Of a stretch of 64,000 bases of DNA, positions 1-64,000 are shown piece after piece. This stretch comes from an uncultured Lachnospiraceae bacterium (GTDB lineage: Bacteria; Bacillota; Clostridia; Lachnospirales; Lachnospiraceae). Position numbers and translations under genes: made by a program. Numbering within the stretch: position 1 is the first letter of the stretch; each line of letters starts with the position of its first letter. Location of the stretch: positions 1 through 64,000 of the forward strand of contig CACXEU010000039.1 of the NCBI GenBank assembly GCA_902766735.1. Reading direction: 5' to 3'. The notes under the pieces are model-generated. The model had not been told where the DNA came from. It saw only the letters and a list, made by a program, of their open reading frames with translations, and ran no database searches.

Positions 1-469
1 ATATCGTGAAGACCCATATAGAATTGTGAACTTCAAAAAAGATTCCGATGGAAATCTTGTATGTCCCAACGGCAGACGTTTCATATTTAAATATAGCCGG
101 CATGTCAAAAGAAATAAGTATGGACGAACCGAAGAAATCTATGAATGTGAAGATTGTACAGGTTGTCTTTATCGTGAAGCATGTTACAAGAAAAAAGAAG
201 GTAACAGAACCGCAAGATTAAACAAAGAATTAACGTCCATGCATGAAGAAGTGATTGAGAATCTTGAATCTATTCATGGAGCTCTGCTTCGCATGAACAG
301 AAGTATACAATCCGAGGGAACTTTTGGTATTATCAAATAAGACAGATCATACAAAAGACTATTCAGAAGAGGTTTAGAAAACGTAAATTTAGAGCTAACC
401 TTGATTGCCTGTGCTTTTAACCTTTATAAATACCATAATAAACGAAATCAATTAAAGCTGATTGCATGA
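1..469 (+). pseudogene. IS1182-like transposase, C-terminal part, interrupted by a stop codon
   Basis: The reading frame is open from the window edge, so the gene begins upstream. It shows a Cys-rich stretch (CEDCTGC, then C at YREAC) and a Ser-Ile-Gln-x-Glu-Gly-x-Phe-Gly block typical of the C-terminal DDE region of IS1182-type transposases. The frame stops at TAA (338-340) directly after GTFGIIK. The same frame then continues for 42 codons (DRSYKRLFRRG... to NKRNQLKLIA) up to TGA at 467-469. The continuation matches the expected family C-terminus, where a Gln usually follows the Lys, so a single CAA to TAA change would explain the stop. The copy is probably inactive. The exact insertion-sequence end was not identified. 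Confidence 0.8.
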
Positions 470-566
470 AATCAGGTAATTAAATAGTTTAAAAAAGCTC
501 TTATTAACACAGGGCTTATTAAAGTGCCTCTAAAATCAACATTTATGATGTTTTTACATAAAGAAA
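470..566. other. Non-coding stretch between the transposase remnant and the GH18 gene
   Basis: No plausible gene was seen between the transposase remnant and the terminator hairpin. The right end of the insertion sequence probably lies here, but no terminal inverted repeat could be matched because the left end is outside the window. Confidence 0.4.
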
Positions 567-606
567 CAGAACTGCATTGGCAATGGCAAATGCAGTTCTG
601 CTTTTT
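567..606. terminator. Strong hairpin, probable bidirectional terminator
   Basis: A 12-bp perfect stem (CAGAACTGCATT at 567-578 with its complement at 589-600) encloses a 10-base loop. It is followed by CTTTTT on the plus strand and, on the minus strand, by TTTCTTTA. It lies about 40 bases past the GH18 stop and is the likely terminator of that minus-strand gene. It also blocks read-through from the insertion sequence side. Confidence 0.75.
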
Positions 607-642
607 AAGGAGTTTTTTTACAGCCCCTCTTATCATTTTTTC

Positions 643-3366
643 TTATTTTACAAGTAAATCATCCCAGTTATAATCCAGTTCTACATAAGACGGATTTACC
701 ACCTTAAGGATGTTGTTATACAGATAATCATGGGATGTTAGATTTGACATCATTCTTCCCTGATATAACTGATTTGCCATTTCGTAAACACTCTTCTTCG
801 AAATATCACTATAAGAATATGTACCGTCTGTATATTTTATATATGCTCTCACACAAATTTTTGAAGAATAGAATTTCGCATTCTTTATAAACTTCATAAC
901 CAATGCATAGCTTTGCTTGGTACTGGTATTAAATCCTACGTTTACTTTTCCCTCATCAGCAGCTTTGTAGCTGTAAACACTGCTATTGCTACTGTTTACA
1001 ACCATTTCGTTATCGCTACAGTAGTCGTCTAATCCATATACCAATCCTGCTTCTGCCACTTCACTCTTTGGATCAGACACAGTATAGATGGTTCTGAAAC
1101 CTTCTAAGGTTGTGCTGATCTGGAATCCATTAACCACAGTAGTTGCTGCATGCTGATTTACTATTTCAGTAGTTGGCTCCTCTGTTGTAGATTCTTCTGT
1201 TGTCTTTTCTTCTGTCGTCGGTTCCGGTGTGTCATTATTTCCAGGATCATCATTCTGTTCTGTAATAAAGGAACGGTTCAAACGATTTATTTCTTCATTT
1301 ACTTCGCTTGCCATGGACATGCCATTGACTTTGAAATTCTTCAGGCCGGAAGTACAACTCTTCATCATTCCAGTAAACTCAACGGTTTCTCCCGGTCCCA
1401 TTCCAACATTAGATGTTATAATTACTTCCGTGAAGTCACCGTTTTCCACATCTCTTGTCGTAGCGGTTCCACCCCAGCAGGAAGTAAATGTGCTGGATTT
1501 TGGTAACCAGAAACTAAAGGTAAATCCTGATGGAAGAGAAACACTACTGTTATTCTTCACTTTAATGCTGTAAGTATTATTTGGATGATCATACTTACTT
1601 GCACTGGTATCAACGCTGAAGTCAAGCACATCATTGTTGTAATCAATATCTGAGGTTACCTGAGAAGGTCCAGCCTGCTTAAATGCGTTATATAACTTTG
1701 TTGTTAAAGTATCACCGATGACATACTCACCCTTTGCTGCATCGTAATCATAATCACCATGCATTACCCAAATCAATACACCACCAAGATTTTTATTCTT
1801 TACAAAATTGATTCTTTCCTGAATAGATTCTTCATCTTCAAAAGTAAGGAAGGTGTTGTTTGTAGCATTCCAGATATGTGGAACCTTACCAACACTATCC
1901 CAGTAACGTTTGTAGTTTCCGTTTTTCTTCATGACATTCATAACATGCCACAATGGGTTTGCTCCCGCTGCCACTTCCTTACCATTAGCATCTAAGTCAC
2001 ACCATAAGTTTAAGTTATCTGTAGCATTGGTCAGTGGGGAACCGGAAGAACCATGAAGTCCTGTGGTACCACCGGATACATTAGTCCATCCTCTTGTATA
2101 ATACGGAACACCCATCAGAATCTTTTCTGATTGAACTCTACCTCGATAGAATTTATAGGACCAGTCAAAACCTAATGTCTTTACAGCCTGAGTTAATGTT
2201 TCTCCGTCTGCATCATCCGGATAAAGGTTTGCCTGATTTTCAACATAATTGTTCCAACCACCATGGTAGTCGTAAGACATGATAGATACAAAATCAAGAT
2301 AATCCAGGAAGGAAGAATCCTTCTGTCCACCAAGTACCCAGGAAGAGGCGGAAACTGCTGAAGTTAACCAGTAATACTTTCCGTCTTCTTTTGCTGCTTT
2401 CGCTAAATCTTCACTTAAGATTTTAATGAACTGTGCATATCTTGTTGCAATTCCCGGTCTGATAGATTCTGTAAATGATGTATAGTTACCGGACTGCGGT
2501 GTTTCTGATGGGAATTCGAAGTCAATATCGATTCCATCAAATCCATACTGTCTGATAAATCTTACAGCGGAAGCACTGAACTTTCTCATGGATGCTTCAT
2601 TCTGTGTCGCATACCAGAGACCTTCAGAGGCTCCCCATCCACCGGTGGAAATTAATACGGTTACATTCGGATGCATCTTCTTTAAAGTATGCATTAAGTT
2701 AAACTGTCCGTAATAACCAAGGGATTCATCCATCTTGATTTCCACACCGTCATGGTAGAATTTACGATCTGTGAATCGATTGTTAATATCATTTTCAACA
2801 TCTCCTGCTTCTAACTCACATGTATTCTTATTAACAACACCAAAGGCGTACTGTACATGCGTTAACACGTCCCACTGTAAATCAGCAATGCTGAAATGTT
2901 CATGGGCATCGGAGTTAATTGCGTAATTTGGAAAATATCCAACCACTTTTTTATTGTAGTATGTTGCAGGAAGTTTTACCCCCTGAATATTTGTTCCAAC
3001 AACCGGATTTAAGGTTGCTTTATCTACACCGTTCTGATTAGAAGTTGTCGGATTTTCCGGATTCTGATTATTTCCGGATGTGGTTGGTTCAGATGCAGTA
3101 GAAATTAATTTCCACTCTCCACTGGCAACACCATCGGCCGGGATTTTTCCCTGACTCCACCACTGTGCTTCATAAACATTCCCCTGGTACATTGCCTGAT
3201 CACCTTTTAAATAAACAGTAGAACTGTTCCATTCTGCCACTGCCTCCACGGAAACAGATGAGAACGGTGTAACAACTCCTGCCATGGAAAGAGAAGAGGT
3301 TACCAATGTCACTGCCAGACATGTTACCAAAACTTTTTTTGCTTTACTCCAAATTTTTTTTCTCAT
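643..3366 (-). CDS. Secreted GH18 chitinase-like glycosidase with CBM5/12 and shared C-terminal domain
   Basis: This 907-residue protein begins with a Lys-rich signal peptide (about 1-43). A CBM5/12-type chitin-binding module follows (about 45-88, with VYLKGDQAMY and EAQWWSQG), then a Pro/Thr/Asn linker. The GH18 barrel spans about 138-600. Its active-site motif FDGIDIDFE places D277, D280, D282 and the catalytic acid E284, and SYDYHGGW lies near 364-371. An Ig/CBM-like beta domain of unclear family (about 605-705), a TTEE-rich linker and a C-terminal domain (746-907) complete it. That last domain recurs in the divergent GH43 neighbour. GH18 enzymes cleave chitin or related beta-1,4-GlcNAc chains; the real substrate is inferred. 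An AAGGAG site lies 7 bases before the ATG. No LPxTG anchor or S-layer motif was seen. Confidence 0.9.
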   Translation of the reverse strand: MRKKIWSKAKKVLVTCLAVTLVTSSLSMAGVVTPFSSVSVEAVAEWNSSTVYLKGDQAMYQGNVYEAQWWSQGKIPADGVASGEWKLISTASEPTTSGNNQNPENPTTSNQNGVDKATLNPVVGTNIQGVKLPATYYNKKVVGYFPNYAINSDAHEHFSIADLQWDVLTHVQYAFGVVNKNTCELEAGDVENDINNRFTDRKFYHDGVEIKMDESLGYYGQFNLMHTLKKMHPNVTVLISTGGWGASEGLWYATQNEASMRKFSASAVRFIRQYGFDGIDIDFEFPSETPQSGNYTSFTESIRPGIATRYAQFIKILSEDLAKAAKEDGKYYWLTSAVSASSWVLGGQKDSSFLDYLDFVSIMSYDYHGGWNNYVENQANLYPDDADGETLTQAVKTLGFDWSYKFYRGRVQSEKILMGVPYYTRGWTNVSGGTTGLHGSSGSPLTNATDNLNLWCDLDANGKEVAAGANPLWHVMNVMKKNGNYKRYWDSVGKVPHIWNATNNTFLTFEDEESIQERINFVKNKNLGGVLIWVMHGDYDYDAAKGEYVIGDTLTTKLYNAFKQAGPSQVTSDIDYNNDVLDFSVDTSASKYDHPNNTYSIKVKNNSSVSLPSGFTFSFWLPKSSTFTSCWGGTATTRDVENGDFTEVIITSNVGMGPGETVEFTGMMKSCTSGLKNFKVNGMSMASEVNEEINRLNRSFITEQNDDPGNNDTPEPTTEEKTTEESTTEEPTTEIVNQHAATTVVNGFQISTTLEGFRTIYTVSDPKSEVAEAGLVYGLDDYCSDNEMVVNSSNSSVYSYKAADEGKVNVGFNTSTKQSYALVMKFIKNAKFYSSKICVRAYIKYTDGTYSYSDISKKSVYEMANQLYQGRMMSNLTSHDYLYNNILKVVNPSYVELDYNWDDLLVK

Positions 3367-3412
3367 TTTAACGCTCCTTGCACTTTTCTAAAAAATGTTC
3401 TCTCAGTGAAAT

Positions 3413-3441
3413 ATTCTAACCTACTTATTTATAAGCGTAAA
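3413..3441 (-). promoter_or_regulatory. Promoter of the GH18 gene
   Basis: On the minus strand TTTACG (3441-3436) is separated by 17 bases from TAGAAT (3418-3413), about 45 bases upstream of the start codon. The word AACCGTTT at 3439-3446 overlaps the -35 box. It recurs at 3529-3536 in the same divergent region and may be a regulator site. Confidence 0.5.
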
Positions 3442-3572
3442 CCGTTTCTGAAAAAACACACCCTATTTTGAAATTCCATTCAATTCTTGTCTCTTTTTGG
3501 GATTTCAGACAATTTTTTTCAAATTTGGAACCGTTTTATAAAAAAAAGATACCTTTTTCAGAAATCTAAGCA

Positions 3573-3601
3573 TTGTTTGAAACATTTTTATTTCTTACGA
3601 T
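3573..3601 (+). promoter_or_regulatory. Promoter of the GH43 gene
   Basis: TTGTTT (3573-3578), a 17-base spacer and TACGAT (3596-3601) lie 33 bases upstream of the TTG start. The -10 box matches consensus at four of six positions. Confidence 0.4.
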
Positions 3602-3634
3602 GTAAAAAACGTATTATTTAAGGAGGAAAAAGTT

Positions 3635-6600
3635 TTGAAATCTCGTTTCAAACGCATACTTTGTATTGCTCTGACACTTGCCCTTCCGCTTACCCAGTTC
3701 TATCCGGGTTCGGGAACAAAGCAAATCTCAGGAGCAACCAGTATGACCATTAACGAAAATGCAATTTATCGTATTGTAAACAAAGCAACAGGAAAGGTTA
3801 TTGATGTAGATAACGCAGGAACAGAAAACGGAACCCTGCTCCAGTCTTACACCAGTAACGGAACAGTTGCTCAGCAGTTCAAATTCATCCCGTCTGTTAA
3901 TTCTGGCTACTACTGCATCATTCCAATGTGTGCAAAAACCAAGGCCTTCGATGACCCATCCTATTCCAAGGAATCCGGGAAAGTTCATCAGATTTACCAA
4001 CAGAATGGTGAAGGTGCTCAGGATTACCAGATTACCGACGCAGGAAACGGATATGTTCGAATCATCAGTAAGCCAAGTGGCTTTGCCCTGACCGATGACG
4101 GAAAGATTAAACAGTACGCCGTGGCCAATGATGATCGTCAGCTTTGGAAACTGGAAGTGGTTCGTTCCACAACCTGCTTTACCAATCCGATTCGCCAGGA
4201 CGGTGCAGATCCATGGGTCTTTAAAGCTGGAAATTCTTACTACTACTGTCAGTCTAGTGGTGGTGTGGCATTATATAAAATGAACGACCTGACCCAGTTA
4301 GGTATTTCCCAGTATCATAATATTTTCCAGAATGATTACACCGGTTCAGAAACATTAAGTTCCTATTGGGCTCCGGAATGTATTTACTTACGAGGACGTT
4401 GGTATTCCTACTTTGCTCCGGAAGTCAATCGTGCCGGCAATGACAGCCACCGTACTTATGTCTTGGAAGGTGGAACCAATCCCAATGATCCATTGGATGG
4501 AAGCTACACCTTAAAGGGACGTTTAGCAGATAGTACCAATAAGTGGTCCATTGACACCACTGCTTTCGAATATAATGGAAAACTCTATGCCGTATGGTCC
4601 GGATGGGAAGGGGACACCAATGTAGCCCAGAACATTTACATTGCAGAAATGAGCAATCCATGGACCATCTCATCAAACCGTGTTTGTATTTCCAGACCGA
4701 CCTACAGCTGGGAAACCAATACCAACCCACAGGTTAATGAAGGTCCGGAAGTTTTAATTAAGAACGGTAAGGTACATATTATTTATTCTGCCAGTGGAAG
4801 CTGGACTGACTCCTATTGTTTAGCTCGTCTGACCTGCACCAACGGAGATTTCATGAATCCAAACGCATGGTCCAAAGGAAGCGAGCCGGTATTCCAGCAA
4901 ACCTCCACGGTTCACGGTGTAGGACATGCATCCTTTACCAAATCACCGGATGGTACGGAAGACTGGATTGTATACCATGCTGCAAAACGTTCCGGCGGTG
5001 GATGGGATCGAGATATTCATATGCAGCTCTTTACTTGGCATGATGATTATCCATTTTTCGGGACACCTGTTTCCAATGATGTGGAGTTGGGAAGACCTTC
5101 GAAATCATCCGCTTCTCCGGTGAATGAGAATCACTACTATGTCATTAAGAACGTTGCAACCGGACGTTGTCTGGATATTCCAAACGGAGAAGATAAGAAT
5201 AGTCTTCAGTTACAGACATGGTCCATCAACAATTCCAATGCACAGCAGTTCAAATTTACAAAGAAATCCACTGGTTGGTTTACTATGTCACCGAAGTGTG
5301 CTCCCGGAAGAGGATTAGATAATCCTGTTGGTTCTACCGGCACAGGGGTACAGTATCAGACTTGGGAATTAAATAATAACAAGGCTCAGAACTTCCGATT
5401 AGAGCAAGTTGCTGACGGAACCTATCGAATCATCAATCAGGCAAGTTTATATGCTTTAACCGATAATGGTGAAGGTGCCGGTTATAAGGTTACACAGGAA
5501 GCTTTAACTAATAACAATAATCAGCGTTGGGAATTAATTGACCGCACTGCCATTGAAGAAGCTACCACTCAGGCACCGACCACAACTCAGGCACCAACGA
5601 CTGCAGAACCGACCACCGTATCCGATGGCTACACTACCGGAACTGCAGGAGCCTGGAGTAATACCGGAAAATGGGGATTCTATTACGGTGCATGGGCACC
5701 TGCAGAGGCATCCTATAAAACAGGTACCTCTCCTGCGTTTTCCGTAAAAGTAAAACAGAACACACTTGGCACAGCCTGGTTACTTCAGGCCAGCTACACT
5801 ACAGATGTCATTCCTGGCCACACCTACAAGGTAACTGCCAATATCACAACAGATAAAAATTCCTCCATCGGAATGAAAGAAGAATTATCCAATACAACGG
5901 GCAGTCCGGCATACACAAATCTTTCTGCCGGCGCAGCAACCAATTTGGTTGGTACTTATCGGGTTACAACGGATCAGATTAAAGTCATGTTTGAACTTGG
6001 AACCGGTGTGGAATCCGGAACTATTGTAAACTTTAATTCCATTCGATTAGAAGATGTCACTCCGATTGAAACAACTACCGCAGAGCCGACAACGAAAGAA
6101 CCAACGACTGCAGAACCGACTACTGAGGAACCAACCACAGAATCACCGATTCAGGTAGTAGCATCTGGTTTAGAGGTCGACGGCTATCAGATTAGTCCAA
6201 CATTGCAGGGATTCCGTACCGTATATTCCGTGGAGCCGAAAATAAACGGAAAAGACGTTCAGGAAATCGGATTAGTTTATGGCTTAACTGATTATATCGA
6301 TGCAAACGACTTATATGTTCGTGAGGATCATCCATATGTTAAACATTATGCATCAAGCACAAACTTGTCTGAGGTCTACGGAAGCACTCCGAAAAAGACC
6401 CGCCATTCCATGACAATGCTCTTCTCCCGCTTCAATGCGAAAGAGTTTTCTATCGGAATGACCGTTCGTGCCTATGCAAAATTAAGCGACGGAACTTATG
6501 TTTATACTGATCGATACGACTACACAATTTTCCGTGTTGCAGAGGTATTATATACGGGCAATTACTTTGGAAATGCCGACGCACATAATTACCTATATAA

Positions 6601-6673
6601 CCGAATTCTGAAGGTGGTAAATCCAGGGTATCAGGAAAACCCATTTAACTACCAAAACACAATAGTAAACTAA
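3635..6673 (+). CDS. Secreted multidomain GH43 glycosidase with two ricin-type (CBM13) modules
   Basis: The 1012-residue product starts at TTG, supported by AAGGAGG at 3620-3626. In order it has a signal peptide (about 1-34), a ricin-B-like module (about 40-175), a GH43 five-bladed propeller (about 183-490), a second ricin-B-like module (about 505-635), a TTQAP linker, a beta-sandwich resembling CBM4/9-type modules (about 660-805), a TTAEPTT linker and a C-terminal domain (849-1012) shared with the GH18 protein. The GH43 residues are visible: base D192 in GADPW, modulator D307 in WSIDTT and acid E369 in NEGPE. GH43 enzymes act on arabinan, xylan or galactan side chains; the substrate cannot be read here. 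It is probably released to the surface to attack plant or host glycans. Confidence 0.88.
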   Translation: MKSRFKRILCIALTLALPLTQFYPGSGTKQISGATSMTINENAIYRIVNKATGKVIDVDNAGTENGTLLQSYTSNGTVAQQFKFIPSVNSGYYCIIPMCAKTKAFDDPSYSKESGKVHQIYQQNGEGAQDYQITDAGNGYVRIISKPSGFALTDDGKIKQYAVANDDRQLWKLEVVRSTTCFTNPIRQDGADPWVFKAGNSYYYCQSSGGVALYKMNDLTQLGISQYHNIFQNDYTGSETLSSYWAPECIYLRGRWYSYFAPEVNRAGNDSHRTYVLEGGTNPNDPLDGSYTLKGRLADSTNKWSIDTTAFEYNGKLYAVWSGWEGDTNVAQNIYIAEMSNPWTISSNRVCISRPTYSWETNTNPQVNEGPEVLIKNGKVHIIYSASGSWTDSYCLARLTCTNGDFMNPNAWSKGSEPVFQQTSTVHGVGHASFTKSPDGTEDWIVYHAAKRSGGGWDRDIHMQLFTWHDDYPFFGTPVSNDVELGRPSKSSASPVNENHYYVIKNVATGRCLDIPNGEDKNSLQLQTWSINNSNAQQFKFTKKSTGWFTMSPKCAPGRGLDNPVGSTGTGVQYQTWELNNNKAQNFRLEQVADGTYRIINQASLYALTDNGEGAGYKVTQEALTNNNNQRWELIDRTAIEEATTQAPTTTQAPTTAEPTTVSDGYTTGTAGAWSNTGKWGFYYGAWAPAEASYKTGTSPAFSVKVKQNTLGTAWLLQASYTTDVIPGHTYKVTANITTDKNSSIGMKEELSNTTGSPAYTNLSAGAATNLVGTYRVTTDQIKVMFELGTGVESGTIVNFNSIRLEDVTPIETTTAEPTTKEPTTAEPTTEEPTTESPIQVVASGLEVDGYQISPTLQGFRTVYSVEPKINGKDVQEIGLVYGLTDYIDANDLYVREDHPYVKHYASSTNLSEVYGSTPKKTRHSMTMLFSRFNAKEFSIGMTVRAYAKLSDGTYVYTDRYDYTIFRVAEVLYTGNYFGNADAHNYLYNRILKVVNPGYQENPFNYQNTIVN

Positions 6674-6679
6674 AAAAAC

Positions 6680-6709
6680 CGGAAGACAAAAATGTCTTCC
6701 GATTTTTTT
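6680..6709 (+). terminator. Rho-independent terminator of the GH43 gene
   Basis: The stem CGGAAGAC (6680-6687) pairs with GTCTTCCG (6694-6701) around a 6-base loop, followed by seven T residues. It begins 6 bases after the stop codon. Confidence 0.9.
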
Positions 6710-6723
6710 ATATTTTCACAAAA

Positions 6724-6768
6724 GAAGGGCTGCGGAGAAATGAAATGTATCAATCTATGCAGCCCTTC
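6724..6768 (-). terminator. Probable terminator of the lipoprotein gene
   Basis: A 10-bp perfect stem (GAAGGGCTGC at 6724-6733 with its complement at 6759-6768) has a long loop of 25 bases. Read on the minus strand it is followed by only a short T-rich tract. It lies just past the stop of the lipoprotein gene, which supports the role, but the loop is large for an intrinsic terminator. Confidence 0.45.
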
Positions 6769-6783
6769 GGGATATTCAGTTTT

Positions 6784-7344
6784 TTAGTATCTCTTTTCTT
6801 TTCTTACAACCTGTACTGATTTAATGAATCCGGTTGCTTCATCAATAGTAATTCCTTTTCCATCAATTTCTACATAACCCTTTTTCGCATCTGTTGCAAG
6901 AACAAATTCGTCTTCATTATTATATGGATGATATCCATAGAAAATGAAATCATCTAAAGTTAATGTAATCTTCTTAAGATTAACATTCTCCTTTTCCTTA
7001 AATCCTGTAATATCACCATCAACGAATTCCTCTGCACTAGTAAATGCAGAACACCATACCTTCATGGTAGCGGTACCATCAACCTGTTTCAAATTAGCCA
7101 TGTTAATGGTCGTTTCAATAATCTCCCAACCGGCTGGAGCATTAACTGTAGCATAACTCAGTTCTGCTCTGGTAGGATTGACTGTCTCCTTTTCTGACTC
7201 TTTATTATTTTTCTTATCTGTTTTTGTGCTCGTAGCTTTTGTACCTGCTTCAGCCTTTTTATTACTATCGGAATCGCTTCCACCACAAGCTGTAAAAATA
7301 AAAGCAAGTACAACAATACTCATTAATAATACTAATTTTTTCAT
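6784..7344 (-). CDS. Lipoprotein of unknown function
   Basis: The 186-residue product has a lipoprotein signal peptide with lipobox FTAC and lipidated C20. A flexible Ser/Lys/Thr/Glu-rich region (about 22-58) comes next, then a compact domain of about 125 residues rich in beta strands. No family was recognised. The soluble part has an alternating pattern (NAPAGWEI, KVWCSAF, FIFYGYHPY) like small extracytoplasmic binding or folding domains, which is only a guess. It appears monocistronic, with its own RBS (GGAGGT before ATATG) and a terminator candidate downstream. It should be membrane-anchored on the outer face. Confidence 0.75.
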   Translation of the reverse strand: MKKLVLLMSIVVLAFIFTACGGSDSDSNKKAEAGTKATSTKTDKKNNKESEKETVNPTRAELSYATVNAPAGWEIIETTINMANLKQVDGTATMKVWCSAFTSAEEFVDGDITGFKEKENVNLKKITLTLDDFIFYGYHPYNNEDEFVLATDAKKGYVEIDGKGITIDEATGFIKSVQVVRKEKRY

Positions 7345-7499
7345 ATGTTTGTACCTCCGCTCGTATGTCTTATATATAATATACTACAAAATCTAATATA
7401 ATAAAACAACTTTATATGGAATTTCACTTAAAAAAAGGTTTTTATTTTTATAAAAATGTCCTTCTGATGGACTTTTCACCAAAAGAATCAAGTTCCCAT

Positions 7500-7532
7500 A
7501 AAAAATACATCTATTTTCTATAATAGATGCAT
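7500..7532 (-). terminator. Terminator of the sugar-utilisation operon
   Basis: On the minus strand ATGCATCTAT (7532-7523) pairs with ATAGATGTAT (7514-7505), including one G-U pair, with an 8-base loop and a T-run after it. It lies 11 bases downstream of the CobW-like gene and closes the minus-strand operon that starts at about 21333. Confidence 0.8.
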
Positions 7533-7542
7533 TTTTAACGGT

Positions 7543-8469
7543 TTATTCATTTTGATATGAAATCCAATAAGATCCAATATATTCTTTATCTAACTGCTCC
7601 CCTATCACGATGAACACTTCCTGTCCTACCTCACTTTTTTGAAGAGAAATTTCCGTTTTTGTGGCATTCACTTCCAGCCACGCTTCTCCCTCTTTCAAGA
7701 ATCCCTTAATCCGGAAAATATTTCCCGCCTTAGAATCATTCATCAGATTCTGTAGAGTTTCTTCCAATGTATCCAACGATGTTTCCACATGAAAGAAAAA
7801 GACCGAATCAAAATCCTCCATACCGGAATATTTTTTTACTGTGGCGTTCCGATACCCGGAACTTTTTAATTTTCTAAATTCCTCTTCTGTCATCATTCCC
7901 CGTTCCCATCGGTAAACAGAATTGAGCTTTTGTTTGCACTGAAACTGTGCCAGGCAACCTTCCAAAAATTCCACCAGTTCCGAAACATCGTTCTGATTCT
8001 TACACTTACTGACCACCACAGTTCCCGCATTCGCCACCTGGGTTGCCAGAATGTATTTTGCAAAATCAGAAAGATTCCGATCAACTGCAGCCTCCACCAC
8101 AGTTAATACGTTTCCACGCTCATACCATCGTTCCAATGGATCTTCATATAATAAATCAAAGAATTCTTCTACTTCAAATAATCCGGATGGTTCCACCAAA
8201 ACCTGATGATAGCCTTCCAACGCCATGGTAATTAATTTTGTTTTCAGTCGTCTCCTACTACAGTCCTTATCTCCACCAATTACCATTTCCAGCTGACAGC
8301 AGTCCCCCAGCTCCCGGTGCAAAAGCAGTCGGTCCACATTAATGGCTCCGTAGTCATTCACAATTATTGCGACTTTTTTTCCTTCCGCAACAAATTGTTT
8401 CGCGTACTCTATTAAAAATGTAGTTTTTCCTGCTCCCAAAAAGCCGGTAACCAAATCCACCTTAATCAT
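7543..8469 (-). CDS. CobW/COG0523-type GTPase with altered metal-binding motif
   Basis: The 308-residue protein has a COG0523 G3E GTPase fold. Walker A is GFLGAGKT (9-16), the switch I area is VNDYGAINVD, and the ExSG motif is E93-P94-S95-G96. Two deviations are clear. The usual GGCxCC metal motif reads GGDKDC (65-70), so two of three cysteines are Asp. The guanine-specificity NKxD motif reads SKCK (154-157). Family members are metal chaperones or cofactor-insertion GTPases; a normal Zn or Co role is doubtful here. The gene is last in the operon, 4 bases after the SGNH gene, with AAGGA upstream. Nothing else in the operon obviously needs a metal chaperone. Confidence 0.82.
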   Translation of the reverse strand: MIKVDLVTGFLGAGKTTFLIEYAKQFVAEGKKVAIIVNDYGAINVDRLLLHRELGDCCQLEMVIGGDKDCSRRRLKTKLITMALEGYHQVLVEPSGLFEVEEFFDLLYEDPLERWYERGNVLTVVEAAVDRNLSDFAKYILATQVANAGTVVVSKCKNQNDVSELVEFLEGCLAQFQCKQKLNSVYRWERGMMTEEEFRKLKSSGYRNATVKKYSGMEDFDSVFFFHVETSLDTLEETLQNLMNDSKAGNIFRIKGFLKEGEAWLEVNATKTEISLQKSEVGQEVFIVIGEQLDKEYIGSYWISYQNE

Positions 8470-8473
8470 ATTC

Positions 8474-9478
8474 TTATTCCTTCAAATCCTTTTTTAATTG
8501 TTTTAACTGTCGGCTCAATTCCTGTTTCAAGGAACTTTTTTCCAACAAACAGACCAATCGATTTGCTCTATCATATTCCATGGTACTCTTTTGTTTCCTG
8601 GCAATTTTCACCGACCATCTTGCCTGTTTTTCCTGTTTCATCCACTGTCGGATATACTTACAAATCGTTTTCGTCCAAACCCGGTAACCGCTCATGGTAA
8701 CATGAACATAATGGTCACTACAGTAGGCCGCCGCCAATCCACCATGAGAATCTTTTAACGGTGTGGAAATATCGATGAAATAAACATCTCTTGTCTCTTT
8801 ACAATACTTCTCTAATAATCGGTTTAAACGATTAACATTCTTATTGTTGAGAGACTGCTGCTGCTTTCCATAATAAACCGGTGTCGTACTCTCAATAAAA
8901 ATGATAATGCCAGGATTCTTTTTCCGGATTCCTTTAATATATTTCTTATATCGCCGAAAAACGACCTCCGGTCCTTCCCACATATCATTAATTCCCATAT
9001 TAATGAAAACGTACTTTACCTTTGCCTTGGAAACTGCATCCTTAGCGGAACAATTCTGCCCTTTATAATTCAGTCGGTATTGTCCCCCGGCAATTTGATC
9101 ATTCGTAAAAGAATAACAGCCCTTCACTAACATCGTAGGATTTCCCAGATATTTTTTTCCTTCGTAATCCAGATACATTCGCTGCCCCACACCAATGGAA
9201 TTTCCAATAAATGCAGACTTTTTAAAGAAACGCTTAAACTCTTTTTTTGTAACGGAAACCTTGATTTTTTTTAATCGTTGTTTTTTCGGTAAGCTTTTTT
9301 TAATCACAGTGTTTTCAGAAGTTTCCGCTAAAATTGTAACCGTTTCAGTCTGCAAAGTAAAACATTTCGGTTCCTCCCTGGATTCTTCCGCCCAGACAGA
9401 GACAGGACTACACACAAAAATGGAAACCATACATAAAATAATCATGAGACCTGTTACGGTTTTATGCTGCTTCATCAT
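8474..9478 (-). CDS. Secreted SGNH/GDSL-type hydrolase
   Basis: The 334-residue protein has an N-terminal signal sequence (about 10-30) and a basic spacer. The SGNH domain (about 88-272) follows: block I FIGNSIG with candidate nucleophile S94, block III MGIND (162-165), and block V with D255 and H259 in SDHYVH. The tail (about 275-334) is strongly basic and probably helical. Family members are lipases or carbohydrate esterases that remove acyl groups. Its place behind a GH35 and a GH94-type gene suggests de-acylation of the imported or surface-bound glycan, an inference. The start has GGAGGTG upstream. The GNS in place of GDS in block I is common in bacterial SGNH relatives. Confidence 0.75.
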   Translation of the reverse strand: MMKQHKTVTGLMIILCMVSIFVCSPVSVWAEESREEPKCFTLQTETVTILAETSENTVIKKSLPKKQRLKKIKVSVTKKEFKRFFKKSAFIGNSIGVGQRMYLDYEGKKYLGNPTMLVKGCYSFTNDQIAGGQYRLNYKGQNCSAKDAVSKAKVKYVFINMGINDMWEGPEVVFRRYKKYIKGIRKKNPGIIIFIESTTPVYYGKQQQSLNNKNVNRLNRLLEKYCKETRDVYFIDISTPLKDSHGGLAAAYCSDHYVHVTMSGYRVWTKTICKYIRQWMKQEKQARWSVKIARKQKSTMEYDRANRLVCLLEKSSLKQELSRQLKQLKKDLKE

Positions 9479-9533
9479 AAAACATCACCTCCGGACCTTA
9501 TTAGATTATTTTACTATAGTTTCCATTTTCCGT

Positions 9534-12344
9534 CTATTTTTTCAATTGAATCACTGCTGCTTTTGAAACATAAGATGGCTGAACAATCGGGTTATATAAA
9601 TAGCCTCTGCGGTAACCGCTCATGATTTCTTCAAAGAATCCCGGACATTCCAATACCATGGAAATCACATTGTCTCCAATCGGATTCAGATAAGAATCCG
9701 GAATATAGAATTCTTCCTGAGGACCAATGATATCGTACTGAGCAACCGGCTTTCCATTCACATAAATGAGAAGTCTTTCATCTGCCTTGATTGGAATCAT
9801 CTGAAGTGGTGCAGAAATACCTTCTGCAGGATTATAACGGAAGTGGCGTCTGAACCATACCACATGTCCCATTTCTTTTCCGACTACCAATTTTTCCACA
9901 TCCGGAGCTACCTGCCAGCTATCATCACTATATTCCAAAGTCTGGAATCCCTGATGATAACCGCTGAGCTGATAGCGAACCTTGAAGGACTCTAATACCA
10001 CATCCAGCTTCATTCCATTCTGATAATTACCTTTAATGAAAATCGGATTCATAATTCCACTCATCTTCACTAATGCGCCTTCATGAGGATGAGATTTATT
10101 ATGGAACTCATTGGCATATAAGATTGCTATGGTATTCGTTCCCTTTTTCAATGCTGCCGTCACATTATGTCGGTCAATAGACTTATTTCTGGCACGGAAT
10201 ACCAATTCCCCATTAATGTATAACAAATAGCGGTCTGTATCATTGTGGTCAAAATATAAATAACCGTCCTGAATATCATCCTCTAATTCAAACTTGGTGC
10301 GATACCAATAATATCCATGCTGGAAGAAATCCTCTTCTTCTAAAGAAGTCGGCTTCGGAAGAACCTTCCAGGAGTCATCTGCAAAGTCCTCTGTGATTTC
10401 CTCACTATCTGCCTGATATTTCCAATTCGATGTCCACTGCACAGAAGGGTGATTTACGAACTGTGCTGTTTCAAAGGAAACTTCCTGAAGTCCGCAGTTA
10501 CAAGACTGTACCTGTAAATCTTCTTTATCCAGGAATGCATCCTTAAGTCCTGCACCTTCCTTCATTGGATAGAACTGAATAAAATTCTTTGTATTTTCCT
10601 TATACTGGATATTCAAAGAAACTGTTTTCTCGTCTTCTTCCATCGATTCCACATAGTAAAGATTATGGAACAATAATCCGTCCTTAAGGAAGTCCACACG
10701 GCCAATCATGGCATCCTCTAAAATGAAGAAGCGAACATCCTTCGCCCTCACGATAACCATATCCCCATGCTCATAAGTCACAAGGCTGGTTCCGTTTCCG
10801 GCATCATATTTCTTTGCATTTCCACAAATGATTTCCACATCCTTTGCATCCACATTAAGGCAAAGTTCTCCTGCCATACCATGGCTTCCATACATTACTA
10901 CCGCTGTCTCTTTTTCATATTTTTCTGTCATCCAGATTTCTGATGTGGAAAAATTAAGTTTCACATGGGTTTCCGGAATCTTGAATGCAATTGGAAACAT
11001 TCGTGTCTGATTTGCCTGAACTGTCGTCTTAAAAAGGTATTCCCTGTCGTTTAATTCTGCCGGGACCCTTACAGTAATTGTCTTATCTGATTCTTCCACG
11101 TTACGAACAAAGAAGAATCTTCCCTGATCATTTCCTTCCTGGTAGGTTGTGAAATTCTCATAAGCCTGGTCAATGGACTTGTCCAAAAAGGCATTATCCT
11201 TATTCAGAACTGCAATATTTTCTCCACCGGAAACAATTTCCATATAAGATTTCCGGTCACTTTCGGAAATGATATGAGAGAACTGTTTTGCAAAGCGAAT
11301 GAAACCTTTAATCCAATAATATTTTTCCCGATGAACTTCTCCGGTTTCTCCGATCGGTGCGCCACCAAAATCATAGCTGGTGATGTTTCCGAATCCGCCG
11401 AGCGCCACGTCACCACGACCTCCGATGAACGGGAAGGTGGTTCCCCCCACCATCATATAGTAATTGACAATGGACGCTCCTGTAATAAAGACACTCTTGG
11501 AAACCCCTTCTACCACATCCACTTCCGGGATGTATGTAGGAGTTCCAATCTGTGAGAACCAGCCTGCCTGCAATTCCAAAATCATGATTGGTGCATCCGG
11601 CTGGGTTTCCTTAGAGCTTAATAACTTCTGCTCGAAACGTTCATATTCTGACATCCATAAGCCGGGAATATTTGGATAATACGTTCTGGTATCAATGATT
11701 CCCTTTCCACGTAAGAATTCTGCCTCGTTGGCAAACTTTGGAACATTGATTCCATATTCTTCCATAGAACCTTTCAGGAACATGAAATATTCAATGGCAT
11801 CTTCTAAGGAAATCGGTTCTTCCCCGTATTCCATCAGATGATCGTATTCATTTTCCACCTGAGCTGCAATAATGGTTCCACCATTGGTAATCAAGTGCGA
11901 ATTAATCTGCTCTGCCACGGAACGATACCAGTATTTACAAAGTTCCAGATACTTTTCATCTAACATACGAATTCTGAATTCTCCATTGGCCACCTTTTTA
12001 ATCAGCCAGTCCGGATGTCCACCGAAGTCCAATTCCGCACAAATATATGGACCCGGTTTAATGAGAACATAAAATCCATATTTTTCACAAAGAGTCAGGA
12101 AGCGATCTAAATCGTAATCGCCATCCCAACGCTGCTTTCCTTCCTCCGGTTCATGCATATTCCACGCAATGTATACCGAAATCAGATTCGCTCCTGTCGC
12201 CTTCATTTTCTGAAGACGATCTTCCCACATTGCTGCCGGAACACGGAAATAGTGGAATTCTCCACCAATTAGAAATTCATGCTTTCCATGAATAATAAAT
12301 CCGTTTTGATCGTAATCAATAATCTCTTTTAAATCAGTACTCAA
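9534..12344 (-). CDS. GH35 family enzyme (beta-galactosidase or beta-glucosyltransferase type)
   Basis: The 936-residue protein has a GH35 barrel in its first 350 residues, with GGEFHYFR near 27-34, PGPYICAE near 97-104, acid/base E166 in QVENEYD and likely nucleophile E257 in LELQAGW. Jelly-roll beta domains fill the C-terminal half. There is no signal peptide, so it is cytoplasmic and acts on imported sugar. The start is TTG with AAAGGAG 9 bases upstream. Most GH35 enzymes are beta-galactosidases. However, one GH35 protein from an Ignavibacterium beta-1,2-glucan cluster is reported to be a beta-1,2-glucosyltransferase, and the adjacent large GH94-like phosphorylase makes that alternative credible here. 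Confidence 0.87.
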   Translation of the reverse strand: MSTDLKEIIDYDQNGFIIHGKHEFLIGGEFHYFRVPAAMWEDRLQKMKATGANLISVYIAWNMHEPEEGKQRWDGDYDLDRFLTLCEKYGFYVLIKPGPYICAELDFGGHPDWLIKKVANGEFRIRMLDEKYLELCKYWYRSVAEQINSHLITNGGTIIAAQVENEYDHLMEYGEEPISLEDAIEYFMFLKGSMEEYGINVPKFANEAEFLRGKGIIDTRTYYPNIPGLWMSEYERFEQKLLSSKETQPDAPIMILELQAGWFSQIGTPTYIPEVDVVEGVSKSVFITGASIVNYYMMVGGTTFPFIGGRGDVALGGFGNITSYDFGGAPIGETGEVHREKYYWIKGFIRFAKQFSHIISESDRKSYMEIVSGGENIAVLNKDNAFLDKSIDQAYENFTTYQEGNDQGRFFFVRNVEESDKTITVRVPAELNDREYLFKTTVQANQTRMFPIAFKIPETHVKLNFSTSEIWMTEKYEKETAVVMYGSHGMAGELCLNVDAKDVEIICGNAKKYDAGNGTSLVTYEHGDMVIVRAKDVRFFILEDAMIGRVDFLKDGLLFHNLYYVESMEEDEKTVSLNIQYKENTKNFIQFYPMKEGAGLKDAFLDKEDLQVQSCNCGLQEVSFETAQFVNHPSVQWTSNWKYQADSEEITEDFADDSWKVLPKPTSLEEEDFFQHGYYWYRTKFELEDDIQDGYLYFDHNDTDRYLLYINGELVFRARNKSIDRHNVTAALKKGTNTIAILYANEFHNKSHPHEGALVKMSGIMNPIFIKGNYQNGMKLDVVLESFKVRYQLSGYHQGFQTLEYSDDSWQVAPDVEKLVVGKEMGHVVWFRRHFRYNPAEGISAPLQMIPIKADERLLIYVNGKPVAQYDIIGPQEEFYIPDSYLNPIGDNVISMVLECPGFFEEIMSGYRRGYLYNPIVQPSYVSKAAVIQLKK

Positions 12345-12370
12345 GGTTCAAAACTCCTTTCCATTGTTTT

Positions 12371-15300
12371 TTAAAAAAATATATCCATCCGGTCGATTTC
12401 GCCACTTCTGATTCTTCTGGCATATGGCTCTGCCACAATGTTTCCTTCGATTCGCTGAACCAGATGATTTCCTTGATATAATTCGATTGATTTCATTGTT
12501 GCCTCTGCATCATAAGTATTCACTCTTTGGTCGTTATGATAAACCGTCAGAATGCTTCCAAATAACGTTGCCACAAAGGTATTTTGAGGCTGAGCAAAGG
12601 TTCTTGTTTCCTTTTCCCAAACAACTTCTACCACCTGATCTTCTTCCGTGAACAACCAGGCCGGAAGTTTTGGATCTGGTTTAAAGCACAATTCCCCATC
12701 TTCATTTAAGAGGAATGGCTTTGCCCCAACGGTCATCAGTCGCCACATATGAAGCATCTCGGTGGAAGCTCCCGTCAAACGGGACTGATATCCTGTCCCA
12801 TGAAGACTAACGTTTGGATGTACTGAGCTGGCAATAAAGGAAGAATTTTCCAGGATACTTCTTCCGTATACTTCCGGATTTAACGCCGGAATGAAGGAAG
12901 TCTTTAAGTAATCATAAAATTCCTCATAGAGTCCGCAGCGGAGTAATTCCAGAAAATACTTATATTCCATATGGAGGAATACTGCTTCATTTTCCAACCA
13001 GCCTCTTGGGAAAACGTTCTGTCTTCCAATTTCCTTGGTTTCCTCCATTACATTTTCATTTAACTTAAACATCTGCAGTTTTTTATCATAGATTTCACTG
13101 TTCTTCAACGCCTGATGAAGCTGCTTGGAACCGGAAGGATTTACACGCATCATATGGACCTGTCCTTCCAGGAATGGAGGGATAGGACGGGTCTTAAACT
13201 CCGTGACATTTACCAACGGAAGATTCATTGCCCCATAAAGTTGATTTCCTTCCTTATCCTTTTCTAATTTATAAGCGACTGCTTCATTAATGAAGTAGGT
13301 ATTATAAATTCCTTTTTCTGCGTCAAAAGCTTTCTTCAGTCCCTGCTCAATTCGTGTCTGAACCATCTGGAAGAAACTGCGAACCTGATGTCCGGATAGA
13401 ATCTCTTCTTTTCCGTCAATGCCGAAAGTAATCATATCCCGATAGGTTTCCTTCGCATTGTTACTCTTCTCCCAATATTCCATACCTTCGATATTTTCTT
13501 TTAATAATCGGTAAATACAGTCAAAGAAAAACTTCACTTCGGAAGGGACCTTAATTTCATCCTCTTCTGCAGTCCACAAAAGCATTATGGAAGCCAATCT
13601 TTGGATTTCCGCACTTTCGTTGATGGACGAGCCAATGATTCCAGGCATTCCATTTAAGGCATCGCACCATCCCGGTTTTCCACCTTCCATTTCCACACCA
13701 ATTCCTTCCGGATCCAGCGAAGCAATCTTATTCATTAACAAAATTAAGATTTTTGCCGCCAATGTGGTGTAGTAAATGTCACCGTTTCCTTTTCCGGTGC
13801 GAACCTGTGTAGGACGATATTCTCGTTTAGCCATCAGGTCTGTCTTTTCCGGCACCTTCTTCAAAGCACCATATTGTCGAACGCCTGCCTCGGTTAAAAC
13901 ATAACGTCTGTTTCTTGGTACGACGATTTCATCATTATCAAAAAATGTATAGTCACAAGATTCAAACAGAATCGTTCGAACCTTGTCCGGATAAACCTGA
14001 ATAAACTGTTCCAGTAAATCAATATTGTAAATCCAGTGATCCACCCAGTATCCTTCTTGGAATGTGGCAAGATCCACTTTAATACACTGTTCCAACAAAT
14101 CATTCAGAAAACTATCCAAGGTTCCTTCCTGAAGCAGAAGTTCCTTCTGTTCAATTTCCATCAACAAGGCTCCCGGCGTGAAGGCTTTTGCAAGAACTGG
14201 TTTCAAAGTCTGAGCATCTTTCCCTGCAAAGTACTTTTTCAGGACTGTCTCACAGGCTTCCTGATTTTCCACTTCGAACTTGGAACCATTCAGCACTAAT
14301 GGATTAAATCCGTCAAGCTGAATCAGATTAAAGAAGGTCTTTAAATCCGTATCTTCAATAAACGGGAAGAAATATACATCATTTCTTCGATTCTGATTCA
14401 CATCACGGAAGTTAGAATTACCCTGGGAGTAATTTGTGGAATCCACCTGAAAGAAATTATATTCACGTTCCAAATCCCCATGTTTTCTGGAATAGACATA
14501 GAACACGTGCTTTCCATTCCCCACAGAAATCGGATATCCACCACGCAGGTAATTATCCATGAAAGATTGACCCATATATAAGTCCAGATTTTTGAAGTTA
14601 CTAGAAGTAAATGCATGACGTTTTGTCCGCTCTATCAACTCTTTATTCTTAAGAATCTTATCTTCCATATAATCCGGAGTAATGGTACTCTTTATAAATT
14701 CCTGATATTGGTTAAAACTTGGTGCACTCCCAACCAAAGTATAGGTCACATCCGAGGTCGCCGGATCTAACGCAATGGTCTTACAACCAAACGCGCAAGG
14801 GGTATACCCTACGGAAACCTGTTCCTTCGGAACCTCAAATCCTTCTTCTAAGAACTTCGCCGGATAAGTAAAATCCGAAACATTGCCAAAAATATTAGAA
14901 GGGTCCACGATGGTCTTTGAAATCTTCATCTCCCCTTCTACAAAATTAAAATTCAAATAGAAGTTTCCACCTTCTAAAAGAACTGTTTCTGCCGTATCAT
15001 AAGGAAGTGATTTAATCCGATAGAAAGGTAACCCCTCATCTAAATCCGCATTCATCCATGCCTGACGCAAGTTGCTTTCATTCTTCATATCCTGATTAAT
15101 TAGAAAGTATGGAATAATGACTGCCATACCATCCGCAACTTCCACAGAAATCGGTTCACTTCCAATATTTTCAATAGAAACTTTACGAATCAATCCCGGA
15201 ATCTTTTCTTCCGGTAAGGTACAAAACATCACCGTGGTCTTGATTCCTAAAGTTTCATTCACATCCTCCAGACTTACATCGTAGGAGGTAATCATCATTT

Positions 15301-15637
15301 TCTGTGTTACTTTCTGAGCCTTATCCAGGGACATATCCCGAAACGGCTCGTAGAAACATTCTTTCCCATCTGCCTTTTTAACTTTCAAAAAAGTACGGAA
15401 TCCCTGCAATGCCGTCTGACGATATGCCTTATTGGCAGGCTGGAATTCCATGATGGAATAATCTTTATTGTTCACACCGAAGGTCGCCATAGCCTGTCCA
15501 CGATTTACGTAGTAGGCCCACATTGGCTTTCCGTACAATCCGGACACTGCCGGCAGGAAGCTGGCAAATGGCTTTTTTTGATTGTACTCTTCAATTACAA
15601 ATTCTTCATTTTCATTAATATAATAACTTTTGCTCAT
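12371..15637 (-). CDS. Large GH94-type glycoside phosphorylase (candidate beta-oligoglucan phosphorylase)
   Basis: The frame is open from 15670, but the ATG at 15637 is preferred because GGAG lies 6 bases upstream, giving 1088 residues. Landmarks include YYVNRGQ, DVNQNRRNDVYFFP, EGYWVDHWIYNIDL and the probable active-site motif GWCDALNG, with the candidate catalytic acid D659. These suit the GH94 clan of inverting phosphorylases. The length is well above the roughly 800 residues of cellobiose phosphorylase. It is near the roughly 1100 of 1,2-beta-oligoglucan phosphorylases and of the related GH149 and GH161 groups. The reaction would be phosphate-dependent release of glucose-1-phosphate from a beta-glucan oligosaccharide in the cytoplasm. 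Linkage specificity is inference. Confidence 0.82.
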   Translation of the reverse strand: MSKSYYINENEEFVIEEYNQKKPFASFLPAVSGLYGKPMWAYYVNRGQAMATFGVNNKDYSIMEFQPANKAYRQTALQGFRTFLKVKKADGKECFYEPFRDMSLDKAQKVTQKMMITSYDVSLEDVNETLGIKTTVMFCTLPEEKIPGLIRKVSIENIGSEPISVEVADGMAVIIPYFLINQDMKNESNLRQAWMNADLDEGLPFYRIKSLPYDTAETVLLEGGNFYLNFNFVEGEMKISKTIVDPSNIFGNVSDFTYPAKFLEEGFEVPKEQVSVGYTPCAFGCKTIALDPATSDVTYTLVGSAPSFNQYQEFIKSTITPDYMEDKILKNKELIERTKRHAFTSSNFKNLDLYMGQSFMDNYLRGGYPISVGNGKHVFYVYSRKHGDLEREYNFFQVDSTNYSQGNSNFRDVNQNRRNDVYFFPFIEDTDLKTFFNLIQLDGFNPLVLNGSKFEVENQEACETVLKKYFAGKDAQTLKPVLAKAFTPGALLMEIEQKELLLQEGTLDSFLNDLLEQCIKVDLATFQEGYWVDHWIYNIDLLEQFIQVYPDKVRTILFESCDYTFFDNDEIVVPRNRRYVLTEAGVRQYGALKKVPEKTDLMAKREYRPTQVRTGKGNGDIYYTTLAAKILILLMNKIASLDPEGIGVEMEGGKPGWCDALNGMPGIIGSSINESAEIQRLASIMLLWTAEEDEIKVPSEVKFFFDCIYRLLKENIEGMEYWEKSNNAKETYRDMITFGIDGKEEILSGHQVRSFFQMVQTRIEQGLKKAFDAEKGIYNTYFINEAVAYKLEKDKEGNQLYGAMNLPLVNVTEFKTRPIPPFLEGQVHMMRVNPSGSKQLHQALKNSEIYDKKLQMFKLNENVMEETKEIGRQNVFPRGWLENEAVFLHMEYKYFLELLRCGLYEEFYDYLKTSFIPALNPEVYGRSILENSSFIASSVHPNVSLHGTGYQSRLTGASTEMLHMWRLMTVGAKPFLLNEDGELCFKPDPKLPAWLFTEEDQVVEVVWEKETRTFAQPQNTFVATLFGSILTVYHNDQRVNTYDAEATMKSIELYQGNHLVQRIEGNIVAEPYARRIRSGEIDRMDIFF

Positions 15638-15666
15638 TCTTTTCTCCATTTTCTCCCACTGCAACA

Positions 15667-16392
15667 TCAATGTTTTAACCGATATTCCCTCGGTGACATT
15701 CCAACGATTTTCTTAAAGACTTTTGAGAAATATTTTTCATCATGAAATCCCACTTTATAAGCCACCTCATAATTTTTCAGATAATTCTGTTCTAAATAGC
15801 AGCATGCTCTGTCAATTCGAACTGTATTTAAGTAATCCACAAAACCGCATTCTAAATTTTGGGATAGAATCGTGGATAAGTATCCGCTGGAAATTCCAAG
15901 AATATCTGCCACGGAAGATAAAGAAAGATTATCCATATAATGTTCAGAAATATATTCCTGAGCAGCCCGAACTAAATGTCCGGTATTCTTTTCTTCCTCC
16001 AGAACCTTGATTTCTTCCTTTCCATACTTTTTTTCCATATGTTCATTAATGCATTCCAGAATCTCATTGGCACGAACCGGCTTCAGCAGATAATCTGCCG
16101 CCCCATACTTTACAGCCTGCTGAGCGTACTTGAACTCATCATATCCACTCAGAATCATGGTAATCGGCTCCAACCCTGCTTTTTTCACTTCCTTCATGAC
16201 TTCAATTCCCGTTTTCAACGGCATCTGCACATCTAAAAGAATCAGTTCCGGCTGATACTTGATAATCATATCAATGGCCTGCTGCCCGTTTTCCGCTTCA
16301 TAAACCTTATCAAAACGATTACTGTGAAGCTGAATATACTTTGCTAATCCTCTTCTGATTGTATCTTCATCATCTGCAACCAATAACTTCAT
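15667..16392 (-). CDS. YesN-type response regulator (receiver plus AraC-type HTH)
   Basis: The 241-residue protein has a receiver domain (1-120; acidic pocket D8-D9, phospho-acceptor D54 in LLDVQMP, Lys in LLKPVRA) and a C-terminal AraC/XylS double helix-turn-helix (about 140-241, with GFHDEKYFSKVFKK and GMSPREYR). It lacks the long middle region of many YesN proteins, making it a compact form. It follows the kinase gene after 7 bases and is presumed to activate the operon in response to the imported oligosaccharide. The promoter at 21333-21361, with a palindrome in its spacer, is a candidate target. Confidence 0.92.
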   Translation of the reverse strand: MKLLVADDEDTIRRGLAKYIQLHSNRFDKVYEAENGQQAIDMIIKYQPELILLDVQMPLKTGIEVMKEVKKAGLEPITMILSGYDEFKYAQQAVKYGAADYLLKPVRANEILECINEHMEKKYGKEEIKVLEEEKNTGHLVRAAQEYISEHYMDNLSLSSVADILGISSGYLSTILSQNLECGFVDYLNTVRIDRACCYLEQNYLKNYEVAYKVGFHDEKYFSKVFKKIVGMSPREYRLKH

Positions 16393-16399
16393 AAATTTA

Positions 16400-18052
16400 T
16401 CACCCCTCGCTTAATGGAATTTCTACAATTACTTTCGTTCCATGACCTAAACTGCTTTCGATTTCCAGTTTAAAATCTCCGTTATATCTTAAATCCAAAC
16501 GTTCTCGAACATTCTTAATAGCATAGCGTCCGATACGCTGATTTGCATAACTATCATTATCCGTATTCCAGATGGCTTCCACCTGTTCCTTCGTCATTCC
16601 GATTCCCGTATCCAAGACCTCAAAATGGATATAATCTCCCATCTGCTTTCCGATTACTTTCAAGGTACATGGTGTACTGATATTTTCCAATCCATGAACC
16701 ACAGCATTTTCCACAAATGGCTGAAGGATCAGTTTCGGAATCTTCACCTTCTTAATCTCTTCTTCCACTTCTATTTCATAATTCAGTCGCTTGGAAAAAC
16801 GCATCTTCTGAATCTGCAGATACTTTGAAATCAAATCCAGTTCATGGGATACAGCCACTTCGCTATTTCCTCGGTTCAGCACTAAGCGGAATAAATCCGA
16901 AAGTGCCATGATACTTTCTGCAATTTCATCATTGTCTGCTGCTGTAGCCTGCCAGTACAGGGAATCCAAAGTATTATATAAGAAATGTGGATTAATCTGT
17001 GCCTGCAGTGCCGTCAGTTCGCTTTCCCGTTCTTCCAATTTAATCAATGTGGTAACAAACTTTGAAATAATCAGGAAAACCGGCAATAATCCTACCAGCA
17101 TTCCCACCAGTAAGGAAATCGGCATATACGCCACATCTAGCATTCTCGTCTGTTTACTGTACTTCGGTACTACCTTACAGATAATACTTGCATTGGAATC
17201 AGACTGTTTACAAATCACTTCATAATCCTGATATGTGAAATGAGAATCGCGCTTACGATAGTTCTTCTTCATAAACTCGTCTGCTTTCAGATAAGCTTCC
17301 ACCTTCGCATCCAATTTTCCCGCACGACACAATTCCCCACTGTTCTGATCCAAGACAATGACACCTTCATTTTTCTCTTTCAGTGCACTCTCACATAAGT
17401 CTTTAAATTGTTTCTGGTTTGCACCGATTACGATATAACCAATCACTTTCTTTTGACGAAGATCATATATTTTTCGATACAAACCAATTTTGTTCTTTCT
17501 ATTCGTATGATAAGTATTTCCGGAACCCTTTGGGACAAATTCCCAAAGCATTCCGTTTTTACTTTTCATGGTTTCTTTATAAGTTTCGGTCTTATGAACT
17601 TTTTTTACGCTTGAAACATAAGCACTTCCATCCATGCATCGAAGATAGGGGCGAACACCATTTTCCGGATAAATCGCCATTGTCTGTATATCCCCTTTTA
17701 ATGCCATCATTTCCTGAATCATCTGCATTGGTGCTTCGTCATACCAGAGTCTGGCATTCTCATTTTTTTCCTTTGGATTGTCTGCAGTCAAAAGTGCCTT
17801 TACTTGATCGTTAATACAGATATAGGTGGAAAAATTTTCCATATCCGCCTGAAGCAACTGAATGCTGTCGGCTAACGCATTCACACTTACCAGGTCATTA
17901 TTTAGTTTTTCTTCCTGTACCTTGTCGTAATTTTCCAGCAAAAGAATTACACAAACCACTGCAATCATCGGAGTGATAAACATATAGCCATATAAAATCA
18001 GTTTCTTCTTAATGCTTAATCTGGTAACCCCTTGTTTCAAACCCTTAATCAT
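16400..18052 (-). CDS. YesM-type sensor histidine kinase
   Basis: The 550-residue protein has two membrane helices (about 18-40 and 306-330) flanking an extracytoplasmic sensor of roughly 260 residues. Next come a short linker, a His_kinase domain with QINPHFLYNT (H355 phospho-acceptor) and a HATPase with PFVENAVVHGLE, DTGIGM and GHGTKV. No clear HAMP domain is visible; the linker after the second helix is short. In this family the sensor perceives sugars directly or through the binding protein. Here it sits between the importer and the catabolic genes. An AAGGA site is close to the ATG, 6 bases after the permease stop. Confidence 0.93.
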   Translation of the reverse strand: MIKGLKQGVTRLSIKKKLILYGYMFITPMIAVVCVILLLENYDKVQEEKLNNDLVSVNALADSIQLLQADMENFSTYICINDQVKALLTADNPKEKNENARLWYDEAPMQMIQEMMALKGDIQTMAIYPENGVRPYLRCMDGSAYVSSVKKVHKTETYKETMKSKNGMLWEFVPKGSGNTYHTNRKNKIGLYRKIYDLRQKKVIGYIVIGANQKQFKDLCESALKEKNEGVIVLDQNSGELCRAGKLDAKVEAYLKADEFMKKNYRKRDSHFTYQDYEVICKQSDSNASIICKVVPKYSKQTRMLDVAYMPISLLVGMLVGLLPVFLIISKFVTTLIKLEERESELTALQAQINPHFLYNTLDSLYWQATAADNDEIAESIMALSDLFRLVLNRGNSEVAVSHELDLISKYLQIQKMRFSKRLNYEIEVEEEIKKVKIPKLILQPFVENAVVHGLENISTPCTLKVIGKQMGDYIHFEVLDTGIGMTKEQVEAIWNTDNDSYANQRIGRYAIKNVRERLDLRYNGDFKLEIESSLGHGTKVIVEIPLSEG

Positions 18053-18058
18053 AATTCC

Positions 18059-18898
18059 TTATCCTTTAACTGCACCCATTGCTACACCCTTAGTAATGTG
18101 CTTATTTAAAATAATATACACAATAATTGCAGGAGCTGCGGTAAGGGTCATTACGGCAAACTGGATTGCATAATTCGAGGAGTACTGTCCTGTAAAGTCC
18201 AGGATAGAGAATGGCAAGGTCTTCCATGTGTCAGAACTTAAGTAAATTCTTGCCATCATAAATTCATTCCAGTTATTTAAGAATGTCATAATGGATACCG
18301 TAGCAATGGATGTTTTTAACATCGGTGTAATTACCTGGAAGATAATTCGGTAAATACCACAACCGTCAATGACTGCTGCTTCTTCCAATTCAATCGGAAT
18401 CGACTCAATAAAACTGGTCATCAGGAACAATCCCTGCGGCAATGAGAACGCCACGTAAGGAATCAGTAATGCCCACATCGTGTCAGTCAATCCCAGTTCC
18501 GTATAAATCTTGTAGTTTGGAAGTAATGTGGCATGAATCGGAATCATCATTCCCATCAATAAGAGGGTCTTAACAAATCCACTAAGTCTCCATCTCATTC
18601 GACGGCAGGCAAAACCAGCCATGATAGAAACAATAATTACCAACACTACTGCCAAAAAATTTATCAAAATACTATTCTTCAAATATAGTAAGAAATGTCC
18701 GTCTGTAAATGCCTTCGCATAATTTCCCCACTGGATTTTCTTTGGAATAATCAATAATCCGCTGGTAAACATTTCCGTACTGCTTGCCAATGAGAAATCC
18801 AACAACCAGACTAATGGGAAAATCTGAATTACGGCAATGATAATTAATATTAACCATAAAAAGGGTTTCGTAAATTTCTTCTTTTTCTTCTTATTCAT
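18059..18898 (-). CDS. CUT1 sugar ABC transporter permease (MalG/UgpE-like)
   Basis: This 279-residue membrane protein has about six helices and the cytoplasmic EAA loop (EEAAVIDGCGIYRIIF... TPMLK) that contacts the ATPase. The short Lys-rich N-terminus followed by a helix and C-terminal end at VKG are typical of the MalG-like partner. The start codon follows the stop of the preceding permease immediately (TAA then ATG). AAGGAGG lies 9 bases upstream. No ATPase gene is in the operon, so a shared MsmX-type ATPase elsewhere is presumed. Confidence 0.93.
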   Translation of the reverse strand: MNKKKKKKFTKPFLWLILIIIAVIQIFPLVWLLDFSLASSTEMFTSGLLIIPKKIQWGNYAKAFTDGHFLLYLKNSILINFLAVVLVIIVSIMAGFACRRMRWRLSGFVKTLLLMGMMIPIHATLLPNYKIYTELGLTDTMWALLIPYVAFSLPQGLFLMTSFIESIPIELEEAAVIDGCGIYRIIFQVITPMLKTSIATVSIMTFLNNWNEFMMARIYLSSDTWKTLPFSILDFTGQYSSNYAIQFAVMTLTAAPAIIVYIILNKHITKGVAMGAVKG

Positions 18899-19825
18899 TT
18901 ATGCAACCCTCCTTACTTTTTTTCTATTCTTCTGTTCCAGTTTACGAAGTTTTACTTCATCACGGTCTTCGAATACCTTATTTAAAGCAACCGTTGTAAT
19001 CAAACAGATAATAATGAAGATGACACCAATGGCATTACCATATCCATACTTATATGCGGTAAATCCCTGCTGATATAAATAGTTGGCTGCAAACTGAGTA
19101 CTATTTCCAGGGCCACCCTGTGTCAACAGATAAACGGTTTCCATCTGCTTCAATGCTGAGATAACAGCCATGGTGACATTTACCTGAATGACCGGTTTCA
19201 TCAATGGTAATGTTACATGAATAAATGCCTGTCTCTGGCTTGCTCCATCAATCGCCGCTGCTTCATAAAGAACCGGATCAATGTTCTTGATTCCCGTGTA
19301 ATAAATTAACATACCCCATCCAAATCCATGCCAGATTAAAACAAGAAGCACAGACCATATGGCTTTGTCTTCATCCAACCAGTTAATATTTCCTGATCCC
19401 CCAAACGCCTTAATAATGTTATTGAGCAAACCAAAACTTGGATTATAAATAAAGCTCCAAAGTTTTGCGATTACTGCGATAGAAATAACATTCGGTATAA
19501 AGTAAACACATCTGAAAAAGCTTTCTGCCTTTCCTCCCAATTTATCCAATACTGCTGCGACAATCATTGCAATCGGATGCTGAATACAGATAAAACCAAT
19601 TGCTAATAACAGCGAGTTTCTAAGCGACACCATGAAGACTTCATCGTGAAGCAAATTCTTGTAATTCTCCCAACCAATCATATTAAAGTTTCCCATACCG
19701 GTGTAATCGGTGAATCCATAGTAAACACTTAAGCAGATTGGAGCAAGAATCGCAAATATAAACAATAATAATCCCGGTAATATGAGGCTTAAAATAACCA
19801 ACTTATTACTATATAACTTTTTCAT
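18899..19825 (-). CDS. CUT1 sugar ABC transporter permease (MalF/UgpA-like)
   Basis: This 308-residue membrane protein has about six helices and an EAA loop (YEAAAIDGASQRQAF... TLPLMKP). It ends in a basic tail. It pairs with the following permease to form the membrane channel of an oligosaccharide importer. The start is supported by AAGGAG 6 bases upstream. It lies 65 bases after the binding-protein gene, with a GC-rich hairpin between them. Confidence 0.93.
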   Translation of the reverse strand: MKKLYSNKLVILSLILPGLLLFIFAILAPICLSVYYGFTDYTGMGNFNMIGWENYKNLLHDEVFMVSLRNSLLLAIGFICIQHPIAMIVAAVLDKLGGKAESFFRCVYFIPNVISIAVIAKLWSFIYNPSFGLLNNIIKAFGGSGNINWLDEDKAIWSVLLVLIWHGFGWGMLIYYTGIKNIDPVLYEAAAIDGASQRQAFIHVTLPLMKPVIQVNVTMAVISALKQMETVYLLTQGGPGNSTQFAANYLYQQGFTAYKYGYGNAIGVIFIIICLITTVALNKVFEDRDEVKLRKLEQKNRKKVRRVA

Positions 19826-19841
19826 CTTTAACTCCTTATAA

Positions 19842-19869
19842 AAATAGGCCGCCGAAATATCCGGCGGCC
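19842..19869 (-). terminator. Intercistronic hairpin, probable partial terminator or mRNA stabiliser
   Basis: On the minus strand GGCCGCCG (19869-19862) pairs perfectly with CGGCGGCC (19854-19847) around a 7-base loop and is followed by TATTTTTA. Its position just after the binding-protein stop is classic for setting binding protein expression above that of the permeases. Confidence 0.65.
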
Positions 19870-19890
19870 CAATGTTTCTTTCATCGTTAA

Positions 19891-21207
19891 TTATTTACAA
19901 GCCCCGCCAAGTGCTGAAAGAAAATCATCTACACTCTTACTTCCATTACAAACACTCTGAATTTCACTTTCAATCGTTGTCTTAAATGCTGATGTTCCTA
20001 AGTCGTTAATTGGTGTTCCTGAAAGATTTGTTGAGTTACTTAAAATTTCTACAATCTGCTTCTGAAGTTCTGTTTCATCACCTGTCATGTATGAGCTCTG
20101 ATCCTGTGCTGAAAGTCCAACACCGTTTTCCCATCCAAGCTTAGAAAGCTTTTCTGGCTGATACATGTAGTTTAAGAACTTAATTGCTTCTTCCTTAACT
20201 TCTGAGTTAGCGCTTACTGCATATCCACCACCGTTCCAAGCTGAGATGTCAGTAGCTGTAGCTTTTCCACCTTCAACAGTTGGCATTGTGAATACTCTGA
20301 TGTTTGTACGGATATCTTCTGCAATATCTTCATTAACAGCCATAGATGTTTCCCAACTTCCCATGTAGAACATTGCTGCCTGTCCGTTTGTGAATAAGTT
20401 CATAGCTGCGCCGTAATCCTGAGTATCGTAACCCTTCTGGAAAAGGTTAGCATCTGCAGCATCCTTTAATAACTGAGCTGCCTTCTTCATTTCATCAGAA
20501 CTGAAATCACCTGATTCCATTGCCTTGCTAACTGTGTCTAAGTAATCTGTTCCTGTAATCTTGAAAAGAACATCTGCTAAGTAGCAGCAAAGTGGCCATC
20601 CGTCTCCACCATCCATTGCTACCGGAACGATACCTTTTTCATTGATTTTCTTTCCTAATTCTAATAATTCATCATAAGTCTTAGGTACTTCCCAACCATT
20701 ATCTTCGAACATTTTCTGGTTGTAATAGAATACGCCGATATCTGTGTTTCTTGGAAGACCATATAACTTACCATCATATGTATATCCGCTCAATGATCCT
20801 TCAACGAACTGATAATCTTTGTAATCATCCTGATTTAATTCAGCAAGTACTCCTGCTTCAACTACTTCATCAAGGAATGCCGGCTGTCCCCAGATACTAA
20901 CGACATCTGGCATACCTGACATGGAATAAGCTTTAAATTTCGTCTTATAAGCTTCTTCATCCAATGCTTCCACTTCAATCGTAACGTTTGGATTTTCTTT
21001 TTCGTATTCATCAATGATAGTCTGTTCTACAAGTCCCTGTCCATTCTTACGATCTGTTAAGTTTGAAAATAACTTAATGGTTACTTTTCCGTCTGCTGAC
21101 TTTCCGCCACCAGCCTTCTTTGTGTCACTGTTTCCACATCCAACAGCCATTGTTGCGACCATGGCAACGGATAAAGCAATTGATGCAAATTTGTTAAACT
21201 TTCTCAT
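19891..21207 (-). CDS. Sugar-binding lipoprotein of the ABC importer (SBP family 1)
   Basis: The frame is open from 21315, but the ATG at 21207 is the start because AAGGAGG lies 6 bases upstream and a lipoprotein signal begins there. The 438-residue product has lipobox MAVGC (lipidated C24), a Gly/Lys spacer and a family 1 solute-binding fold (SMSGMPDVVSIWG, ARNTDIGVFYYNQK-type segment, GQAAMFYMGSW, WNGGGYAV). It would capture an oligosaccharide outside the membrane and deliver it to the two permeases. It is the first gene of the nine-gene operon. Confidence 0.93.
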   Translation of the reverse strand: MRKFNKFASIALSVAMVATMAVGCGNSDTKKAGGGKSADGKVTIKLFSNLTDRKNGQGLVEQTIIDEYEKENPNVTIEVEALDEEAYKTKFKAYSMSGMPDVVSIWGQPAFLDEVVEAGVLAELNQDDYKDYQFVEGSLSGYTYDGKLYGLPRNTDIGVFYYNQKMFEDNGWEVPKTYDELLELGKKINEKGIVPVAMDGGDGWPLCCYLADVLFKITGTDYLDTVSKAMESGDFSSDEMKKAAQLLKDAADANLFQKGYDTQDYGAAMNLFTNGQAAMFYMGSWETSMAVNEDIAEDIRTNIRVFTMPTVEGGKATATDISAWNGGGYAVSANSEVKEEAIKFLNYMYQPEKLSKLGWENGVGLSAQDQSSYMTGDETELQKQIVEILSNSTNLSGTPINDLGTSAFKTTIESEIQSVCNGSKSVDDFLSALGGACK

Positions 21208-21332
21208 TTTTTTCCTCCTTATTCGTTCAACATTTTTTTCTTGTTGTCTGAATTTTATCATTGAGTTTCGTCTCTTAACAGATAGTAATCTTACGAAAAG
21301 GTGGAAAATTTTCATATGAATTTCTACTTCAG
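21208..21332 (-). other. 5' leader of the sugar-utilisation operon
   Basis: This stretch lies between the predicted -10 box and the binding-protein start. The frame of the binding protein stays open through it, but the region lacks a signal-peptide-like sequence and the internal RBS at 21214-21220 argues that it is untranslated leader. No riboswitch fold was recognised. Confidence 0.4.
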
Positions 21333-21361
21333 ATTTTACCCTCTAAAAACGTTTTTTACAA
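21333..21361 (-). promoter_or_regulatory. Promoter of the sugar-utilisation operon with palindrome in the spacer
   Basis: On the minus strand TTGTAA (21361-21356) and TAAAAT (21338-21333) are 17 bases apart. The spacer contains the palindrome AAAAACGTTTTT (21345-21356). A symmetric site between -35 and -10 is a typical repressor position, for example for a LacI/CcpA-type protein. Its core resembles but does not fully match a cre site. Confidence 0.6.
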
Positions 21362-21636
21362 CGCCGGAAGGCGCATTCCAAGGGCATCTCAGGATTTTTG
21401 TTCATTGTGTATAATCACCCCTCTCAAACCCCTTTATTTCCTACGTTTGAGTTTTTTGCTTTTGTCTATTTTTCATTTTTTTCTTCTTCCTTTGTGTGGG
21501 AGAATTGATAAAACATAAGAAAAATATTTTTATCGGTAATTTTCGACTGGGGAAGCATTTTTTAGAGTTGGGATGAATTTTTTAGAATGCGATTGAATTT
21601 TCATTTTTTTCTGGTTGCGAGTCAATTAAATCCCAT
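21362..21636. other. Non-coding region upstream of the sugar operon
   Basis: About 275 bases without a supported gene separate the promoter from the terminator of the polysaccharide cluster. A small GC-rich hairpin (CGCC-TTCC-GGCG on the minus strand near 21363-21374) and T-rich tracts are present. A far-upstream activator site for the adjacent response regulator may lie here, but no repeat pair was convincing. Confidence 0.35.
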
Positions 21637-21679
21637 AAAAAAACTGACCACATACTTTATTACAGTACGCAATCAGTTT
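21637..21679 (-). terminator. Terminator of the polysaccharide operon
   Basis: Read on the minus strand, AAACTGA plus a wobble-paired extension (21679-21664) pairs with the complementary arm ending TCAGTTT (21647-21641) and runs into a tract of T residues. It lies directly after the nucleotidyltransferase-fold gene, the last gene of the roughly 30-kb operon. Confidence 0.8.
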
Positions 21680-21681
21680 CT

Positions 21682-22863
21682 TTATAATCCAATCTCCTTA
21701 TAGATTCGTTGCAATCGTTCTACCTTTTCTTTATCTGTCTTCATAATGCTCTTTGCTTCCCTGGAATGTTCTCCCCAGGTGTCCCGGGTTTTAAAGAACC
21801 GATGAACCCAAGCAATCGGCAGAAGCCAATGCTTTCCCCTAAGATAGGTGTATCGACTTTCAATACTTCCTGCTGACGGAAAGAGCCGCTTCCGCAAAGT
21901 CTTCCCTCTGGAAACTTCTCCGCCCTCCTGCGTGGTCTGTTTTAAAGAAATCAAACCGGCATCTCTTCCAACTTTTCCAAAAGTTCCACCCTTCATAGTA
22001 AACAACACAAAATCATTATAAACCACCTCATCTATTGGGCGTAACGGAATCACGCTCTGCACCGCAAAAACATTTTCCACCAATGTGAAAACCATATTGG
22101 CAAAATCTTCAAAAGCCAGTTTTTCGAATTCCTGATGCAAGTATTCTACGTTCAGCTTTCCCTCAAAGTATTTCAGAAAAACTGCCACATCTAAATACAT
22201 CCGGATTCCTGCTCCCGATCCATTAATATGCTTTGCAATATGCGTTAGCATATAAATGAGATGGTCTTCCGGTGAAAGAACATAAGTATGTCCCTCCTGA
22301 AGTCTCGCCCGTTCCCAGATGTGACGAAAGTACTCCCTATAATCTGCCTTATCTGACACATCAATTTCCATCACATCGGTATGCACTTCATAATGCTCCA
22401 GCTCTTTTCGGTAACTAAAAACCGGTTCCCAATTATCCTCTCGTGCAAAACCATTCTTCATCATCAGCTCATCACTCGCCTGGCGCTTCCCTTCCGGAAT
22501 CAGAAAATCAATATCCCCAAATGTTCGAAGTTCCGGAACCGGATAATATTCCCGAAGGACAAAGCCCTTGAAAAGTAAATGTTCAATCCCTTTTTGGTTC
22601 ATCTGCTCAATAAGAGCTTTCATGCACTCCGCTTTCTGCGAATACAATCCAATGGACTCCAGACAATGTTTTCGAAGAGCTTCTCCATAAACACCTGCTG
22701 TTTCCTGCGGGTAATTCATCACCATATAACCAAGAATGCTGGTTACCGAGTGTACCTGGGAAAGCTGTATTAACTTTTTCCAGTCCCCCGGAAAAACACC
22801 CGGATTTTCGTTATGTATGAATGATTTTAATGTTTTTAGCAAATATTCTGATTCTATGCGCAT
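21682..22863 (-). CDS. Nucleotidyltransferase-fold protein (NTP_transf_5-like)
   Basis: The 393-residue protein carries the segment LLFKGFVLREYY followed by LRTFGDIDFLI, with G116, D117 and D119 forming the G-[DS]-x-D metal motif of the polymerase-beta superfamily. This matches the uncharacterised nucleotidyltransferase family often found in polysaccharide and lasso/lantipeptide-like loci. The rest is largely helical, with no signal peptide. Its substrate is unknown; transfer of a nucleotide to sugar or lipid is possible. The start has AAAGGA upstream. It ends at the operon terminator. Confidence 0.7.
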   Translation of the reverse strand: MRIESEYLLKTLKSFIHNENPGVFPGDWKKLIQLSQVHSVTSILGYMVMNYPQETAGVYGEALRKHCLESIGLYSQKAECMKALIEQMNQKGIEHLLFKGFVLREYYPVPELRTFGDIDFLIPEGKRQASDELMMKNGFAREDNWEPVFSYRKELEHYEVHTDVMEIDVSDKADYREYFRHIWERARLQEGHTYVLSPEDHLIYMLTHIAKHINGSGAGIRMYLDVAVFLKYFEGKLNVEYLHQEFEKLAFEDFANMVFTLVENVFAVQSVIPLRPIDEVVYNDFVLFTMKGGTFGKVGRDAGLISLKQTTQEGGEVSRGKTLRKRLFPSAGSIESRYTYLRGKHWLLPIAWVHRFFKTRDTWGEHSREAKSIMKTDKEKVERLQRIYKEIGL

Positions 22864-22875
22864 ACTATAAGTCCT

Positions 22876-23130
22876 TTAGTCCTCTAGGAGTTTCTTCATT
22901 TTCAGTACCTCATCCACCGAAACCATCAATGTATCGGCAACTTCTTCGACACTATTTCCCGACTTGAGCAGTTTTATGATATTCTCACCGATTTCGATTC
23001 CACGCTGCTCGCCGATTTCGATTCCACGCTGCTCGCCGATTTCGATTCCACGTTCCTCACCGATCTTCTCGTGTTCCTTCAGAGTCAGCTCATAATACAT
23101 ATATTCCGCCCTCCATTCTTCGCTAAACTT
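22876..23130 (-). pseudogene. C-terminal remnant of an Rpn/PD-(D/E)XK-type nuclease gene
   Basis: The frame from an upstream stop reads KFSEEWRAEYM and then a Glu/Gly/Ile-rich repeat (GIEIGEQR three times) before a helical end SVEEVADTLMVSVDEV. This architecture is the C-terminal tail of Rpn-family recombination-promoting nuclease/transposase-like proteins of Clostridia. The catalytic N-terminal domain is missing. A start at 23100 (74 codons) has GGAGG upstream, so a small peptide could still be made. It lies between a membrane acyltransferase and the nucleotidyltransferase-fold gene. Confidence 0.6.
22989..23060. repeat. Three tandem copies of a 24-bp repeat inside the Rpn remnant
   Basis: The unit CGATTTCGATTCCACGCTGC plus TCGC occurs twice exactly and a third time with changes near its end. 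It encodes the eight-residue GIEIGEQR repeat. Such in-frame repeats usually expand and contract by slippage. Confidence 0.85.
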
Positions 23131-23136
23131 AATACA

Positions 23137-24186
23137 CTATGTAATCCATTTACCTACCACAGGTATTTTTCGGATTATATAAGTTCCCATTAAACTTCCA
23201 AGATAAATCAAAACAATATATAGAATCAGAACCACTCCAGGCAACGGTAAATTCTTTGGTAACGGAATATATTCCATGACTGAATTAACTAATCCATGTA
23301 ATATAAATACACCAAAACTGTATTCTGTTAGTCTTGCAAAGATTTTTTTTGTTTTTTCACTAAAATCAACCTGTGACACCCTGTTCACAAAAAAGAAATA
23401 AATCCCAGAAGAATAAATAATAACATTAATTTTTTGATATTGTTGGATAAAATCTCCAGCTGGTGATGGTATATGATTATAAATCATGTACCCCTGTGCA
23501 ATAATTGTAAAAAGATACATTAATATGCCAGCCAAGTAAATAGTTAGTACTTTCTTTTTAGTCCATTCTGATTGATATTTGTATATGAAGTATCCTAAAA
23601 TGTAATACGTAACATAACCAGTAAATAACTTAAATTCAAATCTTTGTACAAAAGTATCAATAATATGTCCAACTTTTGGAATGTAAATTACATAACTATT
23701 AATTAGAATAATCAAAAACGAAATAGCTAAAAAATACAGAGTTAGCTTCTTATCTTTAACAATCAAACGCAAAAACGGAGTCAACATATACAAGCTAATC
23801 AGTGTTAATAAATACCAAAAATGAAATGGTCCTTGAATAAACTCTTCTAGGATTCCCCATTTGTTTAATCCTGCAAATGCTCCTGTATAGTAATAATAAA
23901 TTGAATAAATCAACGACCATACAATAAAGACGATAACCATATGCGATATATTCTTCTTAAATATTTTTTCAATTGTGTTTTCTCTCTCAGGATCTAGAAA
24001 AAAACGCCCTGAAATCATAAAAAATACCGGCACGCACCATACAGTTGATGCAATAACACACCCCCAAAATGTATTATTAAAGTGACTTGTTATTTTTTCG
24101 TGTCCATTAGCATGCATTAATATGACTGCAAAAATTGCACCAAATCGTAATATATCTAATTCTGTCTGTCTTTTCATTTCTTTCAT
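23137..24186 (-). CDS. Membrane acyltransferase, family 3 (OafA/WecH-like)
   Basis: The ATG at 24186 is preferred, preceded by GGAGG about 10 bases upstream, giving 349 residues. About ten membrane helices are visible. The N-terminal motif ELDILRFGAIFAVILMHANGH carries the key His of the family, and VFFMISGRFF follows. Family members O-acetylate extracellular polysaccharides or peptidoglycan across the membrane. Its place at the end of the polysaccharide operon suggests decoration of the product. Confidence 0.87.
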   Translation of the reverse strand: MKEMKRQTELDILRFGAIFAVILMHANGHEKITSHFNNTFWGCVIASTVWCVPVFFMISGRFFLDPERENTIEKIFKKNISHMVIVFIVWSLIYSIYYYYTGAFAGLNKWGILEEFIQGPFHFWYLLTLISLYMLTPFLRLIVKDKKLTLYFLAISFLIILINSYVIYIPKVGHIIDTFVQRFEFKLFTGYVTYYILGYFIYKYQSEWTKKKVLTIYLAGILMYLFTIIAQGYMIYNHIPSPAGDFIQQYQKINVIIYSSGIYFFFVNRVSQVDFSEKTKKIFARLTEYSFGVFILHGLVNSVMEYIPLPKNLPLPGVVLILYIVLIYLGSLMGTYIIRKIPVVGKWIT

Positions 24187-24244
24187 ATTCCACTTTCCTC
24201 CCAAACACTAATTTAATATTATCCGATCAAAGTACGTCATTGAA

Positions 24245-25225
24245 TCACCTGTGATTTACTGGTCTTCCCACTAAAAACGGGATATAACGATTTAGTAAAT
24301 ATACCACCGGGATTTCAAAAAACACAATTACTATAAACATCAAAATTCCCATCAATAAACTTCCATTATAAAATGAAGAGACAAATGTCGGTAACGCATA
24401 TATTACCAACTGATGTGTTCCCATAATCGAAAGGGTGTGTTTTCCTATGATTTCACTCCCTTTTATTTTTATGATTTGTGCTATTCCTAAAATGAAAACT
24501 GTCCCACTTACACCTCCTATATAAAGGGTCAGCGGACTATTAACAACACCTGAGAAGATATCATTTCCTGAATATTTTAAATTAATAATTGCACAACCGG
24601 TTAAAACAAGAAATGCCCCTATAATCCATGAAGGTGTTTTGATTTTCTCATCTAAAAACATCTTCTTTCCATAGTAACCTACCATGATAAATCCAAAAGC
24701 AATTACTCCTCGACATAAAACAATCAGTAACTGATTTTCACGTATTAAAACCGGAATTAAAAAGCTTAAAATAATCATTAGTAAACTACATATATGATTA
24801 AAATATCTGGTTACAAACCAAAAGACCATACAGCCCATAAACATGGCAATTAGAAACCAATCTGCTCCAATATTACAACAAACCGTTATTAAATTATATA
24901 ACCCGTCTTTAATCGACTGTTTATACATAATTAATCTGCAAATAATTCCTATGGTTTCGAAAAATAAATAGGGAATAATTAAAGAAAAACTTCTGGATTT
25001 GAGATAATTCCAAAAAGACTTTTCTCTCCACTTTTCCTCATTGAAAAGCATACCGTGAATAATGAAAAAAGCCGGCATATGAAAAGCTGTAATCCATGAC
25101 TCCCCGGCAGATAATAAAATCTTTGAGTAGGTAGGGTTAAGCACAATCATAATGTGCCCGACAATCACGAGAAAAATCAAATATGCTTTTGCTACATCAA
25201 TGTAATCCAATCTTTGTTTACTCAT
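24245..25225 (-). CDS. Membrane acyltransferase (PF01757-like)
   Basis: The start ATG at 25225 overlaps the stop of the preceding metallophosphoesterase gene by 8 bases (an in-frame ATG at 25240 is less likely). The 326-residue product has about ten membrane helices. Its motif RLDYIDVAKAYLIFLVIVGH is typical of family 3 acyltransferases, and FHMPAFFIIHGMLF follows. It resembles the WcaK/NolX-type branch that acts on capsule sugars. It is a second O-acyl decorating enzyme next to that at 23137, though the two are only distantly alike. Confidence 0.85.
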   Translation of the reverse strand: MSKQRLDYIDVAKAYLIFLVIVGHIMIVLNPTYSKILLSAGESWITAFHMPAFFIIHGMLFNEEKWREKSFWNYLKSRSFSLIIPYLFFETIGIICRLIMYKQSIKDGLYNLITVCCNIGADWFLIAMFMGCMVFWFVTRYFNHICSLLMIILSFLIPVLIRENQLLIVLCRGVIAFGFIMVGYYGKKMFLDEKIKTPSWIIGAFLVLTGCAIINLKYSGNDIFSGVVNSPLTLYIGGVSGTVFILGIAQIIKIKGSEIIGKHTLSIMGTHQLVIYALPTFVSSFYNGSLLMGILMFIVIVFFEIPVVYLLNRYIPFLVGRPVNHR

Positions 25226-26123
25226 TATTTTTACTCTCATTTTTCGGTACTAAATCTACTACGACAACTTCCGGTGGATTATTAACTCTTGGAAGATAAG
25301 AGTATTCATTTCCTAATCCAGCAGACAAAACACAAGTGGCATATTTTCCATGATATACGCCTTTTACAAAGGGCGGATTAAATCCAATGTATGGTGCATA
25401 CACTCCACCAATTCCAGGAAGTACCCATTGACCTCCGTGATAATGTCCTGAAAAAACCAAATTAACAGGATGCTGCGTATAATCCCAGTCCACCCACTGA
25501 GTTGGAATGTGATTGATTAGAATTTTGTATCGATCTGTATTTTCAAAATTGTCAAAAAAAGTGTACTCTTCTTTTGTTTCTTCTTCCGTTCTTTTAAACA
25601 TCCACGGGATACGATAATATCCCATATAACCACCAATTCGCAGCTGATTTCCTTTTACTTCTATATCTACAAATTCATTATCTAATAGAACAGCTCCTGC
25701 AGCTGTAATACTGTGTCTCAAATCCGTTCCTGTCCGTTCCATCCACATATACTCATGATTTCCATGACCATAATAGACCGGAGCAATTTCTTTTAAAGAC
25801 GATATTAAATTCAATGCCACTGAAATATCGTCATCATCTCGATTAATCATATCACCAGACATAAGGATGATGTCAGGTGATTGTTTTTTTACTAGTTCAA
25901 TTAGTTCGGTATTATTGTCGCCAAACTCACTGCAATGGAGGTCGGAAAGTTGAAGGATCCGAATGGGTGCTTCAATTATGGCATTAACTTTATATAACTC
26001 CACTTCTAAATCTTTATTCGTAATATGCGCAAGAAAATAAATTCCACATCCAACTACTAACGTGAAAAAAACTATGAACATTATTTTTATTATTTCCAAT
26101 AATTTTTTTGCTATTTTTCCCAC
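25218..26123 (-). CDS. Membrane-anchored metallophosphoesterase (YaeI-like)
   Basis: The start is GTG. The 301-residue protein has one N-terminal membrane helix (about 12-32) and an extracytoplasmic calcineurin-like domain. The metal motifs are DLH (D61, H63), GDMINR (90-95), GNHE (121-124) and SGHYHGG near 230. YaeI-type proteins hydrolyse phosphate esters such as lipid or nucleotide-sugar phosphates. Within this operon it could recycle a lipid carrier or trim a phosphate left by the Stealth enzyme, which is inference. Confidence 0.87.
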   Translation of the reverse strand: MGKIAKKLLEIIKIMFIVFFTLVVGCGIYFLAHITNKDLEVELYKVNAIIEAPIRILQLSDLHCSEFGDNNTELIELVKKQSPDIILMSGDMINRDDDDISVALNLISSLKEIAPVYYGHGNHEYMWMERTGTDLRHSITAAGAVLLDNEFVDIEVKGNQLRIGGYMGYYRIPWMFKRTEEETKEEYTFFDNFENTDRYKILINHIPTQWVDWDYTQHPVNLVFSGHYHGGQWVLPGIGGVYAPYIGFNPPFVKGVYHGKYATCVLSAGLGNEYSYLPRVNNPPEVVVVDLVPKNESKNNE

Positions 26124-26154
26124 AACTATATAACCTTTTAAATAACACTATATA

Positions 26155-27249
26155 TTACTTCACTTCTAAAACATCCGCAATTCTTTTACTTGCAAAGCCA
26201 TCTCCATAAGGATTACTTGCTTTACTCATCTTTTCATATTCAGAACTATCTTCTAGCAAAAGTTTAAAATATTGATAGATAGTTTCCTCTTCCGTACCAA
26301 CCAACTTCAATGTTCCCGCTGCAATCCCTTCCGGTCTTTCTGTTGTGTCTCTCATAACTAAAACAGGTTTTCCTAAAGAAGGGGCTTCTTCCTGTATTCC
26401 ACCTGAATCGGTCAAAATAAGATAACTTTTGTTCATAAAATTATGAAAATCTAGAACATCCAGTGGTTCTATCAAATGTATTTGTTCACAATCTCCTAAT
26501 ACCTCATCTGCTATTTTCCGCACTTCTGGATTCATATGTATTGGGTAAATCGCTTTAACATCCGAATGTTCTTCCAACACTCTTCTAATTGCTCGAAACA
26601 TATTTCTCATTGGTTCACCTAGATTTTCTCGTCTGTGTGCAGTAATCAATATTAGTCTGCTACCTGCAGCCCATTCAAGTTCAGAATGAGAATAATCATT
26701 GGATACTGTTGTTTTCAGTGCATCAATAGCTGTATTACCTGTCACATATATAGATTCTTTATCTTTTCCTTCTTTCAGTAAATTATTCTTTGCTAGTTCT
26801 GTCGGAGCAAAATTAAACTTGCTTATTATTCCCACAGCCTGCCGATTAAATTCTTCAGGAAATGGTGAATAAATATTATACGTACGTAGTCCAGCTTCCA
26901 CATGTCCAACAGGAATTTGCAAATAAAAACACGCTAATGAAGTAATAAATGTTGTTGATGTATCACCATGAACTAATACAACATCGGGTTTGACATTTTC
27001 CAAAACTTCTTTAATGCCACCAAGAATGTTTGTTGTAATATCAAATAATGACTGTCCCTCCTTCATAACGGACAAATCATAATTAGGAACGACATTAAAA
27101 ACCTGCAGAACTTGATCTAGCATTTGTCTATGCTGTCCTGTTACACAAACAATTGTTTCGATTTTTTTTCTTTTTTTTAGTTCGTTTACTAAAGGACACA
27201 TCTTTATAGCTTCTGGACGTGTTCCAAATACTAGCATTATTTTTTTCAT
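26155..27249 (-). CDS. wecB: UDP-N-acetylglucosamine 2-epimerase (non-hydrolysing)
   Basis: This 364-residue protein matches the WecB/MnaA family in length and motifs: FGTRPEAIKMCPL at the N-terminus, HGDTSTT, GHVEAGLRT, TAHRRENLG and TDSGGIQEEA. It interconverts UDP-GlcNAc and UDP-ManNAc, which would supply a ManNAc-type residue to the polysaccharide. No ManNAc dehydrogenase lies nearby. The start has GAGGA 6 bases upstream. Confidence 0.94.
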   Translation of the reverse strand: MKKIMLVFGTRPEAIKMCPLVNELKKRKKIETIVCVTGQHRQMLDQVLQVFNVVPNYDLSVMKEGQSLFDITTNILGGIKEVLENVKPDVVLVHGDTSTTFITSLACFYLQIPVGHVEAGLRTYNIYSPFPEEFNRQAVGIISKFNFAPTELAKNNLLKEGKDKESIYVTGNTAIDALKTTVSNDYSHSELEWAAGSRLILITAHRRENLGEPMRNMFRAIRRVLEEHSDVKAIYPIHMNPEVRKIADEVLGDCEQIHLIEPLDVLDFHNFMNKSYLILTDSGGIQEEAPSLGKPVLVMRDTTERPEGIAAGTLKLVGTEEETIYQYFKLLLEDSSEYEKMSKASNPYGDGFASKRIADVLEVK

Positions 27250-27316
27250 CTTATCCTCAATATAGTTCTAACTTTTTTAATAACAACACCTTTGTTGAAT
27301 ACCTAATTCCAAACTA

Positions 27317-28510
27317 TTATTTAACCTTTCTTTCATTTATCTCTAGTATTTCTTCTAAGTCTCTTATTATCTCTTCATTTTTCTTTTCGAAATCTTCTAC
27401 AACAATATTATCTTTTAATTGATCTATTATTTTTTTCTTACCAATTATCTCTCCTAATAATTGTGCAAGGTCATTTTCAGCAACCAAAAATCCATTTTTC
27501 CCTTGTTCAATTATTTCTCTTGCTCCCTCATTGTCGATTGAAACAACAGGTTGTCCTATTATTAAAGCTTCTAAAATAGCCATAGGGTACGCTTCTACTC
27601 TACTGGGTTGAACATAAATATCAGCCTTTTTCATATACGGATATGGATTACTACGATTCCCAATAAAAGAAAGATTGTTTTGCAAATTATCATTCTTCAC
27701 ATTCTCTTCTAATTTTTCTCTTTCAGGTCCATCTCCAACTATCCACCAGTGGAAATGAAAATAGCCTTCCTCTACTAATTTTTTACATGCTCCTACAGCA
27801 ATGTCCATTCCCTTTTCATATGAAATCCTACCTACCGAAACGATATTGGTGATATCGTTTTCAAATTTTTCATCAATTTTATTTTCAGCTTTTTTTCTAA
27901 TACCAGCAATATCCGCTATATTATTAATAATAATAACTTTATTAGCAAATCTTGGCTCACTTTTTTTAATCAAATTCGCTTGACTCTTTGATACAGCAAT
28001 AATTTTATCGCATTTTTTATATGCAATTTTGTCATGATATACATGCCGCATTGCGCCATGATGATAAAACATAATATATTTATCTGCCTTAATAGAACGA
28101 ATTGCTATTTCAGCTACTTCATCATTATAAATCAAAACTGCATCATACTTACAATTTTCCATCTCTCGCTTTATATATTTTATAAATAAATAGTTTTCAA
28201 TATATTTAATTACCGGAATAGTCCACATCATTTTGCGGTGTAAAAAAGATGGATTTATCGGTTCTTCTAACATATGAAATAATTTTTTATGTGTGTACAT
28301 TTTTTTAAATGAATATTTTTTTTCTCTATCAGCAATTATTATTTTACAATTACTATTAATCTCGTCTACACATCCCAAATATGCTTGACACACTAATAAT
28401 GTCACATCCATTTTTTCATAATCTAAATTATTTAACAAATTAGTAAGTGCTGTAGTAATACCACCATACCATAGAGATTTTGTGACAAACAGAATTTTTT
28501 TCTTTTCCAT
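27317..28510 (-). CDS. GT4 glycosyltransferase (paralogue of the one at 33719)
   Basis: The 397-residue protein has a GT-B fold, with N-terminal FVTKSLWYGGITTAL and the C-terminal GT4 signature VEAYPMAILEA. SVGRISYEKGMDIAV marks the start of the donor-binding domain. It is closely similar in order and sequence to the 33719-34891 product, including REKKYSF, RKMMW, FYHHGAMRHVYHD and IIAVSKSQANL. The DNA is noticeably AT-rich. It would transfer a sugar from a nucleotide donor to the lipid-linked repeat unit. The start has GAGGAAG upstream. Confidence 0.9.
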   Translation of the reverse strand: MEKKKILFVTKSLWYGGITTALTNLLNNLDYEKMDVTLLVCQAYLGCVDEINSNCKIIIADREKKYSFKKMYTHKKLFHMLEEPINPSFLHRKMMWTIPVIKYIENYLFIKYIKREMENCKYDAVLIYNDEVAEIAIRSIKADKYIMFYHHGAMRHVYHDKIAYKKCDKIIAVSKSQANLIKKSEPRFANKVIIINNIADIAGIRKKAENKIDEKFENDITNIVSVGRISYEKGMDIAVGACKKLVEEGYFHFHWWIVGDGPEREKLEENVKNDNLQNNLSFIGNRSNPYPYMKKADIYVQPSRVEAYPMAILEALIIGQPVVSIDNEGAREIIEQGKNGFLVAENDLAQLLGEIIGKKKIIDQLKDNIVVEDFEKKNEEIIRDLEEILEINERKVK

Positions 28511-28525
28511 TTCTTCTTCCTCATA

Positions 28526-29395
28526 TTATTTTCTTTCAAGCATATTTTTTCTTTTATACTTTAGAAAAATATTTTTTGTATAAGTAATATGCTTTAGATT
28601 AAAAATTATCATTTTTCCAATCCTTCTAAATATCGATGGCTCATATTCCAAAATAGAATCAAAATAATCAAATAATTCATTCTTTTCTATCCCAGTTTTT
28701 TCAAATTTTTTTAAATACATCCACTTCAATCTTTTCTCAGCATTATATATATCGCTTTTCCTAGTTTCAGTTAAACTAACATCATGAATTCTATAATCAT
28801 AAAGGCATAAATGTAATGGTTTTATTTGATGCTTCAGTGATATTCTTAACCAATATTCATAATCTTCAACTAAAAAGAAATCTGAGGAATATCCTCCTAT
28901 TTCATCTACAATTTTGTTTCTATACAAAAAACATGCGCCTACAATATTAGCAAATTTTAAACGTTCAGCTTCTAAAACAGATGTACTCCTAATTTTATGA
29001 CCCACTTGATCAATAACCTCATAATCACAATACACCATGTCAATTTCATCATTATTATTTAAAAAATTTACCATTTCCTCGATTGCATTTTTATGATACA
29101 AGTTATCATCTGAAGTCCATGTATAATAATCTCCACTTGCAATTTCAAAACCAATATTCAAAGAATTTGGTAATTTCATATTTTGTTTATTCTTAACATA
29201 TTTAATTCTATTGTCTTGTGCAGCATATTTTCTTATTATTTCTTCAGAAGAATCTGTGGAACAATCATTCACAATTATTAATTCATAGTTTTCATATGTT
29301 TGAAGCAAAATACTTTCAATTGCAATACTAAGATATTTTTCTCCGTTGTACACGGGCAATACTATTGATACTTTCTTTTTTTGTTTTTCAATCAT
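28526..29395 (-). CDS. GT2 glycosyltransferase
   Basis: The ATG at 29395 is preferred to the open frame's earlier start because GGGAGAG lies 5 bases upstream; the product is 289 residues. GT-A motifs are visible: SIVLPVYNGEKYL, VNDCSTDSSE and the metal-binding region TWTSDDN. A conserved EDYEYWLR catalytic segment follows. It adds one sugar to the growing repeat unit. The DNA is AT-rich like its neighbours. Confidence 0.9.
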   Translation of the reverse strand: MIEKQKKKVSIVLPVYNGEKYLSIAIESILLQTYENYELIIVNDCSTDSSEEIIRKYAAQDNRIKYVKNKQNMKLPNSLNIGFEIASGDYYTWTSDDNLYHKNAIEEMVNFLNNNDEIDMVYCDYEVIDQVGHKIRSTSVLEAERLKFANIVGACFLYRNKIVDEIGGYSSDFFLVEDYEYWLRISLKHQIKPLHLCLYDYRIHDVSLTETRKSDIYNAEKRLKWMYLKKFEKTGIEKNELFDYFDSILEYEPSIFRRIGKMIIFNLKHITYTKNIFLKYKRKNMLERK

Positions 29396-29445
29396 ATCTT
29401 CTCTCCCTACTAATACAATTCTCCTGCATTTCTGACAACACTTCA

Positions 29446-30318
29446 CTATTGTCTATTCAATTTTATGTATTGAATTAATTCTACTGCATCATCAGTATCA
29501 AATTTTCTACCAAACAATTTGTCCGATTCCAATATGCTTTTCAAATCCTTTTTAGTTAACTGATTCTTCCAATTATCCCAAGTTGTTAATCTCATCGCTG
29601 AACGATATTCATTTTTTAAATCATATACATTCTGATAATAATTTGAGTTATATACCAAAGTATGAAAAATAATTTCATCCCCACAAAATGTATGCTTATA
29701 CTGTTTACTTATTTTAGGATATTGTTCAACCAAATATCTTGCCAAATCATGCGTTATACTCCAATTAGCATATCCTTTTTTATATCGTTCCTCACTCATT
29801 TTTAATCTATTAACTCTTAATCGTCTTTGGATATCTAATAATTTTTGTCCAACTAATTTTTTGTGCTTTGAGAAGCGTTTTTCGCTTCTTGCATATTTAG
29901 TTTCAAAATGATAGTACTTTATTCTATCTAAATAATCTTTTGAATCACTTAAATCATATCCGATAAACTCTTTACCTTTATTTTTTTCAAAAAAAGAATG
30001 AATATAGTCTTGTGATTTTAAAGGAAATTCAACGCCCACAAGAAGATGGTAATAATCATGATATCCTGATTCTAAGGCTCTTTTTAACAACTCCACAACA
30101 CACTCAACTTGCGAAAAATGTCCCCAATATACTTTGATTCTTGGAACAATAACAATTTTTGCTTTTTTTATTTGCGACGTTAGCTCATCAATATTTTTAA
30201 TAATTGTTTTTTTGTCAATATGCAAATATATACTGTTTCTTTCATCATCCAAATCGTGAAGTATTTCCTTTAACACATCAAATCTGTGATGTGCCATTAT
30301 TAAATATGCAAATTTCAT
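29446..30318 (-). CDS. Core-2/I-branching-type glycosyltransferase (GT14-like)
   Basis: The 290-residue protein starts KFAYLIMAHHRFDVL and has YLHIDKK and SGSD-like pocket features of the Branch family, including HLLVGVEFPLK and a GDEIIFHTL motif near 215-223. Bacterial members of this family transfer GlcNAc or xylose in polysaccharide clusters. Its start overlaps the stop of the pyruvyl transferase gene (ATGA), a sign of coupled translation. Confidence 0.85.
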   Translation of the reverse strand: MKFAYLIMAHHRFDVLKEILHDLDDERNSIYLHIDKKTIIKNIDELTSQIKKAKIVIVPRIKVYWGHFSQVECVVELLKRALESGYHDYYHLLVGVEFPLKSQDYIHSFFEKNKGKEFIGYDLSDSKDYLDRIKYYHFETKYARSEKRFSKHKKLVGQKLLDIQRRLRVNRLKMSEERYKKGYANWSITHDLARYLVEQYPKISKQYKHTFCGDEIIFHTLVYNSNYYQNVYDLKNEYRSAMRLTTWDNWKNQLTKKDLKSILESDKLFGRKFDTDDAVELIQYIKLNRQ

Positions 30319-31424
30319 AATAATGCCTTCCCTATGTAGTTTTTTGAAATGGTTCTTTGTTCTTCCAACGCTTCGTTTATTCCATAATTGATATTTGAAT
30401 TATAATCTTTCATTTCATAATTAAACTCTGTTAAAATACGTTCTTTAATATTCAATAATTCAACTAACTCCTTCAATCTAACATCTAGATTCTCGTAGTT
30501 TTGATTCTTATCTAATAGCCAGAAATTTTTTTTAAATAAATAAGCAAAAATCACTCCATGAAAAGATTCCACATAACACTTATCCGCATAATACATCAAA
30601 TTCAAAAACGCTAATGGTCCTTCTTTCCTGCATAATTTGTAATTCCATTTTTTCAATTTTTTGTTTGTCCACTTTCTTGCATCAATTACATAAACTGGAG
30701 AATTCTCTTCTCTTGAGCGCTTTGATACTATTTCAAGAAGCGAATCATAGCAGTATGCCCACGAATAAAAAAATATGTACCTTCCTTTAACAATAGGCTC
30801 TCCCAACAATTTTTTCCAATTTTCTACATTAATAACTAACGTTGGGTCTAACACCTTCTCAACTTTTCGACTTAAAATATCCTCAAGGCATTTTTTCCCC
30901 TTTTCCTCGCGAACAGATAAATAATCATAATCCTCCAACCACTTTATTATGCTATTCGATTCAGAGCTTTCACGAATATCATGCCCACCTAAACTTGGAG
31001 CATATGCAATTTTTTTTTGTGTTGTCCAATACGAAAAAAAGGCAGGACTAAAATCAGCCATTTTTACATTCCATACTTGATCACTACCGGATACAATTAC
31101 ATCATATTTATCTTTAATCTTTGACAAATCTTCTGCATAATATTCTTCATTTCCCAAGTTCAGAAAGTGTTTTCTGAATCTTTTATACGCAACTATTTCA
31201 TTAAACATAAATTTATATCTAAAAATACTTTTAATTGTATTTCTTGGATGCTTAATACAAATATCATTTTTCTTTATCGGATCATACATCCTATGTGATT
31301 CTTCCGATGTGAAGTTAATAACTTCAACCTCTCCATATTCTTCTAGGATTTTTTTTAATGCGTAGCATTGTAACATCGACCCACAATTATTTGATGCTGA
31401 TAATGTAATTATACCTATTTTCAT
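30315..31424 (-). CDS. Polysaccharide pyruvyl transferase family protein
   Basis: The 369-residue protein starts KIGIITLSASNNCGSMLQ and has SGSDQVWN, YAPSLGG and VESFHGVIFAYL, all typical of the PS_pyruv_trans family. It would move a pyruvate ketal from phosphoenolpyruvate to a sugar of the repeat unit, giving negative charge. The start has AAGAGGATAAA upstream. No partner gene is needed. Confidence 0.88.
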   Translation of the reverse strand: MKIGIITLSASNNCGSMLQCYALKKILEEYGEVEVINFTSEESHRMYDPIKKNDICIKHPRNTIKSIFRYKFMFNEIVAYKRFRKHFLNLGNEEYYAEDLSKIKDKYDVIVSGSDQVWNVKMADFSPAFFSYWTTQKKIAYAPSLGGHDIRESSESNSIIKWLEDYDYLSVREEKGKKCLEDILSRKVEKVLDPTLVINVENWKKLLGEPIVKGRYIFFYSWAYCYDSLLEIVSKRSREENSPVYVIDARKWTNKKLKKWNYKLCRKEGPLAFLNLMYYADKCYVESFHGVIFAYLFKKNFWLLDKNQNYENLDVRLKELVELLNIKERILTEFNYEMKDYNSNINYGINEALEEQRTISKNYIGKALL

Positions 31425-31442
31425 TTTATCCTCTTTCTCTTA

Positions 31443-32738
31443 TTAACTAATTCTCTCAACAGACGGTAATTTAATCCTTCCCCAATATTGCGGCATCCAA
31501 TTTGTTCTGTTTTTTTCGTCTTCTACTATTTCAAAGTAGATTAGTTCTGTAGTTTCATCTAATCCTTTATGAGTTCCCATTTCATTCAAAATAAACACAG
31601 TTAATCTTAATGTATATGTTCCTTCTGCTAAATTTGAAATATCATATAATAACTCAACATCCTGTGTTTCACCTTTTTTTAAATTAATTAGTCTCTGAGA
31701 CTCTGACATACCAACATTTTCTCCAGATGGTGTTCTTATCTCTAATCTAATACGAAGACCATCTATTTTTTCTTTTCCTTCTATATTTATACAAAATTTC
31801 ATTTTTTCAGAGGAAAGAAAACGTGCAATTTTTTTATCAATAAATTCAAAACTATGGATATATACCATTGTCCCTCGATCAATTGTTGATCTTCGCTGTC
31901 CTTCAAAGTTATAATATCTTTTCAATTCTCCCATAGAGCTATCCAAATACATGGCTATTGCTTCTTGAACACCTCCGTTAAAAATCACCTTTCCTCTATC
32001 TAGAACAATACATTTATCACATAATTTTTTTATAGTTTCCATATTATGACTTACATAAAGAACTGTTCGTCCTTCCTTTTTTGCAACATCTCTCATCTTA
32101 TCAAGACATTTTTTCTGAAAGGCCATATCACCTACTGCCAATACTTCATCCATAATCATTATTTCACTATCAAGATGTGCTGCTACTGAGAATGCCAACT
32201 TTACATACATTCCGCTAGAATATCTTTTTACTGGAGTATCTATAAATTCTCGAACTTCTGAAAATTCAATAATGTCTTCCATCTTTGCATCTATCTCAGC
32301 CTTTGTCATTCCGAGAATTGCACCATTCATATATACATTTTCACGTCCAGTCATTTCTGGACTAAATCCTGTTCCAACTTCAAGCATTGATGCAATACGA
32401 CCATAAATATCAATTTCTCCTTCCGTAGGAGCTGTTACTCTTGAAAGAATTTTTAACAAGGTACTCTTTCCGGCACCATTTCCTCCAATGATACCAACTG
32501 CTTCTCCTTTGTAAATCGTCAAGTCAATTCCATTTAACGCCATAAATGTTTCACCATTACTACGCTGATCAACACCAATTTTTGTATTTGGATCTTCCTT
32601 TCCGCGTATACGTGCCCACCAGCTCTGCAAATCAGCCTGAAGTGTTCCTCCACCGATCTGACCTAATCGATATCTTTTTTTTACATTAGACATTTGAATC
32701 ATAACATTCTTATCTTTGTTTTGGTTTTCCATTTCCAA
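31443..32738 (-). CDS. ABC-2 polysaccharide exporter ATPase with Wzt-like C-terminal domain
   Basis: The 431-residue protein contains Walker A GGNGAGKST (85-93), signature YSSGMYVKLAF, and Walker B IMIMDEVLAVGD, like TagH and Wzt. Residues about 285-425 form an extra C-terminal domain rich in beta strands, as in Wzt proteins that recognise a terminal cap on the glycan. It powers export of a lipid-linked polysaccharide through the permease encoded just upstream in the operon. The first 30 or so residues form a flexible lead. Confidence 0.92.
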   Translation of the reverse strand: MEMENQNKDKNVMIQMSNVKKRYRLGQIGGGTLQADLQSWWARIRGKEDPNTKIGVDQRSNGETFMALNGIDLTIYKGEAVGIIGGNGAGKSTLLKILSRVTAPTEGEIDIYGRIASMLEVGTGFSPEMTGRENVYMNGAILGMTKAEIDAKMEDIIEFSEVREFIDTPVKRYSSGMYVKLAFSVAAHLDSEIMIMDEVLAVGDMAFQKKCLDKMRDVAKKEGRTVLYVSHNMETIKKLCDKCIVLDRGKVIFNGGVQEAIAMYLDSSMGELKRYYNFEGQRRSTIDRGTMVYIHSFEFIDKKIARFLSSEKMKFCINIEGKEKIDGLRIRLEIRTPSGENVGMSESQRLINLKKGETQDVELLYDISNLAEGTYTLRLTVFILNEMGTHKGLDETTELIYFEIVEDEKNRTNWMPQYWGRIKLPSVERIS

Positions 32739-32746
32739 ATTTACTC

Positions 32747-33616
32747 CTATACTGTATCCATAAATGTTCTTTCAACTTTGTTAAAGATAATAATTCCTAA
32801 CACTGCAATTACAATTGTCACAATTCCCGATATTCCTAGATAAAGTGGTTCTATTGTCCCCTGTCCTAGAATAGCATATCGAAATACTTCTACAGGAGCA
32901 CTTACCGGATTAACCAACATCAGTTTTCTAAGTGTTCCTTCACCTAATTGAGACAGAGGATATACTATTGGCGTTCCATACATCCATAATTGAACACCAA
33001 ATCCAACTAAAATAGCCAAATCTCTATATTTCGTGGTCAAACTGGAAATAATAATTCCAACCCCGAGACCTAATAATCCTAAATGAATTAAAATAACTGG
33101 AATAAGTAACCACGCCCACCAATTCGGTTGTACTTCGCCTTTAATCATATAAAAAATTAAAAATGCAATGACCATGGTCATCTGAACACCAAATTGAATA
33201 ATCGCAGATAAAACATTCGATAACGGTGTTGTTAACCTTGGAAAATATACTTTCCCAAATACATTCGCATTAGCTGTAAAAGCACTAGCATTTTGCGTAA
33301 CACTCGTAGAAAAGAAAATCCAAATGGCATTACTACATAGATAAAAAAGAATCTTTGGAACTCCTTCTGTTCCTATTCCCGCAACTCCACCAAAAACAAT
33401 TGTATAAATAATACTGGTTATAAATGGATTCAAAAAAATCCAAGCAGATCCTAAAATGGTCTGCTTATACTTCACTACAAATGAGCGTTTAGTAAATAAC
33501 CAAATCAAATCTCTATATCGTAGCACTTCTCTCAATTTCAAATCAAACAGTTTATGTTTAGATGAAATATGTATATGAAATGCTGATGATTTTTCAGCCA
33601 CATTTTCCTGATTCAT
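32747..33616 (-). CDS. ABC-2 polysaccharide exporter permease (Wzm/TagG-like)
   Basis: The preferred start is the ATG at 33616, giving 289 residues; an earlier start would add 21. About six membrane helices follow the N-terminal motif LKLREVLRYRDLIWLFTKR. QTILGSAWIFLNPF and MYGTPIVYPLSQ are characteristic of the family. It pairs with the ATPase gene 8 bases downstream. The presence of an ABC-2 exporter next to an EpsG-type polymerase is unusual (see findings). Confidence 0.92.
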   Translation of the reverse strand: MNQENVAEKSSAFHIHISSKHKLFDLKLREVLRYRDLIWLFTKRSFVVKYKQTILGSAWIFLNPFITSIIYTIVFGGVAGIGTEGVPKILFYLCSNAIWIFFSTSVTQNASAFTANANVFGKVYFPRLTTPLSNVLSAIIQFGVQMTMVIAFLIFYMIKGEVQPNWWAWLLIPVILIHLGLLGLGVGIIISSLTTKYRDLAILVGFGVQLWMYGTPIVYPLSQLGEGTLRKLMLVNPVSAPVEVFRYAILGQGTIEPLYLGISGIVTIVIAVLGIIIFNKVERTFMDTV

Positions 33617-33718
33617 TTTCTCATTATTCCTTTCATCTTGTTTTTTTGTTGCAAAAAACCATTGAAAATTATAACACACTAGAACTTCAAATTCTATATT
33701 GGTGAATAGTACTTTAAA

Positions 33719-34891
33719 CTACAATATCCTTTCAATTTCAAATATTTGCTCACCGTTTTTTTCTTCAAAATTTATCACTTGTACATTTTCTTTTAGTCTT
33801 TTGAGTATTTCATAGTTATCTAACAAATATGCTATCTGACGTTCGATATATGTCCCATTCAATTCACACAGAAAGCCGGTTATACCGCTGTCAATTATTT
33901 CTCTTGCCCCATTGTTATTCGTAGACACAATCACTTTTCCTAGCACCTGTGCTTCCAATAAAGTCATCGGATATCCTTCAAAACGACTCGGCTGGACATA
34001 CAAATCAGCTTTCTTTATATATGGATATGGATTCTCTTTCATCCCTACTAGTTTTACATACTGCTGCATATTTGTTTCCTCCACAGTTCTTCTTACTTCA
34101 TCCATTGCAGGACCATCTCCAATAATCCACCATTGAATGTTTTGATGCCCATCTTCTATGAGTTTGGAACATACCTTTACTGCGATATCCATTCCTTTTT
34201 CGTGTGAGACCCTTCCCACAGAGACAACGTTAAACTTATCACTGTCATACTTCTCTTCGATTGGTTCCTCTGCTTTTCTTCGAATTCCTTCCACATCAGT
34301 TAAATTGTGAATTGTAATAATTTTGTCTTTTGCCTGTGGAACAAACTCCTTTAGTGCTTCTGCCTGATTGGAAGATACGGCAATAATCTTTTCACATTTC
34401 CTATATCCAATTCGATCATGATAAACATGCCTCATAACACCATGATGATAGTACATCAAGTACTTATTCGCTTTGATTGCTCTAATAGCAGTTTCAGCTA
34501 CCACATCACTATAAATAACAGCAGTGTCAAAAAACTCCTTTTTCATCATTTTTCGAATATATCGAATATACAGTCTATTTTCTGTCCATTTAATTAACGG
34601 CACAGACCACATCATTATACGATGTAATTTTGATGGATTTTCTGTTTTTTCTGTCAAATGATATAATTTTTTATATTTATATTCTTTTTCGAAAGAATAC
34701 TTTTTTTCTCTATCAACTATAATAACTCTGCACTTAGGATGTATTTGTTCTAACATATCAAGTTCAGCCCGAAGGACCAGTAATGTTACATCAAACCGTT
34801 CATAATCAAAATGATTTAGTAGATTTACTAAGGCTGTTTCGATTCCACCAATCCAAAGTGCCTTCGTTACGAAAATAATTTTCTTCTTCAT
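33719..34891 (-). CDS. GT4 glycosyltransferase (paralogue of the one at 27317)
   Basis: The 390-residue protein has a GT-B fold with N-terminal FVTKALWIGGIETAL, the donor-domain start SVGRVSHEKGMDIAV and the C-terminal RFEGYPMTLLEA signature. It shares order and many motifs with the 27317-28510 product, including REKKYSF, MMWSVPLIKW and YYHHGVMRHVYHD. The two probably arose by duplication and now transfer the same or similar sugars. The start overlaps the GT8-like gene by 4 bases. Confidence 0.9.
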   Translation of the reverse strand: MKKKIIFVTKALWIGGIETALVNLLNHFDYERFDVTLLVLRAELDMLEQIHPKCRVIIVDREKKYSFEKEYKYKKLYHLTEKTENPSKLHRIMMWSVPLIKWTENRLYIRYIRKMMKKEFFDTAVIYSDVVAETAIRAIKANKYLMYYHHGVMRHVYHDRIGYRKCEKIIAVSSNQAEALKEFVPQAKDKIITIHNLTDVEGIRRKAEEPIEEKYDSDKFNVVSVGRVSHEKGMDIAVKVCSKLIEDGHQNIQWWIIGDGPAMDEVRRTVEETNMQQYVKLVGMKENPYPYIKKADLYVQPSRFEGYPMTLLEAQVLGKVIVSTNNNGAREIIDSGITGFLCELNGTYIERQIAYLLDNYEILKRLKENVQVINFEEKNGEQIFEIERIL

Positions 34892-35793
34892 TTTATTTTT
34901 AAAGTCCTTTTGATTTTATTCTTCACTCTCTGTAAGAACTGTTTACGCTTCTCTTTTCGGATTAGACTGTCATATTTTCTTTTACACTGCTCAATATTTC
35001 TATCTTGATTAGAGTTATCTCCTTCTAAGATATCAAGTAATTCGCATTGTCGTTTATATTCTAATTCTCTTGTGAATCGTGTTCCCCAGTGAAGAAGAAT
35101 GGTATTAATATTCTTCTCTCTAATTCGAGCTAGTCCTTTCGTAATATCAATGTCCATTCCATCAACTGCTTCCCAGTAGCAAAAAATCATATTGCTTCGA
35201 AAAGTTTCTGGATGACAATGATTGATTGCCATAGACAATGCGATTAATGGCTCGTCGCCAGGGGTAGCAAACTTTCCTTTAAATTTAAATTTCGAATAAT
35301 CTAAAACAAGATTTCTAGCATCCTCAAACACTTTTTTCGTTTGTTCTGTCTTTCTCATATAATAAATCCCACCATGAAGTCCTACCACATATGATACTTT
35401 TGACTTTAAATCTCCTAGATTTTCATATTCAAACCATCCCGTTTTATCATCTAACGGAAGTACTCGTCCAAAACATGAAAAATCATCAGCCTGTTCAAAG
35501 CAAGAAAAAATCTGGTTTAAATCTCCATATGCCAGACAATCCGCATCAATAAAAACAGTCTCATCATAAGGCAAATATTCCGCAAGACTTAATTTATCTA
35601 AGTAGGAATTTGTTGCGCCCTTTTCAAAGATTAAAACATCATCAAAATCTTTTGTATATTCATTTTCTCTATCACACAAAATCGCAAACGGTAATGGTTC
35701 TTTGCAAAAAAACTTATAAGAACGAAAAAGATTATATGCCAAACAATAATATTCTTCTTTTCCGGTTGCAATTGTAATAAAGCCCTTTTTCAT
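34888..35793 (-). CDS. GT8-like nucleotide-sugar glycosyltransferase
   Basis: The 301-residue protein begins KGFITIATGKEEYYCLAYNL and carries the metal-binding FIDADCLAYGD motif near 101-111. VVGLHGGIYYMRK follows. This is the layout of GT8 and related retaining GT-A enzymes. The tail is basic (KKQFLQRVKNKIKRTL), likely for membrane contact. It has no obvious signal peptide. Confidence 0.75.
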   Translation of the reverse strand: MKKGFITIATGKEEYYCLAYNLFRSYKFFCKEPLPFAILCDRENEYTKDFDDVLIFEKGATNSYLDKLSLAEYLPYDETVFIDADCLAYGDLNQIFSCFEQADDFSCFGRVLPLDDKTGWFEYENLGDLKSKVSYVVGLHGGIYYMRKTEQTKKVFEDARNLVLDYSKFKFKGKFATPGDEPLIALSMAINHCHPETFRSNMIFCYWEAVDGMDIDITKGLARIREKNINTILLHWGTRFTRELEYKRQCELLDILEGDNSNQDRNIEQCKRKYDSLIRKEKRKQFLQRVKNKIKRTLKIK

Positions 35794-35819
35794 GTGCCTA
35801 TAAACCTTTCTATCATCCT

Positions 35820-36920
35820 TTAGATTGCGTCATATATTTTTATTATTTCATTAATCCACCGGTCAATTCCATATTTGTCAACAATTTCCTGCGAATTTGA
35901 CTTACATCTTCCACATTCCAATGCTTTCAATATAGCCTTCGAACACTCATCAACACTTTCTGTCGGGTAGAAAAAACTATTCGTATATTCGCTTGCCCAC
36001 TTTGTTCCTGCAATATCACTTACGATAACTGGTGTATTTTGAGAGATTGCTTCCAACAATCCATAGGAAAATGCTTCCCTTCTACTTGCCGAAATATATG
36101 CATCTATAGCCCTGTGTACAGCAAACATATCCTCTTGACTTTCAAAATATTTAATCCATTTTTCTTGATAGTCAATTCCTGTCTCAGATTCTATAAATTG
36201 TTTTGTCAATTCGCCCGGTTCAGAGCCAATACCTATAATACCTAGACATATGGTAGCATTTGTTTCTCTACATTTTTTTATCGCCTGTAGTGCGATATCT
36301 AATCCTTTTCTCTTCAAGTCCCATCCTAAAAGCAATACAACTTTTTCATCTGGCTTAATTGCTAATTGTTTTCTACACTCTTCTCTAGAAATTGATTTTT
36401 CTACATTTCTCTCGAGGGTCAATCCATTTGGTACATACCATTTCTTTTTCAAAAACCAGTATGAACTGTTCTTTCTTTTCATTACTGAAACTACACTTAT
36501 CCCTTTTATTCGATATAGAACAGAACGCAACACCGAGCTAAAATATTGCCTTACAATATTGGGTTCTACTGAAAAATCCATATGGTCATGTAAAACCACC
36601 TTAACTCTGCCTAATTCTTTTCTATTGAATACAATAGAATGATGGAACAAGCCAAAATGACAGTGAATCAGGTCAATTTCGTATTTCTGTATTAACGATT
36701 GTAATACCTGAAGTTCACTTTTCGATTCATTATATTCGATATCTAAACAAACCACTTGAAACCCTTCATTTTCAATCCATAAGACCCAATTTTTCCATTT
36801 TGGGAAAACAAAAATCACCATATTCCCGCGTTCACGAATCATTCTCGATAAGGCTACTAGCGACGCAATAAAATTTCCACTTTGTGGTGCACTATAATCC
36901 GCTGCAATTAATATGTTCAT
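35820..36920 (-). CDS. GT4 glycosyltransferase
   Basis: The 366-residue protein has a GT-B fold with N-terminal ILIAADYSAPQSGNF, a donor-domain motif LLGWDLKRKGLDIAL and the signature ASRREAFSYGLLEAI. Its DLIHCHFGLFHHS segment is unlike the paralogous pair, so it belongs to another GT4 branch. Donor and acceptor are unknown. Confidence 0.88.
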   Translation of the reverse strand: MNILIAADYSAPQSGNFIASLVALSRMIRERGNMVIFVFPKWKNWVLWIENEGFQVVCLDIEYNESKSELQVLQSLIQKYEIDLIHCHFGLFHHSIVFNRKELGRVKVVLHDHMDFSVEPNIVRQYFSSVLRSVLYRIKGISVVSVMKRKNSSYWFLKKKWYVPNGLTLERNVEKSISREECRKQLAIKPDEKVVLLLGWDLKRKGLDIALQAIKKCRETNATICLGIIGIGSEPGELTKQFIESETGIDYQEKWIKYFESQEDMFAVHRAIDAYISASRREAFSYGLLEAISQNTPVIVSDIAGTKWASEYTNSFFYPTESVDECSKAILKALECGRCKSNSQEIVDKYGIDRWINEIIKIYDAI

Positions 36921-36940
36921 ATTTTCTCCAATGCATTATT

Positions 36941-37948
36941 TTAACAATCTTTCTCAAAAATACCTTTTGAGGGCAACAGTTTTTCAAACGATGTACATAT
37001 ACGATCTGCTAGTTTTTCAAAATCAATATCCCCTTCCGGATCATTCAGACAAATATACTGATGTTTCTGATTTTCTATCACATCACATAATTCATCAACA
37101 GATTCCTCCGTCACAGAATTTACCAGATTATCTATTACTTTCGGTGAGAACTGTCCACTGGCAATCTGCCACCAGAGCACTACCCACTGATTTACATTGT
37201 CGCTTGTTCTAAATCTGTCTCGACAGGTATCACCCAGCTTTTCTGGTTCTGCCTCCCATACTTCCTGAAATGCACTTTTTAAATAGGCAGCCGGAGCATG
37301 GATGTTTTTAAATCCGGTAAAATAATCTGGATGTAACTTTTCTAAAAACCAAGTCCGTATATTGTCCTTGAATCGATAACTTTTGTCTCGATATTTTTTC
37401 CCATACTTTTTCACAGCCTCTCGTTTTGGAAAGTGTGCATTAACGATTCCTAAATCATTGACTGCTGCATGCTGCCAAGTTCCAATATTCCCAATCAAAG
37501 AAATCGGCACCTCTCCTCCATAAGTACATGGCAATCCTTCTCGAAAGAAATCTTCCTTCTGAAACGGTCGAAGCATAAACATATCATCATTAAAGTATAC
37601 GAAATGTTCTGCCAAATCCGGAATTCTATGAATATTCATTTCTATGGCATGAGAACTAAACGTTGGAAGGTACTCCTTCGGAATGAAATCCTCATGTTTT
37701 ACAATATTGAGTTTCGGTGCATCCACATTTAAAAACTCTGGAATATGTCCCCAGGTCACAAAGTGAATTTTTCGCACCCATGGTGCAAACTTTTCTACAG
37801 ACCGAAACCAATATTGAAGAATTCCCCAGTCACGAAAACGATTATCTGAAGTATTCTCATTCTCTATAATTCCTTGATATTTTCTTTTTTCTTTTAACCA
37901 TTCCGGGTCATTTCCATCTACCCAGAGAATGACAAAATCCATATCCAT
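36941..37948 (-). CDS. Stealth-type sugar-phosphate transferase
   Basis: The 335-residue protein has the four conserved regions of the Stealth family: CR1 MDFVILWVDGNDPEW, CR2 with RFRDWGILQYWFRSVEKF and HFVYFNDDMFML, CR3 with IHAPAAYLKS, and CR4 TSDNVNQWVVLWWQ. These enzymes transfer hexose-1-phosphate from UDP-sugars to glycans, making phosphodiester-linked polymers such as meningococcal and pathogen capsules. A phosphoglycan product is therefore likely. It is unusually intact, with all motifs present. Confidence 0.88.
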   Translation of the reverse strand: MDMDFVILWVDGNDPEWLKEKRKYQGIIENENTSDNRFRDWGILQYWFRSVEKFAPWVRKIHFVTWGHIPEFLNVDAPKLNIVKHEDFIPKEYLPTFSSHAIEMNIHRIPDLAEHFVYFNDDMFMLRPFQKEDFFREGLPCTYGGEVPISLIGNIGTWQHAAVNDLGIVNAHFPKREAVKKYGKKYRDKSYRFKDNIRTWFLEKLHPDYFTGFKNIHAPAAYLKSAFQEVWEAEPEKLGDTCRDRFRTSDNVNQWVVLWWQIASGQFSPKVIDNLVNSVTEESVDELCDVIENQKHQYICLNDPEGDIDFEKLADRICTSFEKLLPSKGIFEKDC

Positions 37949-37960
37949 GCTAATCTCCTG

Positions 37961-39034
37961 TTAACTATATTTCTTTTGATACCATTTCGTATTTTTCACC
38001 TTAACCGCTACTTTATGTCTTAATGCGCTATAATTTCTTCTAAAGATTAATTGATTAATCTTTTGACCACATAGCATCTCGTAGTAAATATTTCCATCCG
38101 TTTCTACCTGATGAGCATCAACCCATTCTTTAAACTCTACACAAATCTGCATAATTTCTTTTCTGCTCGACACAGAAATCTTTTCTCTTGCAAGAATAAG
38201 ATATAATTTCAATATTATATTCTTCTTTTCTTTTTCAATGTCATAGATATCTGAGTACTTCTTTTGTAGCAGATTAAATGACGATTCAATTTTGTTCACT
38301 AAATTATCAATATGTTCTACTCGTTTTAATCTTCTTCCTGCATTTCCTTCATCTTCAGTCTGACGATAATGATAGATTGGCGTTGATTCAAAATAGATAT
38401 GATTACAATGTGCCATACATCTAACGGAAAATTCCAAGTCCTCATATAAGAACATTTCTTCCCGAAGTTTCATATTGTTATCTAATAAAATTTTTCTTTT
38501 AATTACCTTATTCCATAGGGGGCTTAAAGAATTTCCATCAAACAATAACTCTATTTTTTGAATCCAATCCTCACTTTTTTTTATGCCACTAACCGGAGTA
38601 TTCATAATATCCCTTCTGTAGCATTCTCCCTTATGATAGTAATCAAATGTCATTCCATAGATTGCTATATCAATTAATGGTTCCTGTGAAATCTTTGTTA
38701 GAAGCTTATTCATCTCTTCTGAATCAATCTGATCATCTGCATCAATAAAAATGACATATTCACCTTTTGCGAGCTCAATGCCTTTATTTCTCGTATACGA
38801 AACCCCATGGTTTTCCTGAGAAAAAAGATGTATTATTTCACTTTTTTCACACAGTTTTTTGCAAACTTTTTCTGTATTATCTGTGGAGCCATCATTTAGT
38901 AATACTATTTCGATGTCCTGACGTTCCATCTTCATCAGACTTTCGATACATAACTCAATATACTCTTCACAATTATATAATGGGATAATAAAACTAAAAT
39001 TCAGCATCTTCCATTTGATTTGTTTGTTGCTCAT
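37961..39034 (-). CDS. GT2 glycosyltransferase
   Basis: The 357-residue product starts at ATG 39034, supported by GGAGG 6 bases upstream, and overlaps the EpsG-like gene by 41 bases. GT-A motifs are SFIIPLYNCEEYI, LNDGSTDNT and VIFIDADDQI, with a metal-binding DxD-like pair. The C-terminal third is helical. It transfers one sugar of the repeat unit. Confidence 0.9.
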   Translation of the reverse strand: MSNKQIKWKMLNFSFIIPLYNCEEYIELCIESLMKMERQDIEIVLLNDGSTDNTEKVCKKLCEKSEIIHLFSQENHGVSYTRNKGIELAKGEYVIFIDADDQIDSEEMNKLLTKISQEPLIDIAIYGMTFDYYHKGECYRRDIMNTPVSGIKKSEDWIQKIELLFDGNSLSPLWNKVIKRKILLDNNMKLREEMFLYEDLEFSVRCMAHCNHIYFESTPIYHYRQTEDEGNAGRRLKRVEHIDNLVNKIESSFNLLQKKYSDIYDIEKEKKNIILKLYLILAREKISVSSRKEIMQICVEFKEWVDAHQVETDGNIYYEMLCGQKINQLIFRRNYSALRHKVAVKVKNTKWYQKKYS

Positions 39035-40160
39035 TCGGTACCTCCCATTGGAAACGATAGTTTAAATAATTATCAGCTTTATCCTCAATCTTTAACCCGA
39101 GACACGTCGCATCATACCACCAAATCATAATACCGGTTAATATAATAACAAAAAACTTTAGACTATCTTTATCAAATATAAATGGCGGTAAATTTTTTTC
39201 ATCACTCATTGGAACTTCTCGAATAGGGCTATAAAAAATCATCGGAATATATAAAATCGAAAACTGAAGATAGTAATCTGAAAAGCGGGTAAATACATTA
39301 TTGTATCCCGAAAACATTTGTATAGAAGCCGCTACAACCATCAAAGTAAATAATGTTTCAAATTGTTTTTCTCTAAATCCTTTTATAAGTATACCTACTA
39401 AAGCAATTAATAAAATAACAACAAATCTTCCGCCTAAGGAAATAATTTTATTCGTGTTTACAACACCCTCTTCATAGTAAATATCCGTCCCCCATTCAGC
39501 AATCGGCTGCTTAAAAATAAATACGGCAATCATTATGATAATGTACACTATAACCGTATTTTCTGTTATTTTTTTGTTTGCAATGTAATAGGTCGGCAAA
39601 AAAACAAGCGCAGGTGCGTGAATGAACCCTGCAAGTAAAACTAAAATAATAAAGCTTTTCCTTCTCTTTTCAAAAACTGCTATCATTGCATACATTAACA
39701 CAGCCATTGCCAATCCTTGTTTGATTGTTGAAAAATCATATACAAGAAAAAAAGACATACAATTCCAAATAAGATAACTAAACCATGGTTTTGGGGAATA
39801 TATATATATTAATATAGCAACGGCAACTTGAGTAAAAATAGCAAGAAAAATTAGAAATATGTGAAAATCGCCATCCGTGATTACCGAGAAAAACTTACAG
39901 ATCCATTGAAAGCCAGCATTTCTTCCCCCATGAAATACTGCCTCATCAAACCAACCTAACGAACTACTTTTGTAGAGTTCATAATGATACGCATATTTTC
40001 TCAAATCTCCAGTCAAATACATATAACGCCAACCACATACAAACGTATGAACTACAGTCATTAACAATATATAGTACTTTCTATCTTTTCCTTCCTGAGG
40101 CAATATCATCCCTAGCACGATGACTATTGCAACAATATACCAATATATATTTACTCCCAT
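38994..40160 (-). CDS. epsG: EpsG-like polysaccharide polymerase
   Basis: The ATG at 40160 is chosen, with GGGAA 6 bases upstream (the frame starts at 40175). The 388-residue protein has about ten membrane helices. Conserved blocks are YIVAIVIVLGMILPQ, WRYMYLTGDLRKYAYHYE and YDFSTIKQGLAMAVLMYA, typical of the EpsG/Wzy-like family. It would join lipid-linked repeat units on the outer face of the membrane. The C-terminal tail is hydrophilic. Confidence 0.88.
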   Translation of the reverse strand: MGVNIYWYIVAIVIVLGMILPQEGKDRKYYILLMTVVHTFVCGWRYMYLTGDLRKYAYHYELYKSSSLGWFDEAVFHGGRNAGFQWICKFFSVITDGDFHIFLIFLAIFTQVAVAILIYIYSPKPWFSYLIWNCMSFFLVYDFSTIKQGLAMAVLMYAMIAVFEKRRKSFIILVLLAGFIHAPALVFLPTYYIANKKITENTVIVYIIIMIAVFIFKQPIAEWGTDIYYEEGVVNTNKIISLGGRFVVILLIALVGILIKGFREKQFETLFTLMVVAASIQMFSGYNNVFTRFSDYYLQFSILYIPMIFYSPIREVPMSDEKNLPPFIFDKDSLKFFVIILTGIMIWWYDATCLGLKIEDKADNYLNYRFQWEVPNEQQTNQMEDAEF

Positions 40161-40196
40161 TACATCTTCCCACATTCATTAATATTTAATCATGTA

Positions 40197-41369
40197 TTAT
40201 AGTAAATCATAAAATGAATTTATTATCTTATAGCTATTGTTTGGTTCTTCTTTTGTTTTCTTTTCCAGATACTCTTTTAACTCATTATCATTTATTATTT
40301 TTTCAATCCCCTCAGCGATTCCCTTTGCATCAATTTTCGTAATCACTCCTGTTTCCCCATCTTTGATTTGGTCAAATACAGAAGGATACTCTGTAACAAC
40401 AATTGCTTTTCCTAATATTTTTGCCTCATCTAAAACAATAGATTTTCCCTCATATCTAGAGGGCTGGACGATTAAATCTGCTTTTTTCATATATGGGTAT
40501 GGATTTTGTCTTATCCCCTCCAAAACGATATTATTTTCTAGTTTGTTATCCGCGATAAAGTTTTCTAATTCCCCTCGCATCACACCTTCTCCAAATATGT
40601 GCCAACAAAATGAAATATTTTTATCCACAAGAATCTTAGCCGCACGTACTGCAATATCAAACCCTTTTTGGTGATCCAACCTACCAACAGATACAAAATT
40701 CCAGGAAGCATTTTCCTTCCAGCAATCATTTACACTTTCTCTTGATTTTTTTTCAACGTCCTCTTCTAAGACAATATTCTCTATGATATGCATCTTGTTT
40801 TTCACCTCTGGGAGGTAATTAAGAAATGCATCTCTACATATATCAGAAATAGTTGCCAACCCATCAAATTTCTTATAATACTCCAGTTCTTCTTCAAGTA
40901 ATTCTCTTCCTGAAAAATCTATATGAATCCATCCAATTTTTTTCTTTGCTTCAATCTTATCAATCACAAAAAAGTCAGTATTTCCTTCAAGATACCCGAT
41001 TGCAACATCATAATTCTTTTCAAGTTTTTTGATATGTTTGCTCAATGATTTCCACTCAAATATTTTTTTGTGAGATAATTTATGGCGTATTGAAATCCAT
41101 GTTCTAACAAATCCCTTTAAAAAATGCCCTTTAAGGAACAAATTTTTTGCGTAATATCTCCACTCAAGAAGCATGGCTTGACTCACTTCATCTGCACCTA
41201 CAATATTAACCCATTTAGGAACTTCTGATTGTAGCACTCCTCCTGTTTCAAATAAGAATAAATCTACTTCAACCTTTTGAGAATCTAGTGCCTTGAGAAG
41301 AGTCACAAGGCTTTTTTCCGCACCACCCATTCTTAACGTTGGGATTACAAATATCAGTTTTTTCTTCAC
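40197..41369 (-). CDS. GT4 glycosyltransferase
   Basis: The 390-residue protein has N-terminal FVIPTLRMGGAEKSL, donor-domain SVGRLDHQKGFDIAV and signature RYEGKSIVLDEA. Its central segment GYLEGNTDFFVIDK resembles capsule GT4 enzymes near phosphoglycosyl donors. Its start overlaps the acetyltransferase stop by one base. Donor unknown. Confidence 0.9.
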   Translation of the reverse strand: MKKKLIFVIPTLRMGGAEKSLVTLLKALDSQKVEVDLFLFETGGVLQSEVPKWVNIVGADEVSQAMLLEWRYYAKNLFLKGHFLKGFVRTWISIRHKLSHKKIFEWKSLSKHIKKLEKNYDVAIGYLEGNTDFFVIDKIEAKKKIGWIHIDFSGRELLEEELEYYKKFDGLATISDICRDAFLNYLPEVKNKMHIIENIVLEEDVEKKSRESVNDCWKENASWNFVSVGRLDHQKGFDIAVRAAKILVDKNISFCWHIFGEGVMRGELENFIADNKLENNIVLEGIRQNPYPYMKKADLIVQPSRYEGKSIVLDEAKILGKAIVVTEYPSVFDQIKDGETGVITKIDAKGIAEGIEKIINDNELKEYLEKKTKEEPNNSYKIINSFYDLL

Positions 41370-41887
41370 TATTTTCTCCTTTTTACCACTTTAGCTGGAT
41401 TCCCTGCAACAATAGTATATGGCTCAACATCTTTCGTTACTACAGAACTTGCTCCAATAACACAGCCATCTCCAATTGTCACTCCCGGTAAAATTGTTAC
41501 TCTTGAACCAATCCATACATCATTTCCAATGTGTACAGGTTCTATTTCTGAAGATTTTTGTCTCCACATTGGAATATCCGTTCTTTCCATTCCATGATTA
41601 TGTGTATATATATAACACTCAGGTCCCATCATTACATCTCTTCCAATTGTAACATCACTGGCTACAACAGCATTTACCCCAATACCTGAATTATCACCAA
41701 GCGAAACATTACTACTAAACATGGCACCTTTTTCAATATTTACATTTTTTCCACATTCTCGTAATATTAATTTTCCACAAAAGCCTCTAATTTTTTTGCT
41801 TCCCAAACTAAATCTGCTAAATGAAAGCGGCATATGTTTCCCTATTAAGTTGTATATAATCCTTCCAACAATTACTTTCATAATCAT
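41369..41887 (-). CDS. Hexapeptide-repeat O-acetyltransferase
   Basis: The 172-residue protein has left-handed beta-helix repeats (about 45-150) and the CoA-site motif THNHGMERTD, with a likely catalytic His. It closes with VVTKDVEPYTIVAGNPAKV. It resembles the WcaF/maltose O-acetyltransferase group that decorates capsule sugars. It overlaps the next GT4 gene by 4 bases. Confidence 0.9.
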   Translation of the reverse strand: MIMKVIVGRIIYNLIGKHMPLSFSRFSLGSKKIRGFCGKLILRECGKNVNIEKGAMFSSNVSLGDNSGIGVNAVVASDVTIGRDVMMGPECYIYTHNHGMERTDIPMWRQKSSEIEPVHIGNDVWIGSRVTILPGVTIGDGCVIGASSVVTKDVEPYTIVAGNPAKVVKRRK

Positions 41888-43041
41888 CTAACCTCTTTGC
41901 TCTTTTTTTCTGAATAGTCAGCTTTATATAATTCACATATCTTTTTCGAAAAACTTTTCGAATCAAAACCCTTGGACTCTACCACACGAATTATCTCCTC
42001 CTTTGATGCTTTTAAACTATCCACAGATTGTTCTATCGCATCAGTCCATTCTTCCACACTATCTGATAATCTGAGCCACATCACTTTACCAATTTCAAAA
42101 TCCACTTCTCGAGAATAAGTATCTGCCGATACGCAAGGCAATCCTGTTGCTTGCGCTTCTATCATTACCAGTGGCATTCCCTCATACTTTGACGGTAATA
42201 CAAAAGCACTGCTTTTTCTCATAAGAACATCTACATCATTTCTTACTCCTAAAAAGGAAATATATTCCTCCAATTCATATTTCTTAATATTGTCAGAAAT
42301 TTCCTGTTTCATTTTCTCATCATCTCCATCGCCAACACAGAGAATTCTGATTTTTCGATTTCTCTTTTTCAGTTCTTTCGCGATATCTACAAGAAATGTT
42401 TGATTTTTTACTCTACTTACTCGAGCAACATTAATTACATTCTTCCATCCATCTTTTTCTACAAATTCACCGATTTCCTCTTTCCCGTAATTATCAAGAT
42501 ATTTCTTTGTATCAACCGAATTAAAAACAAGGTGATAGGAGTTTTTCCGAATAATTTTGTCACCATATAAGAATTTTCCTGCCCATGTTGAACACGCCAC
42601 CTGTACTGTGGAATATCTTCTAATCAACATCCGCATTGCACTCTGATACATTCTTCTAGTCAAACTATATTTTCCAGATTCGTCGTCTCCTTCTCGCCAA
42701 TTATGCGCATGAGAAAACCTGCACGGAACACCTGCTAACTTTGCAACGAAAAGTGTTATCCCGCAATGAAACAATTCATGTGCATGGACAATATCGTACT
42801 TCCCGTCTTTCATGATTCGATACAATTCTCTACAATATTTTATTGGATGTTCTCTACATTCATTGGATAATACAATAAACTTTCCACCCAATGCTTCAAT
42901 TTCTTTTCGATGAAAAGCGTCTGCCATATTTGATGTGAAGTCTATTTGAAATTGTTCTTTATCAGCATTTCTCATCAAATGCATCAACTGGCTCTCTATT
43001 CCGCCAACATGCATTGTTCCTGCCACCATTAATACTTTCAT
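41884..43041 (-). CDS. GT4 glycosyltransferase
   Basis: The 385-residue protein has N-terminal LMVAGTMHVGGIESQLM, acceptor-side YDIVHAHELFHCGI, donor-domain NVARVSRVKNQTFLV and signature SKYEGMPLVMIEA. This is an EpsF/CapM-like branch. The basic C-terminus may aid membrane contact. Confidence 0.9.
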   Translation of the reverse strand: MKVLMVAGTMHVGGIESQLMHLMRNADKEQFQIDFTSNMADAFHRKEIEALGGKFIVLSNECREHPIKYCRELYRIMKDGKYDIVHAHELFHCGITLFVAKLAGVPCRFSHAHNWREGDDESGKYSLTRRMYQSAMRMLIRRYSTVQVACSTWAGKFLYGDKIIRKNSYHLVFNSVDTKKYLDNYGKEEIGEFVEKDGWKNVINVARVSRVKNQTFLVDIAKELKKRNRKIRILCVGDGDDEKMKQEISDNIKKYELEEYISFLGVRNDVDVLMRKSSAFVLPSKYEGMPLVMIEAQATGLPCVSADTYSREVDFEIGKVMWLRLSDSVEEWTDAIEQSVDSLKASKEEIIRVVESKGFDSKSFSKKICELYKADYSEKKSKEVR

Positions 43042-43056
43042 ATTTCAATCCTTTTT

Positions 43057-43959
43057 TTACATATATTTACTCTTCCATAGCCGATACATTAAGTAACCCG
43101 GCAAAATACAAACAAGTTTCAATCCTCGATAATTTTCCGTATATTTTATTATTTTATTGACAGACAGATTAGCAAAAAATCCATAGCATACAAATAATAA
43201 CCCATTCTTTACTCTTTGTTTCAAGAAATTCCTTTTATCCATAGCTAATTCAGAGTTCATCATTCCTCCATAAGGATTCTTAATTCGCATCTCTCGTCCA
43301 GTTCTCGTCAATCCATCTTCTAAATACTCACATATATATATTACTCTATTAACGTATATGCATTTCTGTTCAAGGCCAACTCTATACCATAAAACAGTCT
43401 CAGCCATAAATCGTTCTCCTGAAAAAATTGGAAATGGAAATTTCAAAAAAGTTTGCGAACGAATTACTTCACAACAATCACTCCCACTAACACATACTCT
43501 TTTATATCTTAGTACGTCAACAGGTGTATCCTCATCTTTTGCATATGCGACCGGATCATTTTCTGTAATTCCTTTTAGGTAAACGACCATCCCAATTCGA
43601 TTATCATTTTCATACTTCTTCCATCCTTCAAGTACAGTTTCTACTGCATTATCAGTCAAATAGTCATCACTATCCAGAATCAGAACATAGTCGCCATGGA
43701 TATACTTGTGAGATTCATTCAATGCTGTATGTTTTCCACCATTTTCTTTTTTGATATATTGAATCGAGAAATCGACCATTTCCTTCTTAAATTTTTTCAC
43801 TATTTCAGTTGTGGCATCTTCGCTTCCATCATCCACAATAATCCATTCAAATTTTTTACTCGTCTGACTCACTAAAGATTCAAAACACCTTTTTAGCAAA
43901 TGACCTCTGTTGTATGTTGGTGTGATTATCGACAGTAATCTTCCTTTTTTTGCGTTCAT
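43057..43959 (-). CDS. GT2 glycosyltransferase
   Basis: The ATG at 43959 overlaps the stop of the preceding gene (TAATG) and has GGAGG 4 bases upstream, giving 300 residues. GT-A motifs SIITPTYNRGHLLKR, VDDGSEDAT and LILDSDDYLTDNA are clear. Adds one sugar to the repeat unit; donor unknown. Confidence 0.9.
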   Translation of the reverse strand: MNAKKGRLLSIITPTYNRGHLLKRCFESLVSQTSKKFEWIIVDDGSEDATTEIVKKFKKEMVDFSIQYIKKENGGKHTALNESHKYIHGDYVLILDSDDYLTDNAVETVLEGWKKYENDNRIGMVVYLKGITENDPVAYAKDEDTPVDVLRYKRVCVSGSDCCEVIRSQTFLKFPFPIFSGERFMAETVLWYRVGLEQKCIYVNRVIYICEYLEDGLTRTGREMRIKNPYGGMMNSELAMDKRNFLKQRVKNGLLFVCYGFFANLSVNKIIKYTENYRGLKLVCILPGYLMYRLWKSKYM

Positions 43960-45071
43960 TATTCCTCCATGTAAAACTCCATCAACCATTTTGCCGTTTG
44001 ATGAATATCATATCCATGTTTTTTCACATACTCAGCTCCACTTTTTCGTACATAAATCAGTTTATCTAAAACCATATCACTCCATTGCTCAATAGAAGCA
44101 TCTAAATCACATACAAAAACTTGATTTTCCGTTATAATGCATTCAGTAGAAACATGATTAGAAATGATACAATTAACTCCCGATGATTGAGCCTCGACCG
44201 TAGCAAGCGATAACCCTTCATACAACGAAGGGAATAAAAACAAATCCATTGCTTGATAAAAAGGGGATGTATCCTCTTGATTTCCTGCAAAAATCACATA
44301 ATCTCTTAATTCCATCTTTTGTGCCTTTTTCTCTATTTCCGAACGAAGTTCCCCATCTCCAACAAGTAATAGTACAGTATTAGAATCTTCCTTATGTACT
44401 TTTCCAAAAATGTCTAGAATAAATTTATGATTTTTCGGAGGAACAAAACGTCCAATATGACCTATTACCTTTTTGTTTTCTATCCCGTATTTCTTTCTGA
44501 TGATTTTTCTAGTTACTTCATTATAACTAAACTCACTTGTATCTATAGCATTATTTAAAACAAAAAATTTTTTTGAGGAGTTCACTATTTTCTTCCCATA
44601 TCTAGATTTCCCAGCATTTATTGAACACGCAAAGTAATAATCTGCACTTTTCCTAACTGGAAAAGAGTAAATTTGATACAAAATATTTTTAATGCCTAAA
44701 ATACCTGTTGTATGACTATGTGATATTGTATACACACCATATTTCTTAGCTATTCTCAAATATATGGAAGCACTTCGTCCCACATGACCGTGAACAATTT
44801 TATATTCCTGATGATGTTCTTTCATAAAAGTATTCCACCATCTTGCATATGCAAATCGATTCTTACCATTGTACTGTGGACACCGATAAATTCTTCCTCC
44901 CAGTGCCAATATTTCTTCATCAAATGCAGCTGGTTCAGAACTGTTTTCCACAAAATCAAACTGTATTTTTTCTCGATCAATATTTCGATAGAGATTCATA
45001 ATCATCACTTCTGCGCCGCCTCGATTCATAATACCGATAACATGCAAAATTCTTATTGGTTTCTGATTCAT
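43959..45071 (-). CDS. GT4 glycosyltransferase (EpsF-like)
   Basis: The 370-residue protein starts IRILHVIGIMNRGGAEVMIM and has YKIVHGHVGRSASIY, GHIGRFVPPKNHKFIL and SLYEGLSLATVEA. The motif set is that of EpsF/GT4 capsular enzymes. Donor unknown. Confidence 0.9.
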   Translation of the reverse strand: MNQKPIRILHVIGIMNRGGAEVMIMNLYRNIDREKIQFDFVENSSEPAAFDEEILALGGRIYRCPQYNGKNRFAYARWWNTFMKEHHQEYKIVHGHVGRSASIYLRIAKKYGVYTISHSHTTGILGIKNILYQIYSFPVRKSADYYFACSINAGKSRYGKKIVNSSKKFFVLNNAIDTSEFSYNEVTRKIIRKKYGIENKKVIGHIGRFVPPKNHKFILDIFGKVHKEDSNTVLLLVGDGELRSEIEKKAQKMELRDYVIFAGNQEDTSPFYQAMDLFLFPSLYEGLSLATVEAQSSGVNCIISNHVSTECIITENQVFVCDLDASIEQWSDMVLDKLIYVRKSGAEYVKKHGYDIHQTAKWLMEFYMEE

Positions 45072-45092
45072 TCTATATCCTTCTAAATCATT

Positions 45093-46208
45093 TTATTTCA
45101 ATAATCCAAACACTTCTTCCTTAGCATTCTCAATACAAAAAGGAATCACTGCTTCTTTATTTCTTTTCGCCATCTTCTCACACAACTCCGGTTGCGACTT
45201 TAATTCCACTATCCGCTCTGCAAACTGCTTCCAGTCATCGGGGTTACATAGGTATCCCGACACCCCATCTTCCATCACATCAACCAGTCCTCGAATATTT
45301 GATGTAATTAAAGGTAATCCACAATACATCGCTTCCAAGGATGCCACCGGTAATCCTTCTCTTTTTGACGGCATCACATATACATTCGACTGATTGCAGA
45401 TATCTACCACATCTGTACGATAACCCAAAAAATGAACTCTATCAGAAATATCCAACGCTTCTGACAGACCCTTTAAATCATCCAGCTTATCTCCTTTTCC
45501 ACAGAGAATGTAATGTATTTCTTTGTCCTCTATTTCTCCCATCGCCTTAAGAATTGTTTTTTGATTTTTATTCTCATTTAATTCTCCTACGGAAAGAATT
45601 AAAAAGGTATCTTTCGAAAGTCCTAATTCCTTACGAATGCTGCTTTGATGTTCCTGCGGTGTAAGGCGTTCCGTGTTGATACCGATTCCGTGAATATATT
45701 TCACATCTGGAAGTCCCATTTTTTTAGCCCTTGCGAAATCTTCTCGATTCACCGTTACCACCCGTTCACAAAAATGACCAGCAAACTTTTCAATGGGATA
45801 AAACATCATCCAGTTAACCTTTGGTGCACCTTCATAAAAGTGAAATCCATGAACCATATAGATAACCTTGGTTCCATTTTTTCGCGCCTTTCTTGCTGCC
45901 AATCGGGTCACTACCCCCATAACCGGTTCATTAGTCCAGATCACATCATAGTTTCCACGATTAATAACCTTTTTCATATCACCATATCCTTTAAAGTTGG
46001 TCGGTGATGCCGGGCTTCGAACCAATCGAACAATATGGATATCCTTTACCACGCCTTTCAGTTTCTCACGAATTTCATCCATTCGTCCACCCACATCTGA
46101 GCAGGCGATTTCCACTTCGAATCCGTTCTCTGAAAGATAAATTACATGAGGAATCAGAAACTGAACCATCATTAAATCTGTTGATGTAATTAATAATCTT
46201 TTACTCAT
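45093..46208 (-). CDS. GT4 glycosyltransferase (EpsD-like)
   Basis: The 371-residue protein starts LITSTDLMMVQFLIPHV and has NYDVIWTNEPVMGVVT, VIYMVHGFHFYEG, SVGELNENKNQKTIL and SKREGLPVASLEA, as in EpsD-type transferases that often add the second sugar. It lies next to the early-pathway genes, consistent with that role. The 3' end of the transketolase C-terminal subunit gene overlaps its start by 8 bases. Confidence 0.9.
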   Translation of the reverse strand: MSKRLLITSTDLMMVQFLIPHVIYLSENGFEVEIACSDVGGRMDEIREKLKGVVKDIHIVRLVRSPASPTNFKGYGDMKKVINRGNYDVIWTNEPVMGVVTRLAARKARKNGTKVIYMVHGFHFYEGAPKVNWMMFYPIEKFAGHFCERVVTVNREDFARAKKMGLPDVKYIHGIGINTERLTPQEHQSSIRKELGLSKDTFLILSVGELNENKNQKTILKAMGEIEDKEIHYILCGKGDKLDDLKGLSEALDISDRVHFLGYRTDVVDICNQSNVYVMPSKREGLPVASLEAMYCGLPLITSNIRGLVDVMEDGVSGYLCNPDDWKQFAERIVELKSQPELCEKMAKRNKEAVIPFCIENAKEEVFGLLK

Positions 46209-47124
46209 TCATTTCTTTCTCAATTCTTTCCACAATTTTTCCAGCAGACATTCCGTACTCTTCTCTTAAGTACTTCTGGTTTCCTACGCGAACTGCATAC
46301 TCATCATTCAGTCCGATGCGAAGCAGATGGGCTTTCTTTTCTTTCATCTCTGCCATTACTTCTGCCACGGCACTGCCAAATCCACCAACGATGTTATGTT
46401 CCTCGCAGGTTACAATTAAATCAAACTCTTTGCTGCACTGTTCAATTACAGCCTTATCAATCGGCTTAATTGTTGGGAATGTATACGCAGCCGGATTCCA
46501 TCCATCCTGCTTTAACTGTCCTAAAGCATCTTCTACTTCTTCGAAAATAGCTCCGGTAGAAAAGATTGCAATCTTTTCTCCATCCTGTACTTTAATCGCT
46601 TTTCCGATTTCAAAGTTTTCTATCTTCTCGTGAATTCTTTTTTCGCCACCACGACCTAATCTCAGATAAGCCGTTCCCGGATAATTCACTAACGCTTTCG
46701 TACATTCTTCCGCTTCCACTAAATCTCCGGGCGCCATCACTACGACATCTGGCAATGCACGAAGCACTGCCAAATCTTCTGTGGCATGGTGACTCATTCC
46801 CAAAGATCCGTATACGAATCCACCACCGACACAAACGATTTTCACGTTGGCATTGTGATAGGCACAGTCATTTCGAATCTGTTCCAGACAACGAAGTGTC
46901 GGGAAGTTCCCAATGGAATAGGTAAATACTGTCTTTCCTTCCAACGCCATTCCTGCCGCTACCGTCGTCATATTCTGTTCTGCGATTCCTGCATTGGTAA
47001 ACTGGTTCGGAACTTGCTCCCAATATGGTTTTAAAACACCGAATCCTAAATCTCCGGTAATTAATTCTATCTTTTCATTTTCTTTTGCTAATTCCACTAG
47101 CGTTCTAACAAATGTATCTCTCAT
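46201..47124 (-). CDS. Transketolase C-terminal subunit
   Basis: The ATG at 47124 is chosen over the earlier frame start because GGGGAGAAGGA precedes it; the product has 307 residues. It carries the pyrimidine-binding half of transketolase (GDLGFGVLKPYWE, NAGIAEQNMTTVAAGMA, GFGSAVAEVMAEM) and a C-terminal swivel domain. With the gene just before it, it makes a two-subunit enzyme. Placement inside a polysaccharide operon points to a dedicated sugar precursor rather than the housekeeping pentose pathway. Confidence 0.9.
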   Translation of the reverse strand: MRDTFVRTLVELAKENEKIELITGDLGFGVLKPYWEQVPNQFTNAGIAEQNMTTVAAGMALEGKTVFTYSIGNFPTLRCLEQIRNDCAYHNANVKIVCVGGGFVYGSLGMSHHATEDLAVLRALPDVVVMAPGDLVEAEECTKALVNYPGTAYLRLGRGGEKRIHEKIENFEIGKAIKVQDGEKIAIFSTGAIFEEVEDALGQLKQDGWNPAAYTFPTIKPIDKAVIEQCSKEFDLIVTCEEHNIVGGFGSAVAEVMAEMKEKKAHLLRIGLNDEYAVRVGNQKYLREEYGMSAGKIVERIEKEMNE

Positions 47125-47137
47125 GAATCCTTCTCCC

Positions 47138-48136
47138 CTATAGCTGATGTTCTCTTTCACCCGTTCCGGACTTTGCTTCTACACGTCGCATTTTTTCCGG
47201 ATAGTCTGTTTCCCATGTGTATGAGAAGGTATGATCATTTCCGATGTCATCCTGTTCTGTCGGAAGAACCGGATTTTCAATTCCATCCGGTGTGTAAACA
47301 TCTTCCACACCCTCAGGCTTATTCTGATGTAATTCATTCACTGCCATATCGTATTCCCATCCTTTATGCGGAAAACGATAATGCCATAAAATGTCATTCT
47401 GCATAAAGGATACACCGCATCCCTTAATGGTATTTGCGATAATTACTGTCGGCTTATGAGATTCATCTTTCGCATATGCTTCCACCTTCTGAAATGCTTC
47501 TCTTAATTCCTGATGGTCATTTCCATTAATCTCGATCACATTCCACCCAAAGGCTTTCCACTTCGAACCGAAATCTTCTATCTCCAAAGTATTTTCCTGA
47601 AAGTCCATACTCTGCATATGGTTGTGATCCACGATTGTCACCAGATTATTCAAACGGAAATGGTTTGCAAACAATGCCGCTTCCCAAACAGAACCTTCAT
47701 CGCATTCACCGTCTCCTAACACCACATATACCTTATGCTTCTTTCCATCTTTCTTTGCTGCATATGCCATTCCTGCCGCTGCAGAAAGACCATGTCCTAA
47801 AGAACCGGTAGAAAAATCCACTCCCGGAAGATGATGAGATACATGTCCTGATAAACGACTACCATTCTGATAATGTGTTTTCAATTCTTCCACCTCGAAA
47901 AATCCATTCTCAGCTAATGCCGCATACACTGATGCCCCGGCATGACCTTTACTCAAAATAAAACGATCCCGTTCGTCCCATTCCGGATTATTACTATCCA
48001 CCTTTAAAACTTCTGTATAGAGCATTCCCATAATGTCTGCTACCGATAAAATAGCCCCAATATGAGAACCTCCTGATAAATGCGTCATTTCAATTCCATG
48101 ACGTCTGATTTTCCATGCTAACTGTTCACTAGTCAT
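47138..48136 (-). CDS. Transketolase N-terminal subunit
   Basis: The 332-residue protein carries the thiamine-diphosphate half: SGGSHIGAILS, FILSKGHAG, SLGHGLSAAAGMA and GDGECDEGSVWEAALFANHF, the GDG...N cofactor motif. With the downstream subunit it transfers a two-carbon unit between sugars. Its substrate in this cluster is unknown; making an unusual ketose or branched sugar is possible. Confidence 0.92.
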   Translation of the reverse strand: MTSEQLAWKIRRHGIEMTHLSGGSHIGAILSVADIMGMLYTEVLKVDSNNPEWDERDRFILSKGHAGASVYAALAENGFFEVEELKTHYQNGSRLSGHVSHHLPGVDFSTGSLGHGLSAAAGMAYAAKKDGKKHKVYVVLGDGECDEGSVWEAALFANHFRLNNLVTIVDHNHMQSMDFQENTLEIEDFGSKWKAFGWNVIEINGNDHQELREAFQKVEAYAKDESHKPTVIIANTIKGCGVSFMQNDILWHYRFPHKGWEYDMAVNELHQNKPEGVEDVYTPDGIENPVLPTEQDDIGNDHTFSYTWETDYPEKMRRVEAKSGTGEREHQL

Positions 48137-48152
48137 CTTATTACCTCATCCT

Positions 48153-48692
48153 CTATTCTTCAAATGGTGTTCCCCACCTATCTTTTGTCTTACGAATCAC
48201 TTTTGCGGGAATCCCTGCTACGACACTGTTATCTGGTATATCATGGGTGACAACAGCATTTGCACCGATTACAACATGATTGCCAATCTTGATGCTTCCC
48301 AACACTTTACACCCAGCACCAAAAGCAACGTTATTACCAATGCTAGGACACTCTCCACCAGAAAATTGATTTCCAACCACAACAAAATTTCTGAGAATCA
48401 GATTTTCACCCGCACTTTTTGGGAAAAAAACAACTCCACTATTATGCGCAATAGTCAGTCCCTTTCCAATTGGAACACGATAATTAAAATCAAATCCGTA
48501 CTTATTCCCATAGTGGTTCTTCATTTTTCTTGCAAACACTCCCAACATTCTATAATTGTTAAGATAAAAGAATCTGCTAATTCTTAACCACTTCAAGTAT
48601 TTATATGCACAAGTTCTTTTTCTGTTCTCATTCGCTTTTAAATCTGCTTTTAAAAACTCCCTCAGTTTTTTCCAAGACGTAACATCTTCCAT
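48153..48692 (-). CDS. Serine acetyltransferase-like hexapeptide transferase
   Basis: The 179-residue protein has an N-terminal helical part (KLREFLKADLKANENRKR, RISRFFYLNNYR) and C-terminal beta-helix repeats ending VVTHDIPDNSVVAGIPAKVI. The layout is that of CysE-related acetyltransferases seen in capsule clusters. It lacks the N-terminal domain of true CysE, so a sugar acetyltransferase role is more likely. It overlaps the aldo/keto reductase gene by one base. Confidence 0.87.
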   Translation of the reverse strand: MEDVTSWKKLREFLKADLKANENRKRTCAYKYLKWLRISRFFYLNNYRMLGVFARKMKNHYGNKYGFDFNYRVPIGKGLTIAHNSGVVFFPKSAGENLILRNFVVVGNQFSGGECPSIGNNVAFGAGCKVLGSIKIGNHVVIGANAVVTHDIPDNSVVAGIPAKVIRKTKDRWGTPFEE

Positions 48693-49630
48693 TACTTAGA
48701 CACCTCATCCAGCACTTTTAAATCTTCCTTACTCAGTTTCCAATCCATTCCTTCTACATTCCCTAATATCTGACTCGGTCTCTTTGCCCCGCAAAGTACA
48801 ACCGACTGCGGAATATAGTCTAAGATAAAGCGAATCGCTACTGCTGCCACTGGCTTTCCATATTTTTCAGCGATTCCTTTCATCACTTCAACAATCTCAA
48901 GATTTTTTAATAACTTCTCTCCATGGAAGTTCACATAGATATCTCTGGAACGACGATCATCTGTCCCGAAATCCACGTTTTCCTTTGTATATTTTCCTGT
49001 CAGGATTCCCTGTCCTAAACTTCCCCAGGTAAGTGGTGTCACCTGTAACTTTTCTGACACCTCAAACATATCCTTTTCATTCTTTCGACACGCTAAACTG
49101 TACTCATCCTGAAAACTCACAAACTTCCCAACATATGGTTCTAATTCTGCCAAATCGTCCTGATGGATGTTTGACAAACCGAAATAACGAATATACCCTT
49201 TTTCCTTCAGTTCTTCCAACGTTTCCAGAACCACACTAATCGGTGTTACCCCATCGCGATAATGAACCTGATATAAGTCAATATAATCCGTTCCCAGTCT
49301 TTTTAAGCTTCCTTCCAAAGCCTCTCGAATCCACTCTGGACTGTTATCATAAACGGTCTTTCCGTTTCCGGTTCGCACACCAAACTTTGTAGCAATTACC
49401 ACTTCTTTTCGGTGTTCACCTAACGCCTTCGCTAATGTCTTTTCCGACTGTCCCAGACCGTAGGTGTCCGCAGTATCAAAAAAATTAATTCCATTTTCCA
49501 TTGCAGTATGCACTGCCTCTATTAATTCATTTTCTTGAACGTTACCCCAGCCGTAGCCCCCCATAGGGCAACCACCCATACAAAGTCTGGAAACATTCAA
49601 GTCTGAATTTTTTAACGTTATGTATTCCAT
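48692..49630 (-). CDS. Aldo/keto reductase
   Basis: The 312-residue protein is a (beta/alpha)8 NADPH oxidoreductase. Motifs include FFDTADTYGLGQSE, VIATKFGV, DLYQVHYRD with the catalytic His, and RYFGLSNI. It would reduce a keto sugar or aldehyde. Between the sugar transferase and transketolase genes it probably acts with transketolase in precursor supply. Confidence 0.92.
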   Translation of the reverse strand: MEYITLKNSDLNVSRLCMGGCPMGGYGWGNVQENELIEAVHTAMENGINFFDTADTYGLGQSEKTLAKALGEHRKEVVIATKFGVRTGNGKTVYDNSPEWIREALEGSLKRLGTDYIDLYQVHYRDGVTPISVVLETLEELKEKGYIRYFGLSNIHQDDLAELEPYVGKFVSFQDEYSLACRKNEKDMFEVSEKLQVTPLTWGSLGQGILTGKYTKENVDFGTDDRRSRDIYVNFHGEKLLKNLEIVEVMKGIAEKYGKPVAAVAIRFILDYIPQSVVLCGAKRPSQILGNVEGMDWKLSKEDLKVLDEVSK

Positions 49631-49645
49631 GTCCTAACTCCCATC

Positions 49646-50311
49646 CTACCGATGTTCCTTCTTTACCAAGAACCCAAATGCTTTTCCAAAGACCGCTCCC
49701 AGCGTTTTAAACAAGATATACACATCCGTCTTGAAGGATACGGTATGTGCATATTTCACACGGAGCTGATTCTTTTTCTTTAGCACATATTTTTCATACA
49801 TCTCATCTGCATTCTCTCCGCCAACGATTTCATCCAGATTGATAAATTCCACAGAACTGTAATCGGTAATTCCAGGGCGCACCTGAAAAATATCCTTTTC
49901 CTCACCCTCATACTGATTGACGTACTGTAGCAGTTCTGGCCTCGGACCAATCACACTCATTTTTCCTAAAAGCACCTGACCAATCTGCGGAATTTCATCC
50001 AATTTTGTTTTTCGTAAGATGTTTCCCACCTTCGTGATTCGCGGATCCCCTAAGGCAGTCGTTCCACCACCTACTTGATCTGCATTCTTAATCATACTTC
50101 GGAACTTACATATGCGAAATGGTTTCCCCTTGTACCCCCCACGTTCTGCGCGGTAAAACACCGGGAAACCATCCTCTATAATAATAAATACACTAATAAT
50201 CAGATAAAATGGCCAAAGGAAGCAGAGTGCGATGAGTGTAATGGTAAAATCCAATACACGTTTTACGAAGCGGTTATAGATTCCATTGTACGCGATTCTT
50301 TTCTGTCTCAT
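49646..50311 (-). CDS. Priming sugar-phosphate transferase (EpsL/WbaP-C-like)
   Basis: The 221-residue protein has a membrane helix (about 15-40), then PFYLIISVFI and PFRICKFRSM, KLDEIPQIGQVLLGKMSVIGPRPE, all hallmarks of bacterial sugar transferases that load the first sugar onto undecaprenyl phosphate. It overlaps the dehydratase by 4 bases. This step starts repeat-unit synthesis; the sugar is probably the product of the adjacent dehydratase. Confidence 0.94.
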   Translation of the reverse strand: MRQKRIAYNGIYNRFVKRVLDFTITLIALCFLWPFYLIISVFIIIEDGFPVFYRAERGGYKGKPFRICKFRSMIKNADQVGGGTTALGDPRITKVGNILRKTKLDEIPQIGQVLLGKMSVIGPRPELLQYVNQYEGEEKDIFQVRPGITDYSSVEFINLDEIVGGENADEMYEKYVLKKKNQLRVKYAHTVSFKTDVYILFKTLGAVFGKAFGFLVKKEHR

Positions 50312-52179
50312 CTCTTCTTTAACTCCTTCGGGTGATATGTTGGAACCATTCGCTGAATGATTACACGGATATCCTGAGATTCATCTTCCGCGGCTTCCGC
50401 TAATTCCTCCAGATTCTTATGGAACTGTTCTTCATCGAATTCAATTGGTCGTCCGATGTGAATCAGTTTATTTTCTGTTTCTTTTAATCCTTCTTCATCC
50501 ATCAGAAGTTCTTCATAAAGTTTTTCACCGGGTCTCAGTCCTGTGAACACGATTTCGATGTCCTCTCCTACTTTCATTCCGGAAAGTCGAATCAGGTTCT
50601 TTGCTAAATCATAAATCTTAACCGGCTCGCCCATATCCAGGACAAAGATTTCTCCGCCCTTCGCATAAACTCCGGTCTGAAGAACTAAGGATACAGCCTC
50701 CGGAATGGTCATGAAGTAACGAATGATATCCGGATGGGTTACCGTTACCGGTCCACCACTGGCAATCTGTTTTCGGAACAACGGAATAACACTTCCATTA
50801 CTGCCTAAAACATTTCCGAAACGAACGGCAACATATTCTGTCTTTGACTTCGCATTATACGCCTGAACAATCATTTCACAGATTCGTTTGGAAGCCCCCA
50901 TGACATTGGTCGGATTCACAGCCTTATCCGTGCTAATTAGCACGAAACGCTTCACTCCCCAACGGTTCGCTGACCAAACGGTATTTAAGGTTCCCATGAC
51001 GTTGTTCTTTACTGCTTCTTCCGGGCTGTGTTCCATCAGCGGCACATGCTTATGAGCTGCCGCGTGATACACGATTTCCGGCCTATATTTTTCCATGATG
51101 TCATCAATTCGCTTAGAATCACGAACGGATGCAATTAACACTTCTAAATCCAACCGCGGGTATTTAAATAATAACTCTTGCTGGATATCATAGGCATTGT
51201 TTTCATAGATATCTACAATGATCAGTTTCTTCGGTTCTCGCTTTGCAATCTGTCGACAAAGTTCACTCCCGATGGAACCACCACCACCGGTTACAAGAAT
51301 AGTTTTTCCTGAAATATATTCCTGCACGGAAGCATCATTGATGACAATAGCATCACGTCCCAGTAGGTCGTCAATATTTACATCTCTCAGATTCTTAACC
51401 TGCACATCGTCATTTACCAACTGGTACATTCCCGGCATGGTCTTTAACTCACAGTCGGTTTCCTTACAAATATCCAAGATACCTCGAATGACTTTATTAG
51501 ACTGTGACGGCATAGCAATCACAATCTGATCAATCTTATATTTTTCCACATTGCGAAGAATGGTTTCACGGTCGCCTACCACGCGAACACCGTAAATAAA
51601 GCACCCTTTCTTCTGTTTATCATCATCAATGATACAACGAACCTTGCAGTTCAAATATTCACTGCTGTTGATTTCACGGATGAGAATGGTACCCATCGCA
51701 CCACCACCAACAATCATTACATTTTTTTTCTTTCTTGCAGCATAACGTCCGCGACTATGATTTCGAAGAATTCGATAAAGGAAACGCACGGAAATAACGC
51801 CAAAAGAAGAATAAATAAACGCTAACGGGAAAAAGGATTTCGGAAGATAAGCCCCCATTAGACCTATAATTCCATACTCTGCAATTTGTACCACGGCACA
51901 GGCACAAAAGATATTCATCGCCTCCCGCTGACTAGCGTACCGCCATAAACTGTGATAGAGACGAAATACCCAGAAAATCGTAAACGCCGCTAAAATATAA
52001 AAGAAAATAGACCAGGAAAACGCTTCTTTAAACTCCTTGTTAATGTCATCCCAAACGAATTCGAAGCGTGTCAGCAACGCAAACAAGCCTGCAGCAACCA
52101 CTACAAGCATATCTGCAAGAATCAACACGATTCTCCTGCTCCATATTTTCGTTTCCCATATTCCCTTAATTTTGCTCAT
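50308..52179 (-). CDS. Membrane nucleotide-sugar dehydratase (CapD/FlaA1-like)
   Basis: The 623-residue protein has four N-terminal membrane helices (about 15-125), a first Rossmann-like domain (NVMIVGGGAMGTILI), and a C-terminal extended SDR domain with TGGGGSIGSELCRQI, AAAHKHVPLME and STDKAVNPTNVMGASKR. It resembles PglF-type UDP-GlcNAc 4,6-dehydratases. Its product would be the first sugar of the repeat unit. The start ATG at 52179 overlaps the stop of a possible 24-codon leader ORF. Confidence 0.92.
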   Translation of the reverse strand: MSKIKGIWETKIWSRRIVLILADMLVVVAAGLFALLTRFEFVWDDINKEFKEAFSWSIFFYILAAFTIFWVFRLYHSLWRYASQREAMNIFCACAVVQIAEYGIIGLMGAYLPKSFFPLAFIYSSFGVISVRFLYRILRNHSRGRYAARKKKNVMIVGGGAMGTILIREINSSEYLNCKVRCIIDDDKQKKGCFIYGVRVVGDRETILRNVEKYKIDQIVIAMPSQSNKVIRGILDICKETDCELKTMPGMYQLVNDDVQVKNLRDVNIDDLLGRDAIVINDASVQEYISGKTILVTGGGGSIGSELCRQIAKREPKKLIIVDIYENNAYDIQQELLFKYPRLDLEVLIASVRDSKRIDDIMEKYRPEIVYHAAAHKHVPLMEHSPEEAVKNNVMGTLNTVWSANRWGVKRFVLISTDKAVNPTNVMGASKRICEMIVQAYNAKSKTEYVAVRFGNVLGSNGSVIPLFRKQIASGGPVTVTHPDIIRYFMTIPEAVSLVLQTGVYAKGGEIFVLDMGEPVKIYDLAKNLIRLSGMKVGEDIEIVFTGLRPGEKLYEELLMDEEGLKETENKLIHIGRPIEFDEEQFHKNLEELAEAAEDESQDIRVIIQRMVPTYHPKELKKR

Positions 52180-52250
52180 ATGTATGTCTTCCCTATATAT
52201 GTTTTCTCACGTTCAATAAGCGTTTTTATCTTTCGCATTATTTGCATCAT
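52176..52250 (-). CDS. Possible leader peptide of the polysaccharide operon
   Basis: A 24-codon ORF starting with ATGATG at 52250 stops at TGA (52178-52176), which overlaps the dehydratase ATG as ATGA. It reads MMQIMRKIKTLI and then EREKTYIGKTYI. Only a weak RBS (GGA) precedes it. The overlap would allow translational coupling. Chance is a real alternative. Confidence 0.3.
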   Translation of the reverse strand: MMQIMRKIKTLIEREKTYIGKTYI

Positions 52251-52284
52251 AATTCCATCAAAATGTGATATCAGTCTTGGTGAA

Positions 52285-52313
52285 ATTATACCAAAAATAT
52301 GACTTTTCGTAAA
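52285..52313 (-). promoter_or_regulatory. Promoter of the polysaccharide operon
   Basis: On the minus strand TTTACG (52313-52308), a 17-base spacer and TATAAT (52290-52285) form a good sigma-A promoter about 105 bases upstream of the dehydratase start. The same TTTACG box is used at the GH18 promoter. Confidence 0.7.
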
Positions 52314-52355
52314 TGTATAATTAGTCCATATTTGTCAAAAATATATAAATATGCA

Positions 52356-52383
52356 TTGCTTTAAATGTTGAATTTGTTATAAT
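52356..52383 (+). promoter_or_regulatory. Promoter of the PadR cassette
   Basis: TTGCTT (52356-52361), a 16-base spacer and the consensus TATAAT (52378-52383) lie about 30 bases upstream of the PadR start. Confidence 0.55.
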
Positions 52384-52414
52384 ACTTTTAGCAATAAATG
52401 ATTGAGGTAAAAGA

Positions 52415-52774
52415 ATGGCAAGTAAGAATTATTTCCTTAACGGCATTGCAGAATTATTGATATTGTCGATATTGAAGAAAAATGATACCTATATTTATGA
52501 CATGAAAAAAATCATTAGTGATGTTTCTAATGATGCTCTTCCTATGTCACAAAATACAATCTATTCTGCTGCTTATAAACTGGAAAATGAAGGAAAGATT
52601 TCCGAATATTCTAAATTGGTAGGTCGCAAGCGAACTCGTGTCTACTATCATTTAGAACCAGACGGTTCAGAGTACTTGGAAAAACTTTCTGCCGAGTACC
52701 AATCTGTTGTAAATAACGTTGGAATGATTCTTAATTATTTAGAAACTGAAACGGAGGATTCAGATAATGAATAA
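52415..52774 (+). CDS. PadR-family transcriptional regulator
   Basis: The 119-residue protein is a winged helix-turn-helix: LNGIAELLILSILKKNDTYIYDMK, a recognition helix (MSQNTIYSAAYKLENEGKI), and wing RKRTRVYYHLEPDGSEYL. A C-terminal helix (about 95-115) forms the dimer interface. It is the first gene of a three-gene cassette and probably represses its own promoter. The start has GAGG 7 bases upstream. The 3' end overlaps the next gene by 8 bases. Confidence 0.93.
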   Translation: MASKNYFLNGIAELLILSILKKNDTYIYDMKKIISDVSNDALPMSQNTIYSAAYKLENEGKISEYSKLVGRKRTRVYYHLEPDGSEYLEKLSAEYQSVVNNVGMILNYLETETEDSDNE

Positions 52775-53141
52775 ACTCAGTAAAAAGTACATTCAAAATG
52801 CAAAAACCCTTTTTCCAATCATGAGCAAATCAGAACGAGACTATTTATATAAACTAAAGCTCAATGTAGTGGATTACCTTTCCGAATCACCGGACAGTTC
52901 AATGGAGGATTTAATTCAGGAGTTTGGTACTCCCGAAGAAATCGTTGCTTCTTACTTTGCCAGCGTAGATACCAACGTAATTATAAAAAAAATTCGTTTA
53001 TCTCGATATCTTAAAATCATGTTGCTAACTATCATTCTGTGTCTTTTATTATTTACATCCTTGTTTCTTAAGTTTTCATACGATAAACACCAGGTCTTTA
53101 TGGATGAAAGCGCAATTATTGAAGACACAGTAATTGAATAA
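52767..53141 (+). CDS. Small single-pass membrane protein with HAAS-like N-terminus
   Basis: The 124-residue protein has a cytoplasmic N-terminal domain (about 1-75; SERDYLYKLKLNVVDYL and EEIVASYF) resembling the HAAS/DUF1700-like domains that accompany PadR regulators. One membrane helix (about 88-106, LTIILCLLLFTSLFL) and a short outer tail follow. It probably relays an outside or membrane signal to the PadR protein, a role inferred from family context. The gene overlaps its neighbour by 8 bases. Confidence 0.75.
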   Translation: MNKLSKKYIQNAKTLFPIMSKSERDYLYKLKLNVVDYLSESPDSSMEDLIQEFGTPEEIVASYFASVDTNVIIKKIRLSRYLKIMLLTIILCLLLFTSLFLKFSYDKHQVFMDESAIIEDTVIE

Positions 53142-53157
53142 TTATTTGGAGGAGAAA

Positions 53158-53634
53158 ATGAAAAATTTAAAAAAAGCTTTTATTGCAGTAATTTTATGTT
53201 TAACACTGATTATGTCATCTTCCAGCTTTGTCATGGCAAATGAAGAAGCTATAGATCCGGACGAAATTGCAAGCTCTACGACTACTATTGCCACTGAGAC
53301 AACATATGCAAGATTAAGATTGCGAGCTGGGAAAGAGCAGACAATCACAAAGACCAAGACAACATCTTATAAAAATGCCGACGGAAAAGTATTATGGAAA
53401 ATATCCCTTACAGCAACATTTACATATGATGGTTCCACATCAAAATGTACCAAATGTTCTCATACTGCTTCCGCTCCCGCATCTACATGGTCGATTAAAA
53501 GCTCTAGTTCATCTAAATCTCACAACAAAGCTACTGCAACTGTCATTGCAGTACATTCGGATGTTTGGGGAATCAAGATTCCATACAAAAAAACAATCAC
53601 ATTGACTTGTTCCGCAGACGGAAAAATCTCATAA
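53158..53634 (+). CDS. Secreted beta-rich protein of unknown function
   Basis: The ATG at 53158 is preferred, with GGAGG 5 bases upstream, giving 158 residues. It has a signal peptide ending at SSFVMA-N, an acidic lead, and a domain rich in Thr/Ser/Lys strands (KTKTTSYKNADGKVLWKI, CTKCSHTASAP, KIPYKKTITLTCS). The pair C..C in a CTKC pattern may form a disulphide or bind metal. Such proteins often follow PadR/HAAS-type genes in Clostridia, which suggests a cell-surface stress or signalling role, not proven. Confidence 0.65.
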   Translation: MKNLKKAFIAVILCLTLIMSSSSFVMANEEAIDPDEIASSTTTIATETTYARLRLRAGKEQTITKTKTTSYKNADGKVLWKISLTATFTYDGSTSKCTKCSHTASAPASTWSIKSSSSSKSHNKATATVIAVHSDVWGIKIPYKKTITLTCSADGKIS

Positions 53635-53675
53635 CGATTTAAATATAAACTTGAAAGGTAATAATTATCCACGTT

Positions 53676-53703
53676 AAAAGAACGCCATAATCGGCGTTCT
53701 TTT
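53676..53703. terminator. Bidirectional terminator between convergent genes
   Basis: AAAAGAACGCC (53676-53686) pairs with GGCGTTCTTTT (53693-53703) around a 6-base loop, with T runs on both strands. It ends the PadR cassette and the lipoprotein gene at 53708. Confidence 0.85.
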
Positions 53704-53707
53704 TTTA

Positions 53708-54997
53708 CTACTTTATATTTATTTCTCTAATGTCATGTTCATCATAGCTTTCATAATTCTCGTCAAAAGCTGTTTCATTTACCAGTAGACCTTTTTCATT
53801 CCGATCAATTGCGTAGAAAACTTTTCCCTCTTCGCCATAATGATCTTCGTTCAACTCTCCGGTTTCCAAATTATAACTGTAATACTTTGGAGGCTGTTTT
53901 AAATCAACCCTTGGTTCCCGTTCTTTTTTCGTTGCCTCGTCCATTTCCATAGAAGTAATATAAACGATACCATCATTTAGCGTTTCCATATTCATAAAAG
54001 AAGAGAATATTTCTTTTCGTTCTTTGGTCTTCATATTATAGGAATACACAGTATAATCACCTGCCAAAGGTTCCAAATAGACTACCGTATCTTTATCAAA
54101 TCCAAGAATCACATAGGACCCGTCCATACATTCAAGTCCCTTATATTCTTCAAACTGACATTCAAATCCGATATCAAACGGTTTTAACTTCTTTGTTTTT
54201 AAATCATAAACATATTTCTTTTTCCGAAGTCCAATCCTCTTTACGTTTTCCTGATGTGAAAATTTTTCTGACTGAGCCCACTCTATGTATTTTGCAACAT
54301 TATCGAAACCGGCCTCAGCATAGGTTTTTTCTCTGCAAAAATAAGAAATAATTAACTTTCCATCATAGAAATGAATATCTTCGCAATTGGCATCTGCATA
54401 GGTCCCAAGATTCGTCAATTGTTTTACCGATCCCTTTGATAAATCAATCTCATATACCTCAGCCGCACCGCCAACCTGTTCTTCCTGTCCCTCTTCAACT
54501 TCCTCGTAGACCTCTTCTCTGGAAGAAACATAAACCTTATCCTGACATCTAACACCCTTTGACTCTGTGTTCAAAGTAAAATTCAAATCCGCTTTTTTCT
54601 TTTTATCTGTTCCATCCTGCTTTGAGCTCCATAAGGAATATCCTTCATCCCCCTCAACAAAATAGAACGTTCTATCATTATAAACAAATGGATAATACGT
54701 TGCTCCGTCTATTATTGCATCACACTGTATTATTCCATTTTGATACTCTTCAATGTTATGAGAACAGTTTTTCCGTCCACAAGCGTACAAATAACCATTC
54801 CTGTCGTAATCGTAATAATATAATGCAGTACACTCTCCGCCTTCGCGAGCTACTAATAAATCATCTGTCACAGATTTAAAAGGATTTAGTTCCGTTACCT
54901 CATCCTTCGTTTTTTTTACTGGTTCATTTTTATCACATGCACAACAATTCAAAACCATAAATGTGCATACGACCATCAATAGTAATTTCTTTCTCAT
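53708..54997 (-). CDS. Lipoprotein with predicted beta-propeller-like repeats
   Basis: The 429-residue protein has a lipoprotein signal peptide with likely lipidated C21 (NCCAC). The rest is rich in Tyr, Asp and beta strands with repeated YYYDYD, YACGRKNCSH, LWSSKQDGTDK and YSYNMKTKERK segments. This is like the TolB/DUF5050-type lipoproteins of Clostridia that read out surface state. A propeller fold is inferred from the periodic strand pattern. No catalytic motif was seen. It lies convergent with the secreted protein above. Confidence 0.7.
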   Translation of the reverse strand: MRKKLLLMVVCTFMVLNCCACDKNEPVKKTKDEVTELNPFKSVTDDLLVAREGGECTALYYYDYDRNGYLYACGRKNCSHNIEEYQNGIIQCDAIIDGATYYPFVYNDRTFYFVEGDEGYSLWSSKQDGTDKKKKADLNFTLNTESKGVRCQDKVYVSSREEVYEEVEEGQEEQVGGAAEVYEIDLSKGSVKQLTNLGTYADANCEDIHFYDGKLIISYFCREKTYAEAGFDNVAKYIEWAQSEKFSHQENVKRIGLRKKKYVYDLKTKKLKPFDIGFECQFEEYKGLECMDGSYVILGFDKDTVVYLEPLAGDYTVYSYNMKTKERKEIFSSFMNMETLNDGIVYITSMEMDEATKKEREPRVDLKQPPKYYSYNLETGELNEDHYGEEGKVFYAIDRNEKGLLVNETAFDENYESYDEHDIREINIK

Positions 54998-55041
54998 TTT
55001 TTATCCCTCAGTCCCAATTTGTAACCAATCAACACAAGAAA

Positions 55042-55068
55042 TCCACCTGCAACAAAGATGCAGGTGGA
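55042..55068 (-). terminator. Terminator of the small secreted-protein gene
   Basis: TCCACCTGCA (55042-55051) pairs perfectly with TGCAGGTGGA (55059-55068) around a 7-base loop. The T-tract on the minus strand is weak. It follows the stop at 55081. Confidence 0.6.
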
Positions 55069-55080
55069 CAAACTTTTAAA

Positions 55081-55473
55081 CTAGATAGACAATGACAATT
55101 TTTTTGTGAATTCTTTCTGTTCCACACCGAAATATAATTCTTCATGTACACTAGATGCTTTCTTCAAGTTTGACTTTCCAGATCCAACTTCTGATTTTTT
55201 AACAGTAACTGATGTCTGGCTACTATACAGAGTATTGACTTTTGTTTTCTTCTTTCCATCTGTATTTGTTGCTGTTACTTTCACGTATCCAGCAAATCCT
55301 GTTGCAGGATGAGCAGCTGTTGAAATTGTTGTTGTTCCTGTAGCCTTTGTTGTTGTTAATGTTAATTTTCCAATTCCGCTTTTTGCTGTTGCTGCTGATG
55401 CGCTAGTTGCTAAACCTAATGACATAGTAGCCATTAATCCCATTGCTACGATTCTCTTTTTCATATTTCTCAT
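55081..55473 (-). CDS. Small secreted protein with strong promoter
   Basis: The 130-residue protein has a clean signal peptide (cut after SASA, about residue 28) and then a Thr/Ser/Lys/Gly-rich, strand-prone mature part of about 100 residues with no Cys. No family was recognised. It resembles the product at 53158 in size and composition but not in clear sequence. The promoter at 55527-55555 is near consensus, so expression may be high. A hairpin follows the stop. Confidence 0.7.
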   Translation of the reverse strand: MRNMKKRIVAMGLMATMSLGLATSASAATAKSGIGKLTLTTTKATGTTTISTAAHPATGFAGYVKVTATNTDGKKKTKVNTLYSSQTSVTVKKSEVGSGKSNLKKASSVHEELYFGVEQKEFTKKLSLSI

Positions 55474-55526
55474 TTTTCAATTTCCTTTCATTTCTCTTAA
55501 GTTTTTCACAAAGCTTTGCAAAACTC

Positions 55527-55555
55527 ATTGTAATCCTATTGCGACATTTTGTCAA
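55527..55555 (-). promoter_or_regulatory. Near-consensus promoter of the small secreted-protein gene
   Basis: On the minus strand TTGACA (55555-55550), a 17-base spacer and TACAAT (55532-55527) lie about 55 bases upstream of the start. Confidence 0.85.
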
Positions 55556-55601
55556 CAAATATTTTGGTCATCAAAACATTTAATTATAAAAGTAATGCTG
55601 T

Positions 55602-55631
55602 AAAAAAGAACCTGGCCAAGACCAGGTTCTT
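55602..55631 (-). terminator. Terminator of the surface-protein operon
   Basis: AAGAACCTGG (55606-55615) pairs with CCAGGTTCTT (55622-55631) around a 6-base loop, with a run of T on the minus strand. It lies 6 bases after the stop of the Ig-like surface protein. Confidence 0.9.
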
Positions 55632-55637
55632 CTGACA

Positions 55638-57635
55638 CTATTTTAAACCGTAATATTCAATTGTAACATCAGCTTCTGTTCCGTCACCTTCGTAATCCTT
55701 TAGTGCAAGAACATAAGGAACACCCTTATCTAAAGATGCGGTGAATTCAAAATTCAGATTATTCTCGTCATCGCCCTCCGCAATGTCTTCTCCCATATCC
55801 GCTGCTAAATATAGAATTCCTCTCGGATCACCATCGCTATTAGAAGAACTAAAGGAATAATAACCCGTTTTTTCCGGAACGAAGAAATAGTAATCATAAT
55901 TTTCATTTAATTTCAGACTATGGGTCCCTTCTGTCAGTACCGGTAAATCAATCTTTGTAATTGTTACTGTCGCCGTCATATCACCGATTACAGTCACTTT
56001 AGCCGAACCATAATACATTTTTCCTTCCGATAGAACCGCTTCAGATTTAATTTCATGCGTACCCTTCGTCAAGAATACGGATAATCCTTTTCCGCAAGTT
56101 TCTCCATTTTCTTCCCAATATGCTTCACCCAATGCTGAAATAGCCGGATCACTGGATTTTAACCGGACCTGATATAATGGAAGTTTGAAATTAAGCACCG
56201 TATCACCGGAAATCACTTTATCCAGTTGGAATGTGTAACCTTCATTCATAGATGCTTCAAAATTAAAGGTTCCAGCAGCAACATACATATGGTATTCGCC
56301 TTTTTCATCTGTCTTAACTGAGGTGGACTCAAAACCATCAATATACTTCTGCGCTTTTACTTCCACTTTTGCATTTGCAACCGGTTTCCCAGCTGCAGTA
56401 GTAACTTTTCCGCTTACTTTTTTCGCTAACTTTGTTTCAACCACAACATTTCCAATGGTTTTAATTCCGGAATTATTCGCATCTGTGATAATAAGTTTTC
56501 CAGTATAAGTCGCATTCTTAGATTCTGTCAAATAATGCCAGCAATTATTTGTATCATCATAAGTAACATCAAAGATTGTTGCATTATCCATTACATCAAT
56601 GTAATAACTACCGCTTCCACCGGAAATGTAACCATATGATTCACCTTCATAATTCATGCTATTGGACTGGGATGAGTAAACATAATGAACATTCTTAGGG
56701 AAGTATGCGCAAATTTCATTTTCCGATCCAACAATAAATACCAAATTAATAGTCTGGCGACTTCCTTTTTCTCCTTCAATCACAAGTTTTGATTTATAAA
56801 TTCCTGCTTTACTGATTTTACCGCTCAAAGTAACATTTTTTGAAGTTTTGGTATACTTAATTCCGCTAGGGAGATTCGTAAAGCTTACTACTTTTCCATA
56901 TGAGGACTCAAGATAGTTAAAAAATTGAATGGTTCGATTAACTTCTTCATTCACGGTTTCCTTAAAGAGGTTTTCATATACCCAATTCTTCACTGACGGG
57001 CTACATTCAAATTCCTTAACAAGATTTGTTTTGTTCACGCCCTTAAGCGTAATTCTTACGATTTCATTATCATCAAGTTCATCTTCAAGCACTATGACAT
57101 AATTCTGTTCATCAATCTTTGACAGACTTCTCACTTTTTTTATGTTAAGATATTTTCCCGTCGAAATTTTTTTTGTTTCCACCGTGAAATTCGCCACGTC
57201 CAGTCGAACCGCTTTCGAAAACCTTAAAGCAAGCCGTCTATAATCTAACTGTCTAACCTCCATCGTTGTATCCTTTACCACGGTAGCCGGGGTAACCTTT
57301 ACAGTTACAACAGTTTTCTTTTTCTTGTTCGCCTTGGATTTTAAAGTCAACTTTGTTGTTCCGGCTTTCACACCGGTCAAAATAATCTTTCCGGATTTCA
57401 CCGTTACCTTTACAACACCTTTTACGGAAGGAATGACTTTAAATTTCTTTGATGCCTTGCCTTTCGTCTTTACTGAAACCTTAACGGTCTTTTTTTCTCC
57501 GACCTTCATAGAAACTGTCTTTGTTGCAGTAATCTTTGTTACTTTTCCTTTCTTTTTTGCCGCACTGACATCCGTCATCTGAAAGGATAGTGCTGTAAGC
57601 ATCACTGCCATAAAAACAGCAATTGATTTTTTCAT
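55638..57635 (-). CDS. Large secreted Ig-like surface protein
   Basis: The 665-residue protein has a signal peptide (about 1-25), then a Lys/Val/Thr-rich bacterial Ig-like domain (BIG2-type, about 30-115). A second domain (about 120-205, with RFSKAVRLDVANFTV), an Ig-like segment near 260-305, and a carboxypeptidase-regulatory-type domain (about 408-480, VSGKVTTAAGKPVANAKVEVK) follow. A PPC-like C-terminal domain (about 570-665) closes it. It lacks an LPxTG anchor. It is probably an adhesin or scaffold. The start has AAGGAG upstream, 28 bases after the lactate dehydrogenase stop. Confidence 0.8.
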   Translation of the reverse strand: MKKSIAVFMAVMLTALSFQMTDVSAAKKKGKVTKITATKTVSMKVGEKKTVKVSVKTKGKASKKFKVIPSVKGVVKVTVKSGKIILTGVKAGTTKLTLKSKANKKKKTVVTVKVTPATVVKDTTMEVRQLDYRRLALRFSKAVRLDVANFTVETKKISTGKYLNIKKVRSLSKIDEQNYVIVLEDELDDNEIVRITLKGVNKTNLVKEFECSPSVKNWVYENLFKETVNEEVNRTIQFFNYLESSYGKVVSFTNLPSGIKYTKTSKNVTLSGKISKAGIYKSKLVIEGEKGSRQTINLVFIVGSENEICAYFPKNVHYVYSSQSNSMNYEGESYGYISGGSGSYYIDVMDNATIFDVTYDDTNNCWHYLTESKNATYTGKLIITDANNSGIKTIGNVVVETKLAKKVSGKVTTAAGKPVANAKVEVKAQKYIDGFESTSVKTDEKGEYHMYVAAGTFNFEASMNEGYTFQLDKVISGDTVLNFKLPLYQVRLKSSDPAISALGEAYWEENGETCGKGLSVFLTKGTHEIKSEAVLSEGKMYYGSAKVTVIGDMTATVTITKIDLPVLTEGTHSLKLNENYDYYFFVPEKTGYYSFSSSNSDGDPRGILYLAADMGEDIAEGDDENNLNFEFTASLDKGVPYVLALKDYEGDGTEADVTIEYYGLK

Positions 57636-57662
57636 ACTTCTTTCTCCTTTTTTCCAACACTC

Positions 57663-58655
57663 CTACGCAATATCATTCTCATTATGAATGCCGTTTTTCG
57701 CATCCATCAGATTCTGCAATGTGGTTTCAGCAATCGCTGTTAACGCCTCCATCGTATAGAATCCCTGATGAGAAGTAATGATTACATTCGGAAATGCTAA
57801 CAATCTGGCAGTTACGGAATGCTCCATAATGTCATCCGAATGATCTTCGTATACATTTCCGGTTTCTTCTTCGTATACGTCCAGTCCCACTCCCAGAAAC
57901 TTATTCATACGAATTCCTTCTATCAATTCCTGTGTATTAACCAGAGCGCCTCGAGATGTATTTACGAAAATCACATTGTCTTTCATTTTCTTAATTGTCT
58001 CAATGTTAATCATATGGTATGTGGAATCCATTAACGGACAGTGAAGAGAAATCAAATCACTCTTCGCCAATAATTCATCCAGGGAAACATATTCCACGAA
58101 GTCCTTTAAATCCGGATTCTGATATATATCATAGGCAATCACCTTCATACCAAAGCCGCGGCAAATTCTGCACATTGCTGCACCAATCTTACCGGTACCC
58201 ACAATACCTGCCACCTTTCCGTAGAAATTCATACCACGGAGTCCTTTTAAAGTGTAATCATTTTCACGCACCTTATTATACGCCTTGTATAATCTTCTGT
58301 TTGCTGCCAACGCCAATGCCATGGCATGTTCTGCAACAGATTCCGGCGAATATCCCGGAACGCGCTTTACTGTAATTCCCAGTTCCTTTGCCTTTCCCGT
58401 ATCAACGTTATTAAATCCTGCACATCGCATCAGTACAGTTTTTACACCGCACTGATTCAAAATCTCCAATGTTTCCGCACCAACATCTGCGCTAACAAAT
58501 GCACAAATCGCATCAAATCCTTTTGCAAGAACTGCCGACCTTGGTTCTAATTCATGGTCTAGAAATTCTATTTCAATTTCCGGGAATTTCTCCAACACGG
58601 AATTAAAATACTGTTTGTCATAGTCCTTTGCTGCATAAAATAATAGTTTCATCAT
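57663..58655 (-). CDS. ldhA: D-lactate dehydrogenase-type 2-hydroxyacid dehydrogenase
   Basis: The ATG at 58655 has AAGGAG 6 bases upstream, giving 330 residues. A catalytic domain (about 1-100 and 300-330) flanks a Rossmann NAD domain with GIVGTGKIGAAMCR. R-E-H catalytic segments are visible (VNTSRGALV, DVYEEETG, TSHQGFYTMEAL). It reduces pyruvate to D-lactate, or a similar keto acid, with NADH. Its position between a membrane acyltransferase and a surface protein gene is odd for a housekeeping enzyme. Confidence 0.9.
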   Translation of the reverse strand: MMKLLFYAAKDYDKQYFNSVLEKFPEIEIEFLDHELEPRSAVLAKGFDAICAFVSADVGAETLEILNQCGVKTVLMRCAGFNNVDTGKAKELGITVKRVPGYSPESVAEHAMALALAANRRLYKAYNKVRENDYTLKGLRGMNFYGKVAGIVGTGKIGAAMCRICRGFGMKVIAYDIYQNPDLKDFVEYVSLDELLAKSDLISLHCPLMDSTYHMINIETIKKMKDNVIFVNTSRGALVNTQELIEGIRMNKFLGVGLDVYEEETGNVYEDHSDDIMEHSVTARLLAFPNVIITSHQGFYTMEALTAIAETTLQNLMDAKNGIHNENDIA

Positions 58656-58739
58656 CAAATTCTCCTTTTCGTCATTATTTTTTTACCATCTCTGGTTTTG
58701 TTATGGTATATGGTGCTACCACAATCCAGTAATAAAATA

Positions 58740-59873
58740 TCACTCCGACTGTGTAGCTTTCCGTCGAAATAGTTTCATCCGTTCCAATACGAACACGACA
58801 CTGGAACAAGCTGCCAGGGAAACAATAAATGTAATCACCGATTTCACAACCACAGTAGTGGTCAACGGGACTACATACCAATTCGGTCCCGGCTTATTAT
58901 AGGTATGAAGAATGTCTGCGGTAATTCCACCGAACAAGCAATGTAGCAGAAGAATCATATATGTGTGTGCTCCAATCCAGGACAATACCTTGTTACATCC
59001 CTTGATTTTGTCAATCACTCTAGCAAAGACCATAAGGACAAATCCACCAAGGAACATTTCCAAAATAAAAATTGTCACCGTCAGATATGTAAAGATTCCG
59101 TTAAAATCCTTATCCACACGGAAAATGCTCAAGTAGAGCCAATCCGATCCAAACTTTTCAAAAATCTGGTAATGAAGAAATCCTCCAATCACAGCTATAA
59201 CCACCGCAGGAATCATAGGAATCTTACACAGGGTTTCAATTCCCCGATATTTTCCAAGAATAGCACCAAGCATCATGATTCCAGCATAAAGTGGAGCCAG
59301 ATGAATGCTCCAGGACTGTGGTGGTATCTTCACATAAAATACTGCTCCGATAATCATAAGAACAACTGCTGATACTCCCATCATCCATGTGCGCTTTCTT
59401 ACAAAATACATGACCAAATAAAATACAATCGTTGCCCATGCCAGAGTCCACATAAACCAAACCGGTGAAAGATTGTTAAAGAGCTGTCCCGTTTCACCAA
59501 AAGACGGAGCAATTTTAGCTACCAACTCTGGTCTCAGATAAGTCGTTACTACATCATTTACCCAACTCCGCATCGTATAGCCGTGAACTAACATAAAGTA
59601 CGGTCCAAAGAGTATCAAAAGTACTCCCGTAATAAGACATGTCTTTAAGACAATTTGCTTCATTCTGCACCAAAACATTCCGAATACATCTTCATTAGAG
59701 AAGCAATAAAAATATCCGCTCAGAAGCATAAAGACCGGAAGTCCGAAGTAGATGAACTCTCTGATGATTTCGTCCAATACACTTCCCTGGTTTCGATAAA
59801 TCAAATGATAGAACATAACAGAAAGAATCAGTATTCCTTTCATGATGTCAATTACACTATTTCTTTTTTTCAT
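58740..59873 (-). CDS. Membrane acyltransferase (PF01757-like)
   Basis: The 377-residue protein has about ten membrane helices and the motif NSVIDIMKGILILSVMFYH, with the key His, then FIYFGLPVFMLLSGYFY. It is of the same broad family as the two in the polysaccharide operon. Its start overlaps the SpoIIE-type phosphatase stop by 4 bases (translational coupling). Target unknown. Confidence 0.83.
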   Translation of the reverse strand: MKKRNSVIDIMKGILILSVMFYHLIYRNQGSVLDEIIREFIYFGLPVFMLLSGYFYCFSNEDVFGMFWCRMKQIVLKTCLITGVLLILFGPYFMLVHGYTMRSWVNDVVTTYLRPELVAKIAPSFGETGQLFNNLSPVWFMWTLAWATIVFYLVMYFVRKRTWMMGVSAVVLMIIGAVFYVKIPPQSWSIHLAPLYAGIMMLGAILGKYRGIETLCKIPMIPAVVIAVIGGFLHYQIFEKFGSDWLYLSIFRVDKDFNGIFTYLTVTIFILEMFLGGFVLMVFARVIDKIKGCNKVLSWIGAHTYMILLLHCLFGGITADILHTYNKPGPNWYVVPLTTTVVVKSVITFIVSLAACSSVVFVLERMKLFRRKATQSE

Positions 59874-61660
59874 TCACTATCCTCTTCTTTCCCCAGATAA
59901 ATAAACATCAGCATGGTAATATCATCAAACTGTGTCGCTTCTCCTACAAAATCATCAATATCCTTTTTCAACATCTTCAGAAGTTGTTTCAATTCGAGGT
60001 CCTTATGATTATTCAGTACTTGTAACATACGGTCTGTTCCATACAGTTCATTTTTCGTATTCGTTGCTTCCGGAACACCATCCGTATAAACGAAGATTCG
60101 ATCTCCCGGATACAGTTCAAAGGTGTGCTCTTTAAATTTCATTCCTTCCATAGCCGCCACAGCCAAGGAATGACAATACTCCACTAATTCGAACGTTCCA
60201 TTCTTCCTGCACAGTACCGGGTGCTCATGACCTGCATTGGCTGCAATTCCCTGACCCGTTTCAATGTCAATGATTGCAAGCCATACAGTTACAAAGAATC
60301 CCACTTCATTGCCTTCGCAAATCTGATTATTTACATTTTCAAGAATCGAAGAAGGTGACTCTCCAAGCAATGCCCTGTTCTTAATCAAAATCTTTGCAAT
60401 TGTCATAAACAGTGCTGCCGGAACACCCTTTCCGGACACGTCCGCCATAACCAGAGCCACATGTTTTTCATCCACCATGAAGAAGTCATAGAAGTCTCCT
60501 CCTACTTCCTTCGCCGGCCGCATACTGGCATAGATATCAAACTCCGCAATATTCGGAAACGGTGGAAAGATATTCGGAAGCATATGGTTCTGAATTTCTG
60601 TTGCAACATTTAACTCCGCACTGATTCGTTCCTGCTCAGCCGTAATATTTTTTATTTCTTCCAGATGATCATCAATTTCCAAAACCATCTCGGATATATT
60701 TTTCGATAATACCTCGATTTCATTTTTTGAATGTATTTTCTTTAATTGATTTCTGATTTTCTCACTGTCCTTAGATTCTGCATATTTATTAACACTGGAA
60801 TTTACTCGTTTCAATGGTCTCAATACAAAAATATCAATGAGAATCAGACAAAATGAAGAAAGCAAAATCTGAAGCATGATAAATCCGATTACACCTTGAA
60901 TCGTTCGCTGTTTTACATCCTGCTTGATTTCGGAAATATTGAATGTCATTCCGGTAATGAAGTTATAATCCCCGACTTTAAACAGGTAGCGATATCGATC
61001 CATAAAGCCTTCTGTATAAACCAGATAATCTTCTCCGCCTTTTAGTTCTCGAAAAGCATTAGACTGATCCTGATTTAATTCCACCTTCGTTCCAAAGACA
61101 TATGCATCTCCCGCTTTTGAGCTTCGTTTCATTTTCCCATCAGAAGCACTGACAAAAAAGAAACATTCCTTATATTCATCATTCGTCGCCAGAAAATAGA
61201 GATAACTCACATGATAAGCCATCTTTAAATTATTTAAGCGTGACAACCACTTATTAAATACGATTTCCGCATAAATTTTCTGTTCTTCTTCCGAAAGACG
61301 ATCCAGTTCCTCCGCTGTGGCCTCATAGATACTTAACCCTTTATTTCTAGATGTTAAGTCACGAGTTTTTTCCTCCGTCTTTTCGGAACAATCATATTCT
61401 AAATCCAATGTTTCATCCTGCAGATGTTTTGACAGGTAAGCGATTACCCACTCATGCGATTTCACTTCACGAATGGATGAATCCACATCCGTAGCAATTC
61501 CGGAAGATAGATTTTTCTTTTCCTCCACCACATTTTTATCTGCATTATCCGTCAATATAAAATATGATAAAAAACCTGTCAGTAAAATTCCAACAAGGAA
61601 GAATACAGACACTTGTAATGCAAGACTTCTAAAAGCTTTTCCGTTTCGAATCATAGGCAT
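59870..61660 (-). CDS. Membrane SpoIIE/PP2C-type phosphatase with extracytoplasmic sensor
   Basis: The 596-residue protein has an N-terminal membrane helix (about 15-35), an extracytoplasmic sensor domain (about 36-265), a second helix (about 280-300), and a coiled linker that includes a HAMP-like segment. A SpoIIE-type PP2C domain occupies about 370-590 (GGDFYDFF, MADVSGKGVPAALFM, GIAANAGHEHPVL, YTDGVPEATN, QFDDITMLM). It should dephosphorylate an anti-sigma antagonist in a partner-switch pathway. No STAS or anti-sigma partner is encoded in the window. Confidence 0.85.
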   Translation of the reverse strand: MPMIRNGKAFRSLALQVSVFFLVGILLTGFLSYFILTDNADKNVVEEKKNLSSGIATDVDSSIREVKSHEWVIAYLSKHLQDETLDLEYDCSEKTEEKTRDLTSRNKGLSIYEATAEELDRLSEEEQKIYAEIVFNKWLSRLNNLKMAYHVSYLYFLATNDEYKECFFFVSASDGKMKRSSKAGDAYVFGTKVELNQDQSNAFRELKGGEDYLVYTEGFMDRYRYLFKVGDYNFITGMTFNISEIKQDVKQRTIQGVIGFIMLQILLSSFCLILIDIFVLRPLKRVNSSVNKYAESKDSEKIRNQLKKIHSKNEIEVLSKNISEMVLEIDDHLEEIKNITAEQERISAELNVATEIQNHMLPNIFPPFPNIAEFDIYASMRPAKEVGGDFYDFFMVDEKHVALVMADVSGKGVPAALFMTIAKILIKNRALLGESPSSILENVNNQICEGNEVGFFVTVWLAIIDIETGQGIAANAGHEHPVLCRKNGTFELVEYCHSLAVAAMEGMKFKEHTFELYPGDRIFVYTDGVPEATNTKNELYGTDRMLQVLNNHKDLELKQLLKMLKKDIDDFVGEATQFDDITMLMFIYLGKEEDSE

Positions 61661-61782
61661 CCCCTTCTCAAATAGCTAAATCCCATACTCTTTACTATTG
61701 AGTCTATTTTATCATTTTCATGGTAATCATGCACTACTTTTTTTACTGTTTCCCCCTCAACATTCCATCAGATTTCCCGCAT
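61661..61782. other. Short non-coding stretch upstream of the phosphatase gene
   Basis: No gene is supported here. It likely holds the promoter for the SpoIIE-type gene, but no clear -35/-10 pair was settled on. Confidence 0.3.
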
Positions 61783-61941
61783 TCAACTTTCAATCAAATC
61801 TGCTAAGGCAATTACAAGTTTTGCAATATTACGAAGGCCTTCATATTCAATTTCATCCATCCCAAAGACCTTCATTACCTTTGCAATGTTAACGATGCTT
61901 GTAGCCTTGTCTTCCAGATTTTCCTGATCAACACCAAAATT
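61783..61941 (-). pseudogene. C-terminal fragment of an unidentified protein
   Basis: The open frame between stops reads FGVDQENLEDKATSIVN, then EYEGLRNIAKLVIALADLIES. It is strongly helical and has no start codon or RBS. It resembles the C-terminus of a small helical protein, but the family is not recognised. Confidence 0.4.
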
Positions 61942-61960
61942 TTATGTGCTTTTACTTTTT

Positions 61961-62134
61961 TTATTTATCTAAAAGTTTCAATCCCACAATTCCACATATA
62001 ATTAGAACTATGCATATTACTTGTAATAAGGATATTTTTTCTTTAAATACCATCATCCCTAAAACAGACGTCCCAACAATACCAAATCCTGTCCACATGG
62101 CGTATGCCGTTCCAATAGGCAATTTTTTAATATT
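61961..62134 (-). pseudogene. C-terminal fragment of an SMR drug-efflux protein
   Basis: The frame reads KKLPIGTAYAMWTGFGIVGT, then VGLKLLDK just before the stop. This is the conserved second half of EmrE/SugE-type small multidrug-resistance proteins. About the N-terminal half is missing. It is joined directly to the start of another gene in a different frame. Confidence 0.8.
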
Positions 62135-62190
62135 TCTTTTACCCCAACATCAGTCAACTGCTGCTTAAATCTTCTCATTTGTCTAAACAT
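62122..62190 (-). pseudogene. N-terminal fragment of a pyridoxamine 5'-phosphate oxidase-like (Nim-type) gene
   Basis: An ATG with GAGGAG 6 bases upstream opens a frame reading MFRQMRRFKQQLTD, then GVKEILKN. This matches the N-terminus of clostridial pyridoxamine 5'-phosphate oxidase family (NimA-like) proteins. The frame then runs into the SMR fragment out of register and stops. Confidence 0.6.
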
Positions 62191-62215
62191 AATCTTCTCC
62201 TCGCAAAGCTAAGTA

Positions 62216-62575
62216 TTATTTTCGTATAAACTTCTCATCCGATGATGGCATATCTTCAGAAATATATGTTCCACTTTCATCCCCAATAAATTCCTTGGTT
62301 ATTTTCATCGTCTTTTCAATTATTTCAATATTCTTCAAAGCATCTTCCGTTTCTAACGAATGATTACAACCATCAAAAACATGAATTGGTACCTTTGCCC
62401 TTTCAGACAACGCCAAAATTTCTTCTACATCACTAAAACTGTCTTTCGTCCCGATAAAAGCAATTGCTTCTTTGGGTATTTCTACCCGTCGAACCGGATT
62501 GGGTTTATATTTCCCATCCCTTAGCTCTTGGTATTCATAGTTTCTTTTGTTACATTTATCACTATATTTATAATA
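62216..62575 (-). pseudogene. C-terminal fragment of an alpha/beta hydrolase
   Basis: The frame reads KYSDKCNKRNYEYQELRDG, then EAIAFIGTKDSFSDVEE and VPIHVFDGCNHSLET, where the last His is the likely catalytic histidine of an alpha/beta hydrolase. It extends to the stop near 62216. The N-terminal two thirds, with the nucleophile, are absent. Confidence 0.65.
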
Positions 62576-62586
62576 ATATTATTGTT

Positions 62587-63432
62587 TTATCTATTATTTA
62601 ATTTGACACTTTCAAATATATGATATTCAATTAGTTTATCCTGTTTATTTATATTTACATATGTATCATTATAAATCTTCAATGACTTTTCATCATATTC
62701 ACACTTTTGTGCAATAATTATATTTTCATTTGTTCCAATTACTGCATATGTCTCACTGTTAATGTTAATTACGCCATACTTTTTCTGTGATTTTGCAGCA
62801 TCATACCCTTGTTTATATGTAAAAAATATTCCCATTAATAATGCTCCTGTAAAAATAATTATACCCATTATCATATATTCTCTGTCTCCCCATGCATTTT
62901 TGTTTGCGCTTTTCCTTTTGGTATTGCTTTTTTTTATTTTATTTTTTTTATTCTTCTCAATAAAATCACTTTGCATTGGATATGCAAGACAGTAACCTAT
63001 TGCATACGTTAATACACCTTGAATTGGTAGTAAAAAAAATGATGCTATAAAACTTGCAAAACTTAATTCTTTTAGTATAACTACACATATAAAAAGCAAT
63101 ACGATATAATTTGAAAACACACCCCAATATAAGATGTTAATTTTTCTACTCAATATTCTTCTAACGGCAAGAATACAATAGCTGCAATAAAATAATGCTA
63201 TTATTCCCATAATAATGCAATCATAAATATTAATCATATTATTAAAAATCATATTTTCTTTAGTTATGCCATAATATCCGTAGTAACCGCTTGCTTTCAA
63301 AAACGATATAATATTTAGTATTCCACGAAGTATAAATCCAGTGACTGGAATAAATAATGCAATCTGTGGTGTGTAATTACATATTATTTGCTTTAAATTC
63401 CATTCCTTTGTGCTAATTGTTTCTTCTTTCAT
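62587..63432 (-). CDS. Hypothetical multi-pass membrane protein
   Basis: The 281-residue protein has about five membrane helices (residues about 20-40, 67-90, 100-120, 125-150 and 188-208) with a Lys/Asn-rich basic loop (about 158-180) before the last helix. The C-terminal 70 residues are soluble, with a KYGVININSETYAVIG-type beta segment. No family is recognised. The DNA is very AT-rich. AAGGAGA lies before the ATG. A partner gene is not apparent. Confidence 0.7.
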   Translation of the reverse strand: MKEETISTKEWNLKQIICNYTPQIALFIPVTGFILRGILNIISFLKASGYYGYYGITKENMIFNNMINIYDCIIMGIIALFYCSYCILAVRRILSRKINILYWGVFSNYIVLLFICVVILKELSFASFIASFFLLPIQGVLTYAIGYCLAYPMQSDFIEKNKKNKIKKSNTKRKSANKNAWGDREYMIMGIIIFTGALLMGIFFTYKQGYDAAKSQKKYGVININSETYAVIGTNENIIIAQKCEYDEKSLKIYNDTYVNINKQDKLIEYHIFESVKLNNR

Positions 63433-63516
63433 TGTAAGTTCTCCTTGTATCTTCTTAATTACACCATATTAAGCATAGTATATCTATATTGCTTTATGTG
63501 CACTCTCCTTAGTTAG

Positions 63517-63609
63517 CTAATAACTAATTCCTTCTGCCCATTCGCCCCTACTTATCTCTTCGACATAAATTCGTCGCTGAATCACTTTTCTAAACTCTTC
63601 AACATTCAT
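63517..63609 (-). CDS. Very small ORF downstream of paired palindromes
   Basis: A 30-codon ORF begins at ATG 63609 with AGGAAGAA upstream and reads MNVEEFRKVIQRR, then GEWAEGISY, ending TAG. It may be a small peptide or the remains of a gene. The pair of palindromes upstream would overlap its promoter. Confidence 0.3.
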   Translation of the reverse strand: MNVEEFRKVIQRRIYVEEISRGEWAEGISY

Positions 63610-63669
63610 TTCTTCTTTCTTCCTTTCTTTATTGGCTACTTTGAATCTGGAAAATAAGAAAAAATTAAT

Positions 63670-63706
63670 GACATCATGTCAGCAGTTTTTGATGACATCA
63701 TGTCAT
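63670..63706. repeat. Two identical 13-bp palindromes, candidate operator pair
   Basis: TGACATCATGTCA occurs at 63670-63682 and 63694-63706, a 24-base repeat period. Each copy has perfect 6-bp arms around a central C. Such spacing on one face of the helix is typical of repressor binding sites. No other copy was noticed in the window. Confidence 0.65.
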
Positions 63707-63707
63707 A

Positions 63708-63733
63708 AAAAGCCAAGCCACATAGCTTGACTT
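63708..63733 (-). terminator. Terminator of the gene at the window edge
   Basis: On the minus strand AGTCAAGC (63733-63726) pairs with GCTTGGCT (63719-63712), with one G-U pair, followed by TTTTT. It is downstream of the stop at 63767. Confidence 0.75.
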
Positions 63734-63766
63734 AATCTCATTCTTATTTGATGAACTGGATTTTGT

Positions 63767-64000
63767 TTAAACAGTCCATTTCAATCTTATAGGCGATATT
63801 TCAATGACAAAGTGTTCTTCGTCTATATCTGTCTCAGGATGTGAATTAGCAATGTCTATATGAACGCCATTAACATCTGCGCTTTTAAAAACAGTGGCAT
63901 TTCCCATAACTATATATTGAACAGCAATATATTCAATAATGCCTTCATATGGTTCAAGGGGCATTGTTTCAAATGGTTTCTCAACATCGACTCCCATTCC
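63767..64000 (-). CDS. Partial gene at window edge, function unknown
   Basis: The visible 76 codons form a soluble, acidic protein end (VEKPFETMPLEPYEGIIEY, EEHFVIEISPIRLKW) rich in beta strands. The start may be the ATG at 63997 or lie outside the window. No family was recognised. The 3' end has a clear terminator. Confidence 0.5.
   Translation of the reverse strand, partial: GMGVDVEKPFETMPLEPYEGIIEYIAVQYIVMGNATVFKSADVNGVHIDIANSHPETDIDEEHFVIEISPIRLKWTV

What the first reader, a model, noticed from the sequence alone, without database searches (positions are those of the whole stretch)
643..6673. Two divergent secreted glycosidases share an unassigned C-terminal domain
The GH18 protein (746-907) and the GH43 protein (849-1012) end in a domain with common blocks: G-[FY]-QIS-x-TL-x-GFRT-x-Y, GLVYGL-x-DY, VRAY-x-K-x-x-DGTY, and [DN]YLYN-x-ILKVVNP-x-Y. 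The catalytic parts are unrelated, so the tail is a mobile module. Neither protein has an LPxTG or S-layer anchor, so the tail may fix enzymes to the cell wall or to a polysaccharide.
Basis: partly seen in the sequence, partly recalled or inferred. Interest (0 to 1): 0.6.

Follow-up and report, generated by a model that had tools for sequence, protein, structure and literature searches.

The report
Shared tail on many secreted enzymes
Some rumen bacteria put the same previously undescribed, folded end-domain on dozens of unrelated secreted proteins, many of them enzymes that could break fungal cell walls, and it most likely works as an interchangeable attachment tag that holds those proteins at a surface.

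Summary
The GH18 and GH43 tails are homologous (42% identity, E 5e-39). No convincing Pfam, NCBIfam or PDB-sequence match exists. The window's genome carries 35 copies on 35 proteins: 33 at the C-terminus, 2 just after the signal peptide. A genome of another genus carries 58. The domain is rare: 21 of 23 genomes of the genus, 2 of 299 sampled genomes of the family (strong matches), 1 of 398 of the phylum. AlphaFold gives an Ig/FN3-like sandwich plus a helical hairpin (pLDDT 91.6). Hosts are chitinases, beta-1,3- and alpha-1,3-glucanases, an alpha-mannanase, peptidases, CotH and LRR proteins: largely an arsenal suited to fungal walls. In relatives without the tail the slot holds choline-binding repeats or a lysine-rich FN3. 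Between genera, tails seldom follow their hosts (5 of 29) and group by genome. Best reading: an exchangeable, lineage-specific attachment module, probably to the producer's own surface. The ligand is untested.

The parts
643..3366 (-). Secreted GH18 chitinase gene (907 aa), CBM5/12 near its N-terminus, tail at its C-terminus
3118..3234 (-). CBM5/12 (residues 45-83), a module of a known carbohydrate-binding family
1753..2949 (-). GH18 catalytic domain (residues 140-538)
1132..1233 (-). Thr/Glu/Pro-rich linker before the tail (TTEEPTTE type)
646..1131 (-). Tail domain of the GH18 protein (P0003, 162 aa; profile match 658-1131)
790..1143 (-). Ig/FN3-like beta-sandwich part of the tail (model residues 8-125)
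697..789 (-). C-terminal helical hairpin with the HxYLYxxILKVVNP motif (model residues 126-156)
3635..6673 (+). Secreted GH43 protein gene (1012 aa, TTG start) with flanking ricin-like modules, tail at its C-terminus
4178..5047 (+). GH43 catalytic domain (residues 182-471)
5123..5530 (+). Ricin-type lectin module (residues 497-632)
6077..6169 (+). Thr/Glu/Pro-rich linker before the tail
6179..6670 (+). Tail domain of the GH43 protein (profile match 6179-6658)

Best explanation
The tail is a folded, non-catalytic attachment module: an Ig/FN3-like sandwich capped by a helical hairpin, often joined through a flexible Thr/Glu/Pro linker. Secreted proteins of this rumen Lachnospiraceae lineage carry it so that they are held at one surface, most likely the producer's own envelope, through a lineage-specific wall component or receptor. 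Shown: homology, copy number, position, signal peptides, host set, rarity, predicted fold, the slot being filled by other (in one case known wall-binding) modules in relatives, and clustering of tails by genome. Inferred: that it binds anything, and that the target is the producer's surface and not the prey's.
For: 35 copies in one genome and 58 in another. Hosts span about a dozen unrelated catalytic families, peptidases, CotH and LRR proteins, so the tail is not tied to one substrate; several hosts already carry their own CBM5/12, CBM6, CBM26 or ricin module. Signal-peptide-like N-terminus in 30 of 31 own-genome hosts and 55 of 56 G297 hosts whose 5' end lay inside the stretch. It stands N-terminally, right after the signal peptide, in 2 of 35 (G000) and 4 of 53 (G297) tails and in tandem once, so it is a folded module and not a cleaved C-terminal signal. 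Swap 1: the multi-GH18 chitinase ends in the tail in G305, G306 and G307 and in a lysine-rich FN3 in G282 and G311 of the same genus. Swap 2: the three nearest tail-less GH43 homologues end in choline-binding wall repeats (G133, PF19127 E 2.2e-40), a lysine-rich FN3 (G179) or lysine-rich sequence with a Big_2 domain (G011). A tail's best match is the orthologous host's tail in 5 of 29, an own-genome paralogue in 18 and another G297 tail in 6, against 20 of 30 orthologous for other modules of the same hosts (Fisher p 1.8e-4); the tail tree needs 14 genome changes against 26.7 for shuffled labels (0 of 500), as expected if all tails of a genome answer to one lineage-specific partner.
Against: No ligand, receptor or localisation was shown. 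Median tail pI is 6.1 (G000) and 5.1 (G297), so it is not a simple basic wall tether. The lysine-rich FN3 is in 23 of 23 genomes of the genus at 18-46 copies and does not fall as tails rise (rho -0.06), so the tail has not replaced it genome-wide. Among near species tails do follow hosts (19 of 19), so the between-genera pattern could come from fast divergence plus domain swapping. CBM6 alone as control is not significantly different (4 of 9, p 0.17). No scaffold-like repeat protein was seen in 424 kb of own-genome stretches, but the rest of the genome was not read.
Confidence: 0.5

Rival explanations
1. Target-side binding: the tail is a new carbohydrate-binding module that sticks enzymes to fungal (or other microbial) walls, delivering the whole arsenal to one prey surface.
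For: The host set is rich in enzymes for fungal-wall polymers: GH18 x5, GH81 x2, GH16 x2, alpha-1,3-glucanase-type x2, GH76, GH128-type x2 = 14 of 35 hosts (supported). Tail number rises with GH18 number over 11 genomes (rho 0.91; genomes related, so not independent). CBM56 and CBM21 are among the structural neighbours. Tail-less GH18-type paralogues of the same genome have ricin-like modules in that slot.
Against: Also on GH115, an amylase, S8 and M64 peptidases, LRR and CotH proteins. Many hosts already have their own CBM. A fixed external ligand does not predict genome-wise clustering of tails. The structural similarity is generic (Z about 8; no Foldseek E under 0.001).
Confidence: 0.25
2. 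Dockerin-like plug: the tail docks on a repeated receptor of a scaffold protein, building a multi-enzyme complex of a new type.
For: Copy number, host diversity including peptidases, and genome-wise clustering resemble dockerin repertoires; R. flavefaciens has 222 dockerin proteins, some with peptidases (PMC2930009, abstract and section list seen). One host has two tails in tandem.
Against: No dockerin match. No scaffold candidate in the stretches held. The whole genome was not searched for a repeated partner.
Confidence: 0.13
3. Passive structural cap: the domain aids folding, secretion or protease resistance of large secreted proteins and binds nothing.
For: Distant Ig-like relatives occur at the ends of other secreted enzymes, such as a 455-aa GH16 with the sandwich only. 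The most conserved residues include strand and helix positions that could be core packing.
Against: The hairpin motif is conserved in nearly all tails (H, L, Y, I, L, Y positions in 76-82 of 85-87). The slot is filled by wall-binding repeats in a relative. It is confined to one lineage at very high copy.
Confidence: 0.1

Closest known systems
Fibronectin-III / Ig-like beta-sandwich domains
   Same: Residues 4-127 of the model align at Z 8 to 9.5 with FN3 and other sandwiches; some weak profile hits are Ig-like stretches of other secreted proteins of the family.
   Different: No Pfam FN3 or Ig match in any of 33 members at E up to 1 except one single weak Ig_GpJ_C hit; an extra C-terminal helical hairpin with its own conserved motif.
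Lysine-rich C-terminal FN3 of the same genus
   Same: Occupies the same end slot in related chitinases; shares an FN3-type 'VRAY' strand.
   Different: Strongly basic and in 23 of 23 genomes; the tail is near neutral or acidic and has the hairpin.
Choline-binding / cell-wall-binding repeats (PF01473, PF19127)
   Same: Terminal array on the nearest tail-less GH43 homologue (G133).
   Different: Short repeats; no sequence relation to the tail.
Dockerin of cellulosomes
   Same: One small module on many secreted enzymes of one genome, mostly terminal.
   Different: No dockerin match; a cohesin partner was not tested.

Membership tests
Dockerin | Two Ca-binding repeats, profile match (PF00404) | tested here: not met
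   No dockerin match in 33 tails at E<=1 nor in hosts at E<=1e-5
Dockerin | Cohesin-bearing scaffold in the genome | not tested
   No cohesin search was run; one search read only 424 kb of 2.4 Mb and found no repeated scaffold
Sortase (LPXTG) substrate | LPxTG-like motif, hydrophobic stretch and basic end at the C-terminus | tested here: not met
   0 of 92 hosts have a hydrophobic stretch in the last 60 aa, 1 of 91 an LPxTG-like string; sortases exist in the genome (5 matches)
C-terminal sorting signal (type IX CTD kind) | Must lie at the C-terminus | tested here: not met
   N-terminal copies: 2 of 35 and 4 of 53 tails
S-layer homology (SLH) domain | SLH profile match | tested here: not met
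   No match in the Pfam scan of 33 tails
Known carbohydrate-binding module families | Profile match to a CBM family over the tail | tested here: not met
Known carbohydrate-binding module families | Binding to a glycan | not testable with these tools
   needs protein
FN3/Ig-like fold | Sandwich fold | tested here: met
   pLDDT 91.6, Z 8-9.5 over 4-127
FN3/Ig-like fold | Sequence-family membership (Pfam fn3) | tested here: not met
   No fn3 hit at E<=1 in 33 members

The most novel reading that the evidence does not exclude
A rumen Lachnospiraceae lineage has evolved its own surface-display code: a new domain that plugs 35 to 58 secreted proteins, many for chitin, beta- and alpha-glucan and mannan, into a lineage-specific surface receptor, making a cell-bound machine for eating fungi, a fungal-wall counterpart of the cellulosome.
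Probability: 0.15. Interest if true: 0.85.

Novelty: new variant of a known kind. Interest (0 to 1): 0.55.

Why it matters
It defines an unlisted domain family that marks a whole set of secreted proteins in a little-studied rumen lineage, so one binding experiment would bear on dozens of proteins at once. It also points to bacteria equipped against fungal walls in the rumen, where chitinase-bearing clostridia that lyse fungal walls have been reported (Kopecny work as cited in PMC7200989, passages read) but where I found no account of such an arsenal with a shared tag (searches; listings and abstract starts only).

Tried and rejected
Rejected: chance likeness of two genes (35 copies); a recent local duplication (tails lie at the outer ends of divergent genes and are only 42% identical); known CBM or catalytic family; LPXTG or type-IX-like signal; plasmid or phage carriage (no match in plasmids; none confirmed in viral contigs).

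Led nowhere or weakened the case: tail number does not trade off with the lysine-rich FN3. Within near species tails follow hosts in 19 of 19, in farther MAGs in 0 of 4, one of which had no core match. No scaffold candidate in 424 kb of own stretches. The Foldseek PDB list gave no match under E 0.001; the structural look covers residues 4-127, so the hairpin is barely tested and I do not claim a new fold. Of nine loci with weak profile hits outside the two genera, seven were found again locally: one is by eye a DNA polymerase I (L083), so chance, and three are cell-wall glucosaminidase-like, a label that I recall and took from no call. PDB searches gave no clear catalytic answer for host L136 and only the GH18 part for L119:2640. 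Paper searches for an earlier description found none.

Rows dropped: five G297 tails under 100 bits were left out, and two short tails were left out of the tree (85 of 87). One G000 host core under 100 aa was left out (34 of 35). In one search the 55 longer of 57 G297 hosts were scanned, with their tails cut off. The 33-row alignment A1 left out two of the 35 own copies (L015 and L021).

Full report
Observation. The genes diverge and their catalytic parts are unrelated (GH18 and GH43; nearest solved relatives). No Pfam hit covers the tails of the two full proteins; NCBIfam gives only hits far below cut-off; of 33 tails scanned against Pfam no family matched more than one, best E 0.0014. No PDB sequence matches (best E 0.75).

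Copy number and spread. One tail as query finds 35 copies in the window's genome; a 33-row profile finds 35 as well. In the genus, 21 of 23 genomes have at least one, from 1 to 41 each; four have 35 to 41, the other seventeen 1 to 13. Several low-copy genomes hold only relatives: a 437-455 aa GH16 protein with the sandwich but not the hairpin, or large proteins with an inner copy. In a sample of 299 genomes of the family only the window's genome and G297, of another genus, have strong matches; four more have weak ones. G297 has 58. In a sample of 295 of the order only weak hits appear besides the window's genome, and in 398 of the phylum only the window's genome. Named GTDB records with the domain are MAGs called Eubacterium sp. 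or Lachnospiraceae bacterium with RUG or RUI isolate names, which I recall as rumen sets; the window's genome itself is not named.

Architecture. Of 35 own-genome tails, 33 are at the C-terminus and 2 stand just behind the signal peptide; of 53 scored G297 tails 46 are C-terminal, 4 N-terminal and 3 internal, two of these in tandem on one protein. A signal-peptide-like start is seen in 30 of 31 own hosts and 55 of 56 G297 hosts with a 5' end inside the stretch (by a simple hydropathy rule). A Thr/Glu/Pro/Ser-rich linker (at least half of the 60 residues before the tail) precedes 11 of 33 and 11 of 46 C-terminal tails. No host has a membrane-type end.

Hosts. In the window's genome Pfam finds on tail hosts: GH18 (5 hosts), GH81 (2), GH16 (2), alpha-1,3-glucanase-type CatAgl (2), GH76 (1), Glyco_hydro_cc or GH128-type (2), GH5 (2, one also counted under GH18), GH43 (3), GH115 (1), CotH (2), S8 and M64 peptidases, a BspA-type LRR protein, an alpha-amylase, a pectate-lyase-like protein, DUF6273 and DUF4832; four hosts have no hit and three only binding modules or weak hits. 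Solved relatives support the chitinase, GH81, GH128-type and laminarinase calls. Fourteen of 35 hosts thus belong to families typical of fungal-wall polymers; the fungal target is my inference from those families. G297 hosts show the same mix (55 scanned). GH18 number and tail number rise together over 11 genomes (rho 0.91), but the genomes are related.

Structure. AlphaFold2 on 25 aligned sequences gives pLDDT 91.6, pTM 0.84: a row of strands, then two helices. Structural neighbours are common FN3-like sandwiches at Z 8 to 9.5 over residues 4-127; no Foldseek match is below E 0.001. The most conserved residues (87 tails) lie in the strands (G13, R24, G40, R106, Y108, Y118, model numbering) and in the hairpin and just after it (Y134, H145, L148, Y149, I152, Y160).

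What fills the slot elsewhere. The multi-GH18 chitinase of the genus ends in the tail in G305, G306 and G307 but in a lysine-rich FN3 in G282 and G311. The three nearest tail-less GH43 homologues end in choline-binding repeats (G133), a lysine-rich FN3 (G179) and lysine-rich sequence with a Big_2 domain (G011). Choline-binding repeats are established surface anchors (general knowledge); that the lysine-rich FN3 is an electrostatic wall tether is only inference. Both kinds of end occur in the window's genome: another large protein carries the lysine-rich FN3, and no protein in the held stretches carries both.

How tails evolve. Twenty-nine of 34 own host cores have a reciprocal-best partner among G297 hosts. 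The best match of the tail is the partner's tail in 5 of 29, an own-genome paralogue in 18, another G297 tail in 6; other modules of the same hosts match the partner in 20 of 30 (F5/8 8 of 12, CBM6 4 of 9, GH18 5 of 6, GH43 3 of 3; Fisher p 1.8e-4, CBM6 alone 0.17). By the stricter reciprocal rule the tail agrees in 3 of 29. The tail tree needs 14 changes of genome label against 26.7 in shuffles (quick method, many weak branches). Within near species tails follow hosts (19 of 19) and in several pairs diverge faster than the cores, for example 91% core against 60% tail. Tails therefore behave like parts that are exchanged or homogenised within a lineage and evolve fast, as modules with a shared lineage-specific partner would; relaxed constraint with swapping is not excluded.

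Judgement. The tail is a new family of, most likely, attachment modules. Own-surface binding is favoured (0.5) over prey binding (0.25), a dockerin-like plug (0.13) and a passive cap (0.1). No binding was measured, and the partner, if there is one, was not found.

Noticed in passing
window 2-340 (+): Fragment of a transposase (DDE_Tnp_1_6) at the contig edge beside the GH18 gene.
   Followed up: no
window 9534-12344 (-): A GH35 beta-galactosidase read as 936 aa from a TTG start; it carries no tail.
   Followed up: partly
window 21682-52179 (-): A long run of co-directional ORFs of 170-620 aa, perhaps a surface-polysaccharide (glycosyltransferase) cluster judging by size and arrangement; not annotated by any search.
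   Followed up: no
window 16400-21315 (-): Sensor histidine kinase with a Cache domain close to a solute-binding protein, likely a sugar uptake and sensing unit.
   Followed up: no
L207:9024-15128 (+), G000:C5: A further large secreted protein, GH81-like by eye (no family scan was run on it), ends in a lysine-rich FN3 and not in the tail; that FN3 type is in 23 of 23 genomes of the genus at 18-46 copies.
   Followed up: partly
L168, L170, L172, L173, L180, L181, L187: In low-copy members of the genus a 437-455 aa GH16 protein ends in the sandwich part alone, without the helical hairpin, perhaps an older form of the tail.
   Followed up: partly
L201:1023-5178 (-), G000:C30: Two adjacent, similar secreted proteins, one matched to GH18, end in crystallin-like and ricin-like sequence in place of the tail.
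   Followed up: partly
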